Of a DNA stretch of 64,000 nucleotides, positions 1 through 64,000 are shown piece after piece. This stretch comes from Galactobacter caseinivorans. GTDB taxonomy: Bacteria > Actinomycetota > Actinomycetes > Actinomycetales > Micrococcaceae. Below the pieces are notes generated by a model. The model ran no database searches. It had not been told where the DNA came from and saw only the letters and a list, made by a program, of their open reading frames with translations. The stretch is taken from the NCBI RefSeq assembly GCF_003640665.1, contig NZ_QQXL01000008.1:62001-126000 (forward strand). Reading direction: 5' to 3'. Each line of letters starts with the position of its first letter. Position 1 is the first letter of the stretch. The translations under genes and the position numbers were made by a program.

Positions 1-849
1 GCCCACGGCACGCGCCAGCTGGTGGCCTCTCTTGTCACCAACCCCCTGGATGTGGAGGCCCGCGCCGCGCGGCGCCTGGCCGCCGCGGTGGAGGCGGACC
101 CCACGCTGGCCGGCATCCACCTGGAGGGGCCCTTCCTTGACCACACCCACAGGGGTGCCCACGCGCCCCACTTCCTGCGCCCCGCCGAGCTGGCGGATGT
201 GCAGCGCCTCTACGACGCGTGCGGCGGGCACCTGAAGCAGATCACCCTGGCCCCCGAGCGGGACCACGCGCTGGAGGCCACGCGCTGGCTGGCGGATCGG
301 GGGGTGGCGGTGGCCGTGGGCCACACGAGTTGCACCCGAGATGAGGCCATGGCCGCCTTTGATGCCGGCGCCTCCGTCCTGACACATGCCTTCAACGGCA
401 TGCCAGGCATGCATCACCGCGAGCCCGGCCCGCTGGGGGCAGCGCTGGATTGCGCCCACGTCACGTTGGAGCTGATCGCCGACCTGGTGCACGTGCACCC
501 CACGCTGATGCGGCTGCTGTTCTCCGCGGCCTCCGGGCGCGTTGCCCTGGTGTCAGATGCCATGAGTGCCACCGGCTGCAGCGACGGCGCCTACGCGCTT
601 GGCTCGCTGGAGGTGACGGTGACGGGTGGTGTGGCCCGGCTGAAGGAGGGTGGTTCCATCGCCGGCTCCACCCTGACCATGGACCGGGCCGTGCGGCACG
701 TCATCTCCAGCGGCATCAGCGTGAGCGACGCCCTGGCCGCCGCCACCCTCACGCCGGCCTGGGCCATGGGGCTCAAGGCCTTCCCCTCCCCGGGTGAGGC
801 GTTGGAGCCCTTCCTGACCGACGCGGACGGGAACACCGTCGCCGCGTGA
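1..849 (+). CDS. nagA: N-acetylglucosamine/galactosamine-6-phosphate deacetylase, 5' end cut by window
   Basis: The product is the C-terminal three quarters of a NagA/AgaA-type amidohydrolase, which removes the acetyl group from an N-acetylhexosamine-6-phosphate in the cytoplasm. The reading frame is open from base 1, so the start lies outside the window; the GTG at 22 is internal. Family motifs are in order: HLEGPFL, VAVGHTSCT (metal His), THAFNGMPGMHHREPG (substrate and metal His), LVSDAMSATG (catalytic Asp) and AGSTLTM. The gene converges on the DeoR regulator with only 3 nt between the stops and no terminator hairpin. Sequence alone does not separate GlcNAc-6-P from GalNAc-6-P specificity; the neighbouring tagatose-type genes favour GalNAc-6-P, but a glucosamine operon to the left of the window would be an alternative. 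Confidence 0.93.
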   Translation, partial: AHGTRQLVASLVTNPLDVEARAARRLAAAVEADPTLAGIHLEGPFLDHTHRGAHAPHFLRPAELADVQRLYDACGGHLKQITLAPERDHALEATRWLADRGVAVAVGHTSCTRDEAMAAFDAGASVLTHAFNGMPGMHHREPGPLGAALDCAHVTLELIADLVHVHPTLMRLLFSAASGRVALVSDAMSATGCSDGAYALGSLEVTVTGGVARLKEGGSIAGSTLTMDRAVRHVISSGISVSDALAAATLTPAWAMGLKAFPSPGEALEPFLTDADGNTVAA

Positions 850-852
850 GCC

Positions 853-1647
853 CTACGTGGAGGCAGGGGCCGCCACCACGACGTCGTGCCCTGCCTTGTT
901 AAACGCCGCCACGTCCGCGGCGCTCACCAACTCATCCGTGATCAGACCCAGCCCGTCCACGTGGGGCAGGGTCGCAAAGGCGCGGGTGCCCATCTTGACC
1001 GAGTCGGCAATCACCCACGCGCGCTGCGCGCGTGCCGCAATCATGGCGTTGACCACCGCCTCAGAGTCCTCGTTCACGCTGAACCCGTGCACCGGGTCCA
1101 TGCCGTCCACCCCAATGAAGCTGACGTCGCAGGTGAGGCGGCCCAGCGTCTCCTCAGCGAAGGGGCCCACCAGTTCGTAGGAATGCGGATGCATCACGCC
1201 GCCTGAGACCACAACCTTGATGTGCGTGCGCACCGCGAGCGTGGAGGCGATGTTGACGGAGTTGGTGACGACCGTGAGGGTGGGCCGCCCGGACTGATCC
1301 CGCAGGTCCGGGCGCATCCCCAGCATCTGCGCCACCATGGCCGTGGTGGTGCCGCCGGAGAGGCCAACCACCATGCCCCGGGTGACCAACTGCGAGGCGT
1401 GAGCGGCAATGGCCCGCTTCCCAGCGTCGTCGCCCAGGCGGTACCGCTCCGTCAGGTCGTAGGCCACCGAGCCGCGCGCGGCGCCGCCGTGAGTGCGCAC
1501 CAGGAGCTGACGGGAGGCCAGCGCGTCCAGATCGCGGCGCACCGTGGCGGGCGAGACCCCCAGGTGACCCACCAGCCGGTCCACGTCCACGGAATCCTCG
1601 CGCGCCAAAACGGCCAGGATCTCGCTACTGCGCTCGGCTCGGTTCAT
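853..1647 (-). CDS. DeoR-family transcriptional regulator of the amino-sugar cluster
   Basis: A 264-aa protein with an N-terminal DeoR winged helix (RSSEILAVLAREDSVDVDRL, then HLGVSPATVRRDLDAL as recognition helix, about residues 5-45) followed by a DeoRC sugar-phosphate sensor domain with the typical IGLSGGTTT-type loop (VVGLSGGTTTAMVA) and FIGVDGMD segment. Family members such as AgaR bind a phosphorylated sugar intermediate and repress the catabolic genes. It is the last gene of the transporter operon, 10 nt after the permease stop. The likely target is the GCTTGA-N5-TCAAGC palindrome before the isomerase gene, which is an inference. Confidence 0.92.
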   Translation of the reverse strand: MNRAERSSEILAVLAREDSVDVDRLVGHLGVSPATVRRDLDALASRQLLVRTHGGAARGSVAYDLTERYRLGDDAGKRAIAAHASQLVTRGMVVGLSGGTTTAMVAQMLGMRPDLRDQSGRPTLTVVTNSVNIASTLAVRTHIKVVVSGGVMHPHSYELVGPFAEETLGRLTCDVSFIGVDGMDPVHGFSVNEDSEAVVNAMIAARAQRAWVIADSVKMGTRAFATLPHVDGLGLITDELVSAADVAAFNKAGHDVVVAAPAST

Positions 1648-1657
1648 GCGCTGAACT

Positions 1658-2515
1658 CTATTTCACCGCGCCGGCAGCCAGGCCGCCCACCAGGCGCTTC
1701 TCGATGAAGAAGAACAAAATGACCACCGGGATGATAGAGACAATGGAGATGGCAAAAACGAACTGCCAACTGGTGTTGTACTGCCCCACAAATTTGGTGA
1801 GCGCCACGGAGAGCGGCTGATTCTCCGCCGTCGTCAGGATCACCAGGGACGCGGCAAACTCATTCCAGGCGGAAACAAAAGTAAAGATGACCGCCGTGAC
1901 GATGCCCGGCCAGACCAGCGGCAGGTTCACCGTAAAGAGCGTGCGGAACTTGCCAGCGCCGTCCAACTGCGCCGCCTCATCCACCTCCTTGGGCACCGCC
2001 GCAAAGAAGGAGTGCATCATCCAGGTCGCGAAGGCCAGGTTGAAGGCCGCGTTGATCAGGATCATGGCCAGCCACGTGTCGCCAATGTCCAGCAGCAGCA
2101 TCTCCCGAACCAGGCCTGTGGTGAGGATGGCCGGCTGCAGCATCTGCGTCAGAATCACCAGGCCCATAAAGGCCAGGCGCCCTGGGAAGCGGAAGCGCGC
2201 CGTGTAATACGCGGCGGGCACCGCCACCAGCAGGACCAGGACCGTGGCCGCCAGGGCAATCACGATGGTGGAGATCAGGTTGTACGGCAGCGGGGTCTCC
2301 GGGGTGTCCCACATGGCGCTGTAGTTATCCCACTGCCAACCGTCCTTGGGCAGGTAGGACGGGTCATAGCTCAGGATCTCGTCACGCGTCTTGACTGAGC
2401 CAAGGAACATGACCAGGTACGGGACCAGGAACACGATCGCGACGAGCAGGCCAATCACCATGCGGCCCACCACCCGGGACTTGGGGGCGCGGTCTTCAAC
2501 GGCAAGGAACGCCAT
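1658..2515 (-). CDS. Sugar ABC transporter permease, MalG-type
   Basis: A 285-aa inner-membrane permease with six predicted hydrophobic segments. The cytoplasmic EAA loop reads DEAAQLDGAGKFRTLF followed by LPLVWPG, the docking site for the ATPase, and the length matches the CUT1 family MalG class. It follows the MalF-type gene with 3 nt between stop and start, so both are in one operon with the binding protein. No cognate ATP-binding subunit lies in this cluster; like most actinobacterial CUT1 importers it probably shares a general MsiK-like ATPase encoded elsewhere, which is an inference. Confidence 0.94.
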   Translation of the reverse strand: MAFLAVEDRAPKSRVVGRMVIGLLVAIVFLVPYLVMFLGSVKTRDEILSYDPSYLPKDGWQWDNYSAMWDTPETPLPYNLISTIVIALAATVLVLLVAVPAAYYTARFRFPGRLAFMGLVILTQMLQPAILTTGLVREMLLLDIGDTWLAMILINAAFNLAFATWMMHSFFAAVPKEVDEAAQLDGAGKFRTLFTVNLPLVWPGIVTAVIFTFVSAWNEFAASLVILTTAENQPLSVALTKFVGQYNTSWQFVFAISIVSIIPVVILFFFIEKRLVGGLAAGAVK

Positions 2516-2518
2516 GGC

Positions 2519-3496
2519 TCAGACCTCCTTCAGCGGCTTGACGACGCGGACGTAGATGAGCACGATCAGGGCGACGATCGCGAAGTTGAGCACGGAGAGC
2601 GCGGAGGCCCAGTCAATACGCTTGTCGAACTGCATGGTCTTGAAGATGTAGGTCATCAGGGTGTCTGACTCGTAGCCGGGCAGGTCCTTGGTCATGATCT
2701 GCAGGATCGGCAGGTTGTTAAAGACGTTGATCATGTTGATCAGCACGGCCACGGCCAGGGAATTGCGCAGCTGCGGGAGCACCACGGAGAAGTAGGTGCG
2801 CAGGCGGCCGGCGCCGTCCATCTTGGCGGCCTCAATGGTGTCCGCCGGCACCGATTGGATGCCGGCCAGCAGCGTGTAAATGGTGAAGGGCAGGGAGACA
2901 AAGACGGCGATCGCCATGGCGGAACCCAGGGCTGAGACGGGGCTCTTGGTGAAGCCAAAGCCGTCAGGGCCCACCAGGTGCAGCTGCTCCAGCAGGTGGT
3001 TCAGGGTGCCGTAGTTGGGGTCCATCGCGTAGTAAAAAACGGTGGTGGTCATGACCACCGACGCCGCCCACGGCACCACCACGGCCATGCGCACCAGGCG
3101 CCTGCCGGGGAAGGGCTTGGAGAGGAACTGCGCCAGGACCAGCGAGATGACCACGGTGAAGACCACCACGACCACCACCCACACCAGCGAGTTGAGCAGG
3201 ATGCGCGGCAGGTTGGGGTCCGTGAAGATGTGCCCAAAGTTGGAGAAGACGCCCCAGTCCGGGCCCTTGCGCGTGGGCTCCGCCCAGCCGTCGTCCACGG
3301 CATTTTTCCCGATGTGACGCATCGAGTTGTAGATCATGTACCCCGCCGGGAACACCACGACCACCAGGATCAGGAGCAGGGCGGGCGCCAGCCACGGCAG
3401 GGCGGCGGGGAAGCCGCCGCCCTGGGGCTTTGGCCGACGCCGAGTGGCTGGCTTGGCTGCCTGGTCCTCCGGTTCTGACGCGGTGGAGGTGGTCAT
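2519..3496 (-). CDS. Sugar ABC transporter permease, MalF-type
   Basis: A 325-aa permease. The first 35 residues are hydrophilic and basic (RRRPKPQGGG), followed by TM1 (ALPWLAPALLLILVVVVF) and about five further TM segments. The EAA loop is IEAAKMDGAGRLRTYF...LPQLRN. The product pairs with the downstream MalG-type subunit to form the transmembrane channel of a CUT1 importer. The gene begins about 80 nt after the binding-protein stop, the usual place for a processing or attenuation site between binding protein and permeases, although no clear hairpin is visible there. Confidence 0.94.
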   Translation of the reverse strand: MTTSTASEPEDQAAKPATRRRPKPQGGGFPAALPWLAPALLLILVVVVFPAGYMIYNSMRHIGKNAVDDGWAEPTRKGPDWGVFSNFGHIFTDPNLPRILLNSLVWVVVVVVFTVVISLVLAQFLSKPFPGRRLVRMAVVVPWAASVVMTTTVFYYAMDPNYGTLNHLLEQLHLVGPDGFGFTKSPVSALGSAMAIAVFVSLPFTIYTLLAGIQSVPADTIEAAKMDGAGRLRTYFSVVLPQLRNSLAVAVLINMINVFNNLPILQIMTKDLPGYESDTLMTYIFKTMQFDKRIDWASALSVLNFAIVALIVLIYVRVVKPLKEV

Positions 3497-3575
3497 GGTG
3501 TCTCCAGTGGGGTGTGCGCCCGGGCGGGCGCGGGCCTGGGTTCAGGCGCGGGCGGGGGGTCGGCGCGGGTCGGCC

Positions 3576-4841
3576 TTAGCTGGCCGCGTCCGCCTTAGCC
3601 TGAATTTCCTTGGCGATGTCCTCAGCGGAGGACTTCTCCAGCTTGCCGAGCAGGGCCTTAAACGCCGCATCGGTGTCAGACCACGCGGGGTTGGTGGTCG
3701 GGTAGAACTTGGAGCTGGGCAGCAGATCAATGAAGGGCTTAAGTGCCTCATCGGAGCCCATGGCCGTGGCGCCTGACTTGGTGGTGGGCAGGAAGTTCTC
3801 GCCCTTCACGAAGGCCAGGTACTGATCATCGGCAAAGAAGAAGTCCATGAACTTCTTCACGGCGTCCTTCTTGGCCTGGTCCTGGGAGAAGGAGGCCAGG
3901 CGGTCCGCCACACCGAGCGTCACCGGCTTGCCGTCCTTGGTGGCCGGCTGGGCAATGCCGTAGTCAAGCTTGGGGTTCTGCTTCTTGATGTCCGCCGCTG
4001 TGGGCGGCAGGGCGTACACAAAGCCCATCTTTCCCTGGACAAAGCCGGACATCATGGGGGTGCGCTGGGTAGATCCGGGGTTGGACTGCGTCACGCCCGC
4101 GTCCATCATCTTCTTCATCTGAGCAAAGGCGTCTTTGGTCTGATCGTTCTCGATGGTGATGTTCTGCTCGTCCCCCAGGCTGCCGCCGGCACCAAGGATC
4201 CACATGGCGGCCTCCGCCTGGGCCTCTTCCTTGCCCAGTGGCATGCCGTAGCCGGGGTTGCCGGTCTTGTCCTTGATCTTCTTGGACGCCTCCAGCAGCT
4301 CATCCCAGGTCTTGGGCACGTCCGTGACGCCGGCTTCCTTCATGAGTGCCTTGTTGTAGAAGAGCGCGCGGTCTGAGGCAATCAGCGGCAGGCCGTACTG
4401 CGTGCCAGCCACCTTCTCATTCTCGGAGAAGGAATCCGTGAAGTTGGCCAGCGTCTCCGGGGAGGTGATCTCCTCCGCCTTGGCCAGCTGGCCGGCCTCC
4501 GCGAAGGAGGAGATGGCGCCGCCGTTGTAGATGTCCGGGGCCTGCTTGGACTGGATCTTGTTGCTCAGCACGCCCTCGATGTTCTCCCAGGACTGCACCT
4601 CCAACGTGATCTTGATGTTGGGGTTCTTGGCCTCAAAGGCGGAGATGGTCTTCTCCCACAGGCCCTTGGTGCCGTCCGAGTAGGTCGGGATCAGCATGGT
4701 CAGCGCAACGCTCTCGCCGGACCCTCCGCCGGAGCCGCTGGCGGAATCGCCGCCCTTGTCTCCGGAGAAGCCGCAGGAACTGAGCGCCAGCGCGCCAATC
4801 GCTGCGACCGCAAGTGCGCCGGTGCGCCAGGTCTTCTTCAT
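3576..4841 (-). CDS. Extracellular sugar-binding lipoprotein of the ABC importer
   Basis: A solute-binding protein of about 421 aa of the CUT1/SBP_bac_1 family. The start at 4841 is chosen because GAGGAG lies just upstream and because it begins a lipoprotein signal: MKKTWRTGALAV, hydrophobic core, then lipobox LSSC with Cys23. A Ser/Gly-rich linker follows, then the periplasmic-binding-protein fold (VALTMLIPTYSD...KNPNIKITLEV). A longer frame to 4964 has no ribosome site and would mask the signal peptide. The gene heads the transporter-deoR transcription unit and has a CRP/GlxR-like site 61-76 nt upstream. The ligand is inferred from the neighbouring enzymes to be N-acetylgalactosamine or a GalNAc-containing sugar. 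Confidence 0.93.
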   Translation of the reverse strand: MKKTWRTGALAVAAIGALALSSCGFSGDKGGDSASGSGGGSGESVALTMLIPTYSDGTKGLWEKTISAFEAKNPNIKITLEVQSWENIEGVLSNKIQSKQAPDIYNGGAISSFAEAGQLAKAEEITSPETLANFTDSFSENEKVAGTQYGLPLIASDRALFYNKALMKEAGVTDVPKTWDELLEASKKIKDKTGNPGYGMPLGKEEAQAEAAMWILGAGGSLGDEQNITIENDQTKDAFAQMKKMMDAGVTQSNPGSTQRTPMMSGFVQGKMGFVYALPPTAADIKKQNPKLDYGIAQPATKDGKPVTLGVADRLASFSQDQAKKDAVKKFMDFFFADDQYLAFVKGENFLPTTKSGATAMGSDEALKPFIDLLPSSKFYPTTNPAWSDTDAAFKALLGKLEKSSAEDIAKEIQAKADAAS

Positions 4842-4901
4842 GGTGATGCCTCTCCTCGAACCGACCCAACGGCCGCCGGTGCGCGTAAATGATGATTTCT
4901 G

Positions 4902-4917
4902 AGTGATTGCGATCACA
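4902..4917. promoter_or_regulatory. CRP/GlxR-like operator upstream of the sugar-binding protein
   Basis: AGTGA-N6-TCACA matches the TGTGA-N6-TCACA consensus of CRP-family cAMP receptors (GlxR in corynebacteria) with one mismatch. It lies in the 147-nt gap between the aldolase stop and the binding-protein start. A near-identical site precedes the peptide-binding protein at 36062. Role in carbon control is inferred. Confidence 0.55.
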
Positions 4918-4929
4918 CTTTTGCAAGTG
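4916..4929. promoter_or_regulatory. Inverted repeat CACTT-N4-AAGTG beside the CRP-like site
   Basis: A 14-nt inverted repeat (CACTTTTGCAAGTG) overlaps the right edge of the CRP-like site in the binding-protein promoter region. It could be a second operator for a local repressor. It resembles the isomerase-operon palindrome only loosely. Confidence 0.3.
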
Positions 4930-4988
4930 CGACCATTTTGCCGCTCACGCATCCCGCCCGTCAAGGGGTTTGTTAGTTTTCCTGCGCT

Positions 4989-5831
4989 TTAGGCCCCCGG
5001 CCCCACGATGACGGCAGCCAAGCGCGCCACCTCCGCCCGCATGGCCTGCCGCGCAGGGCCCAGATACTTGCGCGAATCCACCCACTCCGGATGCTCCTCC
5101 AACACCTGGCGCAGTCGCGCAGTGAAGACCTTGTTCAGGTGCGTAGACACGTTGATCTTGGTCATGCCTGCAAGCACGGCCTCCTGCAAGTGCGCATCCG
5201 CCACCCCAGAGGAGCCGTGCAGCACCAGCGGCACGGGGACCGCCTCCCGCAGCCGAGAGATCAGCCCCAGGTCCAGGGCGGCGGTGCGCTGGGTCATGGC
5301 ATGGGAGGAGCCCACGGCCACGGCCAGGGCGTCCACGCCGGTGTCAGCGACAAAGCGCGCCGCCTCCGCCGGGTCCGTGCGCACCCCCGGCGCATGCGCG
5401 CCGTCCTTGCCGCCCACCTCGCCCAGCTCCGCCTCCACCAACACACCCGCCGCATGCGCCCGCGCGCACACCCGCTCCGTGAGCCGGCGGTTTTCCTCGT
5501 CAGCCAGCCGCGCGGCGTCGAACATCACCGACGTAAAACCCAGCGACAGCGCCTCCTCTACCAGCGCCGGATCCTCCGCGTGATCCAGGTGCAGCGCAGC
5601 GCGCGCGCCGGAGCGCTCCACGGCGGCGAGCGTGCCACGCGCGATGGGCGCCAGCCCGCCGTGATACGTGGCGGCGTTCTCCGAGATCTGCAGGATCACG
5701 GGCAGCCCGGCGTCCTCGGCGCCGCCAAGGATCGCCTCCGCGGATTCCAGGTGAATCACGTTAAAGGCGGGCAGGCCGCGGCCGGCGGCACGCGCCTGCG
5801 CCAAGAGCTCGCGGGTGGGGATCAGAGGCAC
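4989..5831 (-). CDS. Class II ketose-bisphosphate aldolase (tagatose/fructose-bisphosphate aldolase, GatY/KbaY type)
   Basis: A 280-aa class II aldolase that would cleave tagatose- or fructose-1,6-bisphosphate to dihydroxyacetone phosphate and glyceraldehyde-3-phosphate. The family signature is clear: HLDHAED with catalytic Asp83 and zinc ligand His84, VEAELGEVGGKDG with the second-shell Glu, GSSHAMT with His177, LHGSSGV with His205, and KINVSTHL near the phosphate site. The length equals that of GatY/AgaY proteins. The GTG start at 5831 is preceded by GAAGGAG. Its position between a PfkB kinase and a sugar importer, in a cluster with an AgaS-like isomerase, favours tagatose bisphosphate over glycolytic use. 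Confidence 0.92.
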   Translation of the reverse strand: MPLIPTRELLAQARAAGRGLPAFNVIHLESAEAILGGAEDAGLPVILQISENAATYHGGLAPIARGTLAAVERSGARAALHLDHAEDPALVEEALSLGFTSVMFDAARLADEENRRLTERVCARAHAAGVLVEAELGEVGGKDGAHAPGVRTDPAEAARFVADTGVDALAVAVGSSHAMTQRTAALDLGLISRLREAVPVPLVLHGSSGVADAHLQEAVLAGMTKINVSTHLNKVFTARLRQVLEEHPEWVDSRKYLGPARQAMRAEVARLAAVIVGPGA

Positions 5832-5872
5832 GGTTGCTCCTTCGGGAGGGGGTGGGGCGGGTTCACGTCACG

Positions 5873-5888
5873 GCCCGACGCCGCGGGC
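5873..5888. repeat. Copy 1 of the GCCCGACGCCGCG intergenic motif
   Basis: The 16-mer GCCCGACGCCGCGGGC lies in the 129-nt gap between pfkB-type kinase and aldolase. It is self-complementary at its ends (GCCCG/CGGGC). The identical 16-mer recurs at 37282, and its 13-base core at three more intergenic places. Confidence 0.6.
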
Positions 5889-5904
5889 TCACGCAGGCGA
5901 GCCG

Positions 5905-5952
5905 GCGCGGGCTGGGGGCGGGGCTGGGGGCGGGGCTGGCAGCGGGGCTGGC
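5905..5952. repeat. Four 12-bp G-rich tandem repeats
   Basis: Four imperfect 12-bp units of the type GGCGGGGCTGGG are spaced exactly 12 bp apart (the CT of each unit at 5912, 5924, 5936, 5948) and end just before the kinase stop codon. The G-runs could form a quadruplex on the plus strand; on the minus strand this is the intergenic leader of the aldolase gene. Confidence 0.6.
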
Positions 5953-5960
5953 GCGCATCG

Positions 5961-6887
5961 CTAGCCACACTGCACCCGCTGCATGAAGCGCTCCGCGTCC
6001 TCCGTCAGCTCCCCTGCCACGGGCGCCAGCACCGCGGAGGCGGACCAGGCCACGGCCGTGCGCAGCGCCCGTTCGCGCTCCGCGCCCAGCGGGGCCCGGC
6101 CAAGGGGCGCCACCACCGAGAGCCAGCCGGCCACGGCCGCGTCCCCGGCACCCGTGGGATTTCCGGTGAGCACCGCATCCAGGCGGGCGTGCAGGCCAGC
6201 GGGGTCCTCGCGGGTGTGGTGGCTCATGCCGTCCGGGCCACGGCTGAGCAGGACCGCCTGGGCGCCGAGCCCAAAGAGGATGCCCAGCCCGGCCTGCACG
6301 TCCGTGGTGCCGGTGGCCTCCGCCAGCTCCTCCACATTCGGCTTGAGCAGAGACGCGCCCGCGGCCGCCGCGGTCAGCAGGAGCGGCCCAGAGGTGTCCG
6401 CCACCGTGTACGCGCCGCCGGCAGCAAGAACCTCGAGGCTGCGACTCACCCAGCCGGCAGGGGCACCGGCCGGCCAGGAGCCGCACAGCGCGGCGGCGCT
6501 CGCCCCCTCGACCGCCACGGTCAGGGAGTCCAGCCACGCCTCACACTCCGCCTCCGTCCACGCCCCGGCCTGCTCGTTGAGCACCGTGGTGCGCCCGGAG
6601 GCCTCCACCCAGGCCGTACTGCGCCGCGTGGGTGCGGCGACCGGAACCCACCGAGCGTCCACTCCAAGGTGACTCAGGGTGCGCTCGAGCAGCTCCCCCT
6701 CCGCCCCGCCCCGCGTGGTCACCGCGCGCACGGCATGGCCCCTGGAGGCCAGGACGCGGGCCACATTGATGCCCTTGCCGCCCGGACGGATGACGGGAGG
6801 ACCCACACGCTGGGCCTCACCGAGGCGCAACTGGTCCAGGTGGACCGTCTGATCCACGGCGGGCGCCGGGGTGGCCGTCAAGATCAC
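5961..6887 (-). CDS. PfkB-family hexose-phosphate kinase (tagatose-6-phosphate kinase or 1-phosphofructokinase)
   Basis: A 308-aa ribokinase-fold kinase. The GTG start at 6887 overlaps the stop of the ROK kinase gene (GTGA) and gives the family N-terminus ILTATPAPAVDQTV; longer frames have no support. Motifs: PGGKGINVARVL (PfkB signature 1, residues about 35-46) and NPTGAGDAAVAGW (signature 2 with the catalytic GAGD Asp). LacC, PfkB and FruK share this architecture. Next to a GatY-type aldolase and an AgaS-type isomerase the likely substrate is tagatose-6-phosphate, giving tagatose-1,6-bisphosphate; a FruK role is less likely because no PTS fructose genes are present. Confidence 0.9.
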   Translation of the reverse strand: MILTATPAPAVDQTVHLDQLRLGEAQRVGPPVIRPGGKGINVARVLASRGHAVRAVTTRGGAEGELLERTLSHLGVDARWVPVAAPTRRSTAWVEASGRTTVLNEQAGAWTEAECEAWLDSLTVAVEGASAAALCGSWPAGAPAGWVSRSLEVLAAGGAYTVADTSGPLLLTAAAAGASLLKPNVEELAEATGTTDVQAGLGILFGLGAQAVLLSRGPDGMSHHTREDPAGLHARLDAVLTGNPTGAGDAAVAGWLSVVAPLGRAPLGAERERALRTAVAWSASAVLAPVAGELTEDAERFMQRVQCG

Positions 6888-7822
6888 GACTGGCTCCCTT
6901 GCTCCGCGTGGGCTTGCTCCAGGCGGCGCAGCGCCACCAGGCGCGCGCCGCGCAGGCCGGCGTCCGCGCCAAGCGTGGCCGTCACCAACTCCGGCACGGG
7001 CATGAAAGAGAGGCGGCGCGCCAGGGCAGCGCGGAGCGGGCTCAGCAGCTGCTCGCCCGCGCCGGAGAGCCCGCCGCCCACAATCACGCGGTCCGTCCCG
7101 AACAACCCAATGCACCAGTGCAGGCCAAAGGCCAGCGCCTCCACCGCACCGGCCCAGACCTCGATGGCGACTGAATCCCCTTGCTGCCCACGCCGCAAGA
7201 CCTCCTCGGCGCCGCGCACACGCACCCCCGTGCGGCGTTCGTACTCCCGGGCTATCGCCGCCGCAGAGGCCACGGTTTCGAGGCAGCCCACGGCGCCGCA
7301 GCTGCACTGCAGTCCGCCGGGAACCGGCACGTGGCCCAGCTCGCCCGCGCCCGGGGCCGCAACGCGGCGGCCGTCCATGAAGGCGCTCGCGGCAATTCCG
7401 GTGCCGATGACAGCAACAAGGACGCTCGCGGCGTCGTGCGCTCCCGCGCCCTCCAGCAGCTCAGCCTCCGCGGCCATGCCGACGTCGTGCCCCAGACCCA
7501 CCGGCACGCCCAAGCGCGCCGCCAGCGCGTCCGCCAGGGGCGCCCGCCGCAGCCCAAGATTCGCGGCGAAGACGGAGATCCGCGCCGCCTCGTCAACGAT
7601 TCCAGGGATCAACAGGCCCACCGCGGCGGGCCGCTGGGACGGAAGAAGCCGGGCCGCCAGCCCCGCCAGCTGCTCCACGAGCGCGGCACCGCTCGCGTCC
7701 CCGACCTGGACCGGCACGCGGGTGACGGGGCCAAGGACGCCATCCGGGCCGTGGGCCACCGCCGCCTTGACGTCCGTCCCACCCACGTCAAAGAGCAGCA
7801 GGGGGCCCGGCGCCTCAGGCAT
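6884..7822 (-). CDS. ROK-family sugar kinase
   Basis: A 312-aa cytoplasmic kinase with the ROK features: ATP-binding LLLFDVGGTDVKAAV at the N-terminus, catalytic Asp in GLGHDVGMAAEAE, ELGHVPV, and the zinc-binding CSCGAVGCLETVAS cluster. It is predicted to phosphorylate the imported N-acetylhexosamine at C6. The ATG at 7822 overlaps the end of the isomerase gene by 8 nt; a TTG four codons upstream is possible but less likely. The metal-binding cluster shows it is a true kinase and not a ROK repressor, since no N-terminal helix-turn-helix is present. Confidence 0.93.
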   Translation of the reverse strand: MPEAPGPLLLFDVGGTDVKAAVAHGPDGVLGPVTRVPVQVGDASGAALVEQLAGLAARLLPSQRPAAVGLLIPGIVDEAARISVFAANLGLRRAPLADALAARLGVPVGLGHDVGMAAEAELLEGAGAHDAASVLVAVIGTGIAASAFMDGRRVAAPGAGELGHVPVPGGLQCSCGAVGCLETVASAAAIAREYERRTGVRVRGAEEVLRRGQQGDSVAIEVWAGAVEALAFGLHWCIGLFGTDRVIVGGGLSGAGEQLLSPLRAALARRLSFMPVPELVTATLGADAGLRGARLVALRRLEQAHAEQGSQS

Positions 7823-8729
7823 CGTCACCGTCAAGAATGATGGAGCGCGTGAGGTGGCGCGGCTCGTCAGGATTCAGGCCGCGGGCCAGCGCCCGGTCCA
7901 ACGTCACCTTGTGCACGCGGGCCAGCTCCGCGAGCGGGTGCACCTCGGGGTGATGCAGATAGGTGCCGCCGGTGACCTCCACCTCGCCGCGCAACGCGGA
8001 GGGCCCGTCCCCCAGCATCCAGGTGACGCGGCGCGGGCCGGCGATGGCGATGGGGCCGTGGCGATACTCCTTGGCCGGGTAGGACTCGGTCCAGCCCTGC
8101 ACGGCCTCACGCATCTTCAGCGCCGCCTCATTGGCCAGGCCAAAGGTCCAGCCGCGGCCAAGGAAGGTGAACTGCTCCGCGTCGATGAGGTCCTGCGGGG
8201 TGGGCGCGTCCACGGCCGCCGCGGCATCCGCCACCGCCGTGCCCAGGTCCAGGCCGGAGTCCGTGAGGAGGTAGGCCAGGGCGGTGGTCGCGAAGCGCGT
8301 CTGCACCACGGACTTCTCATCTGCATACGGCAAGGCAACGATGCGATCCGCCAAGGTCACGATGGGGGTGTCGGTATCACCGATGAGCGCCACCGTCGGG
8401 ATCTTGCCCTTGAGCTGCGCCAGCACCTCCAGGACCTCAGTGGTGGTGCCGGAGCGCGTGATGGCCACGAGGAGATCGTAGTCACCCACGCGCAGCTCCA
8501 GGTCGGATTCGGAGGCGGAGAAGGCGTCAGCGAGGCCCTCCCCCGCGCCCTCGCGCGCCTTGGCCCAGGCCTGCGCCATGAACCACGAGGTTCCGCAGCC
8601 AATGACCGCGACCCGGGTGCCCTGCGGCGCGATCGGATCCACCGCGCGGCGCTCCTTGGCCTCGCCGATGGCGCGCGTCCAGACCTCTGGTTGCGAGCGC
8701 AGCTCCTGTTCCATATGCGTGGTGGCCAT
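7815..8729 (-). CDS. SIS-domain aldose/ketose isomerase-deaminase, AgaS-like
   Basis: A 304-aa protein with two tandem SIS (sugar isomerase) domains: the first contains GCGTSWFMAQ and the ITRSGTTTEVLEVL phosphosugar loop, the second EAALKMREAVQGWTESYPAKEYRHGP, which resembles the GlmS isomerase active site. There is no glutaminase domain, so it is not GlmS. AgaS proteins deaminate and isomerise galactosamine-6-phosphate to tagatose-6-phosphate, which exactly fills the step between the deacetylase and the PfkB kinase here. It is the first gene of the isomerase-ROK-PfkB-aldolase unit and has GGAAGG 10 nt before ATG. Confidence 0.88.
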   Translation of the reverse strand: MATTHMEQELRSQPEVWTRAIGEAKERRAVDPIAPQGTRVAVIGCGTSWFMAQAWAKAREGAGEGLADAFSASESDLELRVGDYDLLVAITRSGTTTEVLEVLAQLKGKIPTVALIGDTDTPIVTLADRIVALPYADEKSVVQTRFATTALAYLLTDSGLDLGTAVADAAAAVDAPTPQDLIDAEQFTFLGRGWTFGLANEAALKMREAVQGWTESYPAKEYRHGPIAIAGPRRVTWMLGDGPSALRGEVEVTGGTYLHHPEVHPLAELARVHKVTLDRALARGLNPDEPRHLTRSIILDGDDA

Positions 8730-8799
8730 GCCGTGGCGCCTTCCCGGCCAGCGCCGTCCCGGAGGGGAGCGCGACGTGTGGCCTCAACGTGGTGATTAG

Positions 8800-8816
8800 G
8801 CTTGATTGTTTCAAGC
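8800..8816. promoter_or_regulatory. Candidate operator of the DeoR regulator
   Basis: GCTTGA-TTGTT-TCAAGC is a perfect 6-bp inverted repeat with a 5-nt spacer, 71-87 nt upstream of the isomerase ATG. DeoR/AgaR-type regulators bind such short repeats before catabolic operons. Assignment to the local DeoR protein is inferred. Confidence 0.45.
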
Positions 8817-9016
8817 GCTACTCGATCATAATCTCGCAGTTGGGTCGACTTGGGAAGGGGATCCGGCGGACGGGGTGCTTCCCGCTCGGTAAATCACATT
8901 CGTGTTGTTTAGAGGGCTCCCCGGCTCGCATGAACTGTGGTTTATGTTGCCTATGTGACAGGTGTTGCCACTGGTGGTCATGTTCCGTATGGTGATCAAG
9001 TGACGTTCACCAATTT

Positions 9017-9042
9017 GTGATCAAACGGAACCGTTAGATCAC
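9017..9042. promoter_or_regulatory. 26-nt palindrome before the NlpC/P60 gene
   Basis: Two nested inverted repeats share one centre: GTGATC (9017-9022) with GATCAC (9037-9042), and AACGG (9024-9028) with CCGTT (9031-9035). Only the two central bases and the single bases flanking the inner arms break symmetry. It ends 51 nt before the start codon, a typical operator position. A wall-stress regulator such as MtrA is one possibility, but I cannot assign it. Confidence 0.55.
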
Positions 9043-9093
9043 GAAACAGCGAGCATCGCTCATCATCTTGTCCCCCTGTAGTGAGGAACCCCC

Positions 9094-11034
9094 ATGGCTT
9101 CGCGACTTGCCATCGGCGTGTCTGTCGGCACCGCCGCTTTGGTTGCTGCCACGTTCACCGGCGCCACCTCCCTGGCCCAGCCGTCCAACCAGGCCAACCT
9201 GGCCCTGACCGCGGCGACCAACCAGCAGATCCAGGTGGCCTCCGTGCCCTCCGAGGCAGAGGTCAACTCCGCCAAGGTGGACCCCGCGGCCAAGAAGACC
9301 ATGGCGGAGCGCCTCCAGCGCGAACTGGACACGACCTCCAGCGCCGTGGAGAAGATCGCAGAGCGCGCCCAGAGCAGCTGGGACGCCCTCACCGAGGCAC
9401 AGCAGAAGGCCATCAAGCGCCAGGAGCTGGCCACCACCGCCACGACCCAGTCCGCAGCCGCCCAGAAGCGCCTGGCTGAGTCGCAGAAGCAGGTGGGCCA
9501 GATTGCCTCCGAGAGCTACCGCAACGGCGGCATGAACCCGTCCGTTGGCGAGCTGCTCACCGGCGACGCCCAGAAGGCCCTGGATCGGTCCCAGACCCTG
9601 AAGAACCTGGCCGAGTCCCGCACTCGCAACCTCAAGTCCTCCGAGTCTGACGCCGCCCTGGCCAGCGCGTGGGCCAAGTACACCGAGGCCGCCAAGCGCG
9701 AGTCCGACCGCGCAGTCAAGGCGCAGACCGACGCCGAAGCGGACGCACAGAAGGAAGCCACCGGCTACCGCACCGAGGTGCAGGCCCAGGATTCCGCCCG
9801 CAAGCAGCTCATCGCCCGCCTCGCAGTGCTCAACGGCACCACGTTCAAGCAGGAAGAGGCCGCGCTGACCAAGCGCGAGAACGTCAAGCGCGAGCAGGCC
9901 CTCAAGGCCGCCATGAAGGCAGAGGCCGCCAAGAAGGCCGAAGAAGAGCAGGCAGCCCGCAAGGCCGCAGCCGAGAAGGCAGCGGCCGAGGCCAAGGATG
10001 ATTCCGCGGAGGGCCTGCCCCGCCCCGCGAACGTCCCGGGCACCGAAGATTCGTCCGCCGATGGGCAAGAGGAAGGCTCGTCGGCGGGCAGCAAGACACA
10101 GGCCCAGAAGGACGCAGAAGCCAAGGAAGCAGCCGAGAAGGCCGCGGAGAAGGCTGAGCAGGACAAGGCCAACAAGGCTGCCGCGGAAGCCAAGGCAGCA
10201 CAGGAGAAGGCCGACAAGGAGGCAGACGCCAAGGCGGACGCCCAGGCCAAGGCTGACGCTGAGGCCAAGAAGAAGGCGCAGGAGGCCAAGGACGCTCGCG
10301 AGAAGGCAGAGCAGGAGCAGTCCGGAGACAACGACTCCAAGGATTCAGCCGAAGAGAAGGCCGCAGAGCAGAAGCGCGAGCAGGCCAAGGCCGACGCCGC
10401 TGCCATGGCCGCCAAGGAGAAGGCCGCGGCACAGAAGCGGGCCGCAGCCGCTGCCGCGGAGAAGAAGTCGGAGCAGCGCAAGGCCGCCCAGAAGGCCGCC
10501 GCCCAGGCCAAGGCCAAGAAGGCCGCGGCTGCGAAGAAGGCCCAGGCCCGCGCCGCCGCCCAGAAGGCAGCAAAGAAGGCCGCCGCCAAGCGGGCAGCCG
10601 AGCGCGCCGCAGCCAAGAAGCGTGCCGAGCGCGCATCGGATGACAACGGCGGCTCTTCCTCCAGCAAGGAAGCAGCCATCGACTGGGCCATGGACATCGG
10701 CGCCAACAACTACTACGGCTACATCTTCGGCGCCAACGGTCCCCGCTACTTTGACTGCTCCAGCTTTGCGCTGACGGCCTTCAAGAAGTCCGGGATCAGC
10801 ATGACCCGCACCTCCACCTCGCAGTTCAAGAACGCCCCCAAGCGCATCCCGCTGAGCCAGCTCAAGCGCGGTGACCTGGTGTTCTCCTCCAGCAACGGTG
10901 GCGCCTCGATGTACCACGTGGCGATCTACATGGGTAACGGTCAGGTGGTCCACGCCCGTAACCCCAGCGCCGGTATCTCCCCGACGCCGCTGAGCTGGGT
11001 CAACAACCTCTACCCGCTGGCCGCTCGCTACTGA
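9094..11034 (+). CDS. Secreted NlpC/P60 cell-wall hydrolase with long coiled-coil/Ala-Lys-Glu region
   Basis: A 646-aa exported peptidoglycan endopeptidase. A Sec signal (MASRLAIGVSVGTAALVAAT, ending near GATSLAQP) is followed by a coiled-coil domain (about 60-280) like that of RipA/PcsB-type hydrolases, an extremely Ala/Lys/Glu-rich helical stretch (about 270-515) broken by two Ser/Gly/Pro-rich linkers, and a C-terminal NlpC/P60 domain with Cys555 in FDCSSFALTAFKKSG, His608 in YHVAIYMG and His620 in VVHARN. It should cleave stem peptides during daughter-cell separation. ATG is preceded by GTGAGGAA. A 26-nt palindrome upstream suggests specific regulation; a strong terminator follows. Confidence 0.93.
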   Translation: MASRLAIGVSVGTAALVAATFTGATSLAQPSNQANLALTAATNQQIQVASVPSEAEVNSAKVDPAAKKTMAERLQRELDTTSSAVEKIAERAQSSWDALTEAQQKAIKRQELATTATTQSAAAQKRLAESQKQVGQIASESYRNGGMNPSVGELLTGDAQKALDRSQTLKNLAESRTRNLKSSESDAALASAWAKYTEAAKRESDRAVKAQTDAEADAQKEATGYRTEVQAQDSARKQLIARLAVLNGTTFKQEEAALTKRENVKREQALKAAMKAEAAKKAEEEQAARKAAAEKAAAEAKDDSAEGLPRPANVPGTEDSSADGQEEGSSAGSKTQAQKDAEAKEAAEKAAEKAEQDKANKAAAEAKAAQEKADKEADAKADAQAKADAEAKKKAQEAKDAREKAEQEQSGDNDSKDSAEEKAAEQKREQAKADAAAMAAKEKAAAQKRAAAAAAEKKSEQRKAAQKAAAQAKAKKAAAAKKAQARAAAQKAAKKAAAKRAAERAAAKKRAERASDDNGGSSSSKEAAIDWAMDIGANNYYGYIFGANGPRYFDCSSFALTAFKKSGISMTRTSTSQFKNAPKRIPLSQLKRGDLVFSSSNGGASMYHVAIYMGNGQVVHARNPSAGISPTPLSWVNNLYPLAARY

Positions 11035-11082
11035 GCCGGCCGCGGCCCGAGTCACGGCCCCACGCGGTAACGCACCGCGAAG

Positions 11083-11122
11083 ACGAAGGAAGCCGGTCCC
11101 CTGAGGGGCCGGCTTCCTTCGT
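11083..11122. terminator. Bidirectional terminator between the NlpC/P60 and UspA genes
   Basis: An 18-bp nearly perfect stem (GAAGGAAGCCGG paired with CCGGCTTCCTTC, extended by flanking pairs) with a CTGA loop lies between two convergent genes, 49 nt after one stop and 32 nt from the other. Confidence 0.85.
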
Positions 11123-11153
11123 TATGTGGGTGAGCTACCCGGCTGCTTCTGCC

Positions 11154-12170
11154 CTAGTCGGCGTCCGGCATGGGGCCAAAGTTGGGGCGGTTCTCCACTC
11201 GCTGATCCGAGCGGTTCGGGACCACCAGCACCGGGCTCTTGGCCAGGCGCAACACGTTCTGTGAGGTGGATCCAAGCAGCACGCCGGCAAAGCCGCCGCG
11301 CCCGCGTGTGCCGGTGATGACCATGCGCGCGCGCTGGGACTCCTCCACCAACACCTGCGCCGGAATACCCACCGTCACACGGGTCTCCACATGCAGGCCC
11401 TCAAAGTGGTGGCGCAGCCAATCCGCAGCGGCATTGAGCTGCTCCTCCATCTCCTGGACCACAGCCTCCTGATCAATGGCGGCAGAGACCCATGCCTGCG
11501 TGCCGGTGAGTGGGGGCAAAGCCCACACCACCCGGAGGCCGCAGCCGCGCGCCAAAGCCTCCCCACCGGCGTCGAGCATGGCAAGACGCGCACGCTCCGA
11601 GCCGTCCACGCCGACCACCACAATGTTTTCCTCGTCCTCGCGATCCAGGCAACCCCTGGGCACAATCACCGTGGCGCAGTGCGCATGCGGCGGCACCGCG
11701 GAGGACACCGAACCGAGCAGGCGGCCCATGAAGCCGCCGTGCCCGCGGGCACCAAGCACCACCAACGCCGCGCTCTTGCTGTACTCCAACAGCGTGCCGG
11801 CCGCGTCACCCGTCTCCACGTATGCACGCACGCGGTCCGCGCTCACCAACTGATCGCCGTCGGGCAACAGACGCCGCCGCTCCAACTCCACCAGCGCATC
11901 TCGCAACACCTGCTCCGCGCCGGTGCGCAGAGTCTCGTCATCCAGAGCCGCGTAACCGGCGTCCATGGCCGTCGCAACAAAGGTGGGAATGGAATAAGAC
12001 ATCACGGCCTCGACGTCCAAATCACGCCGCTTGGCCTCGGCTGCCGCCCACGTCAGGGCGTCATAGGACTGCTCGGAACCGTCCACGCCCACCACAATCG
12101 TGGCGTTGCCTGGCGTCTCACGGACGCCGTCCTCGGCATTGTCCTCACGGGGGCTATTGTTCGCGGTCAT
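11154..12170 (-). CDS. Universal stress protein with two UspA domains
   Basis: A 338-aa cytoplasmic protein with tandem UspA domains. Domain 1 begins ATIVVGVDGSEQSYDALTWA and ends with the ATP-binding signature GARGHGGFMGRLLGSVS; domain 2 begins NIVVVGVDGSERARLAML and ends GTRGRGGFAGVLLGSTS. Both keep the G-x2-G-x9-G(S/T) nucleotide motif, so ATP binding is expected. Actinobacterial relatives respond to hypoxia, stationary phase or redox stress. The start at 12170 has AAGGAG 10 nt upstream; the longer frame to 12203 lacks one. The gene is divergent from the purine permease. Confidence 0.93.
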   Translation of the reverse strand: MTANNSPREDNAEDGVRETPGNATIVVGVDGSEQSYDALTWAAAEAKRRDLDVEAVMSYSIPTFVATAMDAGYAALDDETLRTGAEQVLRDALVELERRRLLPDGDQLVSADRVRAYVETGDAAGTLLEYSKSAALVVLGARGHGGFMGRLLGSVSSAVPPHAHCATVIVPRGCLDREDEENIVVVGVDGSERARLAMLDAGGEALARGCGLRVVWALPPLTGTQAWVSAAIDQEAVVQEMEEQLNAAADWLRHHFEGLHVETRVTVGIPAQVLVEESQRARMVITGTRGRGGFAGVLLGSTSQNVLRLAKSPVLVVPNRSDQRVENRPNFGPMPDAD

Positions 12171-12325
12171 GGGACCACTCCTTCCAGCTGGAGGGACTCT
12201 CATTCAACACCTCAGCGCGCCAGGACGCATCCCACCCCCGAGATCCCGCTCACATCGTGGCGGTTTAAAGGCCGTATTCGCGCCTCACCTGCGCAATGGA
12301 CTGCCCCCGAAGAACGGCGCGCCGA

Positions 12326-12331
12326 TAAACT
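12326..12331 (+). promoter_or_regulatory. Leaderless-type -10 element of the purine permease gene
   Basis: TAAACT lies 7 nt before the ATG at 12339 and there is no Shine-Dalgarno sequence. The TAnnnT-N6-8-ATG layout is the hallmark of leaderless transcripts in Actinobacteria. Confidence 0.5.
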
Positions 12332-12338
12332 AGCGCTC

Positions 12339-13796
12339 ATGTCATCACGCACAGCACCCCCCGCTGCCCGCGGCGGCCTGGACCGCTACTTCAAGATCTC
12401 CCAACGCGGCTCCACGCTGGCGCGCGAGGTCCGCGGCGGCTTCGCCACGTTCTTCGCGATGTCCTACATCGTGGTGCTCAACCCGCTGATCCTGGTGGGC
12501 CCGGACGGGGCCGGGACCGAGCTGGGGATTCCCCAGGTGGCCGCAGCCACCGCCTTTGTGGGCGGCATCCTCTCCATCATCATGGGCGTCTGGGCCAAGC
12601 ACCCCTTCGCCATCGCGACCGGCCTCGGCGTCAACGCGCTGGTGGCCGCCACCGTGGCCACCCACCCCAACCTGAGCTGGCCGTCCATGATGGGACTGGT
12701 CCTGGTGGCCGGCGTCATCATGTTTGTGCTGGTCCTCACCGGCTTCCGCACCGCCGTTTTTAACGCCGTGCCCGCCGGACTCAAGACCGCGATTGTGGTG
12801 GGCATCGGCTTCTTCATCACGCTGGTTGGCCTGGTCAACGCCGGCTTCTCTCGCCCCGGCGGCACGCCGCTCGCCCTGGGCATCAACGGCCGGCTCAGCG
12901 GCTGGCCCACGCTCGTCTTTGCGGTGGGGCTGCTGCTGACCATTGCTCTGCTGGTGCGCAAGGCCAAGGGCGCCATCCTGATCGGCATCATCGTCTCCGC
13001 CGTGCTGGCCAACATCCTGGAGGCCGTATTCCACATCGGCGGGCAGAAGGACGCCACCGGAGCGCTCGTGAACCCGACCGGCTGGTCGCTGGTAGTCCCC
13101 GGAGCCAACTTCACGTGGCAGACGCCGGACCTGTCCCTGATCGGCAAGGTGGACCTGGCCGCGTTCACCCCCGGCTCGCTTGGCGCGCTGGCCGCGATCC
13201 TGCTGGTCTTCGTGATCCTGCTTTCCATCTTCTTTGACGCCATGGGCACCATGGTTGGCCTAGCCACGGAGGCCGGCACCATCGACAAGGACGGCCAGAT
13301 CGAGGACGTCAACAAGGTGCTGCTGGTGGACGCCGCCGGCGCCATCGCCGGCGGCGGCTCCTCCGTGTCCTCCAACCAGATCTTCGTAGAGTCCTCCGCC
13401 GGAATCGGCGAGGGGGCCCGCACCGGCCTGGCCGCCATCGTCACCGGGCTGCTGCTGATCGTGGCCATGTTCCTTTCCCCGCTGGTCAACTTTGTGCCGT
13501 TCGAGGCCGTGGCGCCCGCCCTGGTGTGCGTGGGTTACATGATGATGCGCCAGGTCAAGAACATTGACTGGGACGACATGGGCATTGCGCTCCCCGCGTT
13601 CCTGACCGTGGCCATGATGCCGTTCACCTACTCCATCGCCGACGGCATTGGCGCCGGCTTTGTGTCCTTCGTGTTCGTGCGCTTGGTGCAGGGCAAGGCC
13701 AAGGAGGTACACCCGCTCATGTGGGTGGTGGCTGGCCTGTTCGTGGTCTTCTTCAGCATGGGCCTGATCGACGGCTGGACCGGCGCGGGGGCGTAG
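12339..13796 (+). CDS. NCS2-type purine permease (AzgA/PbuG-like)
   Basis: A 485-aa polytopic membrane protein of the hypoxanthine/guanine/adenine AzgA subfamily. It starts with FKISQRGSTLAREVRGGFATFFAMSYIVVLNP, a conserved opening of that subfamily, and contains ATGLGVNALVA, the NAGFSRPGGTP region, IFFDAMGTMVGLA and SSNQIFVESSAGIGEGARTG. About 12-14 TM segments are expected; it imports purine bases by proton symport. The start at 12339 gives the normal N-terminus; the open frame upstream overlaps the divergent UspA gene and is not coding. Confidence 0.93.
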   Translation: MSSRTAPPAARGGLDRYFKISQRGSTLAREVRGGFATFFAMSYIVVLNPLILVGPDGAGTELGIPQVAAATAFVGGILSIIMGVWAKHPFAIATGLGVNALVAATVATHPNLSWPSMMGLVLVAGVIMFVLVLTGFRTAVFNAVPAGLKTAIVVGIGFFITLVGLVNAGFSRPGGTPLALGINGRLSGWPTLVFAVGLLLTIALLVRKAKGAILIGIIVSAVLANILEAVFHIGGQKDATGALVNPTGWSLVVPGANFTWQTPDLSLIGKVDLAAFTPGSLGALAAILLVFVILLSIFFDAMGTMVGLATEAGTIDKDGQIEDVNKVLLVDAAGAIAGGGSSVSSNQIFVESSAGIGEGARTGLAAIVTGLLLIVAMFLSPLVNFVPFEAVAPALVCVGYMMMRQVKNIDWDDMGIALPAFLTVAMMPFTYSIADGIGAGFVSFVFVRLVQGKAKEVHPLMWVVAGLFVVFFSMGLIDGWTGAGA

Positions 13797-13857
13797 CCGC
13801 CTCGCGGATCCCTTAGCCTGATGCGGATCCCGGGCCCGCCCGTCAGGCCGCGGCAAG

Positions 13858-13922
13858 TTTCCACCGGGTTTTCGCTCCAGGACCGATCAACGCTCGGGTG
13901 AGTGGCGAAAACCCGGTGGAAA
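13858..13922. repeat. Palindromic repeat family A, copy 1
   Basis: Perfect 18-bp arms, TTTCCACCGGGTTTTCGC at 13858-13875 and its complement at 13905-13922, enclose a smaller inner stem (ACCGA/TCGGT). It sits between the convergent purine-permease gene and the AbiEi-like gene and may act as a terminator. Related copies lie at 15031 and 49180. Confidence 0.8.
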
Positions 13923-13934
13923 AGCGACATCGCG

Positions 13935-14936
13935 TCAGAGCAGACGAATCCGACGCCGCGGATCGCTCCGCAAGCCGGCTGCACTGAGCTGCTGCACCAA
14001 GCGATGCGGATGTGCCATGTCCTCCCACATCCAGCGCAGCACTCGGTTGCTCACGGCCGCGAGCCGCGCCTCCCGCCGCTTCTCATCGCGAATGACATGC
14101 CAGCTCTCCCGCCCGTCCTTCATCTCCGCATCGAGGTACTTCGCGGCACCATCCGCCTCAGCGAGGATGCGTTGCTCCGCCCACCAGAAGTCCGAGAAAC
14201 CGATCAGCCCTTGGGCATCCGTGTGTCGCTGCTGCAGCACTGGTTCCTCGAATCCGTGCTGATACATAACCGCGCGGCTTCCCGATTCCAACGGGGACTC
14301 TGCTCCCGGCCGTCCCAACGCCAGCACTTGCAAGCCCTTGACCCTGCGGCACTTCACAGCCTGATCGCCAAGCCAACCCTCCACGTGTTCGGCGGAAATA
14401 CCCATCGCGGGCCCATGCCTCAGCATCCCGTCGATGGCGGTCAGGCCGTGCCCCAAACGTGCCGTCGACATCGTTTCGCCAGCCGCCTCGTGGAGGGGAA
14501 CGCACCAAAAATCCCCCACTCTCACGGGAGTTTCAAAGGGGTGATGATGCCTCTTCACCCTCGGCACGTCCATGATCTCGCGATGAACCCACGGAGGCGC
14601 TGACGCCTCCGCCCGGCAGGTGGGGTCCTCTACGCCCAGGCGGATCGGTCGAGCGGTGGCCACTTCAATGTGCTGCGGGACCCCGAGCGTGGGCAGGCCA
14701 GCCAAGCGCAGCGCTGTCTCTCCGCAGTACACAGTGTCCGGGGCCCGCAGGGTCTTGGCCGCCACCAATCGCAGAAACCGCTGGTGGTGGGGCAACTCCA
14801 CCCACGTCTTGGCATCGATGTACACGCCGGGCCCCAAACGGACTAACTTCCCGGCTCGGTAAGCCCTCCGGAGCGATTGATCACCCGGACCGACGAGGAG
14901 GTCACCGGGAATTCTTGCCTCGACTAAACTCTTCAT
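13935..14936 (-). CDS. AbiEi-like N-terminal domain plus DUF559/Vsr-like endonuclease-fold protein
   Basis: A 333-aa protein not part of any obvious operon. Residues 1-60 (PGDQSLRRAYRAGKLVRLGPGVYI) resemble the winged-helix N-terminus of AbiEi-type antitoxins; the middle (65-200) follows the AbiEi-like pattern (DTVYCGETALRLAGLP). Residues 212-268 look like a DUF559/very-short-patch-repair nuclease core: ESPLESGSR (Glu217), QQRHTDAQGLIGFSDFWW (Asp249) and ILAEADGAAKY (Glu260, Asp262), giving a complete PD-(D/E)xK-like set. Similar proteins occur widely in Actinobacteria as uncharacterised or 'type IV TA antitoxin' entries; no AbiEii toxin is adjacent. Palindromic repeats of one family flank it on both sides. 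Confidence 0.75.
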   Translation of the reverse strand: MKSLVEARIPGDLLVGPGDQSLRRAYRAGKLVRLGPGVYIDAKTWVELPHHQRFLRLVAAKTLRAPDTVYCGETALRLAGLPTLGVPQHIEVATARPIRLGVEDPTCRAEASAPPWVHREIMDVPRVKRHHHPFETPVRVGDFWCVPLHEAAGETMSTARLGHGLTAIDGMLRHGPAMGISAEHVEGWLGDQAVKCRRVKGLQVLALGRPGAESPLESGSRAVMYQHGFEEPVLQQRHTDAQGLIGFSDFWWAEQRILAEADGAAKYLDAEMKDGRESWHVIRDEKRREARLAAVSNRVLRWMWEDMAHPHRLVQQLSAAGLRSDPRRRIRLL

Positions 14937-15030
14937 CCCCACATGCTGGTGGGGCCGCGGACCTGACCACAGCGCCTCCCGACAGTGTGGGGACAACACC
15001 CGGCGCCGCGCCGTCGCCCATCTGTTTGTG

Positions 15031-15106
15031 AGGGATCTCCACCGGCTTTTCGCCGTCACCACGTCCGTTGTTCGGGTACCCGTCCAAAACCCGGTGGAGA
15101 ATCCCT
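15031..15106. repeat. Palindromic repeat family A, copy 2
   Basis: AGGGATCTCCACCGG... pairs with ...CCGGTGGAG and ATCCCT over 76 nt, with the CTTTT/AAAAC continuation of the family and a divergent loop. Compared with copies 1 and 3 the outer stem is longer and the inner stem weaker. It lies 5' of the AbiEi-like gene and 10 nt downstream of the spermidine-synthase-like gene. Confidence 0.7.
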
Positions 15107-15116
15107 CAGCGCCCCG

Positions 15117-15950
15117 TCACCGCAGGAAGCGCGTCAGCTCCGCCTCGTCCCACACCGACGCCGGCAGCGCGTCCGTCAGCAGCCTGCGCGTCAGCCCGGC
15201 GCCCAGCGGCAGCGGTGCGTCGGAGGCCGCAACCACCACATTCCCGCGCCGGCGCCCTTTCAGCATGGCCGGGTCCGCCACCGCGGCCACGTGCGCAAAG
15301 ACGGTGCGCAGCGCCGCCGCCTCCGCGCGAAGATGGGCCAGATCCGGGGCGTCGCCCACGTTCAGCAGGTACACGCCGTCCGGCGCTAAGACCCGCTTGG
15401 CCTCCGCGTGATACTCCGCCGTGGTCAACTCCACGGGCGTGAGCGAACCAGCGAACACGTCGCGGATGATCACGTCCCGCGTCTGCGCGGTCAGCGTCGG
15501 CAGCACCTGGCCGGCGTCCCCGGCGCGCACGCGCAGCAGCGGCGCCGCGGGCAGTCGGAACCACTCGCGCGCCAACACGGTGAGCTTGGCATCCAGCTCC
15601 ACCACCACCTGCCGCGCGTCCGGATGCGTCACGTGTACCCACCGCGCCATGGAGCAGCCGGCGCCGCCCAGGTGCAGCACGCGCAGGCGCTCCGGCGACG
15701 GCCAGCGCTGCGCCAGGATCGCCGCCATCCACCGCATGTACTCAAAGTCCAGCCGTTCGGGATGATCCAGGTCCACATGGGAGGACGGCACGCCGTTCAC
15801 AAACACGATCCACGCATCCGCCGAATACGGGTCGCGTTCCAGCCGCACCGTGCCGGTGTCGGTCTCCCAGGTACCCTCGCGGGGGCGGCGCTGTTCGGTG
15901 CTCGACGCCGCCTGCTCACCCTGGTCTTTGCCGGCCCGTTTGCGTCCCAA
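15117..15950 (-). CDS. Spermidine synthase-like protein (class I methyltransferase fold)
   Basis: A 277-aa soluble protein of the SpeE-like group that is common in Actinobacteria. The N-terminal 30 residues are charged and disordered. The Rossmann core shows VLHLGGAGCSMARWVHV (glycine loop), QVVVELDAKLTVLAREWF (acidic ribose-binding residue), and DVIIRDVFAGSLTPVELTTAEYHAEAKRVLAPDGVYLLNV. No membrane-spanning half is fused. Whether it makes polyamines or methylates another substrate cannot be told from sequence; members often lack confirmed activity. It is transcribed alone. Confidence 0.82.
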   Translation of the reverse strand: MGRKRAGKDQGEQAASSTEQRRPREGTWETDTGTVRLERDPYSADAWIVFVNGVPSSHVDLDHPERLDFEYMRWMAAILAQRWPSPERLRVLHLGGAGCSMARWVHVTHPDARQVVVELDAKLTVLAREWFRLPAAPLLRVRAGDAGQVLPTLTAQTRDVIIRDVFAGSLTPVELTTAEYHAEAKRVLAPDGVYLLNVGDAPDLAHLRAEAAALRTVFAHVAAVADPAMLKGRRRGNVVVAASDAPLPLGAGLTRRLLTDALPASVWDEAELTRFLR

Positions 15951-16037
15951 CCGCCACTCCTTCGCTGCCGTGCCGCGGGATTCTCGCGGACACCCCAGCC
16001 TACTTTGAGACGGCCACCAGCCACCGACCGCGGCCTC

Positions 16038-16763
16038 TTAGTCGACGTCCTCGCCCTCCGCCGTGGCCAGCGCCTTGGTGCTCTTGACGCTGCGCATTCC
16101 GGGGATCTCCGTCAGCGCGGGAATCATGGTCTGCGGGGCTGCTCCGCCAAGGAAGCGCAGGTCCACGGTCACCACCGTGGCGCCGTCCTTGGTTTGGGTC
16201 TTGCGCGAGCCCTCAAAGGACGTGGAGAAGCCGTTGCTGGAGGCCACTTCGAGGATGTGCCGCATGGCGCCGGTGCCGTCCGTGTAGACCACCCGGATGT
16301 CTGTGTCTGCGGAATCCGTGGGGATCTTGCGCACCAGCGGCGCGAAGACCAGCAGGGTGATCAGGTATCCCACGGTCGCCACGGCGGCGAGCGCCACCAT
16401 GCCGGCGGCGCAGGCCATGCCCACGGCGGCGGTGATCCAGATGGATCCTGCGGTGGTGAGCCCGCGGACGGTGCTGGAGCCCTTGAAGATCACGCCGGCG
16501 CCCAGGAATCCGATCCCGGAGACCACCTGCGCCGCGATGCGCGTGGGGTCGTGTGGGGTGTCTGCGCCGGCCAGCCCGGAGAAACCGTAGGCGGAAATCA
16601 GCGTGAAGATGCACGCGCCAAGCCCCACCAGCACGTGCGTGCTGTAGCCGGCGGACTTGCGCCGCACCTGCCGCTCCACGCCAATCACGGAACACAGCAC
16701 AAAGGCCGAGCCAAGCAGCATGAGCTGGACTCCCACCTCATCGCCCAGGAGCGATTGCCACAT
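16038..16763 (-). CDS. MgtC/SapB family membrane protein
   Basis: A 241-aa protein with four to five N-terminal TM segments and a C-terminal soluble domain. The MgtC signature is present: GSAFVLCSVIGVERQVRRKSAGYSTHVLVGLGAC, then DPTRIAAQVVSGIGFLGAGVIFK and VRGLTTAGSIWITAAVGMACAAG. Residues 160-241 form the ACT-like soluble tail. MgtC proteins support growth at low Mg2+ and in macrophages by acting on ATP synthase or other membrane proteins. The ATG at 16763 is 8 nt after AAAGGG; an in-frame GTG three codons upstream overlaps that site and is unlikely. Confidence 0.93.
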   Translation of the reverse strand: MWQSLLGDEVGVQLMLLGSAFVLCSVIGVERQVRRKSAGYSTHVLVGLGACIFTLISAYGFSGLAGADTPHDPTRIAAQVVSGIGFLGAGVIFKGSSTVRGLTTAGSIWITAAVGMACAAGMVALAAVATVGYLITLLVFAPLVRKIPTDSADTDIRVVYTDGTGAMRHILEVASSNGFSTSFEGSRKTQTKDGATVVTVDLRFLGGAAPQTMIPALTEIPGMRSVKSTKALATAEGEDVD

Positions 16764-16812
16764 CTCTTTCACCCTTTCTTCCTGCCCGACCTTCCTGCCC
16801 GACGGCGTGTGC

Positions 16813-17187
16813 TCACGCCTGCGCGGCGCGCACCATCCGCGCCCCGCGCGCCACCGCGCCGGCAGAGTCCCCAGCCAGCCGCCCCGCTCTCTCAGCCGTC
16901 ACCTCAACCGGACCTCCGCTACCCAGGCCGACCACGGCGTCGTCGGGCCCTATGGCCACCCAGCTCGGGAGCAGGCGGCCCTCCTCCAGCGCCGCCGTCC
17001 ACCCGGCCACGGTGCGCTCAAAATTGGCGTCCATGCCCGCCAGCGCCTCGGCGCTGAGCCAGGCCGAATAGGCGTCGTGCCAGCCGCGATTCTTCACGGC
17101 GATGGCACCGCGAACGTCCTGGGGCGTCAGGGGCCGGATCCGCACGCCCGCGGGCAACGTCTCAGCGCTCTGGGGCGACTGGCTCAT
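16813..17187 (-). CDS. Truncated GNAT acetyltransferase-like protein
   Basis: A 124-aa protein whose first 60 residues (VRIRPLTPQDVRGAIAVKNRGWHDAY...VAGWTAAL) closely match the start of the GNAT domain in the neighbouring fusion protein (VNVEPMRPETVRGALEVKNLGWRQTF...VAAWLTAL). After VAIGPDDAVVGLGSGG it jumps to a short tail, ARGARMVRAAQA, that resembles the extreme C-terminus of the same domain. The acetyl-CoA-binding motif A is missing, so it is probably inactive: an internally deleted paralogue. GAAGAAGGGA precedes the ATG at 17187, so it may still be translated. Confidence 0.6.
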   Translation of the reverse strand: MSQSPQSAETLPAGVRIRPLTPQDVRGAIAVKNRGWHDAYSAWLSAEALAGMDANFERTVAGWTAALEEGRLLPSWVAIGPDDAVVGLGSGGPVEVTAERAGRLAGDSAGAVARGARMVRAAQA

Positions 17188-17264
17188 GGTGTGTCCCTTC
17201 TTCGCGGGTGCCGCGCAGTAGGCCACAGCCTAGGCCAACCGCGCAGGCCACACCGCCGGAACGC

Positions 17265-18554
17265 TCAGGCCCGCCGCACCATCCGGATGTCGTGCGCGCC
17301 GGACCATTCCTCCGGCAACTCCTCCCGGGCGCCGTCTGGCGCAAAGCCGAGTTTCTCGAAGAACGCGTGCGCGCGCGAATTCTCCTCCAGCACCCAGAGC
17401 AGGGCCGGCTCGTCGCCCAGCACGGCATCCGCCAGCCGCCTGGCCACGCCGGATCCCTGCCAGGCCCGCGCCACGTACATGGTGAACAGCTCCCACTTGG
17501 CGCCCGTCGCGAGCCGGTCAGACTCCTCCAGGACCGGCGCGGCGGAGGCCATGCCGACCACCTCCCCATCCTCGGTGACGGCGACGGCGGTGCGCGTGCG
17601 GTTTCCGGGGCGCTTCAGCGCGGTGAGCCACGCGGCCACGTCCTGATCCAGGCGCGAATCCATGGCGTCCAGCCAGCCGTCCGCGATGTAGCGCTCAAAG
17701 GTCTGGCGCCACCCCAGGTTCTTGACCTCCAGGGCGCCGCGCACGGTCTCTGGGCGCATGGGCTCCACGTTCACCCGCTGGGCCACGGACCCTGGCGCGG
17801 CGGCGCCGGTCACCAGGGCGATCGCGAAGCCGTCCCAGCCGTTGCCGCCCACCGTTTGCAGTGCGGTGGCGTCAAAGCGCGGGTCGGTGTGCAGCAACTC
17901 GAGCGCCTCGGCCATGCCGCGCGCCTCCGCCTGGGACACAGCGCCCGACGACGCCGCTTCAGTTTCCGCGCCCCGCACCACTCCGGCGCGGATCACCTGA
18001 TCAACCACCACCACGGATCCCGGGGCCGTGAGACGCAACGCCCACTCCAGGTACACGCGGGTGGAGGCCTTGTCCGCGTCGATGAACACCAGGTCAAAGG
18101 GCGCTTGGCGCGTCCAGGTGAGCTGGTGCAGGGCCTTGACCGCTGGCCCGGTTTCCACGGTCCAGCGGGCACCCTCCCCCTCCGGGTCAACGAGCGCCAG
18201 GTTTTCCCTGGCCACGGCGGCTGTGGCCCGGTCAATCTCCAGGGAATGCAGGTGCCCGTCCTGCGGAAGGGCGTCCAGGATCCAGGCGGCGGAGTAGCCG
18301 CCCAACGTCCCAATCTCCAGGACGCGGCGAGCGCCACACAGGCGGGTCAGCAGCGCCAGAAACTTGCCCTCGGCCGGGCTGGAGGCGTCCGCGCCCAGGC
18401 CGGCGGCGGCGCTGCGGGCGCGCACGCGGGCCAGCAGCGGGGACTCGTCCACCAGCTTGGCCTGCAAAAAGGCGTCCACCTCCGCCGGCGTGGACGGGGC
18501 CGTGGCCATGTCCTGCGTGCTCAGGATGCGCTCCTCTCCCGCCCGCGCGCTCAC
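17265..18554 (-). CDS. O-methyltransferase-GNAT acetyltransferase fusion
   Basis: A 429-aa two-domain protein. Residues 20-250 form a CCoAOMT/SafC-type SAM-dependent methyltransferase: VLEIGTLGGYSAAWIL (SAM loop), HSLEIDRATAAVARENL, FDLVFIDADK (metal and catalytic Asp) and VVVVDQVIRAG. Residues 261-429 form a GNAT domain with VGMASAAP, TMYVARAWQGSGVARRLADAVL (acetyl-CoA motif A) and AHAFFEKLGFAPDG (motif B). The GTG start overlaps the stop of the upstream thiamine-binding-type gene (GTGA), implying translational coupling; an ATG at residue 16 is an alternative start. Substrates are unknown. The fusion is unusual and shares its GNAT half with the truncated downstream gene. Confidence 0.85.
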   Translation of the reverse strand: MSARAGEERILSTQDMATAPSTPAEVDAFLQAKLVDESPLLARVRARSAAAGLGADASSPAEGKFLALLTRLCGARRVLEIGTLGGYSAAWILDALPQDGHLHSLEIDRATAAVARENLALVDPEGEGARWTVETGPAVKALHQLTWTRQAPFDLVFIDADKASTRVYLEWALRLTAPGSVVVVDQVIRAGVVRGAETEAASSGAVSQAEARGMAEALELLHTDPRFDATALQTVGGNGWDGFAIALVTGAAAPGSVAQRVNVEPMRPETVRGALEVKNLGWRQTFERYIADGWLDAMDSRLDQDVAAWLTALKRPGNRTRTAVAVTEDGEVVGMASAAPVLEESDRLATGAKWELFTMYVARAWQGSGVARRLADAVLGDEPALLWVLEENSRAHAFFEKLGFAPDGAREELPEEWSGAHDIRMVRRA

Positions 18555-18931
18555 GCCTCGGAGCCGCCCAACATGGCTCGGGTGTCGCGGGTCAGGGACG
18601 GCTGTGCGCCGCCCTGTTCTTCTTGATCCTGCGTGGCGATGGCCCGCTGCAGGCGGTCAATCTTCCCGGTGAGCTCACCGGTGTGGCCCGGGCGGATGTC
18701 CGCCTTGAGCACCAGGGAGATGCGGGTGCCGTACTTGGCCACGGCCGCGGTGGCGCGCTTGACCACCTCCATCACCTCATCCCAGTCGCCCTCAATCTCG
18801 GTGAACATGCTGGAGGTGCGAAAGGGCAGGCCGGAGTCGCGGACCACGCGCACGGCGGACGCCACGGCGTCGTGCACAGATCCATCGGCGTGATCCATGC
18901 CGGACGGGGAGACGGAGAAGGCGACGATCAT
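18551..18931 (-). CDS. MTH1187/YkoF-type thiamine-binding family protein
   Basis: A 126-aa protein of the MTH1187 (DUF77) family: MIVAFSVSPSG at the N-terminus, VASAVRVVRDSGLPFRTSSMFTEIEGDWDEVM and VVKRATAAVAKYGTRISLVLKADIRPG, with the two-strand/helix repeats of a ferredoxin-like fold. Family members bind thiamine or related ligands and form tetramers; several are called thiamine-binding proteins. The last 30 residues are polar and specific to this group. The gene is the first of a two-gene unit with the methyltransferase-GNAT fusion. Confidence 0.88.
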   Translation of the reverse strand: MIVAFSVSPSGMDHADGSVHDAVASAVRVVRDSGLPFRTSSMFTEIEGDWDEVMEVVKRATAAVAKYGTRISLVLKADIRPGHTGELTGKIDRLQRAIATQDQEEQGGAQPSLTRDTRAMLGGSEA

Positions 18932-19024
18932 GTCTTACAGACTCTCATCGTCTGCGCGCCCAATGAAGGTTGCGACCGGATGTGACCACGGGCGGTGCTT
19001 GGCCTGGGAGCGCGCCGGGTGCCG

Positions 19025-19070
19025 CGACACTTGCCCCGGCACATGCTCCCCGACACATGCCCCGACACAA
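19025..19070. repeat. Short CGACAC repeats before the amino acid permease
   Basis: Four units of CGACAC/CGGCAC followed by a TGCCCC-like tail start at 19025, 19037, 19051 and 19063 (spacing 12, 14, 12). They lie in the promoter region between the divergent thiamine-binding-type gene and the permease. Confidence 0.5.
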
Positions 19071-19106
19071 GGAGGCACCGAATCGGCGCGGGCGGCCCCG
19101 AGGCGC

Positions 19107-19112
19107 TACCGT
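19107..19112 (+). promoter_or_regulatory. Leaderless-type -10 element of the amino acid permease gene
   Basis: TACCGT lies 8 nt before the GTG at 19121 and no Shine-Dalgarno is visible, which fits a leaderless transcript and supports this start. Confidence 0.4.
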
Positions 19113-19120
19113 TCCTTCCC

Positions 19121-20605
19121 GTGAACCACCCCTCTTTGCCTTCTTCCCCGAACGACGCCGCTTCCGCCGGGTCCGGCGCGAGCGGCACCCCTGCCGGGGA
19201 GCTGCGGCGCGGCCTGTCCATGCGTCACGTGCGCTTCATTGCGATCGGCTCTGCGGTGGGCACGGGGCTCTTCCTGGGCTCCGCGGAGACCATTCGCTCT
19301 GCCGGACCGGCGGTGCTGATCTCCTACTTGGTGGCCGGCGCCGCGGTGTTCTTGGTGATGCGCGCGTTGGGTGAGATGGCCGTGCGCCACCCCGTGGCGG
19401 GTTCCTTCGCGAACTATGCGCACCGCTACCTTGGGCCGTACTTCGGCTTCCTGTCCGGGTGGACGTTCGTGTTCGAGATGCTGCTGGTCGCCATCGCGGA
19501 CATGACGGCGGTGACGCATTACATGGCGCTCTGGGCCCCGGGCACCCCCGGATGGGTGTGGATGGCGGGCGCCATGTTGCTGATCGTTGGCCTGAACCTG
19601 CTGCGGGTGCGGGTCTTTGGGGAGCTGGAGTTCTGGTTCTCTCTCATTAAGGTCGCCACGATCGTCGCGATGATTGGTGGCGGCCTGGCGCTGCTCGTGT
19701 TTGGGGTGTCCGTTGGCGGGCATACGCCCACCGTGACGAACCTCTGGGCGGAGCCGGGCGGCTTTGCGCCGTTTGGCGTGTGGGGCATCATCATGTCCCT
19801 TGGCGTGGTGGCCTTCTCCTTTGGCGGCATCGAAACGCTGGGCTCCACGGCCGGTGAGGCGGACCGCCCGGAGCACGTGATCCCCAAGGCCGTGAACTCC
19901 GTGCCGGTGCGCATCCTGCTCTTCTACGTGCTCTCCCTGGCGGTCATCCTGTGCCTGGTGCCGTGGAATCAGTTGGATCCCAGCTCCTCCCCCTTTGTCA
20001 CCGTGTTCTCCGCGCTTGGCCTGCCCGCCGCGCAGCACATCGTGAACTTTGTGGTGCTCACCGCCGCGCTCTCCGCCATGAACTCCATTACCTATGCCTC
20101 CGCACGGCTCATGTACGGGCTCTCCAAGCAGGGCCACGCACCGGCGTCCTTTGGGCGGGCCAACGGCTCCGGGGTGCCGCTCATCCCAGTCATGGTGGTG
20201 CTGGTGGCGCTGATGCTGGGGCTGTTCGCGTTCCTGCTCATTCCGGACACGCTCTTCTTGATGGTGGCTTCCATCGCGTCCTTTGCCACGGTGGCCACGT
20301 GGATGTTCATCCTGGCCGCCCATCTGAGGATGCGCCGCGAGATGCGCCTGGCGGGCGAGCGCTCGGTCTACCCCATGCCCGGAGCACCCGTGACGAGCTG
20401 GATCGCGATGGCGTTTTGCGCGTTTGTGCTGGTGGCGCAGGCCTTTAGCCCCACCACCATCTGGGCGCTCTACATCGGCTTTGGCTGGATCCTGCTGGCC
20501 TCGCTTGGGTACCTGTTGGTGCGCGGTCGCGGCCGCGAGGCGCTGGAGCTGCCGGTGAATCCGGCGTCGGTCGCGACGCTCGCACCCGCACCCGCGGAGG
20601 GCTGA
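19121..20605 (+). CDS. APC-family amino acid permease (AroP/ProY/GabP-like)
   Basis: A 494-aa transporter with about 12 TM segments. The conserved opening LRRGLSMRHVRFIAIGSAVGTGLFLGSAETIRSAGPAVLISYLV and LGEMAVRHPVAGSFANYAHRYLGPYFGFLSGW place it in the AAT subgroup of amino acid:proton symporters, with VAFSFGGIETLGSTAGEA (TM6) and NSITYASARLMYGLSKQGHAP later. GTG at 19121 is preferred because the open frame upstream runs through the repeats and the TACCGT element. The substrate cannot be fixed from sequence; proline, histidine, GABA and aromatic permeases all look alike here. Transcribed alone. Confidence 0.92.
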   Translation: MNHPSLPSSPNDAASAGSGASGTPAGELRRGLSMRHVRFIAIGSAVGTGLFLGSAETIRSAGPAVLISYLVAGAAVFLVMRALGEMAVRHPVAGSFANYAHRYLGPYFGFLSGWTFVFEMLLVAIADMTAVTHYMALWAPGTPGWVWMAGAMLLIVGLNLLRVRVFGELEFWFSLIKVATIVAMIGGGLALLVFGVSVGGHTPTVTNLWAEPGGFAPFGVWGIIMSLGVVAFSFGGIETLGSTAGEADRPEHVIPKAVNSVPVRILLFYVLSLAVILCLVPWNQLDPSSSPFVTVFSALGLPAAQHIVNFVVLTAALSAMNSITYASARLMYGLSKQGHAPASFGRANGSGVPLIPVMVVLVALMLGLFAFLLIPDTLFLMVASIASFATVATWMFILAAHLRMRREMRLAGERSVYPMPGAPVTSWIAMAFCAFVLVAQAFSPTTIWALYIGFGWILLASLGYLLVRGRGREALELPVNPASVATLAPAPAEG

Positions 20606-20636
20606 CGCAGGCTCTAGGAGCCCCTGCGGAATATCC

Positions 20637-20672
20637 GCACTACATTACTTGTTGCTTCAAGTAATGTAGTGC
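20637..20672. promoter_or_regulatory. 14-bp perfect inverted repeat, operator of the CatE-like gene
   Basis: GCACTACATTACTT and AAGTAATGTAGTGC are separated by 8 nt and end 47 nt before the dioxygenase start codon. It is AT-rich within a GC-rich region. The TTACTT...AAGTAA core resembles operators of HxlR (YodB/CatR) and MarR-type quinone sensors that control catE-like genes in Bacillus. No such regulator is encoded next to it. Confidence 0.6.
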
Positions 20673-20719
20673 GCGGGTCGCCCCGCGACCATCCCCCCAG
20701 ACCTCCAAGGAGAGCCGCC

Positions 20720-21604
20720 ATGGCGAGCATCCACACCCAAGACAAGCTCGACGCCCGCAGTGACGTCGGCACGGTCACCCTCAACGTCGCGGATCTGGAC
20801 GCCATGATCCGCTACTACCACCAGGGCGTTGGCCTCTCCGTGCTGGCGCAGCAGGGCGGCACGGCGATCCTGGGCCGCCACGGGGTCCCCAGCGTGATCC
20901 TGGAGCAGTCCCCGGCGCTGAAGCACGCGCCGCAGGGCTCCGCCGGGCTCTTCCACACGGCCATCGTCTTTGACTCCCGCGCCGACCTGGCCGCCTCGGT
21001 GTACTCCGTGGCGCGCAAGTACCCGCAGCACTTCACCGGATCCGCGGACCATTCGGTCTCCGAGGCCTTCTACTTTGACGACCCAGAGGGCAACGGCGTG
21101 GAGCTCTACTTCGACCGCCCGCGCGAGGGTTGGACGTGGGAGAACGGCCGCATCAGCATGGGCACCGTCTACCTGGATCCCAACGCCTACGTCCAGGAGC
21201 ACCTCACCGAGGCCGGCCTCAGCAACCCCGTCGGCACGGACCAGTCGGCCTCCGTGGGCCACGTCCACCTCAAGGTGGGTAGCACCAAGACCGCGCGCGA
21301 CTTCTACGAGGGCGTGGTGGGCTTTGACGTCACCACCACCCTGGGGGATCAGGCCATCTTCTTCTCCGTGGGCGGCTACCACCACCACCTGGCCGCCAAC
21401 ACCTGGGAGTCCCGCGGCGCCATGTTCCGCACGCCGGCGCTTGGCCTGGGAGAGATTGACCTGCTCCTGCCGAGCGACGCGGCGCTGGGTTCCCTGCGCG
21501 AGCGCCTTGCCTCGCGCGGCGTGGCGCAGCAGGACGATGGCCGCACGCTGCTGTTCGAGGATCCGTGGAAGAACGCCCTCCGCGTGAAGGTCCGGGAGGA
21601 CTGA
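20720..21604 (+). CDS. VOC-family ring-cleaving dioxygenase (CatE/MhqE-like)
   Basis: A 294-aa protein with two vicinal-oxygen-chelate halves: residues 15-130 (VGTVTLNVADLDAMIRYYHQGVGLSVL...GLFHTAIVF...DDPEGNGVELYFDRP) and 165-290 (VGHVHLKVGSTKTARDFYEGVVGFDV...GYHHHLAANTW). This is the architecture of catechol-2,3-dioxygenase CatE and the hydroquinone dioxygenases MhqE/MhqO. Metal ligand candidates are His95 region (FHTA), His in VGHVHL and Glu in NGVELYF. The likely role is detoxifying catechol or quinone compounds. The ATG has AAGGAGAG upstream, and a strong palindromic operator precedes it. Confidence 0.87.
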   Translation: MASIHTQDKLDARSDVGTVTLNVADLDAMIRYYHQGVGLSVLAQQGGTAILGRHGVPSVILEQSPALKHAPQGSAGLFHTAIVFDSRADLAASVYSVARKYPQHFTGSADHSVSEAFYFDDPEGNGVELYFDRPREGWTWENGRISMGTVYLDPNAYVQEHLTEAGLSNPVGTDQSASVGHVHLKVGSTKTARDFYEGVVGFDVTTTLGDQAIFFSVGGYHHHLAANTWESRGAMFRTPALGLGEIDLLLPSDAALGSLRERLASRGVAQQDDGRTLLFEDPWKNALRVKVRED

Positions 21605-21615
21605 GGCCCTCCTGG

Positions 21616-21696
21616 GTTGGCGCGAATCCCCTGGGTTCTCAAGGATCCCCCGTCGAATAGACGGGGGATCCTCGCATACCCGGGGGATCCGCCAAC
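21616..21696. repeat. GGATCCCC double-hairpin repeat family B, copy 1
   Basis: An inner stem GGATCCCCCGTC/GACGGGGGATCC (21643-21654, 21660-21671, loop GAATA) is enclosed by an outer stem ATCCCCTGGGT/ACCCGGGGGAT and GTTGGC/GCCAAC. It follows the dioxygenase stop by 11 nt, so it can act as terminator. A related element is at 43811. Confidence 0.75.
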
Positions 21697-21785
21697 GCGA
21701 GGGGCGCCCCGCTCCGCGCCCACGCCCTGATTCCCGTGGCCAAAAACCGCCAGCGCTCGGCGAGGATTCGCGGCACCATAGAGAC

Positions 21786-23297
21786 ATGGTCCCCACCGCA
21801 GCCCTCGCGCCAGGCCAGCCGGCCGCCGTCGCCGCCACCCCCGCCGGCACGCTGCCGCCCTTCGATGCGATGTACGCCGCGATCGACGCGCGCGATACCC
21901 GCTTTGATGGCGCGTTCTACACCGCGGTCACCTCCACGGGGATCTACTGCCGCCCGTCCTGCCCCGCGCCCACGCCGCAGGCCAAGAACGTGCGTTTTGT
22001 CCGCACGGCCGCGCAGGCCCAGCAGCTGGGATTCCGCCCGTGCCTGCGTTGCTTCCCCGAGGCGCTGCCCGGCACCGCAGGATGGGATCCGCATGCCACG
22101 CTCACCGGCCAAGCGCTGGCACTGATCGAGGACGGCGAGTTGGACGGCGGCACCGTTCCGCAGTTGGCACAACGACTTGGCACCTCCGCACGCACGCTGA
22201 ATCGGCTCCTCACGGAGTCCACGGGCGCGCCGGCCCTGGCCCACGCCCGCGCGCACCGTGCCCGCACGGCCTTTCGCCTCCTGGCCTCCACCGATCTCTC
22301 CACCACGGACATCGCCTTCACCGCCGGTTTTGGCAGCGTGCGTCAGTTCAACGAGACCATGTACCAGCTCTTCGCCCGCACGCCCGGGGATCTGCGCGCG
22401 GCGGCCCGGCGCAGCCCGCGCCCCACCGCGCCCGGCACGCCGGTCAGCCTCAGCGCGCGCCTGCGTTATGGCGGCGCCCTGGACCTCGACGGGCTCCTGC
22501 GCTGGTTTGGCGCACGCACACTGCCCGGCGTGGACCGCGTGGACGCCGGGAGCTACAGCGTGGGCCTGCGCCTGCCGCGCGGCGCGGGACAGGCCCGGAT
22601 CGGTGTGGATTCGACCGGGCAGTTGCGCGCACACCTGGTGCTCGACGACGCGGCGGACCTCCCAGCGGCCGTCGCCACGGCACGCCACCTCTTTGACCTC
22701 GACGCGGACAGCGCCGCGATTGACAGTTCGCTGTCACGCCATGAGTGGCTCACGGAGTCTGTGGCCCATCGTCCAGGCGCGCGCCTGCCCGGCGAGCCCA
22801 CCCTGACGGAATCGCTGCTGCGCGCCATCTGCACGCAGCAGGTCTCCGTGGCCGCGGGGCGGGCCCAGCTCACGCGCCTGGTGCAGACCGTGAGGGACGG
22901 GGACGCCACCGCCACCGAGCCCACCCGGCTGCTCGCCTTCCCCAGCGCAGCCGAGGCCCTGGCCACCCTTCCGGGCTGGTTCCGCGGCCCGGGTGCCCGG
23001 CGGCAGGCCCTTGAGCGCACCCTGGCCCTGCTCGCGGAGGCGGGCGAACCGGCCGACCGCGACGGCACCGCGGCGCTACTGGAGCGCGTCGGCGCGCTCA
23101 AAGGGGTTGGCCCGTGGACGCTGGCGTATGCGGCGCTGCGGTCCGTGGGTGATCCCGATGTGGATTTGTCCGGGGACGCCGCGCTGCTCTCGCGGGCCCG
23201 TACGCTGGGCCTGGCTCAGGACCGCAGGGGCCTGGAAACCCTGCTCGGCACCACCCGACCCTGGCGCTCCTACGCCGCCCTCCACCTCTGGGGCTAA
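21786..23297 (+). CDS. Ada-AlkA fusion: alkylation-sensing regulator with 3-methyladenine DNA glycosylase
   Basis: A 503-aa protein. Residues 22-95 are the Ada zinc domain with Cys55, Cys59, Cys86 and Cys89 (IYCRPSCP, RPCLRCFPEA); Cys55 corresponds to the residue that accepts methyl groups from phosphotriesters. Residues 100-205 are an AraC-type helix-turn-helix (LAQRLGTSARTLNRLL, TDIAFTAGFGSVRQFNETM). Residues 215-503 are an AlkA-type helix-hairpin-helix glycosylase (ICTQQVSVAAGRAQL, LKGVGPWTLAYAALR, then DVDLSGDAALL with the catalytic-Asp region). It should both activate the adaptive response and excise methylated bases. The ogt gene follows 33 nt downstream. Confidence 0.93.
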   Translation: MVPTAALAPGQPAAVAATPAGTLPPFDAMYAAIDARDTRFDGAFYTAVTSTGIYCRPSCPAPTPQAKNVRFVRTAAQAQQLGFRPCLRCFPEALPGTAGWDPHATLTGQALALIEDGELDGGTVPQLAQRLGTSARTLNRLLTESTGAPALAHARAHRARTAFRLLASTDLSTTDIAFTAGFGSVRQFNETMYQLFARTPGDLRAAARRSPRPTAPGTPVSLSARLRYGGALDLDGLLRWFGARTLPGVDRVDAGSYSVGLRLPRGAGQARIGVDSTGQLRAHLVLDDAADLPAAVATARHLFDLDADSAAIDSSLSRHEWLTESVAHRPGARLPGEPTLTESLLRAICTQQVSVAAGRAQLTRLVQTVRDGDATATEPTRLLAFPSAAEALATLPGWFRGPGARRQALERTLALLAEAGEPADRDGTAALLERVGALKGVGPWTLAYAALRSVGDPDVDLSGDAALLSRARTLGLAQDRRGLETLLGTTRPWRSYAALHLWG

Positions 23298-23330
23298 CCG
23301 CCCCACCATGACCATCACCTGGAGACCACC

Positions 23331-23873
23331 ATGGCAAGCACACTGCACGCCGCCTCGCCGAGCACCGCGCGGCACCTGCTGATCACCTCCCCACTGGGCA
23401 CGCTCATCCTGGCCGGAGACGGCCAGGCACTCACGGGCGTGTGGTTTGAGGATCACCGCTACTTCCCCACGGACGCGACGCTCGGCGAGCGCGTGGAGCA
23501 GGGCCAGGATCCGGTGCTGGACCGCGCGGCAGAGCAACTCGGCGCGTACCTGGCCGGGGAGCGCGCGGACTTCGACGTGCCCCTGAACCCGGCGGGCACA
23601 CCCAAGCAGAAGCTGGTGTGGCAGATTCTGCGTTCCATCCCGGCCGGGGAGGTCACCAGCTACGGGGCCATCGCGGCGCAGATGGGCAAGCCCAAGGCCG
23701 CGCAGTCCGTGGGGCAGTCGGTGGGGCACAACCCGCTGAGCATCATTGTTCCGTGCCACCGCGTGGTGGGATCAGACGGCGCCATGACGGGCTACGCGGG
23801 CGGGCTGGAGCGCAAGCGGTTCCTGTTGGACCTGGAGGGCTACGACCCGGCGCTGGAGCCGGCGCTGTTCTAG
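23331..23873 (+). CDS. ogt: Methylated-DNA-protein-cysteine methyltransferase
   Basis: A 180-aa suicide repair enzyme that transfers the methyl group from O6-methylguanine to its own cysteine. The active site is IIVPCHRVVGSDG with Cys142, preceded by the DNA-binding helix EVTSYGAIAAQMGKPKAAQSVGQSVGHNPL (arginine finger position replaced by the Q-S-V-G context usual in the family) and followed by GYAGGLERKRFLLDLE. It is co-transcribed with the Ada-AlkA gene and thus part of an inducible alkylation-damage response. Confidence 0.95.
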   Translation: MASTLHAASPSTARHLLITSPLGTLILAGDGQALTGVWFEDHRYFPTDATLGERVEQGQDPVLDRAAEQLGAYLAGERADFDVPLNPAGTPKQKLVWQILRSIPAGEVTSYGAIAAQMGKPKAAQSVGQSVGHNPLSIIVPCHRVVGSDGAMTGYAGGLERKRFLLDLEGYDPALEPALF

Positions 23874-24012
23874 CGAGCCCCGGCCGCCGCGCCAGCTCCG
23901 CACCCGATCAGGGCAGCGACCCATCTCACCTCACGCGACCGCCCGGGATGTGAGCCGCACCGCCGCGCCGCGGCGCCCGCCCGAGTAGCGTTGCTGGCAA
24001 CACCTCAGTAGG

Positions 24013-24046
24013 CGACGCCGCCCGGGAACCTGGGCACGCGGCGTCG
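24013..24046. other. Hairpin between ogt and pta
   Basis: CGACGCCG (24013-24020) pairs with CGGCGTCG (24039-24046), with CCC/GGG extending the stem inside. It lies in the 244-nt gap between ogt and pta, which otherwise shows no gene. It could end the repair operon. The arm shares CGACGCCG with the recurrent intergenic motif. Confidence 0.5.
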
Positions 24047-24117
24047 AGCAGGTGGGAGCCATGCACCGCCCGGCTGCGCGCCTGAGCCGGGTCCGTTTTT
24101 CATTGCAGGGAGAGCAC

Positions 24118-26220
24118 ATGACCCGCGGCCTCTACGTCAGCGCCACCACCGCAGCAGCCGGAAAGTCCCTGATTGTCCTGGGGCTCGGGGACCTGTTGCA
24201 CCGGCGCGCGGACACCGTGGGCTTTTTCCGTCCCATCACCGAGTCCGCGGACCCGGCGCAGGACCCCTCGGCTGGCCTCATGTCCAGCCTCTTTGACCTG
24301 CCGCCGGAGCGCGTGGGCGTGGGCCTGACCCGCGCGGAGGCTCGCGAACTGATGGTCGCCGGGCAAACCGAAGAAATCTACTCGCGCGCGCTGGATGCCT
24401 ACTCACGGGTCGCCGCGAACTCTGACGTGATCATCGTGGAGGGCACGGACCTGACCGGCCACGACTCCACGCACGAGTTTGAGCTCAACGCCCGCCTGGC
24501 CAATCACCTTGGCTGCCACGTGGTGGGTGTGGTGAACGGCGCGGGCAAGTCCGCGCAGGAGGCCGCGGATGATGTGGACGTGGCCCGGGATGGCTTCTAT
24601 GAGGATCACGTCTCGCTGCTGTCCATGATCGTGAACCGCGCGGATCCGGAGACGGTGGATCAGCTGCGCGCCACCGTGCGCCCCGGCCTCTCCGCGCGCA
24701 AGGTCTACGTGGTGCCGGAGCTGCAGGACGTGGTGGCCCCCACGGTGGGCGAGGTGGCCTCCGCGCTGGGCGCGCGCCTGATCGCGGGCACCCCGGCGGA
24801 TGATCGGGACATCCGCCACATCATCGTCGCCGCCATGAATGTGGGCTACCTGCTGGAGCGCTTCGAGTCGGATGACACCTTCCTGGTCACCCCCTCGGAC
24901 CGCACCGACGTGCTCGCCACGGCGGTCGCCGCGAGCCGCACCTCCGGCTTCCCCTCCACCGCGGGCGTCCTGGTCACGGGCCGCCGGCCGGTGGAGGTCT
25001 CCGTGCTTCCGCTCCTAGCCGAGGCCCCCTTCCCCGTGTACGTCACGGACATGGGCACCTTTGAGGCCACGACGCTGGTGGCCAAGGTCCGCGGCGAGCT
25101 CACGACCAACATTCCCCGCAAGACGGCGGCGGCACTGGGGGCTTGGTACCAGGCGGTGGATGAGGAGGAGCTGCTCACCCGCCTGGAGCTCCCGGCGCCA
25201 GAGATGATGACGCCCGTGCGCTTTTTGCACCAGATCGTGGCCACGGCCCGGACCGCGCGCCGCACGGTGGTGCTCCCGGAGGGAGAGGACCTGCGCATCC
25301 TGCGCGCCGCGGAGATCATTGCGCGCCGCGACATCTGCGACCTGATCGTGTTGGGCGGCCCCACGGTCGCCGGCCTGGCCAAGGAGCACGGGATTGACCT
25401 CTCCGGGGTCAGCGTCATTGACCCGGAGCGCGACGCGCGCACGGAACGGTTTGCCGCCGAATACGCGCGGCTGCGCGCCCACAAGGGAGTGACCCTTGAG
25501 CAGGCGCGCGAGCGCATGACCTCGCGCTCCTATTGGGGCACCATGATGGTCCACCTTGGCCTGGCGCACGGCATGGTCTCCGGCGCCGCTCACACCACCG
25601 CGGACACCATCCGCCCCTCGTTGGAGTTCATCAAGACCCGCCCCGGCGTCAAGATTGTCTCCTCGGTCTTCCTCATGTGCCTGCCGGACCGGGTGCTGGT
25701 GTACGGCGACTGCGCGGTGAACCCGAACCCCAACGCGGAGCAGCTCGCGGACATCGCGCTGGCTTCCGCCGCCACCGCCGCGCAGTTTGGCGTCACGCCC
25801 CGCGTGGCCATGCTCTCTTACTCCACCGGCACCTCCGGCACGGGAGAGGACGTGGACCGGGTGCGGCAGGCCACCGAGTTGGTGGACGCCACGCACCCCG
25901 ACTTCCCGGTGGAGGGTCCCATTCAGTACGACGCCGCGGTGGACGCCTCCATCGCCGCCTCCAAGCTGCCCGGTTCCGATGTGGCCGGCCAGGCCACGGT
26001 CTTTGTCTTCCCGGACCTGAACACCGGCAACAACACCTACAAGGCGGTGCAGCAGTCCGCCGGCGCCGTGGCCGTTGGGCCGGTGCTGCAGGGCCTGAAC
26101 AAGGCCATCAACGACCTCTCCCGCGGCTGCACCGTCCAGGACATCGTCAACACGGTGGCCATCACCGCGATCCAGGCGCAGACCCTTTCCCCCTTGCCCG
26201 CCTCATCCCAGGAGTCCTGA
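24118..26220 (+). CDS. pta: Phosphate acetyltransferase, long three-domain form
   Basis: A 700-aa enzyme interconverting acetyl-CoA and acetyl phosphate. Residues 1-215 are the BioD-like P-loop-type domain (LYVSATTAAAGKSLIVLGLGDLL), about 220-370 the DRTGG regulatory domain, and 380-700 the catalytic PTA domain (RTVVLPEGEDLRILRAAEII, SYWGTMMVHLGLAHGMVSGAAHTTADTIRP, MLSYSTGTSGTGEDVDRV, FVFPDLNTGNNTYKAVQQSAGAVAVGPVLQGLNKAINDLSRGC). AGGGAG precedes the ATG at 24118; the longer frame has none. ackA follows after 3 nt, so the two enzymes of the acetate pathway are co-expressed. Confidence 0.97.
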   Translation: MTRGLYVSATTAAAGKSLIVLGLGDLLHRRADTVGFFRPITESADPAQDPSAGLMSSLFDLPPERVGVGLTRAEARELMVAGQTEEIYSRALDAYSRVAANSDVIIVEGTDLTGHDSTHEFELNARLANHLGCHVVGVVNGAGKSAQEAADDVDVARDGFYEDHVSLLSMIVNRADPETVDQLRATVRPGLSARKVYVVPELQDVVAPTVGEVASALGARLIAGTPADDRDIRHIIVAAMNVGYLLERFESDDTFLVTPSDRTDVLATAVAASRTSGFPSTAGVLVTGRRPVEVSVLPLLAEAPFPVYVTDMGTFEATTLVAKVRGELTTNIPRKTAAALGAWYQAVDEEELLTRLELPAPEMMTPVRFLHQIVATARTARRTVVLPEGEDLRILRAAEIIARRDICDLIVLGGPTVAGLAKEHGIDLSGVSVIDPERDARTERFAAEYARLRAHKGVTLEQARERMTSRSYWGTMMVHLGLAHGMVSGAAHTTADTIRPSLEFIKTRPGVKIVSSVFLMCLPDRVLVYGDCAVNPNPNAEQLADIALASAATAAQFGVTPRVAMLSYSTGTSGTGEDVDRVRQATELVDATHPDFPVEGPIQYDAAVDASIAASKLPGSDVAGQATVFVFPDLNTGNNTYKAVQQSAGAVAVGPVLQGLNKAINDLSRGCTVQDIVNTVAITAIQAQTLSPLPASSQES

Positions 26221-26223
26221 ACC

Positions 26224-27384
26224 GTGCGCGTCCTTGTCATCAATTCCGGCTCGTCCTCGCTGAAGTACCAGGTCCGCGAGACGGACAGCGACACCCAGCT
26301 GCTCTCCGGTGTGGTGGAGCAGATTGGCTCCGGAGACGTCCCTGATCACGGCGCGGCGCTTGACCTAGTGGAGGCCGCGCTGGTCGCGGAGCTGGGCCAG
26401 GATCCCGGGCTGGAGGCCGTGGGGCACCGCGTGGTGCACGGCGGCGAGCGCTTTGCCGAGCCCGTGCTGGTCAACTACGAGATCACGCGCGCCATTGAGC
26501 GCCTTGCCCCGCTGGCACCCCTACACAACCCCGCCAACGCCCTTGGCATCCGCGCCATCATGCGTAAGTGGCCCTCGCTGCCGCAGGTCGCGGTCTTTGA
26601 CACGGCCTTTCACCGCACGCTGCCGGAGCACGCGTGGCGCTACGCGGTGCCCAATGAGCTCTACACGGAGCACGGTGTGCGCCGCTACGGATTCCACGGC
26701 ACTTCAGCGGAGTACGTCACCGGCCGCGCGGCGCAGCTGCTGGGGACTCCGGTGCGCGGCTTTGACGGGATCATCTGCCACCTGGGCAACGGCGCCTCCG
26801 TCACGGCCATCAAGGCGGGGCGCAGTGTGGATACGTCCATGGGATACACGCCGCTGGCCGGCCTGGTGATGGGCACGCGCTCCGGCGATGTGGACCCGTC
26901 CATCCTGACCCAGCTCATGATGCGCGGGGAGTACACGGCGCAGGAGTTGGACTCGATGCTCAACCAGGAGTCCGGGCTCAAGGGCATTGCCGGGAGCAAT
27001 GACATGCGCGCGGTGGTTGCGGCCGCGGCCGAAGGGGATGACGAGGCGGAGCTGGCGCTGGCCATGGCCGCGTACCGGCTGCAGAAGTTCATTGGCGGCT
27101 ATCACGTGGCCGTGGGCGGGGCGCAGGCCATCGTCTTCACCGCGGGGATTGGCGAGAACTCCTGGCAGTTCCGCGAGCGGGTCTGCGAGGGCCTTGGCGC
27201 GCTCGGCGTGAGGCTTGACCGGATGGCCAACGTGGAAAAGTCCCGCGAGCCGCGCGTCATTTCCGCTTCGGATTCCGCCATCAAGGTGCTGGTGGTGCCC
27301 ACCGATGAGGAGGGCGCCATCGCGGATCAGACGGCTCAGCTGATCCGGGATTCCGGGGAGCAACAGGCACCGGAGGGCGAGTAA
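26224..27384 (+). CDS. ackA: Acetate kinase
   Basis: A 386-aa ASKHA-fold kinase that makes ATP and acetate from acetyl phosphate. VLVINSGSSSLKYQV is the N-terminal ATP/Asn motif; VGHRVVHGGERF carries the substrate Arg/His; VAVFDTAFHRTLPEHAWRYAVP, RRYGFHGTSAEYVT, GNGASVTAIKAGRSVDTSMGYTPLAGLVMGTRSGDVDP and FTAGIGENSWQFRERV follow in the standard order. The GTG start lies 3 nt after the pta stop. Together with Pta it gives overflow acetate metabolism or acetate assimilation. Confidence 0.97.
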   Translation: MRVLVINSGSSSLKYQVRETDSDTQLLSGVVEQIGSGDVPDHGAALDLVEAALVAELGQDPGLEAVGHRVVHGGERFAEPVLVNYEITRAIERLAPLAPLHNPANALGIRAIMRKWPSLPQVAVFDTAFHRTLPEHAWRYAVPNELYTEHGVRRYGFHGTSAEYVTGRAAQLLGTPVRGFDGIICHLGNGASVTAIKAGRSVDTSMGYTPLAGLVMGTRSGDVDPSILTQLMMRGEYTAQELDSMLNQESGLKGIAGSNDMRAVVAAAAEGDDEAELALAMAAYRLQKFIGGYHVAVGGAQAIVFTAGIGENSWQFRERVCEGLGALGVRLDRMANVEKSREPRVISASDSAIKVLVVPTDEEGAIADQTAQLIRDSGEQQAPEGE

Positions 27385-27456
27385 CAGAAGGCCTCACGGC
27401 GTGGCGTGAGAAGTGGGGTCTGCGCAACCGGCCTTGTTTACGGCAAGATGTGCACT

Positions 27457-29175
27457 ATGACTCACGCCACACCCGAGGCCTCCTCCGCGCAGTCGGAGCC
27501 CAAGCCGCTGCTCAGCGTCCGCGACCTCTCCATCTCCTTCCGCACCCAGCACGGGACCGTGGAAGCGGTGCAGGGGGCCTCCCTCACCCTGAATCAGGGC
27601 AAGACCCTGGCCATTGTGGGTGAGTCCGGTTCCGGCAAGTCCACCACCGCCATGGCGATCATCGGCCTGCTCCCGGACAACGGCACCATCACGTCCGGCT
27701 CCATCGACTTTGATGGCAAGGACCTGGCCACGTTCTCAGATAAGCAGTATCGCGGCGTGCGCGGGCGCCAGATTGGCCTGGTCCCACAGGACCCCATGTC
27801 CAATCTGAACCCGGTCACGCGCATTGGCGATCAGATCGCGGAGACGCTGCTGGTCAACAAGATGGCCGGCCGCGGGGACGTGGAGAAGCAGGTGCTGGAT
27901 GTGATGTCCCGCGCCGGCATCCCGGACCCGGCCACCAAGGTGAAGTCCTACCCGCATGAGCTCTCCGGCGGCCTGCGCCAGCGCGTGCTCATCGCCATTG
28001 GCCTGGCCTGCAAGCCGCGCCTGCTCATCGCGGATGAGCCCACCTCCGCCCTGGACGTCACGGTCCAGCGCGTGATCCTGGACCAGATTGATCAGATGAC
28101 CACGGAGCTTGGCACCTCCATCTTGCTCATCACCCACGACCTTGGGCTGGCCGCCGAGCGCGCCTCGGATGTGGTGGTGATGCACCGTGGCCGGATCGTG
28201 GAGCAGGGTTCCGCCCGCCAGATCCTGGAGGACCCGCAGGATCCGTACACGCAGGCGCTCGTGAAGGCCGCGCCGTCCGTCGCCGCGATCCGCCAGGCGC
28301 CGGGTGCCTACACGGCCCCGCTGGATGAGCGCGAGGAGACCGCGCAGGAGGAGGCCCCGGCTGAGGCTCCCTCCAACCTGGTGGAGCTGCACAACCTCAC
28401 CAAGATCTATCCGGTGCGCGGCAAGCGGGGCGAGGATTTCTACGCCGCTAAGGACGTGTCCCTGGACATCCCGCGCGGCTCCACGGTGGCGATTGTGGGC
28501 GAGTCCGGCTCCGGCAAGACCACCACTGCGCGCATGCTGCTTGGCCTCATTGAGCCCACCTCCGGGTCCATGGTCTTTGACGGCAAGGACCTGCTCAAGC
28601 TCTCCAAGGCGGACCGCAAGGACTTCCGCCGCCGCGTGCAGCCGGTCTTCCAGGACCCGTACTCCTCGCTGAATCCCATGTTCACCATTGGGCGGATCAT
28701 CCAGGAGCCCATGGACGCCTACAAGATCGGCACACCCGCCAGCCGCCGTGCCCGCACCAAGGAGCTCATGGAGCAGGTCTCGTTGCCGGTTTCCATGCTG
28801 CGCCGCTACCCCTCGGAGCTCTCCGGCGGCCAGCGCCAGCGCGTGGCCATTGCCCGCGCCCTGGCCCTTGAACCGGAACTGATCGTCTGTGATGAGCCGG
28901 TCTCCGCGCTGGACGTGTTGGTCCAGGCCCAGATCCTGAAGTTGCTTGGCAACCTGCAGGCGGAGCGTGGACTCTCCTACCTCTTCATCTCCCACGACCT
29001 GGCTGTGGTCCGGCTCATCTCCGATTTCGTCTGCGTCATGAAGAACGGCGAGCTGGTGGAGGCGGCCTCCTCCGAGGAGATCTTCACCAACCCGCGCCAC
29101 CCGTACACGCGCAAGCTCCTGGGCTCCATCCCCGGCAACGAGCTGGGCATCGAGAAGGACCCCGAGGCCGCCTAG
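27457..29175 (+). CDS. Peptide ABC transporter ATPase, DppD-DppF fused in one chain
   Basis: A 572-aa protein with two complete ABC domains. N-terminal half: Walker [11 protein letters not shown], signature LSGGLRQRV, Walker [13 protein letters not shown], with the oligopeptide-ATPase C-terminal segment [12 protein letters not shown]-terminal half: [31 protein letters not shown] and [13 protein letters not shown]. Such fusions serve dipeptide, oligopeptide or nickel importers. The matching permeases and binding protein (32207-35971) lie 3 kb away on the opposite strand. There is no clear ribosome site before the ATG at 27457; an upstream extension is unlikely because the codon pattern breaks. 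Confidence 0.93.
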
Positions 29176-29223
29176 CGCGCTCCCCGGTGGTGTCCTGCAA
29201 CGTGCGGCCCGGAGGTTGATGTC

Positions 29224-30270
29224 ATGAAGACGCCCGAGTCGGTGCGCACGGAATCCACGGCGGCGCTGATGCTCGGCGGCATCGGCGTGGTGGGCTTGGG
29301 TGCCATGGGTGAGCCCATGGCCCGGCACCTGTTGGCCGCGCACGGCGCGCTGCACCTGGCCGGGCGCACGCCGCGGCCACAGCTGGTGGCCGCGGGTGCC
29401 ACCTGGCACGCCACGTATCGCGAGTTGGGTGCCAGCGTGGGGGCGTTGTTGCTGATGCTTCCGGATCTGCCGCAGGCCCGCGAGGTGCTTTTTGGCGCCG
29501 ACTCGGCGGACACTGGCGCGGCTGAGACGGTAGGCGCCTCCCAGATCCTGCCCGACGGCGTTCTGGCCGGCGCACTGGAACGCGACGGTGAGCTGCTGGT
29601 TCTGCTGGGCTCCACCTCCTCCGCGCCCGGCGTCCGGCGCCTGGGGGCCGAGCTGGAGGCTGCCACCGGCGGCCGGGTGCGGCTCGTGGATGCGCCCGTC
29701 TCCGGCGGGGAGGATGGCGCCATCGAGGGCACCCTGTCCATCATGATGGGCGGTGGCGAGGTGGATTGCGGGCACGCCGAGTCGGTCCTGTCCGCCTGCG
29801 GATCGCCGGTGCGCCTGGGCCCCTTGGGGGCGGGCCAGGTGGCCAAGGCCTGCAACCAGCTGGTGGTCTCCGCAACCATTTTGGCTCTCGGGGAGGCCAC
29901 GGTGTTGGCCGAGCGCTCGGGGCTGGATGCCGGCGCCATGTGGGATCTGCTGGAGGGTGGCTACGCGGGCTCCCGCCTGCTCAACACCCGCAAGCAGCGC
30001 CTGGTGGAGCACAACGACTCCCCCTCAGGCGCCGCCAAATATCTCCTCAAGGATCTGCGCTGCGCCGGCGAGGTGGCTCAGGCCACCGGAACCGACGCGC
30101 CCCTCTTGCCCGTGCTGGAGCGGACCTTCTCCCGGATCGTGGAGGCCGGGCTCGGTGAGCGGGACATGTCGGTCACCCGGCGCTACGTGGAGGAACGCTC
30201 CGGCTCACCCCGCACGCCAGGTATCGAGTCCCCAAAATCCGGCGTTAGAATAGCGCAAAACGACGAATAA
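29224..30270 (+). CDS. NAD(P)-dependent beta-hydroxyacid dehydrogenase (3-hydroxyisobutyrate dehydrogenase-like)
   Basis: A 348-aa oxidoreductase of the HIBADH/tartronate semialdehyde reductase family. Residues 15-35 hold the dinucleotide loop GGIGVVGLGAMGEPMARHLL; DAPVSGGEDGAIEGTLSIMMGG is the substrate-binding motif and GAGQVAKACNQLVV carries the catalytic Lys. The C-terminal all-helical domain is present, followed by about 35 extra polar residues (SGSPRTPGIESPKS) not typical of the family. Its substrate is unknown; no valine or glycerate pathway genes are adjacent. Confidence 0.88.
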   Translation: MKTPESVRTESTAALMLGGIGVVGLGAMGEPMARHLLAAHGALHLAGRTPRPQLVAAGATWHATYRELGASVGALLLMLPDLPQAREVLFGADSADTGAAETVGASQILPDGVLAGALERDGELLVLLGSTSSAPGVRRLGAELEAATGGRVRLVDAPVSGGEDGAIEGTLSIMMGGGEVDCGHAESVLSACGSPVRLGPLGAGQVAKACNQLVVSATILALGEATVLAERSGLDAGAMWDLLEGGYAGSRLLNTRKQRLVEHNDSPSGAAKYLLKDLRCAGEVAQATGTDAPLLPVLERTFSRIVEAGLGERDMSVTRRYVEERSGSPRTPGIESPKSGVRIAQNDE

Positions 30271-30343
30271 ACCCGACGCCTGCGCGCCCGGCTGGCCCCC
30301 ACGCCGTCGAGCAGCGCCGCCGGAGCACAGCATGAGGGGACAC

Positions 30344-30739
30344 ATGCCACAGCACAGCGCCACCCGCCGCAGGGCCTCCACCGCCGTCTCCGTCGGGGTC
30401 ACCGCGGTGCTCGCGACCACCCTGGCCGGGTGCGCCAACGACGACTCCACGCCGAAGGCGGACTACGCCAAGATTTGCCGCGAGGAGTCCACGCAGTTGC
30501 GCGTGGAGGATGAGAAGTGCAACGGATCCGGCGGGCACGGCCACGGCTACGTCCCGTACTTCCTTCTCCTGGGCGCGGGCCGCACCACCATTCCGGCGGT
30601 CGGGACCAAGACCATGGGCGGCACCACCACCATCCCTGCCGGCAAGAGCTCCACCAGCGTGGACCGGAAGGGCAAGACTTTTTCCGGCACGTCCCGCGGC
30701 GGCTTTGGCGGCTCAGGCAAAGGTGGCTTCGGAGGGTGA
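30344..30739 (+). CDS. Small YgiB-like (DUF1190-type) lipoprotein
   Basis: A 131-aa predicted lipoprotein. ATG at 30344 is preceded by GAGGGG; the signal runs to lipobox LAGC with Cys30. The mature part has two more cysteines (ICREESTQLRVEDEKC), a Gly/His turn followed by YVPYFLLLG, a Thr-rich segment and a C-terminal RGGFGGSGKGGFGG. Escherichia coli YgiB (DUF1190) likewise is a lipoprotein with a Cys pair, a central hydrophobic/Gly stretch, Thr-rich part and terminal RGGFG, and is also encoded just before a YgiC-type ATP-grasp protein. The assignment rests on this layout more than on close identity. Confidence 0.65.
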   Translation: MPQHSATRRRASTAVSVGVTAVLATTLAGCANDDSTPKADYAKICREESTQLRVEDEKCNGSGGHGHGYVPYFLLLGAGRTTIPAVGTKTMGGTTTIPAGKSSTSVDRKGKTFSGTSRGGFGGSGKGGFGG

Positions 30740-32076
30740 AGCGGCTCGAGTTCACGGCTCGCCCGGGTTGGCGGGAGCGCATCAACGCCTCCGGGCTGAT
30801 CTACTCCGAGAGTCACAAGCCAGGCGTTGGCGCGGTGGAGTATTGGAACGACGCCGCGGCGTACGTGTTCACGCTGGCCGAGGTGGAGGCGCTGGAGGCG
30901 CAGACCGAGGAGCTGCACCGCATGTGCCTGGAGGCGGCCGCCTACATGGCCACCGGCGCGCTGGGCACCCTGGGCTTGAGCGAGGGCGGCTTTGAGCTGG
31001 CCAAGCGCTCCTGGCAGGAGTACGACGGCGCAACCGGCGCCCGCGAGCAGGATGTGTACGCGCGCTTTGATCTGGCCTACGCCGGGGACGGCTCCCCGGC
31101 CAAGATGCTGGAGTACAACGGCGACACCCCCACGGGCCTGATCGAGGCCGCCATCACGCAGTGGGATTGGTTGCAGGATCGCACGGCCTCCGGCGAGCTG
31201 GCACGGCTCAGCGCCGGGAAACTCTCCACCGGGTCCGGGGTATGGGACCAGTGGAATGGCATCTACGACGCGCTGATCGCTCGATGGGAGACGCAGCTGG
31301 CGGCTTCGGTCGCGGCTGGAACCGGCACGCGCCTGTTTTATGGCTACTCGGCCCAGGATTCCTCCGGCGAGGACTGGAACACCGTGGCCGTCATGGCGGA
31401 GATGGCGCAGAAGGCCGGCTGGCGCACCACCTCCATCGAGATGGAGCAGCTGGGCTGGGACTTTGGCGCGCACGAATTTGTGGGTCAGCCAGAGAATCCC
31501 ATGTACGCGGACGAGCCCTTCCGGCCCATCCTGGCGGATGGCACGGTGCAGCCGCGGATCCGCAACATCTTTAAGCTTTACCCCTGGGAGGACATCATGT
31601 CCGGGGAGCAGGGGGACCACTTTGGGCAGCTGTTGCTGGACTACCCTGGCGTGATTCCGCACTGGATTGAGCCGCCATGGAAGATGTTCCTCTCCAACAA
31701 GCTGCTGCTCGTGGCCCTCTGGCACCTCTTCCCGAACCATCCCAACCTGCTGCCCGCCTACGCGGACGGCCCGCACGGCATGAGCGACTACGTGATCAAG
31801 CCGGTCTTTGGGCGCGAGGGCGACGGCATCAAGATCGTTCGCGGCGGCACCACGCAGGCCAATGGCGAGGAGTATCGCCGGGCCGGGCGCGGCAACGAGC
31901 GCGTGTTCCAGCAGTACCACGAGCTGCCCAACTTCCCCGGCTCGGCGGGCCCCAATCACCCGGTCCTGGGGAGCTGGGTGGTGAACCAGGAGGCGTTTGG
32001 CGTGGGCATCCGGGAGTCCGACGGTCCCATCACGGACTACTTCTGCCGCTTTGCCCCCAACCTCATCGAACCGTAG
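30736..32076 (+). CDS. Glutathionylspermidine synthase-like ATP-grasp protein (YgiC family)
   Basis: A 446-aa protein of the GSP_synth family: RINASGLIYSESHKPGVGAVEYWNDAAAYVFT at the N-terminus, DVYARFDLAYAGDGSPAKMLEYNGDTPTGLIEAAITQWDW, and the ATP-grasp core (YVIKPVFGREGDGIKIV, LGSWVVNQEAFGVGIRESDGPITDYFCRFAPNLI). It lacks the amidase domain of bifunctional GspSA and is the size of YgiC/YjfC, whose products are unknown peptide-bond-forming reactions. The GTG start overlaps the stop of the YgiB-like lipoprotein gene (GTGA), so the two are coupled. A carboxylate-amine ligase acting on an envelope or polyamine substrate is a reasonable guess only. Confidence 0.88.
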   Translation: MKRLEFTARPGWRERINASGLIYSESHKPGVGAVEYWNDAAAYVFTLAEVEALEAQTEELHRMCLEAAAYMATGALGTLGLSEGGFELAKRSWQEYDGATGAREQDVYARFDLAYAGDGSPAKMLEYNGDTPTGLIEAAITQWDWLQDRTASGELARLSAGKLSTGSGVWDQWNGIYDALIARWETQLAASVAAGTGTRLFYGYSAQDSSGEDWNTVAVMAEMAQKAGWRTTSIEMEQLGWDFGAHEFVGQPENPMYADEPFRPILADGTVQPRIRNIFKLYPWEDIMSGEQGDHFGQLLLDYPGVIPHWIEPPWKMFLSNKLLLVALWHLFPNHPNLLPAYADGPHGMSDYVIKPVFGREGDGIKIVRGGTTQANGEEYRRAGRGNERVFQQYHELPNFPGSAGPNHPVLGSWVVNQEAFGVGIRESDGPITDYFCRFAPNLIEP

Positions 32077-32130
32077 GGGCGGTCCGCGCACCCGCCGGCC
32101 GCAACCGGCCACACCCGGCCACACAGCAAA

Positions 32131-32172
32131 GGCGCCCGACGCCGCGAACGTGAGTCCGCGGCGTCGGGCACC
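32131..32172. terminator. Bidirectional terminator between the YgiC-like gene and the peptide transporter
   Basis: GGCGCCCGACGCCGCG (32131-32146) pairs with CGCGGCGTCGGGCACC (32157-32172), 15 of 16 positions, with a 10-nt loop, between two convergent genes. The arms contain the recurrent 13-mer GCCCGACGCCGCG. Confidence 0.8.
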
Positions 32173-32206
32173 TTGGTGTGCGCTTGGCAGCGCTAGCTCA
32201 GCACCG

Positions 32207-33208
32207 TCAGCGCTTGCGCGCCTTGGGGTCCAACGCCTCTCGCAGGGACTCGCCCAGCAGGGTGAAGCCCAGCGCCGTGATGGCGATGCAGATACCGGGC
32301 AGGAACGCGAGCTGCGGCGCGGAGGACAGGAAGTTCTGCGCCACCGTGAGCATGCGCCCCCACTCGGCCGTCTGCGGCACGCCGCCGCCCAAACCAAGGA
32401 AGGACAGCGCCGCCGCGTCGATCACCGCGGTCGCCAGGGCCAGGGTGGCCTGAACAATCACGGGGCCCAACGCATTGGGCAGCAGGTGAGACATGGTGAT
32501 CTTGCCGCGACCCAAGCCCAGGGTCTGCGCCGCGAGGATGTAGTCCGCGCCGCGCTGCTGCAGCATCGAGGAGCGCAACAACCGGGCAAACACCGGGATC
32601 TGCGCGGCACCGATGGCGATCATCACGGCAAACGGGCTCTGGCCCGCGATCGCCGCGATGGAGACGGCCATGAGCAGGTTCGGGACGGAGAGCAGAATGT
32701 CCACGATGCGCATGATGACGGTGTCAATCCAGCCGCCAAAACCGCCGGCCAGCGCGCCAAGGAACAGGCCGCCCACCAGGCCGATGCACGTGGAGATCAC
32801 GCCCACCAGCAGCGAGGACCGCGCGCCCCAAATCAGCTTGGAGACCACGTCGCCGCCAAAGTTATCCAGGCCAAGCGGGTAGCCGGGCGTCCCGATCCCG
32901 GGAATGTTGGTCGGCGTGACCAGGCGCATGCCCGGCGTTGCCTCGCCCGGATAGGGCGCAAGGATCGGGGCGAAGATGGCCACCAGGATGAACAGGAAGA
33001 TGATGATGGCGCCGCTGATCGCCATGGGGCTGCGGCGCAACCGCTGGAATGCCTCTCCCCAAATGGAGGTGCCGCGATCGGAGTGACGGGTATCCCCGGC
33101 ATCCTTCTTGGGCGCCTTCCCGGCGGGCTCGGTGACGGCCGCGGAGGCAGTGCCGGTGACCGGCGCCCCGTCCGGCAGCAGGTTCGGATCCGGAATGTTG
33201 GCGCTCAT
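32207..33208 (-). CDS. Peptide ABC transporter permease, DppC/OppC-type
   Basis: A 333-aa permease with a polar 50-residue N-terminal extension, six TM segments and the EAA-type loop MLQQRGADYILAAQTLGLGRGKITMSHLLPNALGPVI. The OppC_N region (AFQRLRRSPMAISGAIIIFLFILVAIFAPILAPYPG) is clear. The gene ends the transporter operon; its ATG overlaps the stop of the DppB-type gene by 4 nt (ATGA). The matching ATPase is probably the DppDF fusion at 27457-29175. Confidence 0.94.
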   Translation of the reverse strand: MSANIPDPNLLPDGAPVTGTASAAVTEPAGKAPKKDAGDTRHSDRGTSIWGEAFQRLRRSPMAISGAIIIFLFILVAIFAPILAPYPGEATPGMRLVTPTNIPGIGTPGYPLGLDNFGGDVVSKLIWGARSSLLVGVISTCIGLVGGLFLGALAGGFGGWIDTVIMRIVDILLSVPNLLMAVSIAAIAGQSPFAVMIAIGAAQIPVFARLLRSSMLQQRGADYILAAQTLGLGRGKITMSHLLPNALGPVIVQATLALATAVIDAAALSFLGLGGGVPQTAEWGRMLTVAQNFLSSAPQLAFLPGICIAITALGFTLLGESLREALDPKARKR

Positions 33209-34209
33209 TTCACACGCACCCTCGGGTCGATAACGCCGTAGAGCAGGTCCACGACAAGGTTGATCAGCGCGTAGATCACGGCAATAAACATGATGTACGC
33301 CTGCAACACCGGGTAGTCGGCGTTCGTGATGGCCTGTGCAATGCCATAACCAAGGCCCTGGTAGGCAAACACGGTCTCGGTCAGCACCGCGCCGGCAAAG
33401 AGCAGGCCCAGCTGCAGGCCCACCGTGGTGGCGACCGGCAGCATGGCGTTTCGCAGGATGAAGCGATCACGCAGGATGCTGGGGGTCATGCCCTTGGCCT
33501 TGGCCGTGCGCACGTAGTCGGCGCCCTGCACCTCCAGTACCGCCGCGCGCGTGATGCGCGTGATGATCGCCAGCGGGATGGATCCCAGGGCAATACCCGG
33601 CAGGATCAGGTGCTTGAACGCGTCCCAGCCGGCATCAAATTCGGCGGTGATCAGGCCGTCCAAGAGGAAGAAGTTGGTGTAATGCGTGGCATCCAAGCCC
33701 ACGTCCTGGCGGCCAGAGGTGGGCAGCCATCCCAGCTGAACCGCAAAGATCCACTTGAGGATGAAGGCAAGGAAGAAGACGGGAATGACCACGCCAAGCA
33801 GGGACAGGATGACGGAGAAGTTGTCCTGCCACTTGCCGTAGTTCTTGGCGGCCCAGTAACCCAGCGGGATACCGATCAGCACCGCAAAGAGAATGGCGAA
33901 GAGGGCCAATTCCGCGGTGGCCGGGAACTGGTTAAAGAACTGGGTCAGGACCGGGCGCTGGCTCTGCGTTGAGTTGCCGAAGTCGCCGGTGATGACCTTG
34001 CCCATGTAGGTCACGTACTGCTCAAGGATGGGCCGGTCAAAGCCGTACGCCTTGTTAATCGCCGCGATGGCCTCCGGGGTGGCACGCTCGCCGAGCATGG
34101 CGGTCGCGGGACCGCCGGGCAGGGCACGCACCCACAGAAACAGCAGGATGGAGAGCCCAAAGAGGGTGAGAAGCAGCAGCCCCAGCCGCTTGATGATGAA
34201 TTTGAGCAC
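33205..34209 (-). CDS. Peptide ABC transporter permease, DppB/OppB-type
   Basis: A 334-aa permease with the DppB opening MLKFIIKRLGLLLLTLFGLSILLFLWVRALPGGPA, a large first loop, and the cytoplasmic coupling loop VLEVQGADYVRTAKAKGMTPSILRDRFILRNAMLPV. It ends DLLYGVIDPRVRVK, the usual C-terminus. It follows the binding-protein gene by 82 nt; that gap holds GCCGGCGGCCTGCGCCGGC-like inverted sequence (around 34249-34272) that could reduce read-through from the abundant binding protein. Confidence 0.94.
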   Translation of the reverse strand: MLKFIIKRLGLLLLTLFGLSILLFLWVRALPGGPATAMLGERATPEAIAAINKAYGFDRPILEQYVTYMGKVITGDFGNSTQSQRPVLTQFFNQFPATAELALFAILFAVLIGIPLGYWAAKNYGKWQDNFSVILSLLGVVIPVFFLAFILKWIFAVQLGWLPTSGRQDVGLDATHYTNFFLLDGLITAEFDAGWDAFKHLILPGIALGSIPLAIITRITRAAVLEVQGADYVRTAKAKGMTPSILRDRFILRNAMLPVATTVGLQLGLLFAGAVLTETVFAYQGLGYGIAQAITNADYPVLQAYIMFIAVIYALINLVVDLLYGVIDPRVRVK

Positions 34210-34291
34210 GATAACCCTTCGATGAGGTCATCGGAACGGGGAAGGGGGGCGCCGGCGGCCTGCGCCGGCGCCCCCAATCACACCGTCCGAA

Positions 34292-35971
34292 TCACTTGGA
34301 GAGCTTGATCTGGTTGTAAACCTCGTCCTGCACCGGGGAGGCCGGGTAGGTCGTCACGCGCTCGTTGAAGGCGAGAGTCGGGACCGGATGTGCCAGCGGC
34401 ACGGCCGGAACCAGATCGGAGATCTGCTTCATGATCTCCTCATACTTCTTGGTCTGCGCACCCTGATCACTCATCTGGCGAGCGTCCTCAAGGTTCTTGA
34501 ACAGCTCAGCGTTGTCGAAGCCGAACTCGGGCTTCTCACCGTTGAAGAAGACGCCAACGAAGTTATCGGGATCGTTGTAGTCACCGGTCCAACCAAGCAT
34601 GTGCAGGCCGTGCTTGTCGTTGCCCTGCACATAAGAGGTGTACTCGGTCCACTTCATGGGCTTGGCCTCCACCTTGATGCCCACGGCATCCAGCTGCTGG
34701 GAGATGTTGGTGAAGGTGTCCGCCGGGGTCGGCATGTACGGGCGGGAGACGTCCGTGGGGTAGTAGAACGTGGTCTTGAAGCCATCCGGGTAGCCGGCCT
34801 CCTTGAGGAGCTCCTTGGCCTTCTCCACGTTGTACTCGTACTTCTCCACGTTCTCCGTGTAGCCGCGCACCGAGCTCGGGATGAACTCCATGGCGGTCTT
34901 GGTGCCCTCTGGCATGACCTGCTTGATCAGGGCATCCTTGTCGATGGCGTAGGAGATGGCCTGACGCACCTTGACGTTGGAGAGCTCCTTCTCCTTGGAG
35001 TTGATGCCAAGGTAGAGAACGTTGAACGGATCGCGGTTGATCAGGTTAAAGCCGGCGTCCTTCAGGACCTTCAGGTCCGCGGGGCCCACCAGGTCATAGC
35101 CGTCAATCTCCTTGGCCTCCAGCGCCTGCTTACGGGCCGGGGCATCAGCGATCACGCGGAAGATGATCTTCTCGATCTGGCCCTTGTCTCCCCAGTAGTC
35201 GGCGTTGCGCTCCAGGGTGATGTGGTCGCCGTTCTTCCACTCAGAGAACTTGAAGGGGCCGGTACCCACGGGGTTGCCCAGGGCATACTGGGACAGCTTC
35301 GGGGCATCGGCACTGCCGGAGGTCTCATCGGCCTTGTACTTCTTCATGGCCTCAGGGGACTGCATGGCAAAGGCCGGCAGGGACAGCGCGGGGATGAAGC
35401 CAACCCACGGGCGGGTCAGGGTGACCTTGGCCTCGGAGTCACCGGCGGCCTCGCAGGACTTGTAGACGGCCTTGTCGGTGTCCTTGTCCGCATAGCCCTG
35501 GAAGAGCGACTTGTAGTAGTAGCCCACGCCCTCGCTCTGCTGGATCCCCTTGAAGTTGTACCAGCGATCAAAGTTGGCGCAGACGGCCTTGGCGTCAAAT
35601 GCCGTGCCGTCCTGGAACTTCACGCCGGTCTTGAGCTTGAAGTCATAGACGGTGCCCTTGGAGGACTCCTCCCAGGACTCCGCGAGCAGCGGCGCCGGGT
35701 CGGCGGTGCCAGCCTTGGTGCCAACCAGACCCTCAAAGATCTGGCGCGAAACGCGGAAGGACTCGCCATCAGAGGCGAAGGCCGGGTCAAGGGACTTGGG
35801 ATCAGACGAGGCGGCGAACGAGAAGGTCGAGTTCACGTTTCCTTCGGCGCTGCCGCCGGAGCCGCCAGTTCCTTCGTCACGCTTGGACGCGCAGCCGCTC
35901 AGCAGCAGAGCCGACACGGCCACGGTGGTGGCAGCGACGGTCAGGCCGCGGCGCATTCCCTTGCGGGTCAT
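34292..35971 (-). CDS. Peptide-binding lipoprotein of the ABC importer (DppA/OppA family)
   Basis: A 559-aa SBP_bac_5 protein. The lipoprotein signal MTRKGMRRGLTVAATTVAV ends at lipobox LSGC, Cys27, followed by a Gly/Ser linker. Family elements: SFAASSDPKSLDPAFASDGESFRVSRQIFEGLVG, YALGNPVGTGPFKFSEWKNGDHITLERNADYWG, NVKVRQAISYAIDKDALIKQV and LHMLGWTGDYNDPDNF. Length matches oligopeptide and dipeptide binders. AGGAGG lies just before the ATG. The promoter region carries a CRP/GlxR-like site, like the sugar importer's binding-protein gene. Confidence 0.95.
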   Translation of the reverse strand: MTRKGMRRGLTVAATTVAVSALLLSGCASKRDEGTGGSGGSAEGNVNSTFSFAASSDPKSLDPAFASDGESFRVSRQIFEGLVGTKAGTADPAPLLAESWEESSKGTVYDFKLKTGVKFQDGTAFDAKAVCANFDRWYNFKGIQQSEGVGYYYKSLFQGYADKDTDKAVYKSCEAAGDSEAKVTLTRPWVGFIPALSLPAFAMQSPEAMKKYKADETSGSADAPKLSQYALGNPVGTGPFKFSEWKNGDHITLERNADYWGDKGQIEKIIFRVIADAPARKQALEAKEIDGYDLVGPADLKVLKDAGFNLINRDPFNVLYLGINSKEKELSNVKVRQAISYAIDKDALIKQVMPEGTKTAMEFIPSSVRGYTENVEKYEYNVEKAKELLKEAGYPDGFKTTFYYPTDVSRPYMPTPADTFTNISQQLDAVGIKVEAKPMKWTEYTSYVQGNDKHGLHMLGWTGDYNDPDNFVGVFFNGEKPEFGFDNAELFKNLEDARQMSDQGAQTKKYEEIMKQISDLVPAVPLAHPVPTLAFNERVTTYPASPVQDEVYNQIKLSK

Positions 35972-36061
35972 GGGTTCCTCCTGGGTAGGTGATGAGCCTC
36001 CCGAAACCGGGTCAACAACATGACCACCGGCAGGTTGGCGTGCTCAAAGACTAGTCGATCG

Positions 36062-36077
36062 CGTGAGCGCGATCACA
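36062..36077. promoter_or_regulatory. CRP/GlxR-like operator upstream of the peptide-binding protein
   Basis: CGTGA-N6-TCACA matches the CRP-family consensus TGTGA-N6-TCACA with one mismatch, 91 nt upstream of the start codon. GCGATCACAC is shared exactly with the sugar-importer site at 4909-4918. Confidence 0.55.
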
Positions 36078-36092
36078 CATTTGTGTAATCGC
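36069..36092. promoter_or_regulatory. Second inverted repeat overlapping the CRP-like site
   Basis: GCGATCACACA pairs with TGTGTAATCGC (one mismatch at position 6) around a 2-nt centre, overlapping the right half of the CRP-like site. The same CRP half-site could thus be shared by two overlapping palindromes. Distinct regulator unknown. Confidence 0.45.
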
Positions 36093-36160
36093 TGTCATAT
36101 TGAGACCGCTTAAGTATCTTTAAGCCGCGCCCGGGGGCCGCCAAGCCCGGGGTGCGGGCC

Positions 36161-36472
36161 CTACCCCCACCCCGCCAGCCGCAATAACGCCGCGGCCGCC
36201 GCTCCGGAGATCACGACCACCAGGAACGGCGCGCGCAACATCAGCGCAACCGCCGCGGCGATCAAGGCGCCAAGCCGCGCGTCCAGCACCACCGAGGAGC
36301 CAGAAACAAAGGCATTGGTCACCAGAAGCGAGGCCAGCAGCCCAATCGTGAGGCAGCCAGCCACGCGCAGCGCGCGCTCGGATTCAAGCCAGCGCCTGGA
36401 CACCAGATAGCCAAGCAGCTTGGTCAGGTACGCCACCGCGCACGCCAAGATGATCCACATCCACAGCGTCAT
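36161..36472 (-). CDS. azlD: AzlD family branched-chain amino acid exporter subunit
   Basis: A 103-aa protein with three to four TM helices (MWIILACAVAYLTKLLGYLV, AGCLTIGLLASLLVTNAFV, ALIAAAVALMLRAPFLVVVISGAAAAALLR). It is the small subunit of AzlCD-type exporters of branched-chain amino acids. Its start overlaps the stop of azlC by 4 nt. No AzlB/Lrp-like regulator is adjacent. Confidence 0.9.
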   Translation of the reverse strand: MTLWMWIILACAVAYLTKLLGYLVSRRWLESERALRVAGCLTIGLLASLLVTNAFVSGSSVVLDARLGALIAAAVALMLRAPFLVVVISGAAAAALLRLAGWG

Positions 36473-37263
36473 GCCGCACCTCCCCGGTCGCCTTGTCCCC
36501 TGGGGTTCCGGGGGCTCCGGGGGTTCCGGGGGCTACGCGGCGCGCGCGGACCCCGCGGATCCCGCGGCGCGCGCGTGCGCAGCAACCGCGGCGCCCCTGG
36601 CCCGGGCTCCGGCACAAACCAACCCCACAGCGCGGCCACCACGGCCGCCACCAGAATCGGCACCCCGGCGGGCACCCACGGCACCACCAGCGCGGTCACC
36701 AAGCCAGCCACGACCGCCAGCGCCCACGGCTCGCGGCCCTTCAGACGCGGCCAGAGCAGGCCAAGGAAGGCGGCCACGGCGGCGCCGTCCAGGCCCCAGA
36801 CCTTGGGATCTCCCATGGCCTCGCCGAGCAGCGCCCCCACCAACGTGAGCACATTCCAGAGAATCCAGATACCGATTCCGGCCACCCAGAATCCGCGCTT
36901 GCGCTCCGCCGGATCATGCTGAGTCAGCGCGGTCGCGGTGGATTCGTCGATGGTGACGTGGGCGGCCAGCGGCGTGTATCCGGGGCGCACCAAGGCGTTG
37001 ATCTGCATCCCGTAGACCACGTTGCGCACGCCGAGCAGCGCACCGGCGGCAAACGCCGGGCCGCCTCCGCCCCCGCCTGCGAGCACGCCGATGAAGGCGA
37101 ATTGGCTGCCGCCGGTAAACATGAAGAGGGACAGCACTACGGTCTGCCACACATCCAGCCCGGCCGCGACTCCCAACGCCCCGAAGGAGATGCCATAGAG
37201 GCCGGTGGCGACGGCCAGCGAGAGCCCCTGCGCCACGGCTGGCGTCATCTTGGGCATTGTCAT
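36469..37263 (-). CDS. azlC: AzlC family branched-chain amino acid exporter subunit with repeat-coded basic tail
   Basis: A 264-aa membrane protein. GLYGISFGALGVAAGLDVWQTVVLSLFMFTGGSQFAFIGV and VRNVVYGMQINALV are the AzlC signature; about seven TM segments end near residue 217 (AALWGWFVPEPG). The last 45 residues are a Pro/Arg-rich cytoplasmic tail containing PRS/PRN tripeptide repeats encoded by 9-bp tandem repeats, which standard AzlC proteins lack. It forms an operon with azlD (4-nt overlap). Confidence 0.9.
   Translation of the reverse strand: MTMPKMTPAVAQGLSLAVATGLYGISFGALGVAAGLDVWQTVVLSLFMFTGGSQFAFIGVLAGGGGGGPAFAAGALLGVRNVVYGMQINALVRPGYTPLAAHVTIDESTATALTQHDPAERKRGFWVAGIGIWILWNVLTLVGALLGEAMGDPKVWGLDGAAVAAFLGLLWPRLKGREPWALAVVAGLVTALVVPWVPAGVPILVAAVVAALWGWFVPEPGPGAPRLLRTRAPRDPRGPRAPRSPRNPRSPRNPRGQGDRGGAA
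36502..36537. repeat. Four 9-bp tandem repeats within azlC
   Basis: GGGGTTCCG, GGGGCTCCG, GGGGTTCCG and GGGGCTACG follow each other exactly. On the minus strand each unit encodes Pro-Arg-Asn/Ser, so changes in copy number would stay in frame and lengthen or shorten the tail. Confidence 0.85.
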
Positions 37264-37281
37264 GCGGCCAGGTTATCCATT

Positions 37282-37297
37282 GCCCGACGCCGCGGGC
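37282..37297. repeat. Copy of the GCCCGACGCCGCG intergenic motif
   Basis: The 16-mer GCCCGACGCCGCGGGC is identical to that at 5873-5888. It lies in the 99-nt gap between azlC and the glycerophosphodiesterase gene. Confidence 0.6.
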
Positions 37298-37362
37298 GAA
37301 CCGATGACGCCCGCGTCACCTGCCTGCCGGGGCACGTTGAGAGGGGCGCTTTCGCGCCGCGC

Positions 37363-38223
37363 TCAGGCGAGCCCGGCGGCCTCCAGCTCCGCGCGCAGCT
37401 GCGCGGGGCGGTTACTCGTCAACTCGGTGACGCCGACCCCCAAAAGGTAGCGAGCGTCGTCGAGCAGGTCCACCGTCCACACCCGGGCGCCCGCCCGCTC
37501 CAGCCAGCCGCGCACCACGTCCTCGTGCTGGCGCACAAAATCGACGCCTGGGCCTATCAGAGCGGCGCGGCCCCGATCCAATGCCCGGGCGGACTCAACA
37601 AAGCGGCGCCGGTACTCGCCGGGGCCGGCGGCGGCCGCCTCGGCATCCGCCAGGGCGTCTTCCTCCCACCCCTGTCCCTTGTCCTCAATCAGCGTGCACA
37701 CGCCCTGGCGCGGGACCACCTCAAGGAGCCGGTCTACGGCGCGCGACTCAAAACTCATGAAGGACACAGTCACATCCCCGATGCGGCGCGTGGCGCGGTC
37801 AAACCCCAGCGACTCCAACACCTCCATGACGGCCGGCTCCAGGCGCGGATCGTCGCCGTCCTGATGCTTAGTCTCCACCGCGAGCTCGATGGGCCGCTTG
37901 GCGCCCTGGGCAATGCGGACCAGGTCAACCAGGGTGCACAGCTGATCCCCCACGCCGCCAAACTCCGGCGGGATCTGGGCGCCCTTCCACCCGCTGTAGT
38001 CAAAGCCGCGCAGCTGGGCCAGCGTCAGCTCCCGCACATGGCCCTCGCCATCGCTGGTGCGGCCGAGCGTGGCGTCGTGGTGACACACCACGTGGCCGTC
38101 CGCGCTCAGGTGGACATCGCATTCAATTCCGTCGGCGCCATCCCGCACGGCCTGCAGGTACGCAGCCCGCGTGTTCTCGGCAAAAGCGTGGGAGGAACCG
38201 CGGTGAGCAAAAAATCGTGGCAT
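37363..38223 (-). CDS. Glycerophosphodiester phosphodiesterase family protein
   Basis: A 286-aa cytoplasmic GDPD enzyme with a TIM-barrel fold. FFAHRGSSHAFAENT holds the catalytic HR(G) motif, DGIECDVHLSADGHVVCHHDATLGRTS the metal-binding Glu-x-Asp and catalytic His, and AVETKHQDG the next acidic residue. There is no signal peptide, so it acts on internal glycerophosphodiesters from phospholipid turnover, yielding glycerol-3-phosphate. It is divergent from the DUF445 gene. Confidence 0.93.
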   Translation of the reverse strand: MPRFFAHRGSSHAFAENTRAAYLQAVRDGADGIECDVHLSADGHVVCHHDATLGRTSDGEGHVRELTLAQLRGFDYSGWKGAQIPPEFGGVGDQLCTLVDLVRIAQGAKRPIELAVETKHQDGDDPRLEPAVMEVLESLGFDRATRRIGDVTVSFMSFESRAVDRLLEVVPRQGVCTLIEDKGQGWEEDALADAEAAAAGPGEYRRRFVESARALDRGRAALIGPGVDFVRQHEDVVRGWLERAGARVWTVDLLDDARYLLGVGVTELTSNRPAQLRAELEAAGLA

Positions 38224-38290
38224 GCATCCACGCTAACGCGTCCGGGTGTCCTCGCGGTGAACTGCAGTGGGGCTGAGGGAAGATGGAGCC

Positions 38291-39562
38291 ATGACCAGCC
38301 TCCCCTTGCTCTCCGGCCAGACGGACGCGGACCGGCGCGCGGCCCTGAACCGCATGAAGTGGATCGCGACCGGCGCCCTCATCGGCCTCGCGATCATCTT
38401 TGTCTTCGCCTTTGCCCTGCAGGAGCGCTACCCATGGCTCGCCTACGTCCGCGCCGCAGCGGAGGGCGGCATGGTGGGCGCCCTGGCAGACTGGTTCGCC
38501 GTGACGGCCCTGTTCAAGCGGCCGCTCGGGCTTCCCATCCCTCACACGGGCCTGATCCCACGCAAGAAGGACCAGATCGGTGAGAGCCTGGGAGACTTCG
38601 TGGAAGAAAACTTCCTCTCCGACGAGGTGCTCACCGCCAAGCTGGCCCAGGTCACGGTTGCCAAGAAGGCCGGCGCCTGGCTGGCCACCCCCGGCAACGC
38701 GGACCAGGTCGCCACGCAGGGCGCCGCCCTGGTGCGCGGCCTCTTGGACGTGGTCTCCGACGCGGACGTGCAGCGCGTCGCGGAGGACCTGGTGCGCAAA
38801 CACATGCTGGAACCGGAATGGTCCTCCACGCTTGGCCTGCTGCTGCAGCGACTGGTGGAGGACGGGCATCACCGAGGTGCGGTGGACGTGCTGGTGGACC
38901 GGGCCGTTGATTGGGCACGCGAGCACCCCGAGACGGTCGTTGACCTGGTGACCGACCGCTCGCCATCCTGGCTGCCGCGCTCCGTGGACCGCCTAATCGG
39001 TGAGCGCCTGCACGTGGAGCTCACCAAGTTCCTCACCACCATGCGCCTTGACCCGGAACACCCCGCGCGCCGCGCCATCGACGAATGGCTGGAGGGCCTG
39101 GCCGTCAAGATGCAAAACGACCCGGAGACCATCGAGACGGTGGAGCGGCTCAAGCGCTCCTTCATCGACGATCCCCGCCTGCACCAGGTGGCCCTTGACG
39201 CGTGGAACCGCCTCAAGGACTCGCTGACGGAGGCCGCCGAGGATCCGGAGTCGCCACTGCGGCAGGCCTTCGAGTCCGGGCTGCGAGACTTTGGCACACG
39301 CCTGGCCGCGGGAGATCCCCTCGCGGACAAGATCGACGGCTGGATCCGCAACGCCGCGAGCTACGTGGTCACCACCTACCGCCACCAGGCCACGGAGCTC
39401 ATCACCGACACCGTCTCCTCCTGGGACGGCGCCGAGGCCGCGGATCGCATTGAGCTCATGGTGGGGCGCGATCTGCAATTCATCCGCATCAACGGCACGG
39501 TGGTGGGTTCGCTGGCCGGCCTGGCCATCTTCGCCGTGGCCCACGCGGTGCTGGGCAGTTAG
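38291..39562 (+). CDS. DUF445 family membrane-anchored protein
   Basis: A 423-aa protein with N- and C-terminal membrane helices (MKWIATGALIGLAIIFVFAFAL and VGSLAGLAIFAVAHAVLGS) bracketing a long helical domain. The DUF445 signature is YVRAAAEGGMVGALADWFAVTALFKRPLGLPIPHTGLIPRKKDQIGESLGDFVEENFL. The function of the family is unknown (YjiN of E. coli belongs here). ATG at 38291 has GGAG 6 nt upstream. It converges on the EcsC-like gene, with a small hairpin between. Confidence 0.9.
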   Translation: MTSLPLLSGQTDADRRAALNRMKWIATGALIGLAIIFVFAFALQERYPWLAYVRAAAEGGMVGALADWFAVTALFKRPLGLPIPHTGLIPRKKDQIGESLGDFVEENFLSDEVLTAKLAQVTVAKKAGAWLATPGNADQVATQGAALVRGLLDVVSDADVQRVAEDLVRKHMLEPEWSSTLGLLLQRLVEDGHHRGAVDVLVDRAVDWAREHPETVVDLVTDRSPSWLPRSVDRLIGERLHVELTKFLTTMRLDPEHPARRAIDEWLEGLAVKMQNDPETIETVERLKRSFIDDPRLHQVALDAWNRLKDSLTEAAEDPESPLRQAFESGLRDFGTRLAAGDPLADKIDGWIRNAASYVVTTYRHQATELITDTVSSWDGAEAADRIELMVGRDLQFIRINGTVVGSLAGLAIFAVAHAVLGS

Positions 39563-39568
39563 CCCCCG

Positions 39569-39591
39569 CCCCAGACGTTGACCGTCCGGGG
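39569..39591. terminator. Hairpin between the DUF445 and EcsC-like genes
   Basis: CCCC-a-GACG and CGTC-c-GGGG pair around a 5-nt loop (TTGAC), with one internal A/C mismatch, in the 40-nt gap between two convergent genes. Confidence 0.55.
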
Positions 39592-39602
39592 CGCCTGGCC
39601 GG

Positions 39603-40565
39603 CTAGGCCCCGAGCTCTCGTCTGCGGCGCAGCTCGGCCTCCACCGCCGCGTCCACCTCGCCGCGCGCGGACGCATCCGTCGGCGAACCGGCGGCCGCGG
39701 AAGCACCGGCGGCCGTACCGCCGCGCGCCGACTCGAGCTGAAGCAGGTCCTTCTCGCGTTCCTTGCGCGCCAGGGACTCGAGGTGAGGGCTGGCCCCGGC
39801 CACAGCGGCGTCGAGCTCTCCCGCGTTCAGCGAGCGCAGCCCCGCAAACGCAGACATCGTGGACTGGACCACGCGCCGGCCCAGGACGCGGTTGGAGATG
39901 CCGCCCACGGCGGCCCCGATCCCAAACGGCAGCGCGCGTCCCATGGCGCCCGCCGCCTGCGACGCGGCGAAGTGGCGCAGGAAGCGGGTCTGCAATTCCT
40001 TGCCGATGCTTGACCACGCGCCGCCCTTGCCGGTCGCCACGCCAAAGGCGGCGCCCCAACCGGCCATGCCCTTGGGCCCGGAAACCAGCTGGTCGCTGAC
40101 GCCGGCCATCATCCCGGCGGCCTCGTCTCCCAGCAGCACGGCCATGACCAGGTTGCGCGCCTGCTCCGGATCCTCCACGGCGATCCCGTGCAACTCGGCA
40201 ATGGTCTGCGCGTACAGCGCGCTTGATTCAAGGAAGGCCACGGCCACGCCGGCGGAGACACCGAAGGAGGCAACAGTTCCCACACCCGGCACGACGGCGG
40301 CGACTCCCCCGCCTGCCCCGGTGCCGGTGACGGTGCGCAGATAGTCGCGCTCCGCCATGCGGGCCAGGTCAACCACGCTCGCGTTGGGGTGGCGTTTGCG
40401 CAAGCGGCGCAGGTACGCCAAAACCAGCGGGCGCTGGATGCCAAGGACCTTGAGCATGGCGTTCTGGACGCCCTGCTTTGGCTTGCCGTCCGCTCCGGTG
40501 ACTTGGTGGGCAATGGCCTCACGCGTCTGCAGAGGCACCGACAGTGATCGCTTTGACTTCTTCAT
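39603..40565 (-). CDS. Uncharacterised EcsC-like protein
   Basis: A 320-aa protein. Residues about 85-130 (GGGVAAVVPGVGTVASFGVSAGVAVAFLESSALYAQTIAELHG) and 190-240 (AMGRALPFGIGAAVGGISNRVLGRRVV) are Gly/Ala-rich amphipathic segments in the order seen in EcsC-family proteins (GVGTALG...ALLAETALL...GRALPFGIGAAIG). The N-terminus is basic (MKKSKRSLSVPLQTREAI), the C-terminus is a Gly/Ala linker plus a charged helix. EcsC proteins have no confirmed function. Family membership is likely but from pattern only. Confidence 0.65.
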   Translation of the reverse strand: MKKSKRSLSVPLQTREAIAHQVTGADGKPKQGVQNAMLKVLGIQRPLVLAYLRRLRKRHPNASVVDLARMAERDYLRTVTGTGAGGGVAAVVPGVGTVASFGVSAGVAVAFLESSALYAQTIAELHGIAVEDPEQARNLVMAVLLGDEAAGMMAGVSDQLVSGPKGMAGWGAAFGVATGKGGAWSSIGKELQTRFLRHFAASQAAGAMGRALPFGIGAAVGGISNRVLGRRVVQSTMSAFAGLRSLNAGELDAAVAGASPHLESLARKEREKDLLQLESARGGTAAGASAAAGSPTDASARGEVDAAVEAELRRRRELGA

Positions 40566-40655
40566 GGTGAGGCAAGCGTAGGTCACAAGCCTGGGCGGTT
40601 CCGGGATTCTGCGCGCAACGCGAAGCGGCGCCCCTGTTCCCGTGCGCTCACCCGC

Positions 40656-41303
40656 TTACGTCCCCAGGTACAGGCGCCAAAAGGCGGCGACGTCGCGCAA
40701 CTCCTCGGCGCCGATCCCGTGGCCCATGCCCGGATACGTCCGGGCGGTGAGCCGCGTGCGTTCCTCCAACCACTCCCCTGCGGAGTCCTGCGCGTCAGGG
40801 TTGATGACCAGGTCGGCGCGGTCGCGACCCCAAAAGAACGGCACGGGATCCGCCTCCGTACCCCCGCCAAGGTCAAGCAGCGGTTGGTCCACCACAAAGC
40901 CTGAGAGCCCCACGCCAGTGGCATAGCGTCCTGGGCGCAGCCGCATCATGGTGGTGGCCATGGCCATGCCCTGCGAATGCCCCGCCACGGAGACGGAGCG
41001 GTGGTGCGGGGCCAGCTCGTCCTGCACCGTGAAGGCGTGCTGCGCGGCCTCCAGCACGTGGGCCAGGTCCGGGCGCAGTCCCCAATCCAGCAGGAACCAA
41101 CCGTACTCGTCGTCGTCCATCTCAAAGGGGCCGCGGATGGCCACGCCGGTGGCGCTGGGCGGCAGCGCATCAAAGAGTCCGCTCACGCGATCGGTATCGG
41201 ATCCGTAGCCGTGAAGGATCAGGACCAGGTCCGTGCCCTCCGCCTCACGCTCGGAACGCGAACGCACCACAACGGGGCGCCGGGGAGGCACGGAGTTGAC
41301 CAC
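40656..41303 (-). CDS. Alpha/beta hydrolase, phospholipase/carboxylesterase type
   Basis: A 215-aa serine hydrolase. DLVLILHGYGSD is the oxyanion loop, VAGHSQGMAMA the nucleophile elbow with Ser, VINPDAQD the acid region and PGMGHGIGAEEL the catalytic His. No signal peptide is present. It resembles YpfH-like cytoplasmic esterases of the carboxylesterase 2 family. It starts with GTG, 4 nt after the stop of the secreted EEP-fold gene, so the two form one unit. Confidence 0.88.
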   Translation of the reverse strand: MVNSVPPRRPVVVRSRSEREAEGTDLVLILHGYGSDTDRVSGLFDALPPSATGVAIRGPFEMDDDEYGWFLLDWGLRPDLAHVLEAAQHAFTVQDELAPHHRSVSVAGHSQGMAMATTMMRLRPGRYATGVGLSGFVVDQPLLDLGGGTEADPVPFFWGRDRADLVINPDAQDSAGEWLEERTRLTARTYPGMGHGIGAEELRDVAAFWRLYLGT

Positions 41304-41307
41304 GCGC

Positions 41308-42495
41308 CTAGCGGCTCAGGCTCACCCAGACCAGGCGCGAGCTGACGCCCGTGGGCTGATCGGTGGCGGCCTTGGCCATGCCGGAGCGCTGGGTGCGCAT
41401 CTCGCTGGAGGGCACCACGTAGTCAAAGCGGCCGGAATCCTCCACGCCAATGCGGGTGGAACGGGCGCTGTCATCGAGCAACTTGCGCAGGGGTGCTGAC
41501 CACACAAACGGTGCGGCGGCGCGGCTACGATCCGAGCCCCAGCTCGGTGCCACGGTGCCTGCGCCTGCGGCGTCAAGGAAACTCTGCACCGAGGAGGAGC
41601 CTGCATCGTTCTGGTCCGCGTCGGCACCCAGGGATCCCACCACCACGGTCCGGGCTGAGGCGGCCAGCGGGCCCGGACGGCCCTGATCATCCACGATGGA
41701 TTTCAGGGAGGCGTCTCCGGAGGAGTAGCGAGTCAGGAAGCTGAGCTGATCCTCGTGGCGCTGCTCGTCCGCGGCCTCGGATCCGCCGGCGGGAGTGGCA
41801 GAGGTAGCAAGGACGTGGACGGTGGAGCTACCCACGGTCAGCGGCACGTCCCACAGGCTCGTCGACTGCAGGGGCAAGGTGCTGGTGACCAGGGACGAGT
41901 AGCCGGCCTGCTTCACGTGATTTCCGGGCAGGTCCTTCCACAGCATCGAGTCAAAGGTGCGCACAGCGGAGTTATCGATGGGGAGGCGCGAAAGCACCAC
42001 CATTGATTCCTGGCCCTCAAAGGCGCCGTGCCCCAGCGCGTCCCCGGGACCCCCGACGGTGCCGTCTTCGTCCAGGTCGGCACCGGAGGCCACACCCGAG
42101 TTGGTCTGAGGGGCAAAAACAAAGGAGTACGTAATGGGCTGGGTGCCGTCTTGGGCCTTTTCCAGGTACTGCTCCCGCAGCACATCAACGGTGGCCGCGG
42201 AGGAGTCGACGTCGATTCCGGTCAGCACCACCACATCCGGGCGGGCACCCTGCAGGCTCTTGGCAAGATCCTTGGCGGCCTCGTCGTTTCCGGAACGCAG
42301 GGAGGACAGGACCTTTCCGTCCTCGTCAGCGCTGAGGCCCGCGTCCGCGGTGGCCACGATGATGCTCGGGTTCGTCGCTGCGCCGGGCTCCATCGCGGTG
42401 CGCGAAGGTGCGGCGGCGTTGGCTGCTACCGGCGCAAGCAGCACCAGCGCAGCGCTGGTGAAGGCGGCCAAAACCGCGGCACGGGAGCGTTGCAT
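41308..42495 (-). CDS. Secreted endonuclease/exonuclease/phosphatase-fold protein lacking catalytic residues
   Basis: A 395-aa exported protein with a Sec signal (MQRSRAAVLAAFTSAALVLLAPVAANA). It is collinear with an actinobacterial secreted EEP family: ARPDVVVL, DGTQPITYSFVFAPQTNSGVASGADLDEDGTVGGPGDALG, FEGQESMVVLSRLPID, LWKDLPG, WDVPL, RHEDQLSFLTRY, RFDYVVPSSEM and SRLVWVSL. The catalytic positions differ: the usual N-E-F-D is LTGID (91-95), SHPTP is TSATP (231-235), GDQNAD is GSLGAD (288-293), and SSDHRLVWV is SSRLVWV with the Asp-His pair gone. Only Asp358 of FDYV remains. A structural or binding role is therefore more likely than hydrolysis. ATG at 42495 fits the signal peptide. Confidence 0.8.
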   Translation of the reverse strand: MQRSRAAVLAAFTSAALVLLAPVAANAAAPSRTAMEPGAATNPSIIVATADAGLSADEDGKVLSSLRSGNDEAAKDLAKSLQGARPDVVVLTGIDVDSSAATVDVLREQYLEKAQDGTQPITYSFVFAPQTNSGVASGADLDEDGTVGGPGDALGHGAFEGQESMVVLSRLPIDNSAVRTFDSMLWKDLPGNHVKQAGYSSLVTSTLPLQSTSLWDVPLTVGSSTVHVLATSATPAGGSEAADEQRHEDQLSFLTRYSSGDASLKSIVDDQGRPGPLAASARTVVVGSLGADADQNDAGSSSVQSFLDAAGAGTVAPSWGSDRSRAAAPFVWSAPLRKLLDDSARSTRIGVEDSGRFDYVVPSSEMRTQRSGMAKAATDQPTGVSSRLVWVSLSR

Positions 42496-42734
42496 AGATT
42501 CCAGAGTAGGCCGCTGATGGCAGGGCGCAAGGTGGTTTATTCGTGCTTCACACTGGCTCAGACCCCTTGCAAAATGCGGCTCGCCGGGGATCAGGGAGTC
42601 AGGATCCGCGCCATCCATCGGAAGCCCCGTTGTCTATCATCTGGATGGATGAAATACGATCCTGGCCCCCGGGAACAATTCCGATACCGAACCTTGACCT
42701 GCCCGTGACCTTTTGTTGGCCGCCGGGCCGCGCA

Positions 42735-43649
42735 TTAGCCGTGCAGTGGGCGCTCGGTCACCTGTTCCTCCGGCGGCTCCAGTTGAAAGGTGGAGTGCTC
42801 AAAGGACACGTCGAAATGCTCCGCGGCGCAGGTTTGAAGCTTGCGCAGAATCTCCACCGCGCCGCCGTCCCGGAAGGCCGCTTCCTCCACCACCACGTGC
42901 GCCGTCATGACGGTGGTGCTGGAGGAGATGCGGGAGACGTGCAGATCATGCACGGCCACGACGCGCGGCAACTCCTCCAGGTGCACCTTGAGTTCCCCGG
43001 CCTCGATCCCCTCCGGCGCGGCCTCCATCAGCACGCGAACGGCCTGCCACAGGATCTTCGCGGCGCGCGGCAGGATCAGCAGGGCGATCAACAGGCCCGC
43101 CACCGCATCCACCCAGGTCCAGCCCATCGTCACAATCAGGATGCCGGAGACCAACACGGCCACCGAGCCCACCGCGTCGTTCAGGACCTCAAGGGTTGCC
43201 GCGCGCATGTTCAGGCTGGCCTTGTCACCACCGCGCAGCACCAGCAGCGAAATCACATTGGCCAGCAGCCCGATCACGCCAAAGATAATGAGTCCCACGC
43301 CGGGAACTTCTGAGGGTTCACCCAATCGGCGAATGCCCTCGATCAGCACAAAGACGCCCACGCTGAGCAGGATCGCGGCCTGGGCCGTGGCGGAGACGAT
43401 CTCCGCGCGCTGGAACCCCCAGGTGTAGCGCCCGGTCGCCGGGCGGGTGATGAGGCGCCCCGCCCCCAGTGCCAGCCCGAGCCCCAGCACATCCGTCAGC
43501 ATGTGCGCCGCGTCCACCAGCAGGGCGAGCGAGCCCGTGATGATGGCCCCAACGACCTCCACCACCAGCACCACAGACGTGAGCGAGAACGCGATCAGGA
43601 GCCTGCGATGGTTGGTCGTGGCCGTGCCGTGAGCGTGGTCGTGTCCCAT
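42735..43649 (-). CDS. CDF-family divalent metal cation exporter (CzcD/ZitB-like)
   Basis: A 304-aa cation diffusion facilitator with six TM segments. The His-rich N-terminus MGHDHAHG is followed by TM2 metal ligands in LLVDAAHMLTDVLG (Asp46, His49, Asp53 region) and TM5 ATLEVLNDAVGS, where Glu replaces the more common His. The C-terminal cytoplasmic domain VAVHDLHVSRISSSTTVMTAHVVV matches the family. It would export Zn2+ or a similar ion in exchange for protons. A 34-bp palindrome 65 nt upstream and the ArsR gene next door point to metal-responsive control. Confidence 0.94.
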   Translation of the reverse strand: MGHDHAHGTATTNHRRLLIAFSLTSVVLVVEVVGAIITGSLALLVDAAHMLTDVLGLGLALGAGRLITRPATGRYTWGFQRAEIVSATAQAAILLSVGVFVLIEGIRRLGEPSEVPGVGLIIFGVIGLLANVISLLVLRGGDKASLNMRAATLEVLNDAVGSVAVLVSGILIVTMGWTWVDAVAGLLIALLILPRAAKILWQAVRVLMEAAPEGIEAGELKVHLEELPRVVAVHDLHVSRISSSTTVMTAHVVVEEAAFRDGGAVEILRKLQTCAAEHFDVSFEHSTFQLEPPEEQVTERPLHG

Positions 43650-43713
43650 GAGAGCCTCCGGACTCTGGTGTTGCGTGGTGGCGCCCCGGTGGACGCCTCA
43701 TGGAAGGACTCTA

Positions 43714-43747
43714 CCTCGCTATCTGCGCATGTGCGCAGATAGCGAGG
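43714..43747. promoter_or_regulatory. 34-bp palindrome, operator of the metal exporter gene
   Basis: Arms CCTCGCTATCTGCGCA and TGCGCAGATAGCGAGG are perfectly complementary over 16 bp around a central TG. It lies between the ArsR gene and the CDF gene, 65 nt before the exporter start codon. ArsR/SmtB regulators bind such 12-2-12-like repeats. Confidence 0.75.
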
Positions 43748-43810
43748 AAAGATGACGCGGTTCACAGGATTCGGCACGGGCGTCGGCCGTGGATCCCCTG
43801 AGTTACCCAC

Positions 43811-43875
43811 GATCCCCCGTGTTTTCGTGGATCCCCTGCCCACTAGACAGGGGATCCCCGAAAACACGGGGGATC
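43811..43875. repeat. GGATCCCC double-hairpin repeat family B, copy 2
   Basis: An outer 17-bp perfect stem (GATCCCCCGTGTTTTCG at 43811-43827 with its complement at 43859-43875) encloses an inner 10-bp stem (GGATCCCCTG/CAGGGGATCC). Loop TAGA is shared with copy 1 (21616). It lies downstream of arsR and could terminate it. Confidence 0.75.
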
Positions 43876-43952
43876 CACGGGGCACCCCACCCAGCCCCAC
43901 GCCGTCGGGCAGGTGCTGACCCAACCAAGCTCAGACGCGCAGTCCGAGCGGA

Positions 43953-44306
43953 TCAGTGCTCGGGCGGCTCGTCGTGCCCCAGCGGCACGCTGTCCGTGGC
44001 GTGCGCGGCCTGCTGCAACGCGTCCACCACCAGGCGAGCCGCGTGCGGATTAGCCAGGCCGTAGAAGACGCGATTCCCCTCCTGGCGGGAGTGGACCAGG
44101 TGCGCCAGGCGCAGCTTCGCCAGGTGCTGAGAGACGGCGGCCGGGGACTTGCCCACGCGCTCGGCGAGCTCATTCACGGAGACCTCGCCGCCGCGCATCG
44201 CCAGGATGAGCCTGACCCGCGTGGCGTCCGCCAGCATGGTGAAGACCTCCACAGCGATCTCCACGAAGGGGCTGTCCGGGTCCACCGAGTCCCGCGCGGG
44301 GTGCAT
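43953..44306 (-). CDS. ArsR/SmtB-family metal-responsive repressor
   Basis: A 117-aa winged-helix regulator: TMLADATRVRLILAMRGGEVSVNELAERVGKSPAAVSQHLAKLRLAHLVHSRQEGNRVFYGLANPHAARLV. The His-rich C-terminus (QQAAHATDSVPLGHDEPPEH) offers an alpha5-type metal site with candidate ligands Asp and His. It is expected to repress the adjacent CDF exporter gene until zinc or a similar metal binds. The ATG at 44306 has AGGGG 9 nt upstream; an ATG at 44315 is too close to it. Confidence 0.92.
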   Translation of the reverse strand: MHPARDSVDPDSPFVEIAVEVFTMLADATRVRLILAMRGGEVSVNELAERVGKSPAAVSQHLAKLRLAHLVHSRQEGNRVFYGLANPHAARLVVDALQQAAHATDSVPLGHDEPPEH

Positions 44307-44439
44307 ATCCGTCATACCCCTATTCAACCGCGCCGCAGGCCCTCGCGCTCACCCGCGGATGCACGTGCCCGCGGAAACCAGGCGCCGGCCCCCCGCCCTT
44401 CCGGTAGCCTCGCTCCATCCCCGACCGTCAGGAAGCACC

Positions 44440-45657
44440 GTGCCCCGGACCACCGCCCTCCCCGGAGAAGACGCCGCGCGCCTTGCCGGCTACGAGGATG
44501 CCCTGCACGCCGCGGGTCTCGACTCGCGGCCGGTCGCCGTCCTTGACGCCGCGGCGCTGGAGGCAAACGTCGCGGACCTGGGAACCCGGGCTGCCGGGGT
44601 GCCGCTGCGCCTGGCGTCCAAGTCCGTCCGCGTCCGCGGCGTCCTGGACCGCGTCCTGGCCACTGAATTTTTTGAGGGCCTCCTGGCCTTCACCCTCCCC
44701 GAGGCCCTCTGGCTGGCTTCCCACGGGAACGGCAATCTGGTGATCGGCTACCCCACGGCGGACGCCGCCGGGCTTCGGGAGCTTGCCGCGAGCGACCCAG
44801 CCCGCGCCGCGATCACCCTCATGGTGGACTCGACCGAGCAGCTGGACTTCATCGACACCGCCGCCCCCGGCCACCCCGAGCTGCGCGTGGCCCTGGAGTT
44901 AGACGCCTCCTACCGCCCCACCCGTTCCCTGCAGATCGGTGCCGCCCGCTCCCCCGTTCACCGCCCAGATCAGCTCGCCGCGCTCGCCACGGCCGTGGTC
45001 CGGCGCCCCGGCTTCAAGGTGGTGGGGCTGATGGCCTACGAGGGTCAGGTGGCCGGCGTGGGCAACGCCGGCTCGGGCCCGCGCGCGGCGGCAGTGCGCG
45101 CCATGCAGGCGGCCTCCTCCAAGGAGCTGGCCCAGCGCCGCGCGGAGGCCGTGGCCGCCGTGCGGCTGGTCGCCGAGCTCGAGTTTGTGAACGGAGGCGG
45201 GACGGGATCCATCGAGTCCACGGCCGCGGAGCCCGCCATCACGGAGGTCGCCGCCGGCTCCGGGGTCTTTGGCCCCGGCCTCTTTGATCACTACACCCAC
45301 TTCTCACCGCACCACGCCTTGCACTTTGGCCTGGACGTGGTGCGCCGCCCCAGCCCGGAAACGGCCACAGTATTGGGTGGCGGATGGGTGGCCTCCGGCC
45401 CGCCGGCCGCGGATCGCCTCCCCACCATCGCCTGGCCGCGCGGCCTCAAGTACCGCCCCACGGAGGCCGCGGGAGAGGTCCAAACCCCGCTGGTCGGCGA
45501 CGCCGCGCGCAGGCTCCACCCGGGCGACGTCGTCTGGTTCCGTCACGCCAAGGCCGGAGAGTTGTGTGAGCGAGTCAACGAGCTGGCAGTCATCCGGGAC
45601 GGCAGCGTCGAGGACGTGCTGCCCACCTACCGCGGCGAGGGAAAGGCCTTCCTATGA
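44440..45657 (+). CDS. Type III PLP enzyme: D-threonine aldolase/D-serine deaminase-like (alanine racemase N-domain)
   Basis: A 405-aa PLP protein of the actinobacterial 'amino acid deaminase/aldolase' group. VAVLDAAALEANVADLG precedes the PLP lysine, Lys61 in LRLASKSVRVRGVL; PLP phosphate-binding FVNGGGTGSIEST and VAAGSGVFGPGLFDHY follow; the C-terminal D-serine dehydratase-like domain (LHPGDVVWFRHAKAGELCERVNELAVI) carries the His-x-Cys type metal ligands seen in D-threonine aldolases. The GTG start has CAGGAAG upstream. Its stop overlaps the start of the oxidase gene (ATGA), an arrangement common in Arthrobacter relatives. Confidence 0.88.
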   Translation: MPRTTALPGEDAARLAGYEDALHAAGLDSRPVAVLDAAALEANVADLGTRAAGVPLRLASKSVRVRGVLDRVLATEFFEGLLAFTLPEALWLASHGNGNLVIGYPTADAAGLRELAASDPARAAITLMVDSTEQLDFIDTAAPGHPELRVALELDASYRPTRSLQIGAARSPVHRPDQLAALATAVVRRPGFKVVGLMAYEGQVAGVGNAGSGPRAAAVRAMQAASSKELAQRRAEAVAAVRLVAELEFVNGGGTGSIESTAAEPAITEVAAGSGVFGPGLFDHYTHFSPHHALHFGLDVVRRPSPETATVLGGGWVASGPPAADRLPTIAWPRGLKYRPTEAAGEVQTPLVGDAARRLHPGDVVWFRHAKAGELCERVNELAVIRDGSVEDVLPTYRGEGKAFL

Positions 45658-47027
45658 AGACAACCGGGTTCTCCGCGCAGCACGGCCAGCGCGGCGCCAA
45701 GCAGCCAGCACTCGTGGATCGCCATGGCGTGTGGCGCAATTGGGGTCGCAGCGCGCAGTCCCGACCCAGCGGCGTCGAGCAGCCGGGAACCGAAGACCAA
45801 CTGCTGGCGCTCCTGCGCGCCGCACATCGCGAGGGGCGGCGGGTCAAGGTCGTGGGCGGGGGCCATTCCTTCACTGATATCGCGGCCACAGACGGAACCC
45901 TGATCAGCCTGGACCGGCTGCAGGGGCTCACGCGCGTTGATCCCGTCAGCGGGCTGGTTTCCCTGCTCGGCGGCACGCGGGTGTGGCGCATTTCTGACGC
46001 GCTGGAGCCGTACGGGCTGGCGCTGGCGAACATGGGGGACATTGATCGCCAGTCCATCGCTGGCGCCCTGGCCACGGGCACGCATGGCACGGGTCTGGGC
46101 TTCACGGGGTACTCCGGGATGTTGCGCTCGGTGCGGATCGCGCTGGCGGACGGCACGGTGCTCACGGCGAGCGCGCAGCATCACCCCGAACTGTTCCAGG
46201 CCGCTCGCGTGGGCCTTGGCGCCATCGGCGTGCTGCTGGAGGTCACGCTGCAGTGCGTCCCGGCGTTCACGGTCTCCGCGGCGGAGCACCCCGAGCCGCT
46301 GGAGCACATGATCGAGTCCTTTGTGCAGCGCAGCCGCGAGGTGGATCACCTGGAGTTCTACTGGTTCCAGCACACCCAGCTCGCCGCGACCAAGAGCAAT
46401 ATGCGCCAGGAGGCGGGGGTTTCGCGGCGCCCGCTGACACGGCGGCAACACCTGCTCGACGACGAGTTGCTGGGTAACGGCGGACTCCGCCTTCTCTGCG
46501 AGGCGGGCAGGGCGATACCCCGAGCCGTTCCCGCACTCAACCGTTTTGCGGCGACGGCCATGGGGGATCGGCAGTATTCGGACCGCTCCGACCGGATCTT
46601 CGTTTCGCCGCGGCGCACGCGCTTCAGAGAGATGGAGTACGCGGTGCCCCTGGAGGACTTTGAGGAGGTCTTCCGCGAGGTCATGGCCGCCGTGAATGGC
46701 TGTGGTTCCGGGATCACTTTCCCTGTGGAGGTGCGCACGGCCGGCGCGGACGATACGTGGTTGGGCACCGCGTCCGGCCGGGAGAGCGCCTATTTTGCGC
46801 TGCACCGCTTCGTGAAGGAGGACCACGTGCCCTTTTTCGCGGCGGTGGAGCCCATCCTGCGGGCCGCCGGCGGGCGCCCCCACTGGGGCAAGATCCACAC
46901 CATGGACGCGCCGGATCTGGCACGGGTTTATCCGCGCTTCGAGGACTTCCGGCGGGTGCGCGCCCAAGTGGACCCCGGCGGGATGTTCGCCAACGCCTAC
47001 CTGGATCGGGTGGTGGGGCGGGGCTGA
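45654..47027 (+). CDS. FAD-linked D-arabinono-1,4-lactone oxidase-type enzyme
   Basis: A 457-aa sugar-lactone/alditol oxidase. Residues 15-190 form the vanillyl-alcohol-oxidase FAD domain (VKVVGGGHSFTDIAATDGTLISLDRLQGL, NMGDIDRQSIAGALATGTHGTGLGF), residues 195-457 the ALO domain (LEFYWFQHT, PRRTRFREMEYAVPLEDFEEVF, HWGKIHTMDAPDLARVYPRFEDFRRVRAQVDPGGMFANAYLDRV). The HWGK motif is typical of the family active site. Substrate may be a sugar alcohol or lactone. Translationally coupled to the PLP enzyme upstream. Confidence 0.92.
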   Translation: MKTTGFSAQHGQRGAKQPALVDRHGVWRNWGRSAQSRPSGVEQPGTEDQLLALLRAAHREGRRVKVVGGGHSFTDIAATDGTLISLDRLQGLTRVDPVSGLVSLLGGTRVWRISDALEPYGLALANMGDIDRQSIAGALATGTHGTGLGFTGYSGMLRSVRIALADGTVLTASAQHHPELFQAARVGLGAIGVLLEVTLQCVPAFTVSAAEHPEPLEHMIESFVQRSREVDHLEFYWFQHTQLAATKSNMRQEAGVSRRPLTRRQHLLDDELLGNGGLRLLCEAGRAIPRAVPALNRFAATAMGDRQYSDRSDRIFVSPRRTRFREMEYAVPLEDFEEVFREVMAAVNGCGSGITFPVEVRTAGADDTWLGTASGRESAYFALHRFVKEDHVPFFAAVEPILRAAGGRPHWGKIHTMDAPDLARVYPRFEDFRRVRAQVDPGGMFANAYLDRVVGRG

Positions 47028-47101
47028 TTCCCTCAGGGGTCTGCACGCTCTGCGACATGGGTCAGCGACGACCCACCCTTGACAGCCACCCCACTTCAGT
47101 G

Positions 47102-47127
47102 GTTCATTAGTCGAGTAACTAACCAAC
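47102..47127. promoter_or_regulatory. Operator of the GntR/YtrA-type ABC operon
   Basis: GTT-N2-TTAGT and ACTAA-N2-AAC are mirror images around a 6-nt centre, 19 nt before the regulator's start codon. A TTGACA hexamer at 47079-47084 places the repeat over the expected -10 region, as for an autorepressor. Confidence 0.55.
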
Positions 47128-47145
47128 AAAGCAAGGACGCAGTCG

Positions 47146-47520
47146 ATGTTCGACGATTCGCGGGCGATCTTCTTCCAGATCGCCGAGCAGCTGGAGGAGC
47201 AGGTGCTGGACGGCACCCTCCCCGAGGGGGCGCGCGCACCCTCCACCAACGAGCTCGCCGCCTTCCACGGCATCAACCCGGCCACCGCCGCCAAGGGCCT
47301 GAATCTCTTAGTGGACGCCGGAGTCCTGCACAAGCAGCGAGGAATCGGCATGTTCGTCTCCACCGGCGCCCGCCAGGCGTTGCGCACCCGCCGCCAGCAG
47401 GACTTCGCGGCAACCTTCCTCACCCCCGTGCTGGCAGAAGCCGCGCGGCTGGGTATGACCCGCGAGGAGCTGGCGCAGATGCTCCTCTCCACCACCATTA
47501 CCCCTTCGGAGAAGCCATGA
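47146..47520 (+). CDS. GntR-family regulator, YtrA subfamily
   Basis: A 124-aa regulator with a GntR winged helix (IFFQIAEQLEEQVLDGTLPEGARAPSTNELAAFHGINPATAAKGLNLLVDAGVLHKQRGIGMFV) and the short two-helix YtrA-type tail, with no ligand-binding domain. Such proteins repress the ABC exporter encoded behind them and respond to wall-active compounds in other bacteria. AAGGA precedes the ATG; the stop overlaps the ATPase start (ATGA). A palindrome lies just upstream. Confidence 0.92.
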   Translation: MFDDSRAIFFQIAEQLEEQVLDGTLPEGARAPSTNELAAFHGINPATAAKGLNLLVDAGVLHKQRGIGMFVSTGARQALRTRRQQDFAATFLTPVLAEAARLGMTREELAQMLLSTTITPSEKP

Positions 47521-48443
47521 ATGCCACACCCGCACTGGAATTGCGTGGGCTCAGCAAGGCCTATCGCGACACCACGGCCCTTGAATCCGTCACCACCACC
47601 TTGGCCGCAGGCCACATCTATGGCCTGCTGGGCCGCAACGGCGCCGGCAAGTCCACGCTCATGTCCCTGGCCACGGCGCAGGCCTTCCCCAGCGCGGGGG
47701 ACGCGCTCGTTTTTGGCCACACACCCTACGAGCACCGCGCCACGTTGGCGCGCATGTGCTTCATGAAGGAGTCCCAGAAGTACCCGGACGACTACACGGT
47801 CAAGCACGCGCTCGCCTCCGCCGCCATCGCCTACCCCAACTGGGATCAGGCCTTCGCGGACCAGCTGGTCGGTGAGTTGCGCCTGCCCCTCAAGCGACGC
47901 ATCAAGAAGCTCAGCCGCGGGCAATTTAGCTCGGTTGGCATCGTGATTGGGCTGGCGTCCCGGGCGGATCTCACGTTCTTTGATGAGCCGTATCTGGGCC
48001 TGGATGCGGTGGCGCGGCAGGTCTTTTACGACCACCTGCTGGCGGATTTCGCGGAGCACCCGCGCACCGTGGTGCTCTCCAGCCACCTGATCGACGAGAT
48101 CGCGGACGTCCTGGAGCACGTGCTGCTCCTGGAGGACGGGCACCTGGTTTTGGACGCGCCGGTGGAGGAGGTTCGCGGGGCGGTCACGTCCCTGAGCGGG
48201 CCTTCGCAGGCGGTGCTCGACGCCGCTGCCGGCCTTCCGATCTTGGCTCGCCGGGACTTGGGTCCCGTCACGCAACTCACCGTCCGGGGGCGCTTTGATG
48301 CGGCTGCCCGTGCGGCAGCAGAGGCGGCGGGGGTCGGCGTGGCGGCCGAGTCCCTGCAGCAGTCCATCGTTTATCTCACGCGGGCCTCGGAGGCCAGCAC
48401 CACCACGGCCCACACCAGCACCCTCTCAGGAGGCACGTCATGA
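47517..48443 (+). CDS. ABC transporter ATP-binding protein (YtrB-like)
   Basis: A 308-aa ATPase. Walker A is GRNGAGKST, the signature is LSRGQFSSV (a diverged LSGGQ), Walker B is LTFFDEPYLGLD, with the switch His in VLSSHLIDEIADVLEHV. The weak signature is usual in YtrB/BcrA-like regulated exporters. Its start and stop both overlap neighbours by 4 nt, linking regulator, ATPase and permease into one coupled operon. The exported compound is unknown. Confidence 0.92.
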   Translation: MNATPALELRGLSKAYRDTTALESVTTTLAAGHIYGLLGRNGAGKSTLMSLATAQAFPSAGDALVFGHTPYEHRATLARMCFMKESQKYPDDYTVKHALASAAIAYPNWDQAFADQLVGELRLPLKRRIKKLSRGQFSSVGIVIGLASRADLTFFDEPYLGLDAVARQVFYDHLLADFAEHPRTVVLSSHLIDEIADVLEHVLLLEDGHLVLDAPVEEVRGAVTSLSGPSQAVLDAAAGLPILARRDLGPVTQLTVRGRFDAAARAAAEAAGVGVAAESLQQSIVYLTRASEASTTTAHTSTLSGGTS

Positions 48444-49171
48444 CGACCCTTGCGACCCCACGTACATCCGGCTCGCCCATCCTGAAGGTGGCCAGAGTCC
48501 AGCTCACCAATCGCCAGACCTTTGTCTGGGTCCCCCTGCTGGTCTGGGGTGGAGCCTTTGCGCTGACGCTGGCGGTGTGGGCGGCGGTGTATGCAGCCAC
48601 CGGCCCCAATACCAACCTGTACGCGGGCTCAGCCCAGGCGCCGCTCTGGTATCTCCTGGTGGTTGGCTCGCAATCCGTGGTCTACACCTTCCCGTTTGCC
48701 CAAGCGCTCTCCTTCACGCGGCGCGACTTCTACCTGGGCACCCTCTTGGTTTACGGGCTGGTGTCCGTGGTCTTCGGGGCGGCCATGTGGCTCTTTGGAG
48801 CGTTGGAGGGCCTCACAAACGGCTGGTGGACGGGCGGGCATTACGCCACGTTCGAGTATCTCGGCGAGGCCGGCCACCCCGGCTACTTCGTCCTCTACGC
48901 CATCTCCGCGCTCATGGCGCTCAACGTGGGCTTCTGCATGGGAACCATCTGGAAGCGAGGCGGCACCCTGGCCCTCACCACCACGCTCATCGCCATGGTC
49001 GCCGTCCTCATCGGCGTGTACTTCCTGGTCGCCAAACTGGACTGGTGGGGCGGACTCGCGACCCTGCTCGCCCCCGCCACCGCCGTCTGGGTGATCAGCC
49101 TCATCGTTGCCGTCATCGCGGCGGCAGCAGGCTTCATTTCCTGGGCGCTCATCCGCCGTACCCCGGCCTGA
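48440..49171 (+). CDS. ABC transporter membrane subunit of the YtrA-type operon
   Basis: A 243-aa protein with six hydrophobic segments (VPLLVWGGAFALTLAVWAAVYAA, LWYLLVVGSQSVVYTFPFAQAL, YLGTLLVYGLVSVVFGAAMWLF, FVLYAISALMALNVGFCMGTI, LALTTTLIAMVAVLIGVYFLV, AVWVISLIVAVIAAAAGFISWAL). It is not similar to importer permeases and has no EAA loop, which fits an exporter or sensing transporter. It ends the operon; a family A palindrome follows 9 nt after the stop. Confidence 0.85.
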   Translation: MTTLATPRTSGSPILKVARVQLTNRQTFVWVPLLVWGGAFALTLAVWAAVYAATGPNTNLYAGSAQAPLWYLLVVGSQSVVYTFPFAQALSFTRRDFYLGTLLVYGLVSVVFGAAMWLFGALEGLTNGWWTGGHYATFEYLGEAGHPGYFVLYAISALMALNVGFCMGTIWKRGGTLALTTTLIAMVAVLIGVYFLVAKLDWWGGLATLLAPATAVWVISLIVAVIAAAAGFISWALIRRTPA

Positions 49172-49179
49172 CCGCCGCT

Positions 49180-49242
49180 TTTCCACCGGGTTTTGGCCCC
49201 ACGACCGAACGTTGATCGGTCCCACGGCGAAAACCCGGTGGA
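49180..49242. repeat. Palindromic repeat family A, copy 3
   Basis: TTCCACCGGGTTTTGGC and GCGAAAACCCGGTGGA enclose an inner stem GACCGA/TCGGTC. It follows the ABC membrane-subunit stop by 9 nt, a terminator-like place. It has the same bipartite layout as copy 1 at 13858. Confidence 0.8.
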
Positions 49243-49422
49243 CATCGGCCAGCCCTGGAGCTCCTGCCCCCGCGCCGGATCGTCACGGTTGCACGACGAT
49301 CGTGCGACGACTGCGCAACGGTGCAGCCACATGGCACCGAACCGTCACCTGGGGTGGCTACCGTTAGGGGTGCCACCGCCTCGATGATGCCGTCGGAGGC
49401 GTACCCCCTATGAGGAGTCCCC

Positions 49423-50712
49423 GTGCAGTTCTCTTTCAACCGTCGCTCGCTGCGAGTGTTGCCCGCCATCTTGGCCGCCGGTGCGCTCGCACTCGCTGGG
49501 TGCACCGCCTCCGGAGACCAGAATTCCTCCTCCGCCCAGCCCAACGGCAGCGCGTCTGCACAGGGCTCGGGGACTGCCCCCGCGCCGTCGGGCAGTGGGT
49601 CCGCCGGTTCCTCCGACGGGGCCAAGCCAAGCGATGGCACCACACCGGCCTCCGACGAGGCCACCAAGGTGGTCTCCACCCCGCTGGATAAGAAGGTCAA
49701 GACCAAGGTCTGGGCGGATAACTCGATGGTTCCGCACCTCTTCTTCCACTCCCTCGTGGTGAACCCGAAGGTGGCGTTCAAGGACCCGGAGTCCGGCCGC
49801 GGCTACCTGGACTACATGGTCACGGTGGGTGAGTTCAAGAAGGTGCTGCAGCAGGTCTACGACAACGATTACGTTCTGGTGAGCCCGCACGCGCTGGCCT
49901 CCGTGGACTCCAAGGGCAACATGAAGCCCACCAAGCTCAACGTTCCCGTGGGCAAGAAGCCAATGGTTCTCTCCATCGACGATGTGTCCTATTACGAGTA
50001 CATGAAGGGTGATGGCTTCCCGACCAAGCTCGTGGTCACGGAGGACGGCTCGGTGAAGAACGAGTACACGGACCCGGAGACCAAGAAGACCACCGTGGGC
50101 GACTATGACGTGATGCCGATCGTGGATGAGTTCGTGAAGAAGCACCCGGATTTTGCGCCGTACGGCCACAAGGGCGTGCTGGCCCTGACCGGGTACAACG
50201 GCGTGCTGGGTTACCGCTCCTCGCCCAGCATCTACAAGGGCAAGAACAAGAACCTGGACGCGGACATCGCGGAGGCCACCAAGGTCGCAGACAAGCTCAA
50301 GTCCACCGGCTGGGAGTTCTCCTCACACGCCTGGGGTCACATCAACTTCACCAAGTCCTCGCTCTCGCAGATCAAGGCTGACACGTCCAAGTGGAAGTCT
50401 GACGTGGAGCCCATCGTCGGCAAGACGGACCTGCTGATCTACCCGTTCGGCGCGGACATCTCCGGCCTGCCCAAGTACTCCGGCGCCAAGTATGACTACC
50501 TGAAGAAGCAGGGCTACAACTTCTACTTCAACGTGGATGGCTCCACCCCGGCCTGGGGTCAGTGGGGCAAGGGCTATCTGCGCGAGGCCCGCATCAACAT
50601 CGACGGCATCTCGCTGAAGGCGGCCGTGGACGGGCGCAAGGTGCTGAGCAACTTCTTTGACCCCAAGTCGGTCATCGACCCCGCTCGGCCCAAGAGCATC
50701 TCCGGAAAGTAG
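49423..50712 (+). CDS. Polysaccharide deacetylase-like lipoprotein
   Basis: A 429-aa predicted lipoprotein: MQFSFNRRSLRVLPAILAAG, lipobox LAGC with Cys27, then a 60-residue Ser/Gly/Ala linker. The NodB-like domain has LSIDDVSYYEY (Asp186-Asp187 in place of TFDDG), SSHAWGHINF (His-x3-His metal pair) and LIYPFGADI (in place of RxPYG). The sequence resembles low-identity Clostridium/Actinobacteria deacetylase homologues; the altered motifs suggest a different substrate. The GTG start has GAGGAG upstream. A second, canonical deacetylase follows 75 nt downstream. Confidence 0.85.
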   Translation: MQFSFNRRSLRVLPAILAAGALALAGCTASGDQNSSSAQPNGSASAQGSGTAPAPSGSGSAGSSDGAKPSDGTTPASDEATKVVSTPLDKKVKTKVWADNSMVPHLFFHSLVVNPKVAFKDPESGRGYLDYMVTVGEFKKVLQQVYDNDYVLVSPHALASVDSKGNMKPTKLNVPVGKKPMVLSIDDVSYYEYMKGDGFPTKLVVTEDGSVKNEYTDPETKKTTVGDYDVMPIVDEFVKKHPDFAPYGHKGVLALTGYNGVLGYRSSPSIYKGKNKNLDADIAEATKVADKLKSTGWEFSSHAWGHINFTKSSLSQIKADTSKWKSDVEPIVGKTDLLIYPFGADISGLPKYSGAKYDYLKKQGYNFYFNVDGSTPAWGQWGKGYLREARINIDGISLKAAVDGRKVLSNFFDPKSVIDPARPKSISGK

Positions 50713-50787
50713 CCCAGCCCGCCGCCCCTGGTTCTGCCAGGGGCGGCGCTCGGCCGTGCTCCCAGCCCTCGAGAAACACTAGGAATC

Positions 50788-51717
50788 ATGCGTAGGCCCC
50801 TGTCGCGTCGTTTCGTCCTGTCCAGCATGGCCGCACTGACCGCGGCCGCCCTCGCGGTCAGCGGCGTCGGCACAGGCGTTTTTGCCGCCACCGCCGGCCC
50901 TGACCTGGTCAGGGCCGCTGCGCAGACGAGCACCGGCGCGCTCACACCTTCAACCAAGCGCCCGACGCCGCTGCCTGGCCTTCCCGGCGCGGCGTTCGGT
51001 TTTGTGCCGAGCACGTCGGCGGGCGGATCCTCCGGCGGTGCCCGAGCGTCCGCGGGGCACTCGACTGCTGCGCGCAAGCCCAGCCCCAAGGCAGAACCTC
51101 AGGTGAACTGCGCCAAGGTCAAGTGCGTGGCGCTGACCTTTGACGACGGCCCCGGCCCGTACACCGCTCAGCTGCTCAAGCACCTGGAGGCGGGCCAGGC
51201 CAAGGCCACGTTCTTCCTCCTTGGCCAGCAGGTGAAGCAGTACCCGGAGCTGGTCAAGGCCCAGGCCACCGCGGGTATGGAGTTGGGCAATCACAGCTGG
51301 GATCACCCGCAGCTGAGCCGGTTGAAGAAGAAGGTCGTGGACTCCCAGGTCGGGCGCACCAACCGGGTCATCACCAAGGCCTCGGGCGGGACCAAGGCCG
51401 TGTTCCTGCGCCCACCGTACGGGGATCTGCTGCGCTCCCAGCGAGGCCAGGTGAGCATGCCGCTGGCGCTGTGGGACGTGGACACACTGGATTGGAAGAC
51501 GCGCAGCACCAAGGCCACCATCACGTCCGCCGCCGCGGCCAAGCCCGGCGACATTGTGCTGATGCACGACATCCACGAATCCACGGTCCGCGCGGTGCCG
51601 CAGATCGTGAAGAAGCTCAAGGCCAAGGGCATTCACCTGGTCACGCTGAGCACGCTGATGGGCGGCAAGGTCAAGGAGCACATTGAGTACGGGTCGGGGC
51701 TGCGGCCACGGAGGTAG
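50788..51717 (+). CDS. Exported polysaccharide (peptidoglycan/chitin) deacetylase
   Basis: A 309-aa protein with a signal/anchor segment (LSSMAALTAAALAVSGVGTGVFA), a disordered Ser/Pro/Gly linker to residue 105, and a NodB domain: VALTFDDGPGPYT (catalytic Asp119, metal Asp120), LGNHSWDHPQL (His169, His173), FLRPPYGDLLRSQ, WDVDTLDWK and IVLMHDIHESTVRAVPQI (catalytic His). All canonical residues are present, so it should de-N-acetylate wall glycans and affect lysozyme resistance. It probably shares a transcript with the lipoprotein upstream. Confidence 0.93.
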   Translation: MRRPLSRRFVLSSMAALTAAALAVSGVGTGVFAATAGPDLVRAAAQTSTGALTPSTKRPTPLPGLPGAAFGFVPSTSAGGSSGGARASAGHSTAARKPSPKAEPQVNCAKVKCVALTFDDGPGPYTAQLLKHLEAGQAKATFFLLGQQVKQYPELVKAQATAGMELGNHSWDHPQLSRLKKKVVDSQVGRTNRVITKASGGTKAVFLRPPYGDLLRSQRGQVSMPLALWDVDTLDWKTRSTKATITSAAAAKPGDIVLMHDIHESTVRAVPQIVKKLKAKGIHLVTLSTLMGGKVKEHIEYGSGLRPRR

Positions 51718-51794
51718 GTCCCAGGCGGTAGGCCCGCAGCGGTAGGTCCAGGCGGTTGGCCCCGACGGTAGGTCCCAGGCGGTAGGCCCGGGCG
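51713..51794. repeat. Six 13-14-bp tandem repeats after the deacetylase gene
   Basis: Units of the form GGTAGGTCCCAGGC begin at 51713, 51727, 51741, 51754, 51767 and 51781. The first unit contains the deacetylase stop codon, so the array begins inside the gene end. Too short and spacer-less for CRISPR; a slippage-type minisatellite. Confidence 0.75.
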
Positions 51795-51886
51795 CTCATT
51801 CCCGACGCCCTCACACCCTGACGCGAAGCGGGCCAGACAGAGCTACCGCCCCCGCGCAGGTGGCGGGTGCGGCAGCCGTGAAGTGG

Positions 51887-51959
51887 TGGGCCCAGCGGGG
51901 TTCGAACCCGCGACCAGCGGATTAAAAGTCCGATGCTCTACCAGCTGAGCTATAGGCCC
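51887..51959 (-). tRNA. tRNA-Lys (anticodon TTT)
   Basis: The minus strand reads GGGCCTATAGCTCAGCTGG at the 5' end, anticodon loop CTTTTAA, and GGTTCGAACCCCGC as the T-arm. The acceptor stem GGGCCTA/TGGGCCC pairs with one G-U. Discriminator A is followed by an encoded CCA (51884-51886). Confidence 0.95.
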
Positions 51960-52201
51960 TGGTCTGCGATTTTCCCTGCGAGAGCGGGGATCTTCACTGT
52001 AAGTCATCCGTACTCGGACTCAGAATCGAGTGCCTGAGCGGCCACATCGTGGCCCACGGCCACCTCTCCCTCGGGGAGGGTGTCCGCACGAACGCCCGCC
52101 GACAATTCTTCCACATCCACGCGCCAGCCCCTGCCGCCGCATCACCCCGCCGCTTTATGTAATGAGTTTTATACCTGTATTTCTACGATTCTTTTACCCG
52201 C

Positions 52202-52222
52202 CGCGCTAATAAGATTAGCGCG
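52202..52222. promoter_or_regulatory. Perfect 9-bp inverted repeat in the AT-rich stretch
   Basis: CGCGCTAAT and ATTAGCGCG are separated by AAG. It may be an operator or a small hairpin; nothing nearby identifies its binder. Confidence 0.4.
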
Positions 52223-52592
52223 ACTATCCTCCGCCCCGAACCCCCCACGCCGAAAAAAATTCATGCACGGATTACCGCCTCAGATGCCCGCCTCCAGCCT
52301 CAGGAATCCGCGGAACGGCAGGGGATTTTTGGCCCATGAATATAAGCCCATGCGAACGAAAAAATAACAATGTATTGAATCTGCGAAAAAAGTCCCCACC
52401 CGCCGCCATTTCAAGATATTCTACAAACCGGTGCCGTAGGACCCCCATCTACCGGCACCCTGGCCGTCCAACCCCCAATGTGGCGGCCCACCGTGCCGAA
52501 GCTCCTCCCAAGGTCTCGGCACAGGAGGTCCCCGGGGACCTTCCCTTTTCTGGGCCACACCTGCATCACAGCGCCTAGACGCCTGGCAGGAG

Positions 52593-52598
52593 TACTCT
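52593..52598 (+). promoter_or_regulatory. Leaderless-type -10 element
   Basis: TACTCT lies 8 nt before the ATG at 52607, which has no close Shine-Dalgarno, fitting a leaderless transcript and supporting this start. Confidence 0.35.
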
Positions 52599-52606
52599 TC
52601 GAGACG

Positions 52607-53245
52607 ATGACATCCGGGACCCCGCGCCAGTACCACCGCCCCACCCTCTTCACGAGCGAGATGCTCGATAGCTACGAGGGTGGCACCGACCCTGCCCGCC
52701 TCTCCGAGGCAGCACACATGACCGCCGCCGCCCTGGTGCTGCGCGGCCGCGCCAACTCCGACCCCGCCATCTTGGAGCGCCTGGTCCGCCTGGCGGACGC
52801 GGACGGGCTGCAGGACATTGCCGAGCTGTGGTCCCACTCCCCCGCCGTGACCCTGCCCGGCAGCCTGTGGCGCATGTATGCGCTGCGACGCACCGTGCTG
52901 CAGGCGCCAGAGCAGCTGGCCGCATGGTTCCGCGACGGCCGCGCGCACGCACCGGTCTCCCGCGCCGTGGCGGGCGTTGCCGAGCCGCCCGGCCCGCAGG
53001 AGCTGGTGGCCCTCACCACAGACATCCTCACGGGCGCCTTCACTGGGGACTTTGACATTGCGCTGCTGCGCGCGGCCGCCTTCTGCCGCGTGGTGTCCCT
53101 GGGAGAGTCCCTGCATGCCGACGCCGCGGACCTCTCAGACGAGCGCCGCGGCACCGCCCTGACCCAGTCAGCGGCCCGCCTGAACCACACGGCCAGGGAG
53201 CTTGAGGCCTCCGCTGCGGAGTGGCGCAAGGGCCGCCTGGCCTGA
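52607..53245 (+). CDS. Conserved actinobacterial protein of unknown function
   Basis: A 212-aa, Ala/Leu/Arg-rich, probably all-helical soluble protein: LRGRANSDPAILERLVRLADADGLQDIAELWSHSPAVTLPGSLWRMYALRR, then AVAGVAEPPGPQELVALTTDILTGAFTGDFDIALLRAAAFCRVV, ending in a basic helix. I recognise the pattern from Micrococcales genomes, where such proteins sit near DUF47/Pit genes and are sometimes mislabelled as RNA polymerase beta subunit. It shows no polymerase motif. No function can be given. Confidence 0.75.
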   Translation: MTSGTPRQYHRPTLFTSEMLDSYEGGTDPARLSEAAHMTAAALVLRGRANSDPAILERLVRLADADGLQDIAELWSHSPAVTLPGSLWRMYALRRTVLQAPEQLAAWFRDGRAHAPVSRAVAGVAEPPGPQELVALTTDILTGAFTGDFDIALLRAAAFCRVVSLGESLHADAADLSDERRGTALTQSAARLNHTARELEASAAEWRKGRLA

Positions 53246-53506
53246 TTATTCTCCTGACCGCGAACCAGAATTGACACGGGCAGCCAGACACGCGAACACT
53301 GGTGGAGCGACGTCGGGCTGCGGCAGCCCCGGGCTCCACATTTAGCCGCCTTGAGCGGTATACCGCCGTGAGGCGCTCCCGGTCCGGCGTCGCGCTCACC
53401 TCTCAGCATCGCCATCGTGGCTCGTGCCGCGAAGACCGCCAGCTGGCCGGTTCACCCGCGGTGCGTACACTGGCCCAGACCCCTCGTCAACGGCCGGAAG
53501 GTACCC

Positions 53507-54121
53507 GTGAGCCTGCGCTTGTTCCCTAGCGAGACCCGCAGCCTTGACCTGCTCACATCCCTCGCGGATGTGTTGCGAGAGACGTTGGCGGCGGACTCCG
53601 AGCTGCTCGCGACGGACGAGGACGGCGAACGCTCGCTCCTGACTCAGCTGGAGCACCTCGAGATCAAGGCCTCTGACCTTCACTACGCGCTCCTCACGCA
53701 CCTGCGCACCTCCTTTGTGAACCCGTTGCCACGCGAGGATCTTTACGCCTTCTCCCGGCTCCTGCATTCCGCCGTCTCCGCCGTGGCCGGCGCCGGCCCG
53801 CTGTTGCAGCTCGCCGGCGCCTCCCGCTCGGATCGTGTGCCGGAGTTGCTGGAAATCCTGGGCCGCCAGGCAGACCTGAGCCGCATCGCGCTGGCCGGCC
53901 TTGGCAAGCTGGAATCCCTGGAGGACACCTGGCTTGACCTGCTCCGCCTTGCCTCGCGCGCGCGCCGCACCCAGCAGGCCTGGCTCCTGGAGCTCGCAGA
54001 CATTCAGAAGATCTCCACCGTGGTGCGCCAGGAGGTCCTGGCCAAGGACCTGGACCGCGCCGCCGAGGCCCTGCTCGGCTTTGCCGATCACCTTGGACAC
54101 GTGCTCGTGAAGGAATCCTGA
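53507..54121 (+). CDS. DUF47 (PhoU-like) accessory protein of the phosphate transporter
   Basis: A 204-aa all-helical protein with the DUF47/PhoU-div layout: LFPSETRSLDLLTSLADVLRETLAADSELL, then LEIKASDLHYALLTHLRTSFVNPLPREDLYAFSRLLHSAVSAVAGAGPLLQL, where the E..AD..... (D/E)xxD-type metal-cluster residues of PhoU are partly kept. The gene precedes the Pit transporter by 4 nt, the standard pairing in which DUF47 modulates Pit. The GTG start at 53507 has GGAAGG upstream. Confidence 0.9.
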   Translation: MSLRLFPSETRSLDLLTSLADVLRETLAADSELLATDEDGERSLLTQLEHLEIKASDLHYALLTHLRTSFVNPLPREDLYAFSRLLHSAVSAVAGAGPLLQLAGASRSDRVPELLEILGRQADLSRIALAGLGKLESLEDTWLDLLRLASRARRTQQAWLLELADIQKISTVVRQEVLAKDLDRAAEALLGFADHLGHVLVKES

Positions 54122-54125
54122 GGCC

Positions 54126-55142
54126 GTGGAGACAGTACTCCTCGGCACTACCCTGGTCGTTTTGGCCGGGGTGACATTCCTGAACGGCTTTCACGACGCC
54201 TCCAACGCCGTGGCCACAGCGGTCCGCACCCGCGCGCTGACGCCCTACTTGGCCCTGGCCGTCGTCGCCGGCTTTACGGCGCTTGGCGCGCTGATCTTTT
54301 CCAGCTTTGCCACCACGCTCGTGGGGCGCTTTGACACGGCCCTGCCCGGACACACCTCCGGGCTCGTGATCCTGCTGGTGGGCTTCCTCGTGGCCGGCGG
54401 GTGGGGGCTCTTCACCTGGTGGCAGGGCCAGCCCTCCTCCTCGACCCACGCGGTGCTCGCCGCCATCTCCGGCGCGGCCATGGTGGCGGCCCTCGCCAGC
54501 GGCTTCGGGCTGGCGGAGGCGGCCGGCCTGATGCTGCGCCAGGTCCTGCTGCCCATGCTGGTCACGACCCTCCTGGCGCCCGTCTTGGCATATGTCATCG
54601 TGGTCCCGCTGGTCTGGGCCGTGCGCCACTCCACCCCCCGCAGGGCCAACGAGGCCGGGCGCTCCGCCCAGGCCATCGGCACCTGCGCCGTGGCCCTGTC
54701 CCACGGCCTGCAGGACGGCCAGCGGGCCGTGGCCCTCTCCGTGGTGACGCTGGGGACCGTGGGCGCGCAGCTGCCCTCCGGGTCCGTCATGTGGCTGCAG
54801 GTGGGCGCCGCGGTGCTGCTGGCCGCCGGCGTGCTCGGCGGCGGCTGGCGCATCACGCACACGCTCTCCGCGCGGCTGGTCACCCTTGACCCGTTGCGCG
54901 CCGGCGCCGCCAACATCACCTCCGCCGGGATGCTCTTCATTGGCGCGTTTGTGCTGCACGCGCCCATCTCCTCCACGCAGGCGGTCACGGCCGGCCTGGT
55001 GGGCGCCGGCCTGAATCAGAGCCACTCCACCGTCAACTGGGCCACGGCCATGCGCATCATGAGCTACTGGATCATCACCCCGCTGGTCTGCGGCCTGCTG
55101 GCAGCGGTGCTGTACCTCGCGGCGTCGCCCCTTTTGCACTGA
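54126..55142 (+). CDS. pit: Low-affinity inorganic phosphate transporter, Pit family
   Basis: A 338-aa PiT transporter with about ten TM segments. The duplicated PiT signature is present: VTFLNGFHDASNAVATAVRTRALTP near the N-terminus and NITSAGMLFIGAFVLHAPISSTQAVTAGLVGAGLNQ near the C-terminus, with QPSSSTHAVLAAISGAAM and GTCAVALSHGLQDGQRAVALSV between. It takes up metal-phosphate with protons. It is coupled to DUF47 and converges on the pst operon, so low- and high-affinity phosphate uptake are neighbours. Confidence 0.95.
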   Translation: METVLLGTTLVVLAGVTFLNGFHDASNAVATAVRTRALTPYLALAVVAGFTALGALIFSSFATTLVGRFDTALPGHTSGLVILLVGFLVAGGWGLFTWWQGQPSSSTHAVLAAISGAAMVAALASGFGLAEAAGLMLRQVLLPMLVTTLLAPVLAYVIVVPLVWAVRHSTPRRANEAGRSAQAIGTCAVALSHGLQDGQRAVALSVVTLGTVGAQLPSGSVMWLQVGAAVLLAAGVLGGGWRITHTLSARLVTLDPLRAGAANITSAGMLFIGAFVLHAPISSTQAVTAGLVGAGLNQSHSTVNWATAMRIMSYWIITPLVCGLLAAVLYLAASPLLH

Positions 55143-55210
55143 CGCGCCGCCGGCTGACGCGCCGCCAGCCGCCGTCGTGCCCGGCGTTGCCGCGTTGCCC
55201 GCTTCCCGTT

Positions 55211-55226
55211 GCCCGACGCCGCGGGG
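55211..55226. repeat. Copy of the GCCCGACGCCGCG intergenic motif
   Basis: GCCCGACGCCGCGGGG lies in the 225-nt gap between pit and pstB, 69 nt after the pit stop; the first 15 bases equal the copies at 5873 and 37282. Confidence 0.55.
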
Positions 55227-55253
55227 CCCGGTCCCTGCCCCGCAGAAACAGGA

Positions 55254-55284
55254 GCGGCGGTGGGGTCCAAGACCCCACCGCCGC
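55254..55284. terminator. Terminator between pit and the pst operon
   Basis: GCGGCGGTGGGGTC pairs perfectly over 14 bp with GACCCCACCGCCGC around a CAA loop, between two convergent transcription units. Confidence 0.85.
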
Positions 55285-55367
55285 CGATCCCCCTCAGAAT
55301 CCCCCGCAGACGCATCGCGCCCAGGGGCCCTGCCCCGCTACGCGTGAGCGTGCGGGGAAGCTATTGA

Positions 55368-56147
55368 TCACCCAAAGCGGCCGGAGACGTAATCCTCGGT
55401 CGCCTGATCAGACGGGTTGTTGAAGATCGTGGAGGTCTCCGCGTACTCGATGAGCTTGCCCGGCTTGCCGGTGCCCGCGATGTTGAAGAACGCGGTCTTC
55501 TCAGACACGCGCGCGGCCTGCTGCATGTTGTGCGTGACGATCACGACCGTGTACTGGTTCTTGAGCTCGTTGATCAGGTCCTCCACGGCCAGCGTGGAGA
55601 TGGGGTCAAGGGCGGAGCAGGGCTCGTCCATGAGGATCACGGCGGGCTCCACCGCGATGGTGCGGGCGATGCACAGGCGCTGCTGCTGGCCACCGGAGAG
55701 GCCGGAACCGGGCTTCTCCAGGCGATCCTTGACCTCATTCCAGAGGTTGGCGCCGCGCAATGACTTCTCCACCACGGCGTCCGAGTCCGACTTGCTCATG
55801 CGCTTGCCGTTGAGCTTGAAGCCGGCCAGGACGTTGTCGCGGATGGACATGGTCGGGAACGGGTTGGGGCGCTGGAACACCATGCCCACCTGCGAGCGGA
55901 TGGTCACCGGGTCCACGCCCGGGGCGTAGATGTCGTCCCCATCCAGGAGCACGTTGCCCTTCACGTGCGAGCCGGGCAGCACCTCGTGCATGCGGTTCAG
56001 CGTGCGCAGGAAGGTGGTTTTGCCACAGCCGGACGGGCCAATGAAGGCCGTGACGGACTTGGGCTCAATGTTGATGTTCACGCCCTCTACGGCGAGGAAC
56101 TTGCCGTAGTAGACATTCAGGTCGACGGCGTCGATGCGCTTAGCCAT
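55368..56147 (-). CDS. pstB: Phosphate ABC transporter ATP-binding protein
   Basis: A 259-aa ATPase of the Pst system. [48 protein letters not shown] is the diagnostic PstB opening with Walker [36 protein letters not shown] gives the signature and Walker [19 protein letters not shown] and the C-terminal DYVSGRFG are typical. It energises high-affinity phosphate import with PstC and PstA. Confidence 0.98.
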
Positions 56148-56180
56148 GAGTTTTTTCCTTGTCTAGAGTCTGTGAGGTGC

Positions 56181-57395
56181 TCAGCGGCCGGCGGTCTTGG
56201 GAGCGAAGATCTTCGCAACCACGCGGGCGAGCAGATTGAGGAGCATGACGATGATGATCAGGACCAGGGCGGCGCCCCAGGCGCGTTCCTCCGAGGCCGT
56301 GGGGGCCATGGGTGCGGTCGGGTTCATCAGCTGGCGGTAAATGAACACCGGCAGCGTCATCATCCAATCCTTGAACAGGTTGAAGTTGGTGGACAGCGCC
56401 ACACCGGCGGTGACCAGGATCGGGGCCGTCTCACCGACCACGCGGGCAATGGCCAGCGTGATACCGGAGGCGATACCGGAGATGGCGGTGGGAAGAACCA
56501 CCTTCAGCGTGGTGCGCCACTTGCGCACACCCAGGGCGGCGGAGGCCTCTCGCAGCTCGTTCGGAACCACGCGCAGCATCTCCTCGGTGGAGCGAACCAC
56601 CACGGGGATCATCAGCACGGAGAGACCAACGGCCGCGGAGAAGCCCATGACGTTGGAGCCGGGCGGCATCTGCAGGATCTTCTGGCAGATGAACATCATC
56701 AGGCCGCTGGCGAAGAGGCCGGCGACGATGGACGGGATGCCCGTCATGACGTCCACGAAGAAGCGGATGACCTTGGAGAGTGAGTTGTCGTTGCTGTATT
56801 CCACCAGGTAGATGGAGGTCAGCAGGCCAATCGGCACCGAGATGATGGTCGCCGCCAGCGTGATCAGCAGCGTGCCCATCAGCGCGTGCTTGATGCCACC
56901 GATCAGCGGCAGATCTCCCGCCTCCGTCTTCTGGTCGGTGATGCCCGTGACGCCCTTCATGTCAGAGGCAAAGAAACCGGGAGCGGTCAGGCCGGGAGTG
57001 CCGTGGCTGATGACGGTCCACAGCACCGAGATCAGCGGGATCAGCGCAATCAGGAAGGAGCCAACAATCAGGTTGGTCCAGAGGCCATCCGTTGCCTTGC
57101 GGCGGTTCTCCATGATGGTGGTGGTCACGTACATGGCCACCACGTAGAGGATCGCGGTGATGATGAGCCAACCGGCAATGTTGAAGCCGATCAGCGCCAT
57201 GAGAGCGGCGGCGATGATCAGGGCGCCGCCGGCCACGGCCCAGGCGGTCCAGCGCGGCTTCTGGCCAGCGGTCAGGCGGGAGCGGCCATGACGGCGTCCC
57301 GGACCCTGCTGGGCGTTTTTCACGTCGGTCACGTCGGCGCTCAACTCTCCGGCTGCTGTCTTGGTGGGATCGCTAGGAGTCTGTTCCTTGATCAT
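56181..57395 (-). CDS. pstA: Phosphate ABC transporter permease PstA, with long N-terminal extension
   Basis: A 404-aa permease, about 100 residues longer than enterobacterial PstA. The extension is a polar segment (to residue 50) plus two additional hydrophobic helices (AWAVAGGALIIAAALMALIGFNIAGWLIITAILYVVAMYV), common in Actinobacteria. The core has GIKHALMGTLLITLAATIISVPIGLLTSIYLVEY, VDVMTGIPSIVAGLFASGLM and the coupling loop LREASAALGVRKWRTTLKVVLPTAISGI. Its ATG overlaps the pstC stop by 1 nt. Confidence 0.97.
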   Translation of the reverse strand: MIKEQTPSDPTKTAAGELSADVTDVKNAQQGPGRRHGRSRLTAGQKPRWTAWAVAGGALIIAAALMALIGFNIAGWLIITAILYVVAMYVTTTIMENRRKATDGLWTNLIVGSFLIALIPLISVLWTVISHGTPGLTAPGFFASDMKGVTGITDQKTEAGDLPLIGGIKHALMGTLLITLAATIISVPIGLLTSIYLVEYSNDNSLSKVIRFFVDVMTGIPSIVAGLFASGLMMFICQKILQMPPGSNVMGFSAAVGLSVLMIPVVVRSTEEMLRVVPNELREASAALGVRKWRTTLKVVLPTAISGIASGITLAIARVVGETAPILVTAGVALSTNFNLFKDWMMTLPVFIYRQLMNPTAPMAPTASEERAWGAALVLIIIVMLLNLLARVVAKIFAPKTAGR

Positions 57396-58333
57396 CAGTT
57401 GGCCCCCGAGAATTCCTTGTGGCGGTTCACGATGAAGCGAGCCACCATGTTGACCAGCAGGGTGATGATGAAGAGGATCAGACCGGCGGCGATCAGCTCG
57501 TTCTGACGCATCCCGAAGGCCTCCGGGAAGTTCAGTGCGATCTCCGACGGGATGGTCTGGTTACCGGAACCGATGAGGTTCGCGGTGAGGATGCCGGGAG
57601 AGAGGACCAGGGTCACTGCCATGGTCTCTCCCAGTGCGCGGCCCAGGCCAAGCATGATCGCGGAGACCACACCGGAGCGGGCAAAGGGAAGCACGGACAT
57701 CCGGATCATTTCCCAGCGCGTGGCGCCGAGGGCCAGTGCGGCTTCCTCATGCAGCTTGGGCGTCTGGACAAAGATCTCGCGGGAGAGCGCGGTGATGATC
57801 GGCAGGATCATCACGGCCAGGACCACGGAGGCTGTCATGAGCGTGCGGCCCGTGGTGGATGGCTCACCAAAGAGCGGGATCCAGCCCAGGTAGGTGTGCA
57901 GCCAGTCATACATGGGGACCATCAGCGGCCCCAAGACGAGCATGCCCCACGCGCCGTAAACGACGGAGGGGATGGCGGCCAGCAGGTCAATGACGTAGCC
58001 CACCGGCTTGGCCAGGTTTCGCGGCGCCAGGTGGGAGATGAACAGTGCCACTCCCAGCGCAATAGGGGTGGCGATCAGCAGCGCGATGGCCGCGGTGATC
58101 AGCGTCCCGATCATGATCGGGAAGACGTAGGTGAAGAAGCTGGTTCCTGCGGAGATCTGATCTGCCGGGGCAAAGAGTGCCGGGACGGACTCCAGGACCA
58201 AGAACCCGGCCACGAAGGCCAGGACGGCGAGGATGACGATGCCCGCGGCCAGGGTGAGGCCGGAGAAGAACTTGTCCCCAGCGCGACCGGATGAGCCGGA
58301 GCTCAGTGCCGGAGGTGCGGTGGTGGTGCTCAC
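57395..58333 (-). CDS. pstC: Phosphate ABC transporter permease PstC
   Basis: A 312-aa permease. FFSGLTLAAGIVILAVLAFVAGFLVLESVPALFA (TM1), FPIMIGTLITAAIALLIATPIALGVALFISH, VIDLLAAIPSVVYGAWGMLVLGPLMVP and the loop LHEEAALALGATRWEMIRMSVLPFARSGVVSAIMLGLGRALGETMAV are all PstC signatures. It lies 107 nt downstream of pstS and is coupled to pstA. Confidence 0.97.
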   Translation of the reverse strand: MSTTTAPPALSSGSSGRAGDKFFSGLTLAAGIVILAVLAFVAGFLVLESVPALFAPADQISAGTSFFTYVFPIMIGTLITAAIALLIATPIALGVALFISHLAPRNLAKPVGYVIDLLAAIPSVVYGAWGMLVLGPLMVPMYDWLHTYLGWIPLFGEPSTTGRTLMTASVVLAVMILPIITALSREIFVQTPKLHEEAALALGATRWEMIRMSVLPFARSGVVSAIMLGLGRALGETMAVTLVLSPGILTANLIGSGNQTIPSEIALNFPEAFGMRQNELIAAGLILFIITLLVNMVARFIVNRHKEFSGAN

Positions 58334-58440
58334 GTGGACTCCTGGGAAGGGTGAGAGGGAAGGATCGGTGAGGGGGATCCTGGGCGCTGGCGCCCGGCGA
58401 ACCGGTGGGCGCGGCCGTAGCCGCGCCCACCGGATCTGAA

Positions 58441-59565
58441 CTACTTGGCGACCGTGATGGTCTCGATGGACTTCTTGGCCTGATCGGAGAGCGAGGTGGA
58501 GAGCGGTGCGGCTCCGGCGGCCTCCTGGGCGGCCTTCTGGCCGTCCTGCGAGGTGACGTAGGTGCCGAATGCCTTGACCATGTCCACGGTGTTCTGATCC
58601 TTGTAGGTGGAGCAGAAGATGTGGTAGCTCACGAGCACGATCGGGTAGGTGCCGGCCGTGGTGGCGGTGCGGTCCAGCTTGACGGCCATGTCGTTGGCGC
58701 TGCCGCCCTCGACCTTCTTGGCGGTCTCAACCGTCTTGGCTGCGGCCTCCTCGGTGGGCTCCTGGTAGGAGTCGCCCACCTTCACGGAGACGTGGCCAAG
58801 GTTGCCGGTGGCTGCGAGGTCGGCGTAGGTGATGGCGCCGTCAGTGGTGGTGGCCAGCTTCACAACACCGGAGGTGCCCTGAGCGGACTCGGCGTTGATC
58901 TCGGACGGCCACTTCTCCACGACGTCGTAGGTCCAGGCCTTGGGCGCTGCGGCCGTGAGGTAATCGGTGAAGTTCTTGGTGGTACCGGACTCATCCGAGC
59001 GGTGCACCACGGTGATCTTGGTGTCCGGGAGGCTGACGCCCTCGTTCTGCTTGACGAGTGCCGGGTCATTCCACTTGTTGATCTTGCCGGTGAAGATGGA
59101 GGCGATGGTCTCGGCATCCATCTGGACCTTGTCAACACCCTTGAGGTTGTAGGCCACGGAGACGGGGGCGATGTAGGCGGGGATGTTCAGTGCGCCATCC
59201 GGGCCACACACCTTCTTTGCCTCGTCCTGCTCTTCCGGCTTCAGCGCGGCATCCGAGCCGGCGAAGGAGGCGGAGCCGGCCAGGAAGGCCTTGCGGCCGG
59301 CGCCGGAGCCAACCGGGTTGTACTGGACGGAGACGTTCGGGGCGGTGGCGGCGAGGCCGGTCTGCCACGCGGTGACGGCGGCTTCCTGGGAGGTGGCGCC
59401 GGAGCCGGAGAGGGTGCCCTCTACCTGGGAGCCGCCCTCAGCGGCGCTTCCGGAGGCCGCGCCGGAGCTGCTGGCACCCGGGTTGTTCGCCTGACCGCAA
59501 GCGGTGAGGCCAAGGGCCGCGATGGAAAGAACGGCGGCCGCCTGGCCGAGTCGCTTGAGCTTCAC
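58441..59565 (-). CDS. pstS: Phosphate-binding lipoprotein PstS
   Basis: A 374-aa binding protein. GTG at 59565 follows GAGGAAA and starts the lipoprotein signal KLKRLGQAAAVLSIAALG ending in LTAC, Cys23. After a Gly/Ser linker come the PstS motifs LSGSGATSQEAAVTAWQTG (phosphate-binding Ser/Thr loop), YNPVGSGAGRKAFLAGSASFAGSDAAL, and VVHRSDESGTTKNFTDYLT (phosphate-binding Arg-Ser-Asp). It delivers phosphate to PstCA. The promoter carries PHO-box repeats. Confidence 0.97.
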   Translation of the reverse strand: MKLKRLGQAAAVLSIAALGLTACGQANNPGASSSGAASGSAAEGGSQVEGTLSGSGATSQEAAVTAWQTGLAATAPNVSVQYNPVGSGAGRKAFLAGSASFAGSDAALKPEEQDEAKKVCGPDGALNIPAYIAPVSVAYNLKGVDKVQMDAETIASIFTGKINKWNDPALVKQNEGVSLPDTKITVVHRSDESGTTKNFTDYLTAAAPKAWTYDVVEKWPSEINAESAQGTSGVVKLATTTDGAITYADLAATGNLGHVSVKVGDSYQEPTEEAAAKTVETAKKVEGGSANDMAVKLDRTATTAGTYPIVLVSYHIFCSTYKDQNTVDMVKAFGTYVTSQDGQKAAQEAAGAAPLSTSLSDQAKKSIETITVAK

Positions 59566-59681
59566 GAGTATTTCCTCTTTCAACCAAGTGGGGAGTTGAT
59601 TCCCAGGTTCCACTGCCGCGCACGATCAGTGCCCGGGCCGGCAGACCGATTCGGCCTGCAACAGTGACGCTAAGAGGGCGA

Positions 59682-59721
59682 GGTGAAGCACGAAGGGGGT
59701 CAAGGTGAACGGCAGGTGAAC
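59682..59721 (-). promoter_or_regulatory. PHO box: PhoP-binding direct repeats before pstS
   Basis: On the minus strand GTTCACC-N4-GTTCACC occurs (repeats at 59715-59721 and 59704-59710, 11-nt period), matching the actinobacterial PHO-box unit GTTCACC. A third, CTTCACC, lies at 59682-59688, exactly two periods further. A TAGCGT hexamer downstream (59665-59671 region) could be the -10. Confidence 0.8.
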
Positions 59722-59746
59722 TGTGCTCGCGTTCGCTCCGTGAGCT

Positions 59747-59786
59747 GGGGCACATGCCCGACGCCGCGTCGTCGGGCAGGTGCCCC
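59747..59786. other. Strong hairpin upstream of pstS and the FUSC-like gene
   Basis: GGGGCAC-a-TGCCCGACG pairs with CGTCGGGCA-g-GTGCCCC around a 6-nt loop: 16 bp with one mismatch. It holds the fifth copy of the 13-mer GCCCGACGCCGCG. A smaller hairpin CCTGACGC/GCGTCAGG follows at 59794-59812. Both lie in the 319-nt divergent region and belong to the leader of the plus-strand gene or insulate the two promoters. Confidence 0.65.
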
Positions 59787-59884
59787 TGCGTCACCTGACG
59801 CGCCGCGTCAGGGCGCAGAAAAAGCGCGCGAGCCGCGCCGTCTCGTGACGCCCGCGGGGCCGTCGCGGTGCAAGGATGGTGTTC

Positions 59885-61009
59885 ATGGCGCGCGCATCCC
59901 TGACCTCGACCCGTTCGGTGATCGCGGCAAGAAGCCGCGCCGGGGTCACCCGCGTGCGCGTCTCGCTGCCCAAGATTGTGCTCGCGACGGTCGGATCCGT
60001 GTTCTCTTACTGGTTCGCGGAGGTGGTGCTGCGCCACCCCGGGCCACTGTTTGCGGCGACGAGCGCGCTGATTTCGCTCAACTTTGCCTCCACCTCCTAT
60101 GTGCGCCGCACGCTGGAGGTCGCGGTCGGTTGCACCCTCGGCATCGCCGTGGGAGACGTGCTGCTCACGCTCTTTGGCACCGGGCTGTGGCAGGCGGCGC
60201 TGGTGGTTTTTGTGTCGCTTGCACTCAGCCGCTTCCTGGATTCCGGCGTGGTCTTCAGCATGCAATTTGGCCTGCAGTCCCTGCTCGTGGTGCTGCTCCC
60301 CGCGCCGGCGGGCGGGCCCTTTACCCGCTCCCTTGACGCGATCGTGGGCGGAGTGGTGGCGCTCCTGCTCGTGATCCTGTGGCCCAAGGACCCGCGCCGC
60401 CAGCCCTCACGGGAGCTGGCCGCCCTGCTGCAGCAAACCGGCGGGGTGCTGCGGGACCTCTCCGCCGCGCTCGTGGCGGATGACTCGGCGAGCGCGTGGC
60501 ATTGCCTGGTGCAGGCCCGCAACACCCAGCCGCTGGTGGACGCCGCCGCGAGCGAGTTGGCCGCCGCCAGCGAGATGACGAGGCTCTCCCCTGCCGCCCG
60601 CCGCCACCGCGGCGACATCGACCGGCTGGCCCTGATGGAGGTCCAGGTGGACCTGGCGGTGCGCAATGTGCGCAGCCTGAGCCGCCGGATTGCCTCCCTC
60701 ATGAGTCACCACGTGCTCTCCGTGGCTGAGCGCGAAGACCTGGCGGAGACGCTGGATGGCCTGGCAGACGCCGTGGCGACACTGGCCGCGTCGGTGACCA
60801 CCACGTCATCCAGCGGGCACGATCACCTCACCGCCCAGGCGCGCGACCGCCTCACGGAGGTGGCCGGGTCCTTGGACCCGGCCAAGCTCGGTGGCGGCGA
60901 CCCCCAGGTGGCTGGGGTGGTCATGATGCTGCGCCCACTCTGCGTTGACCTGTTGGAGGCGGCCGGGGTGCGCCACGACGATGCGGTGGAGTACCTGCCC
61001 AGGTTCTAG
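59885..61009 (+). CDS. FUSC/aromatic acid exporter-like membrane protein
   Basis: A 374-aa protein with four to six N-terminal TM helices (VLATVGSVFSYWFAEVV, HPGPLFAATSALISLNF, VAVGCTLGIAVGDVLLTLF, LWQAALVVFVSLALSRF, FGLQSLLVVLLPAP, DAIVGGVVALLLVILWP) and a C-terminal helical cytoplasmic domain of about 200 residues. The ArAE/FUSC pattern RRTLEVAVGCTLGIAVGDVLL and RSLDAIVGGVVALL is clear. Relatives export aromatic acids or similar small molecules; substrate unknown. ATG at 59885 has AAGGAT upstream. Confidence 0.85.
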   Translation: MARASLTSTRSVIAARSRAGVTRVRVSLPKIVLATVGSVFSYWFAEVVLRHPGPLFAATSALISLNFASTSYVRRTLEVAVGCTLGIAVGDVLLTLFGTGLWQAALVVFVSLALSRFLDSGVVFSMQFGLQSLLVVLLPAPAGGPFTRSLDAIVGGVVALLLVILWPKDPRRQPSRELAALLQQTGGVLRDLSAALVADDSASAWHCLVQARNTQPLVDAAASELAAASEMTRLSPAARRHRGDIDRLALMEVQVDLAVRNVRSLSRRIASLMSHHVLSVAEREDLAETLDGLADAVATLAASVTTTSSSGHDHLTAQARDRLTEVAGSLDPAKLGGGDPQVAGVVMMLRPLCVDLLEAAGVRHDDAVEYLPRF

Positions 61010-61119
61010 GAGGTGCACGGGCGCGGGATCCGGGCCGCGGGTTCCGGGGCGCGGGTTCCGGGGCGCGGCCCAGGCGGGGATGAGAGGATCGGCCTACACC
61101 CCAGCAGAATTGAGCACCT

Positions 61120-62205
61120 GTGGCACCCAACGGCACGTGGCACCCAGACATCCTGGGTCCGGACTTCAGCACCCTGACGTTGCCCCTCGGCGTGGATTCA
61201 GAGGGCGAGCTGATGGCCACGTTGGTGCGGTGCGAGCTTCCGCCCGCAGGCACCGGGCCGCTGGCTGGCGCCGACGTGCTGTACGTGCACGGCTGGTCTG
61301 ACTACTTCTTCCAGGCGGACCTGGCCCGGACCCTGACCTCTTGGGGCGCCCGCTTCTTTGCCCTTGACCTGCGCAAGTACGGGCGCAGCCTGCGGCCCTG
61401 GCAGACCCCCGGATATGTGGAGGACCTCTCCGCCTATGACGACGAGATTGGCCAGGCCCTGCGCATCATGGGGAGCAGGCCGGCCGGGCGCAAGGTGGTC
61501 CTCCTTGGCCACTCCACCGGCGGCCTCACCCTCAGCCTCTGGGCCCATCGGCACCCCGGGCGGGCGGACGCACTGATCCTGAATTCGCCGTGGCTGGAGT
61601 TCCAGGCCTCCAAGTCCGGCCGCAACGCCCTGATGCCGCTCGTGGACATGGGGGCACGCATGGATTCCCACGCCCCCATGCTCAACGTGGACCTGGGCTT
61701 TTACTCGCGCGCCGTGAATCAGCGCCTCGAGGGCGAGTGGGACTACAACGAGTCCTGGCGCCCGGAGCGCGGCTTTGCCGTGCGGCCGGGGTGGTTGCGC
61801 GCCGTGCTGGTGGGGCACGCCCAGGTGGCCACCGGGCTCACGATCGACGCCCCGGTGCTTTCCCTGCTCTCCGCCCGCTCCACCCTGCTGGCCAGGTGGA
61901 GCACGGACATGCTCACCACGGATTCGGTGCTGGTCGTGAACGAGATCGCCGAGCGCTCCACCCGGCTTGGCGCCTCCGTGAGCATTCAGCGGGTCGACGG
62001 CGCTCTGCACGATGTCTTCCTCTCTCACCTCCCAGCGCGAAACGCTGCGTACGCCGCCCTGCGCCGCTGGGCCGGGGCGTACGTCGGCACCGAACCGGAC
62101 GGTGGTACCGGGCCAGACGGTGGTGCCGGGCCGGATGCCGACGTGAATGGCGGGGCCCAAACGGGACCCGAGGCTGGGACGTCGGCGCAGAGCGTCGGCC
62201 CCTAG
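61120..62205 (+). CDS. Alpha/beta hydrolase (serine aminopeptidase S33/monoacylglycerol lipase-like)
   Basis: A 361-aa hydrolase. VLYVHGWSDYFFQADLARTLTSWGARFFALDLRKYGRS is the oxyanion region, VVLLGHSTGGLTLSLWA the nucleophile elbow with Ser, and GALHDVFLS the catalytic His. Residues 320-361 form a low-complexity tail of repeated Gly-Pro-Asp-Gly-Gly units (TEPDGGTGPDGGAGPDAD), absent from most relatives. The GTG start at 61120 matches the beginning of family homology. No signal peptide; likely cytoplasmic lipase or esterase. Confidence 0.88.
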   Translation: MAPNGTWHPDILGPDFSTLTLPLGVDSEGELMATLVRCELPPAGTGPLAGADVLYVHGWSDYFFQADLARTLTSWGARFFALDLRKYGRSLRPWQTPGYVEDLSAYDDEIGQALRIMGSRPAGRKVVLLGHSTGGLTLSLWAHRHPGRADALILNSPWLEFQASKSGRNALMPLVDMGARMDSHAPMLNVDLGFYSRAVNQRLEGEWDYNESWRPERGFAVRPGWLRAVLVGHAQVATGLTIDAPVLSLLSARSTLLARWSTDMLTTDSVLVVNEIAERSTRLGASVSIQRVDGALHDVFLSHLPARNAAYAALRRWAGAYVGTEPDGGTGPDGGAGPDADVNGGAQTGPEAGTSAQSVGP

Positions 62206-62208
62206 CCC

Positions 62209-62214
62209 TACGCT
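62209..62214 (+). promoter_or_regulatory. Leaderless-type -10 element of radA
   Basis: TACGCT lies 6 nt before the radA ATG and just after the hydrolase stop codon, with no Shine-Dalgarno. It suggests radA has its own leaderless promoter. Confidence 0.5.
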
Positions 62215-62220
62215 GAGACC

Positions 62221-63654
62221 ATGCCAGCAAAGACCAAGACTCCCGGGTATCGCTGCTCCGAATGCGGCTGGACCACCGCCAAGTGGGTGGGCCGCTGCGG
62301 CGAGTGTCAGGCGTGGGGCACCGTGGATGAGGTGGGGCTCGTGAGCAGCCGCACCACGCCGGCCGCGAGCGTGGCCAACCCCGCCCAGCCCATCGGCCAG
62401 GTGGATGCCGCAACGGCCGGCTATCGCCCCACCGGCGTGACGGAGCTGGATCGCGTCCTTGGCGGCGGGTTGGTCCCCGGCGCCGTGATCCTCCTGGCCG
62501 GGGAGCCTGGGGTCGGCAAGTCCACCCTCCTCCTTGACGTGGCCGCCAGGACCGCGCGGGCCGGCTCCCGCGTCCTCTACATCACTGGCGAGGAATCCGC
62601 GGCGCAGGTCAAGATGCGCGCGGACCGGATCGGCGCGCTGGCGGACACGTTGTTCCTGACCGCGGAGGGTGACCTTGGCCTGGCGCTGGGCCAGATCCAG
62701 GCCATTGGCCCTGATCTCCTCATCGTCGACTCAGTCCAAACCCTGTCCTCCTCGGAGTTGGACGGCACCGCCGGTGGCGTCTCCCAGGTGCGAGAGGTCG
62801 CTGCAAGCATCATCAACGTGGCCAAGAGCAACAACATCTCCACCCTTCTGGTGGGCCACGTGACCAAGGATGGCTCGGTGGCTGGCCCGCGCCTCCTGGA
62901 GCACCTGGTGGACGTGGTCTGTCAGTTCGACGGCGAGCGCCATTCGCGCCTGCGTCTGCTGCGGGCCACCAAGAACCGCTTTGGCTCCACCGATGAGGTG
63001 GGCTGTTTTGACCTCACGGAGACCGGGATTGAGGGCCTTGATGATCCGTCCCGCCTCTTTGTGACCCGCACCAAGCAGCCCGTGGCCGGCACCTGCATCA
63101 CCGTCGCGATGGAGGGCAGGCGCCCCCTGGTTGCGGAGGTGCAGTCACTCGTCACCCCCATGGCCGCCGGGCAGCCGCGGCGCTCCACCTCCGGGCTGGA
63201 TTCCTCCCGCGTGGCCATGCTGGTGGCCGTGCTGCAAGCCCGGCTTGGGCTGCGCCTGGGGACCCTGGATAGCTACGTCGCCACGGTCGGGGGCGTGAAA
63301 CTCAGCGAGCCGGCGGTGGACCTTGCCACTGCCCTTGCCCTGGCAAGCTCCTGCCTTGAACAGCCCATCCCGCCCGGGGTGGTGGCGTTCGGCGAGGTGG
63401 GCCTCGCCGGGGAAATCCGCCCCGTCCAGGACATCAACCAGCGCGTCACTGAAGCCGAGCGCCTGGGGTTCGGCGGCGCCGTCGTGCCCCTCTCACCCCA
63501 AGGCGCCGGCAAGGTGCCAGCCAATTTTAGGGTGGCGCAGGTGACCACCCTGCAAGAGGCCATGGAGGCGGTCTTCCCGTCCGGCACGGTCGCCGGGATC
63601 ATGGTGAGGGCGCCGCGATTGGAACAGTCCCACCTGGACAGCCCACCGCGCTGA
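62221..63654 (+). CDS. radA: DNA repair protein RadA
   Basis: A 477-aa RecA-like helicase that processes branched recombination intermediates. The N-terminal zinc finger YRCSECGWTTAKWVGRCGECQAW has Cys12, 15, 26 and 29; Walker A is GEPGVGKST (94-102); LLIVDSVQTL is Walker B; LRATKNRFGSTDEVG is the RadA-specific KNRFG motif; the C-terminal Lon-protease-like domain (GLDSSRVAMLVAVLQARLGLRLGTLDSYVATVGGVKLSEPAVDLA, GEVGLAGEIRPV) is complete. disA follows, the usual actinobacterial order. Confidence 0.98.
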   Translation: MPAKTKTPGYRCSECGWTTAKWVGRCGECQAWGTVDEVGLVSSRTTPAASVANPAQPIGQVDAATAGYRPTGVTELDRVLGGGLVPGAVILLAGEPGVGKSTLLLDVAARTARAGSRVLYITGEESAAQVKMRADRIGALADTLFLTAEGDLGLALGQIQAIGPDLLIVDSVQTLSSSELDGTAGGVSQVREVAASIINVAKSNNISTLLVGHVTKDGSVAGPRLLEHLVDVVCQFDGERHSRLRLLRATKNRFGSTDEVGCFDLTETGIEGLDDPSRLFVTRTKQPVAGTCITVAMEGRRPLVAEVQSLVTPMAAGQPRRSTSGLDSSRVAMLVAVLQARLGLRLGTLDSYVATVGGVKLSEPAVDLATALALASSCLEQPIPPGVVAFGEVGLAGEIRPVQDINQRVTEAERLGFGGAVVPLSPQGAGKVPANFRVAQVTTLQEAMEAVFPSGTVAGIMVRAPRLEQSHLDSPPR

Positions 63655-63690
63655 GCGCGCCGGCCGTCCTCAGCGCATGACCCCCAGTGA

Positions 63691-63733
63691 GGGCCAGGCC
63701 GGGGCCTCTGCATCGAGTGACCCGGCCTGGCCC
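63691..63733. terminator. Hairpin between radA and disA
   Basis: GGGCCAGGCCGGG pairs perfectly over 13 bp with CCCGGCCTGGCCC around a 17-nt loop, 36 nt after the radA stop. No U-run follows, so it may attenuate read-through into disA instead of ending transcription. Confidence 0.65.
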
Positions 63734-63783
63734 GCCCCACTAGGATGAGGGGAGCACTCCCCCTAGGAAGGTCACCCCACCCC

Positions 63784-64000
63784 ATGGCACGCACTCCCGA
63801 GGAGACGCTGCGCCTCACACTGGCGCTCGTAGCCCCCGGCACCGAACTGCGCGACGGCCTCGAGCGGATCCTGCGCGGGCGCACCGGCGCCTTGCTGGTG
63901 CTCGGGATGGATCGCTTGGTGGAGTCGCTGAGCACCGGTGGCTTTGACATCGGGATCGATTTTTCTCCCACGCGTTTGCGTGAGCTGGCCAAGATGGACG
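63784..64000 (+). CDS. disA: DNA integrity scanning diadenylate cyclase DisA, 3' end cut by window
   Basis: The first 72 codons of Dis[71 protein letters not shown]. The DAC domain begins here with GTGALLV-like [11 protein letters not shown]; the DGA catalytic motif begins at the window end (KMDG). The full enzyme converts two ATP to cyclic di-AMP and scans DNA for branched structures. RadA inhibits DisA in other bacteria, so the adjacency has functional meaning. Confidence 0.95.

Follow-up and report, generated by a model that had tools for sequence, protein, structure and literature searches.

In the actinobacterium Galactobacter caseinivorans, the gene for a small lipoprotein overlaps the gene for an ATP-grasp ligase. 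Proteins with the same C-terminal tail on otherwise unlike bodies accompany this ligase almost without exception in other bacteria. Based on these comparisons, we propose that the two proteins are an enzyme and its protein substrate: the ligase probably amidates the C-terminus of the tail with an amine. In the window (the whole stretch of 64,000 nucleotides that was analysed, from contig NZ_QQXL01000008.1), the relevant features are:

30334–30339, + strand: ribosome-binding-like GAGGGG, read in the sequence, 4 nt 5' of the ATG at 30344
30344–30739, + strand: small lipoprotein of 131 amino acids, the presumed substrate (ATG start; stop codon included)
30422–30433, + strand: lipobox LAGC (residues 27–30) after a hydrophobic stretch, with Cys 30 predicted to be lipidated
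30476–30520, + strand: region of the cysteine pair of the body, C45 to C59 (alignment of 34 partners)
30695–30709, + strand: RGGFG (residues 118–122), in common with E. coli YgiB and YjfM and the phage partners
30731–30736, + strand: C-terminal Gly-Gly (residues 130–131), the presumed ligation site (counts of the penultimate and last residues in 185 partners)
30736–32076, + strand: YgiC/YjfC-type ATP-grasp ligase of 446 amino acids (PF03738; YgiC 7uk8 by sequence and fold)

We confirmed both open reading frames of the preliminary description. The GTG start codon of the ligase lies inside the stop of the lipoprotein, with the overlap GTGA at 30736–30739.

The ligase had been described as similar to glutathionylspermidine synthase, and this is correct: it matches all of PF03738 (GSP_synth; model positions 1–371 of 371, E = 2.1e-109, 366.6 bits with a cut-off of 29.3). 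Among solved chains, phmmer placed it nearest to YgiC (7uk8, E = 4.1e-60) and YjfC (7uk6, E = 5.6e-48); GspS (E = 7.4e-6) and trypanothione synthetase (E = 3.6e-15) are farther away. Similarly, with the structure model as the query, YgiC/YjfC took ranks 1–3 in Foldseek (7uk8, E = 2.1e-31). By sequence and by modelled fold, the ligase belongs to the YgiC/YjfC branch of GSP_synth, and is closer to it than to GspS or trypanothione synthetase.

We compared 18 positions of E. coli GspS to the Galactobacter ligase: 11 are identical, three (S335, S337, and E392) have conservative changes, and four are not kept (T446, L603, K607, and D610 became D, P, Y, and R); some of these may face the polyamine. 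Nine of these residues (R316, D318, E330, N332, K498, K533, R538, Q568, and R598), which we take to be ATP-grasp residues, are identical in the Galactobacter ligase, YgiC, YjfC, and eight ligases from phage records. The acidic pair E391/E392 of GspS corresponds to E212/D213.

The preliminary description considered the function of the E. coli pair to be unsolved, which is outdated. RefSeq names both YgiC and YjfC of E. coli "peptide--spermidine ligase," and a 2023 Biochemistry paper (Pederick et al., cited in PMC12568646) has peptide-spermidine ligase in its title. The argument that Actinobacteria normally lack glutathione, so that the ligase must use another substrate, is beside the point, as YgiC does not have glutathionylspermidine synthase activity (Sui et al. 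2012, as cited in PMC12506659).

The other gene encodes a protein with a predicted lipoprotein signal peptide and lipobox. Its description as rich in Cys, Thr, and Gly holds for Gly (24 of 131 residues) and Thr (17); it is not Cys-rich, because it has three cysteines. In the alignment of 34 partners, C59 is invariant and C45 is nearly invariant. The C-terminal tail is RGGFGGSGKGGFGG. The structure model has low confidence (mean pLDDT of 63.4), and pLDDT is under 50 for residues 112–125, so the tail is predicted to be disordered. A search with the single sequence found relatives in 7 of 59 genomes (the four of the genus and three others of the family).

A Pfam search of the lipoprotein found no family at E up to 10, PF06693 (DUF1190) included, and a search of the whole Galactobacter genome for DUF1190 also found nothing at E up to 10. 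Six of the 34 actinobacterial partners match DUF1190 at E up to 1 (best E = 0.018). The lipoprotein does have two DUF1190-like traits: it carries [ST]RGG[FY]G in a tail close to the C-terminal end, and a YgiC-like ligase gene is next door. The tails of E. coli YgiB and YjfM are TRGGFG...SMGG and SRGGYG...HWGG. When we compared the profile of the actinobacterial partners to that of YgiB, YjfM, and the phage partners, the 17 columns that aligned were the tail alone (probability 96.9, E = 1.4e-10). With the tails removed, hhalign aligned just the signal region, and weakly (probability 45). We rejected the lipoprotein as a member of DUF1190, given that it has no Pfam match and that its body cannot be aligned (a very distant relation is still conceivable). 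Thus, the claimed likeness to YgiB and YgiC of E. coli holds for the ligase and the tail and fails for the DUF1190 body: the body appears to be unrelated and the tail does not, because the unlike bodies align over the signal region alone and have the tail in common.

The preliminary description suggested mapping the co-occurrence of both families across Actinobacteria, and we found it to be near-perfect. In a sample of 395 genomes from the family, 121 contain the ligase. All 121 also contain the partner, with 22 of the 34 rows of the partner alignment coming from family genomes and so matching by construction. Among the 274 family genomes without the ligase, the partner profile matches in one, weakly, and the match stops short of the tail. 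In a sample of the phylum, the partner is present in 25/25 genomes with the ligase, versus three weak N-terminal matches in the 371 others. One of these 25 partners matches at model positions 3–40 only, as weakly as in the three extra genomes; its gene adjoins that of the ligase, and the tail can be seen in it. In both samples, scoring was limited to the 11 or 12 top candidates of each genome.

A nearby gene with the tail was found in 184 of 186 ligase loci. In 173 loci the adjoining gene fit a pattern, nine were accepted by eye (six variant tails and three phage loci with a more distant partner), and in two the tailed gene is farther from the ligase (one upstream and one downstream). The remaining two loci have no tailed gene, and one of these has no upstream sequence. 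The pattern was loose: within the final 60 residues it accepted [RKPSQ]G(G)[FYWLI]G or any of three listed variants, and it required two terminal Gly/Ser. The 186 loci overlap, with some contigs representing the same genomes, and there are 161 distinct endings among the 173. Just 7 of the 4,786 other reading frames in these loci met the pattern, and five of those are more distant tailed proteins (the other two are chance-like). The tail is found next to the ligase more often than expected by chance.

We then considered how the tails end. The endings were counted in 185 partners, most of them actinobacterial, with 2 from E. coli and some 10 taken from phage records (one locus was added by hand). 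Gly occupies the penultimate position in 182 of them, and the final residue is Gly in 148, Ser in 36, and Thr in 1. The locus that was added by hand, whose ligase was missed by tblastn and which is outside the 186, has a partner whose tail lacks RGGFG, as does one further locus. If reading frames are picked by the strict motif and the ending is left free (n = 147), they end in GG (125), GS (18), SS (2), AG (1), or GT (1). The median distance from the motif to the C-terminus is 9 residues across 168 distinct tails and 10 residues across 55 distinct viral tails; the 5–95% ranges, counted from the first motif, are 7–22 and 8–16. The 55 viral tails end in Gly (28), Ser (16), Ala (7), or Glu (4). 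To say that the tail always ends in Gly would be too strong, given Ser in 36 of 185 partners and the Ser, Ala, and Glu endings in viruses. By a rough and looser rule, and with uncertain N-termini, 184 of 185 partners look membrane-anchored; a stricter rule yielded no candidate in 54 of 95 loci, and many of those have a transmembrane helix instead. Across these partner sequences, the motif, the short distance to the C-terminus, and the small last residue are retained, and the bodies and the anchors are variable.

The ligase is also found in phages: tblastn identified 120 phage records with the Galactobacter ligase as the query and 136 with YgiC, and we examined 12 of these. In phage Motura, the genes for a homospermidine synthase, a tailed lipoprotein, and the ligase are in a row. 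We also considered that phages might always carry both genes, which we rejected: in DSS3_VP1, the ligase follows a potassium-channel-like gene. The alignment of 34 partners was too divergent to use as a query for viral contigs. A reading frame with the motif is on the ligase's strand in 66 of 80 viral loci (one is chance-like), while the motif is met by 11 of 1,878 control reading frames in the viral set. Of the 14 misses, four have variant tails by eye, three have little or no upstream sequence, and seven have none, so that the tail was not found in 8 of 80 viral loci (counting the chance-like one).

The preliminary description suggested that the ligase may modify the lipoprotein. Our comparisons point to the tail as the target, and we propose that the modification would proceed as follows. 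The ligase would bind the disordered tail via RGGFG. The C-terminal carboxylate, usually 7–12 residues past RGGFG, would enter the ATP-grasp site, where it would be activated by ATP as an acyl phosphate and then joined to the amine. This amine would be spermidine for the E. coli enzymes and a polyamine or another cationic amine in Galactobacter. The ligase has no visible export signal (as read by eye) and the tail is expected to be outside, so modification would precede export. The modified C-terminus, with its charge reversed, would be brought to the membrane's outer face and held there by the lipid anchor, or by a transmembrane helix in other genera. In the literature that we searched, whose reach did not extend to Pederick et al. 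2023 or Iyer et al. 2009, we noticed no earlier proposal that the neighbouring lipoprotein is the substrate of the ligase.

In weighing whether the lipoprotein is a substrate, we counted in favor the co-occurrence, the adjacency, the profile match of the tail alone, the counts of free endings, the distance, and the kept residues, as well as the naming of the E. coli enzymes, the gene order in phage Motura, and the disordered tail. We counted against it the topology, which would force modification ahead of export, the non-Gly endings, the four GspS positions that are not kept, the scarcity of spermidine genes, and the loci without a tail. Also, co-occurrence would fit a non-catalytic complex.

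One alternative is that the product of the ligase is a small, free conjugate of a peptide or amino acid with a polyamine. The lipoprotein would then be a non-covalent partner, acting as an anchor or sensor: by binding the ligase, its RGGFG tail would regulate it or recruit it to the membrane. This would agree with the naming of YgiC and YjfC as peptide-spermidine ligases and with the activity of GspS relatives on a tripeptide, and a docking tail would fit the co-occurrence and the short linear motif equally well. However, docking requires neither a short distance to the C-terminus nor a small last residue. Furthermore, stable docking is topologically awkward because the enzyme appears to be cytoplasmic and the tail is expected on the outside. 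We consider this alternative unlikely.

Another alternative is that the tail is modified elsewhere or with another group, such as by adding C-terminal amino acids or by joining at a side chain. Some ATP-grasp ligases are known to lengthen peptides or to crosslink them (PMC10979984, PMC8939145), and the variation of the last residue among Gly, Ser, Ala, and Glu also speaks for this alternative. The usual spermidine genes are also scarce: among 54 genomes of ligase-containing Actinobacteria, SpeD is in three and the N-terminal domain of SpeE is in none, and a search of the Galactobacter genome for SpeD did not find it. Canonical spermidine synthesis is nearly absent from the ligase-containing Actinobacteria that we searched, and the puzzle in this phylum is which amine is used, rather than glutathione. 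But the closest relatives of the ligase, in sequence as in fold, are YgiC and YjfC, followed by GspS, which link a C-terminal carboxylate to spermidine, and the acidic pair of GspS is kept. We think that another modification is distinctly improbable.

The five flanking reading frames that we searched encode an ABC transporter, a dehydrogenase, two permeases, and a solute-binding protein; PspA, DUF2491, and DUF350 are absent among them. The only match to DUF350 in the Galactobacter genome is below the cut-off and on another contig. This locus does not belong to the polyamine operon type with PspA, DUF350, and DUF2491 (PMC11237479). More broadly, the gene after the ligase is DUF350 in 27/186 loci and an APC permease in 62/186. 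Operons that combine DUF1190 with a GspS-like ATP-grasp protein have a published envelope-stress context (PMC11237479), and three phage cassettes are close to lysis-inhibition genes, so the tail might serve export or surface display independently of the ligase, with the genes linked by a role in envelope stress alone; this is very improbable, as a body-specific export role does not predict that the tail would track the ligase across unlike bodies and anchors. Tailed proteins common in genomes without the ligase would have favored this reading; the partner profile matched in 1/274 such genomes of the family.

If the ligase does amidate the tail, then YgiC/YjfC ligases, which have a published activity on peptides, probably act in nature on a protein, and the C-terminus of the lipoprotein encoded next to them is where they would do so. 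This would be a bacterial amidation of protein C-termini with an amine that is tied to the cell envelope and has been taken up by phages. In Actinobacteria, where few of the ligase-containing genomes that we searched have the usual spermidine genes, the identity of the amine becomes a sharp question. More tentatively, and with nearly even chances in our view, RGGFG followed by some 7–12 residues and a small last residue could be a general and transferable C-terminal tag for the ATP-dependent amidation, with an amine, of surface proteins with unlike bodies in Actinobacteria, Proteobacteria, and large phages. On this view, some phages bring the whole cassette, while those of Arthrobacter bring just the tagged protein and would rely on the ligase of the host.

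The Galactobacter pair resembles YgiB-YgiC of E. coli in its gene order, its lipoprotein anchor, its tail (TRGGFG...GG in YgiB), and its branch of ligase; YgiC is 38% identical to the Galactobacter ligase in an alignment and has the nine ATP-grasp residues in common. But the body of the Galactobacter protein is unlike YgiB, tolC is not among the flanking reading frames that we searched, and the host lacks SpeD. In YjfM-YjfC, the ligase also directly follows the lipoprotein, and the tail of YjfM is SRGGYG...GG. That pair adjoins YjfI, the PspA-like YjfJ, YjfK, and YjfL (DUF350), while the Galactobacter flanks lack PspA, DUF2491, and DUF350. The GspS domain of E. coli Gss and trypanothione synthetase have the same fold (2io8, 2io9, and 2vps) and the same nine residues. 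Unlike GspS, the Galactobacter ligase has no amidase domain; it is about 18% identical in fold alignments, 4 of the 18 compared positions are not kept, and its presumed substrate is a protein tail instead of glutathione. By analogy only (the enzymes are E1/E2, which are unrelated proteins), the proposed product can be compared to the SUMO-spermidine and ubiquitin-spermidine conjugates of eukaryotes, in which, according to PMC12270671, spermidine is attached to the carboxylate of a protein's C-terminal Gly-Gly.

A small lipoprotein gene and an overlapping ligase gene lie together in the window, as the preliminary description said.

30344-30739, + strand, lipoprotein gene (P0001), from the ATG at 30344 to the end of the stop codon at 30739, 131 amino acids
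30736-32076, + strand, ligase gene (P0002), from a GTG at 30736, 446 amino acids

The overlap is GTGA, with the ligase's GTG start sitting within the lipoprotein's stop. In P0001, a hydrophobic signal stretch is followed by the lipobox LAGC, whose cysteine is residue 30. The body is short and includes Cys 45 and Cys 59, and the protein ends with the tail RGGFGGSGKGGFGG. It is rich in glycine and threonine, as had been described, but not in cysteine (three in 131 residues). The upstream neighbours are same-strand genes for an ABC ATPase of the oligopeptide type and a protein of the 3-hydroxyisobutyrate dehydrogenase type. Those downstream are on the opposite strand and encode a solute-binding protein and two permeases of the oligopeptide type.

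This two-gene system is real and well conserved. The preliminary description had proposed mapping how often the two families co-occur, and in the two samples studied every genome with a ligase above the cut-off proved to have a partner (a small tailed protein usually encoded beside the ligase). In the family sample, the ligase was found in 121 of 395 genomes and the partner in 122, including all 121 with the ligase, using a profile that drew 22 of its 34 rows from those family genomes themselves and scoring, here and in the phylum sample, no more than the best 11 or 12 candidates per genome. The extra partner-only genome (G386) has a match at E = 2.7e-4 to model positions 10-99, with the tail outside the match. 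Ligase and partner occur in the same 14 of 32 genera, and this genus-level table (both in 14, neither in 18) is the more cautious count; per-genome Fisher tests ignore relatedness. In the phylum sample, the ligase was above the cut-off in 25 of 396 genomes (G673 also matches, below the cut-off), and each of these 25 genomes has a partner as well. Three other genomes without a passing ligase (G488, G564, and G804) have weak partner matches at the N-terminal half, and the partner match in G617 is as weak as these.

What the partners share is their tail, a C-terminal stretch usually with the motif RGGFG. Across 186 ligase loci (95 genome loci, 80 named contigs, and 11 from phage records), the tail pattern occurs in the ORF directly before the ligase at 173, and in 7 of the 4786 other ORFs of those loci. 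Of the seven, five encode tailed proteins at a greater distance, and two look like chance. The 13 misses include nine with a variant tail or a more distant partner and two (L054 and L154) whose tailed gene is at another place in the locus; no tailed gene was found at 2 of the 186 loci, L110 and L118 (the L118 sequence starts at the ligase). When ORFs were picked by [RK]GG[FY]G alone, leaving the ending free (n = 147), they ended in GG (125), GS (18), SS (2), AG (1), or GT (1). Glycine is second to last in 182 of 185 partners, and the chain closes with Gly in 148, Ser in 36, and Thr in 1. After thinning to 101 partners, the second-to-last position is glycine in 98 and the final one is Gly (75), Ser (25), or Thr (1); for comparison, glycine makes up 35% of the inside of the tail. 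The 55 distinct viral tails end in Gly (28), Ser (16), Ala (7), or Glu (4). The median distance from the motif to the C-terminus is 9 residues in 168 distinct tails and 10 in the 55 viral ones, and the 5-95% range, measured from the first motif, is 7-22 and 8-16, respectively. The anchor varies: by our own rule, 110 of the 185 partners have a lipobox, 74 have a transmembrane-like helix, and one has neither. Some helix-type partners have a cytoplasmic N-terminus. Within the tail of P0001, residues 112-125 have AlphaFold pLDDT below 50.

The body ahead of the tail varies, while the motif, its distance from the C-terminus, and the small last residue persist. This combination is expected of an enzyme's handle on the C-terminal carboxylate. 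It is more than mere docking or an export signal would need. At one locus (L164, Actinomadura barringtoniae), the usual partner is accompanied by another tailed ORF, which ends in TSRGGFGGSSSHSSGG and has its stop codon 594 nt ahead of the start of the ligase; it is possibly a second substrate. The tailed partner carries the annotation "tRNA-dihydrouridine synthase" in two Micrococcaceae plasmids (L215 4376-4879 and L217 3501-3998), but nothing in the sequence justifies that name.

The lipoprotein had been described as YgiB-like, and this holds for its tail but not for its body. E. coli YgiB and YjfM both match DUF1190; YgiB ends in ...TRGGFG...SMGG and YjfM in STVSRGGYGRSSSARGHWGG. No Pfam family matches P0001 with the E-value limit set at 10, and DUF1190 has no match anywhere in the organism's whole genome. 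With a limit of E = 1, DUF1190 picks up 6 of 34 actinobacterial partners, the best at 0.018. In a profile-profile comparison of the 34 partners with YgiB, YjfM, and eight phage-record partners, the 17 aligned columns are the tail (probability 96.9, E = 1.4e-10). Once the tails were removed (25 sequences in one set, 8 in the other), the profiles matched at the signal region alone (probability 45). Because the alignments cover the tail or the signal alone, the actinobacterial partners and the DUF1190 type have the anchor type and the tail in common, with no detectable similarity in the body. A phage family whose function is unassigned, phrog_24063, matches 18 of the 34 partners (best E = 4.1e-11).

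Phages carry the pair as well. The ligase matched 120 phage records (tblastn). Of 12 that we inspected, 11 had upstream sequence, and 10 of these 11 encode an upstream lipoprotein with a Gly- or Ser-ended tail; RGGFG is not in the tails of two of the 10 (Bacillus phage PJN02 and Pseudomonas phage NoPa). One of the 12, CAKLQH020000026.1, looks like host DNA. Phage DSS3_VP1 has no tailed lipoprotein upstream of its ligase; a putative potassium-channel-like gene (L110 1412-2398) is at the expected place. Among IMG/VR ligase loci, 65 of 80 have a credible same-strand motif ORF, and 4 more have a variant tail. The partner also matched four Arthrobacter phages (Mimi, Racecar, Talia1610, and Atuin), and the organism tally of the ligase search includes no Arthrobacter phage. 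The Mimi and Atuin sequences both have the full tail. Their lipoprotein (L201 2429-2803 and L202 2429-2803) resembles actinobacterial partners in body and RGGFG tail, and a glycoside hydrolase gene is nearby.

The sole Pfam family in P0002 is GSP_synth (E = 2.1e-109, whole model covered). Its nearest solved chains are YgiC (7uk8, E = 4.1e-60) and YjfC (7uk6, E = 5.6e-48), with trypanothione synthetase and GspS, the synthetase domain of E. coli Gss, far behind. Its AlphaFold2 model (mean pLDDT 87.2, pTM 0.89, 29 aligned sequences) also matches the folds of YgiC and YjfC first and GspS next, including glutathione-bound 2io9. We compared 18 Gss positions, selected with reference to the GspS structure. 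Nine residues that we take to contact ATP, magnesium, or the carboxylate (R316, D318, E330, N332, K498, K533, R538, Q568, and R598) are identical in P0002 (R110, D112, E126, N128, K322, K355, R360, Q392, and R426), and also in YgiC, YjfC, and eight phage-record ligases. D389 and E391 are identical as well (D208 and E212), and S335, S337, and E392 change conservatively to T, T, and D; the acidic pair 391/392 presumably faces the polyamine. T446, L603, K607, and D610 are unconserved (D, P, Y, and R), and these four changes may reflect a different amine pocket. P0002 should be active, and we predict that it activates a carboxylate at a peptide's end.

Which amine would be attached? The annotation of both YgiC and YjfC is peptide--spermidine ligase, and passages of PMC12568646 and PMC12270671 cite them as such. 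From the 144 actinobacterial genomes with the ligase (121 + 25, two shared), we chose 54 for spread; SpeD turned up in 3 of these 54 and the N-terminal domain of SpeE in none. SpeD was not found in the window genome; 15 kb from the pair, this genome has a spermidine-synthase-like gene.

15117-15950, - strand, divergent spermidine-synthase-like protein (NCBIfam NF037959, 94.0 bits, cut-off 40; PF01564, 26.2 bits, cut-off 22.9)

At 62 of 186 loci, the ligase is followed within 700 nt by the start of a same-strand APC-family permease gene. In the examples L215 (6170-7654) and L217 (5179-6663), it overlaps or follows the ligase, and in L217 a potassium-channel gene comes next. Our guess is that the permease imports the amine. 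By the same distance and strand criterion, a DUF350 membrane-protein gene follows the ligase at 27 of 186 loci, including Tsukamurella, Nocardia, and Actinomadura (for instance, L216 6203-6661). In Achromobacter phage Motura (221 kb; L109 803-3628), genes for homospermidine synthase, a tailed lipoprotein, and the ligase are in a row.

The preliminary description had guessed that the ligase modifies the lipoprotein's tail. With the comparative support, this is now the best reading, and we consider it somewhat more probable than an even bet. The ligase would bind the tail via RGGFG, and ATP would activate the tail's C-terminal carboxylate, as the kept residues and homology suggest. By analogy to the published E. 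coli activity, an amine would then attack the activated carboxylate. Given the signal sequences, the product would be exported and then anchored. For topological reasons, the ligase would have to act before export. The gene overlap and the substrate-first order are consistent with this, without proving it. In a Rhodobacter plasmid (L218 4001-5812), the order is reversed: the ligase precedes a DUF1190 protein ending in VTSRGGFGGSATGRSFGG.

Ravi et al. 2024 (PMC11237479), in section 19 and related passages, describe operons of a GspS-like ATP-grasp protein, DUF350, DUF2491, and a DUF1190 lipoprotein that they call metal-chelating, and they tie polyamines to membrane stress; in those passages, the lipoprotein is not put forward as a substrate of the ligase. 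In the BaeR table of PMC2731931, ygiB and ygiC appear as members of the tolC operon, and tolC alone has a value. Compared to YgiB-YgiC, the window pair has the same ligase and the same tail, but the body of its lipoprotein is different, and its polyamine supply is different or missing.
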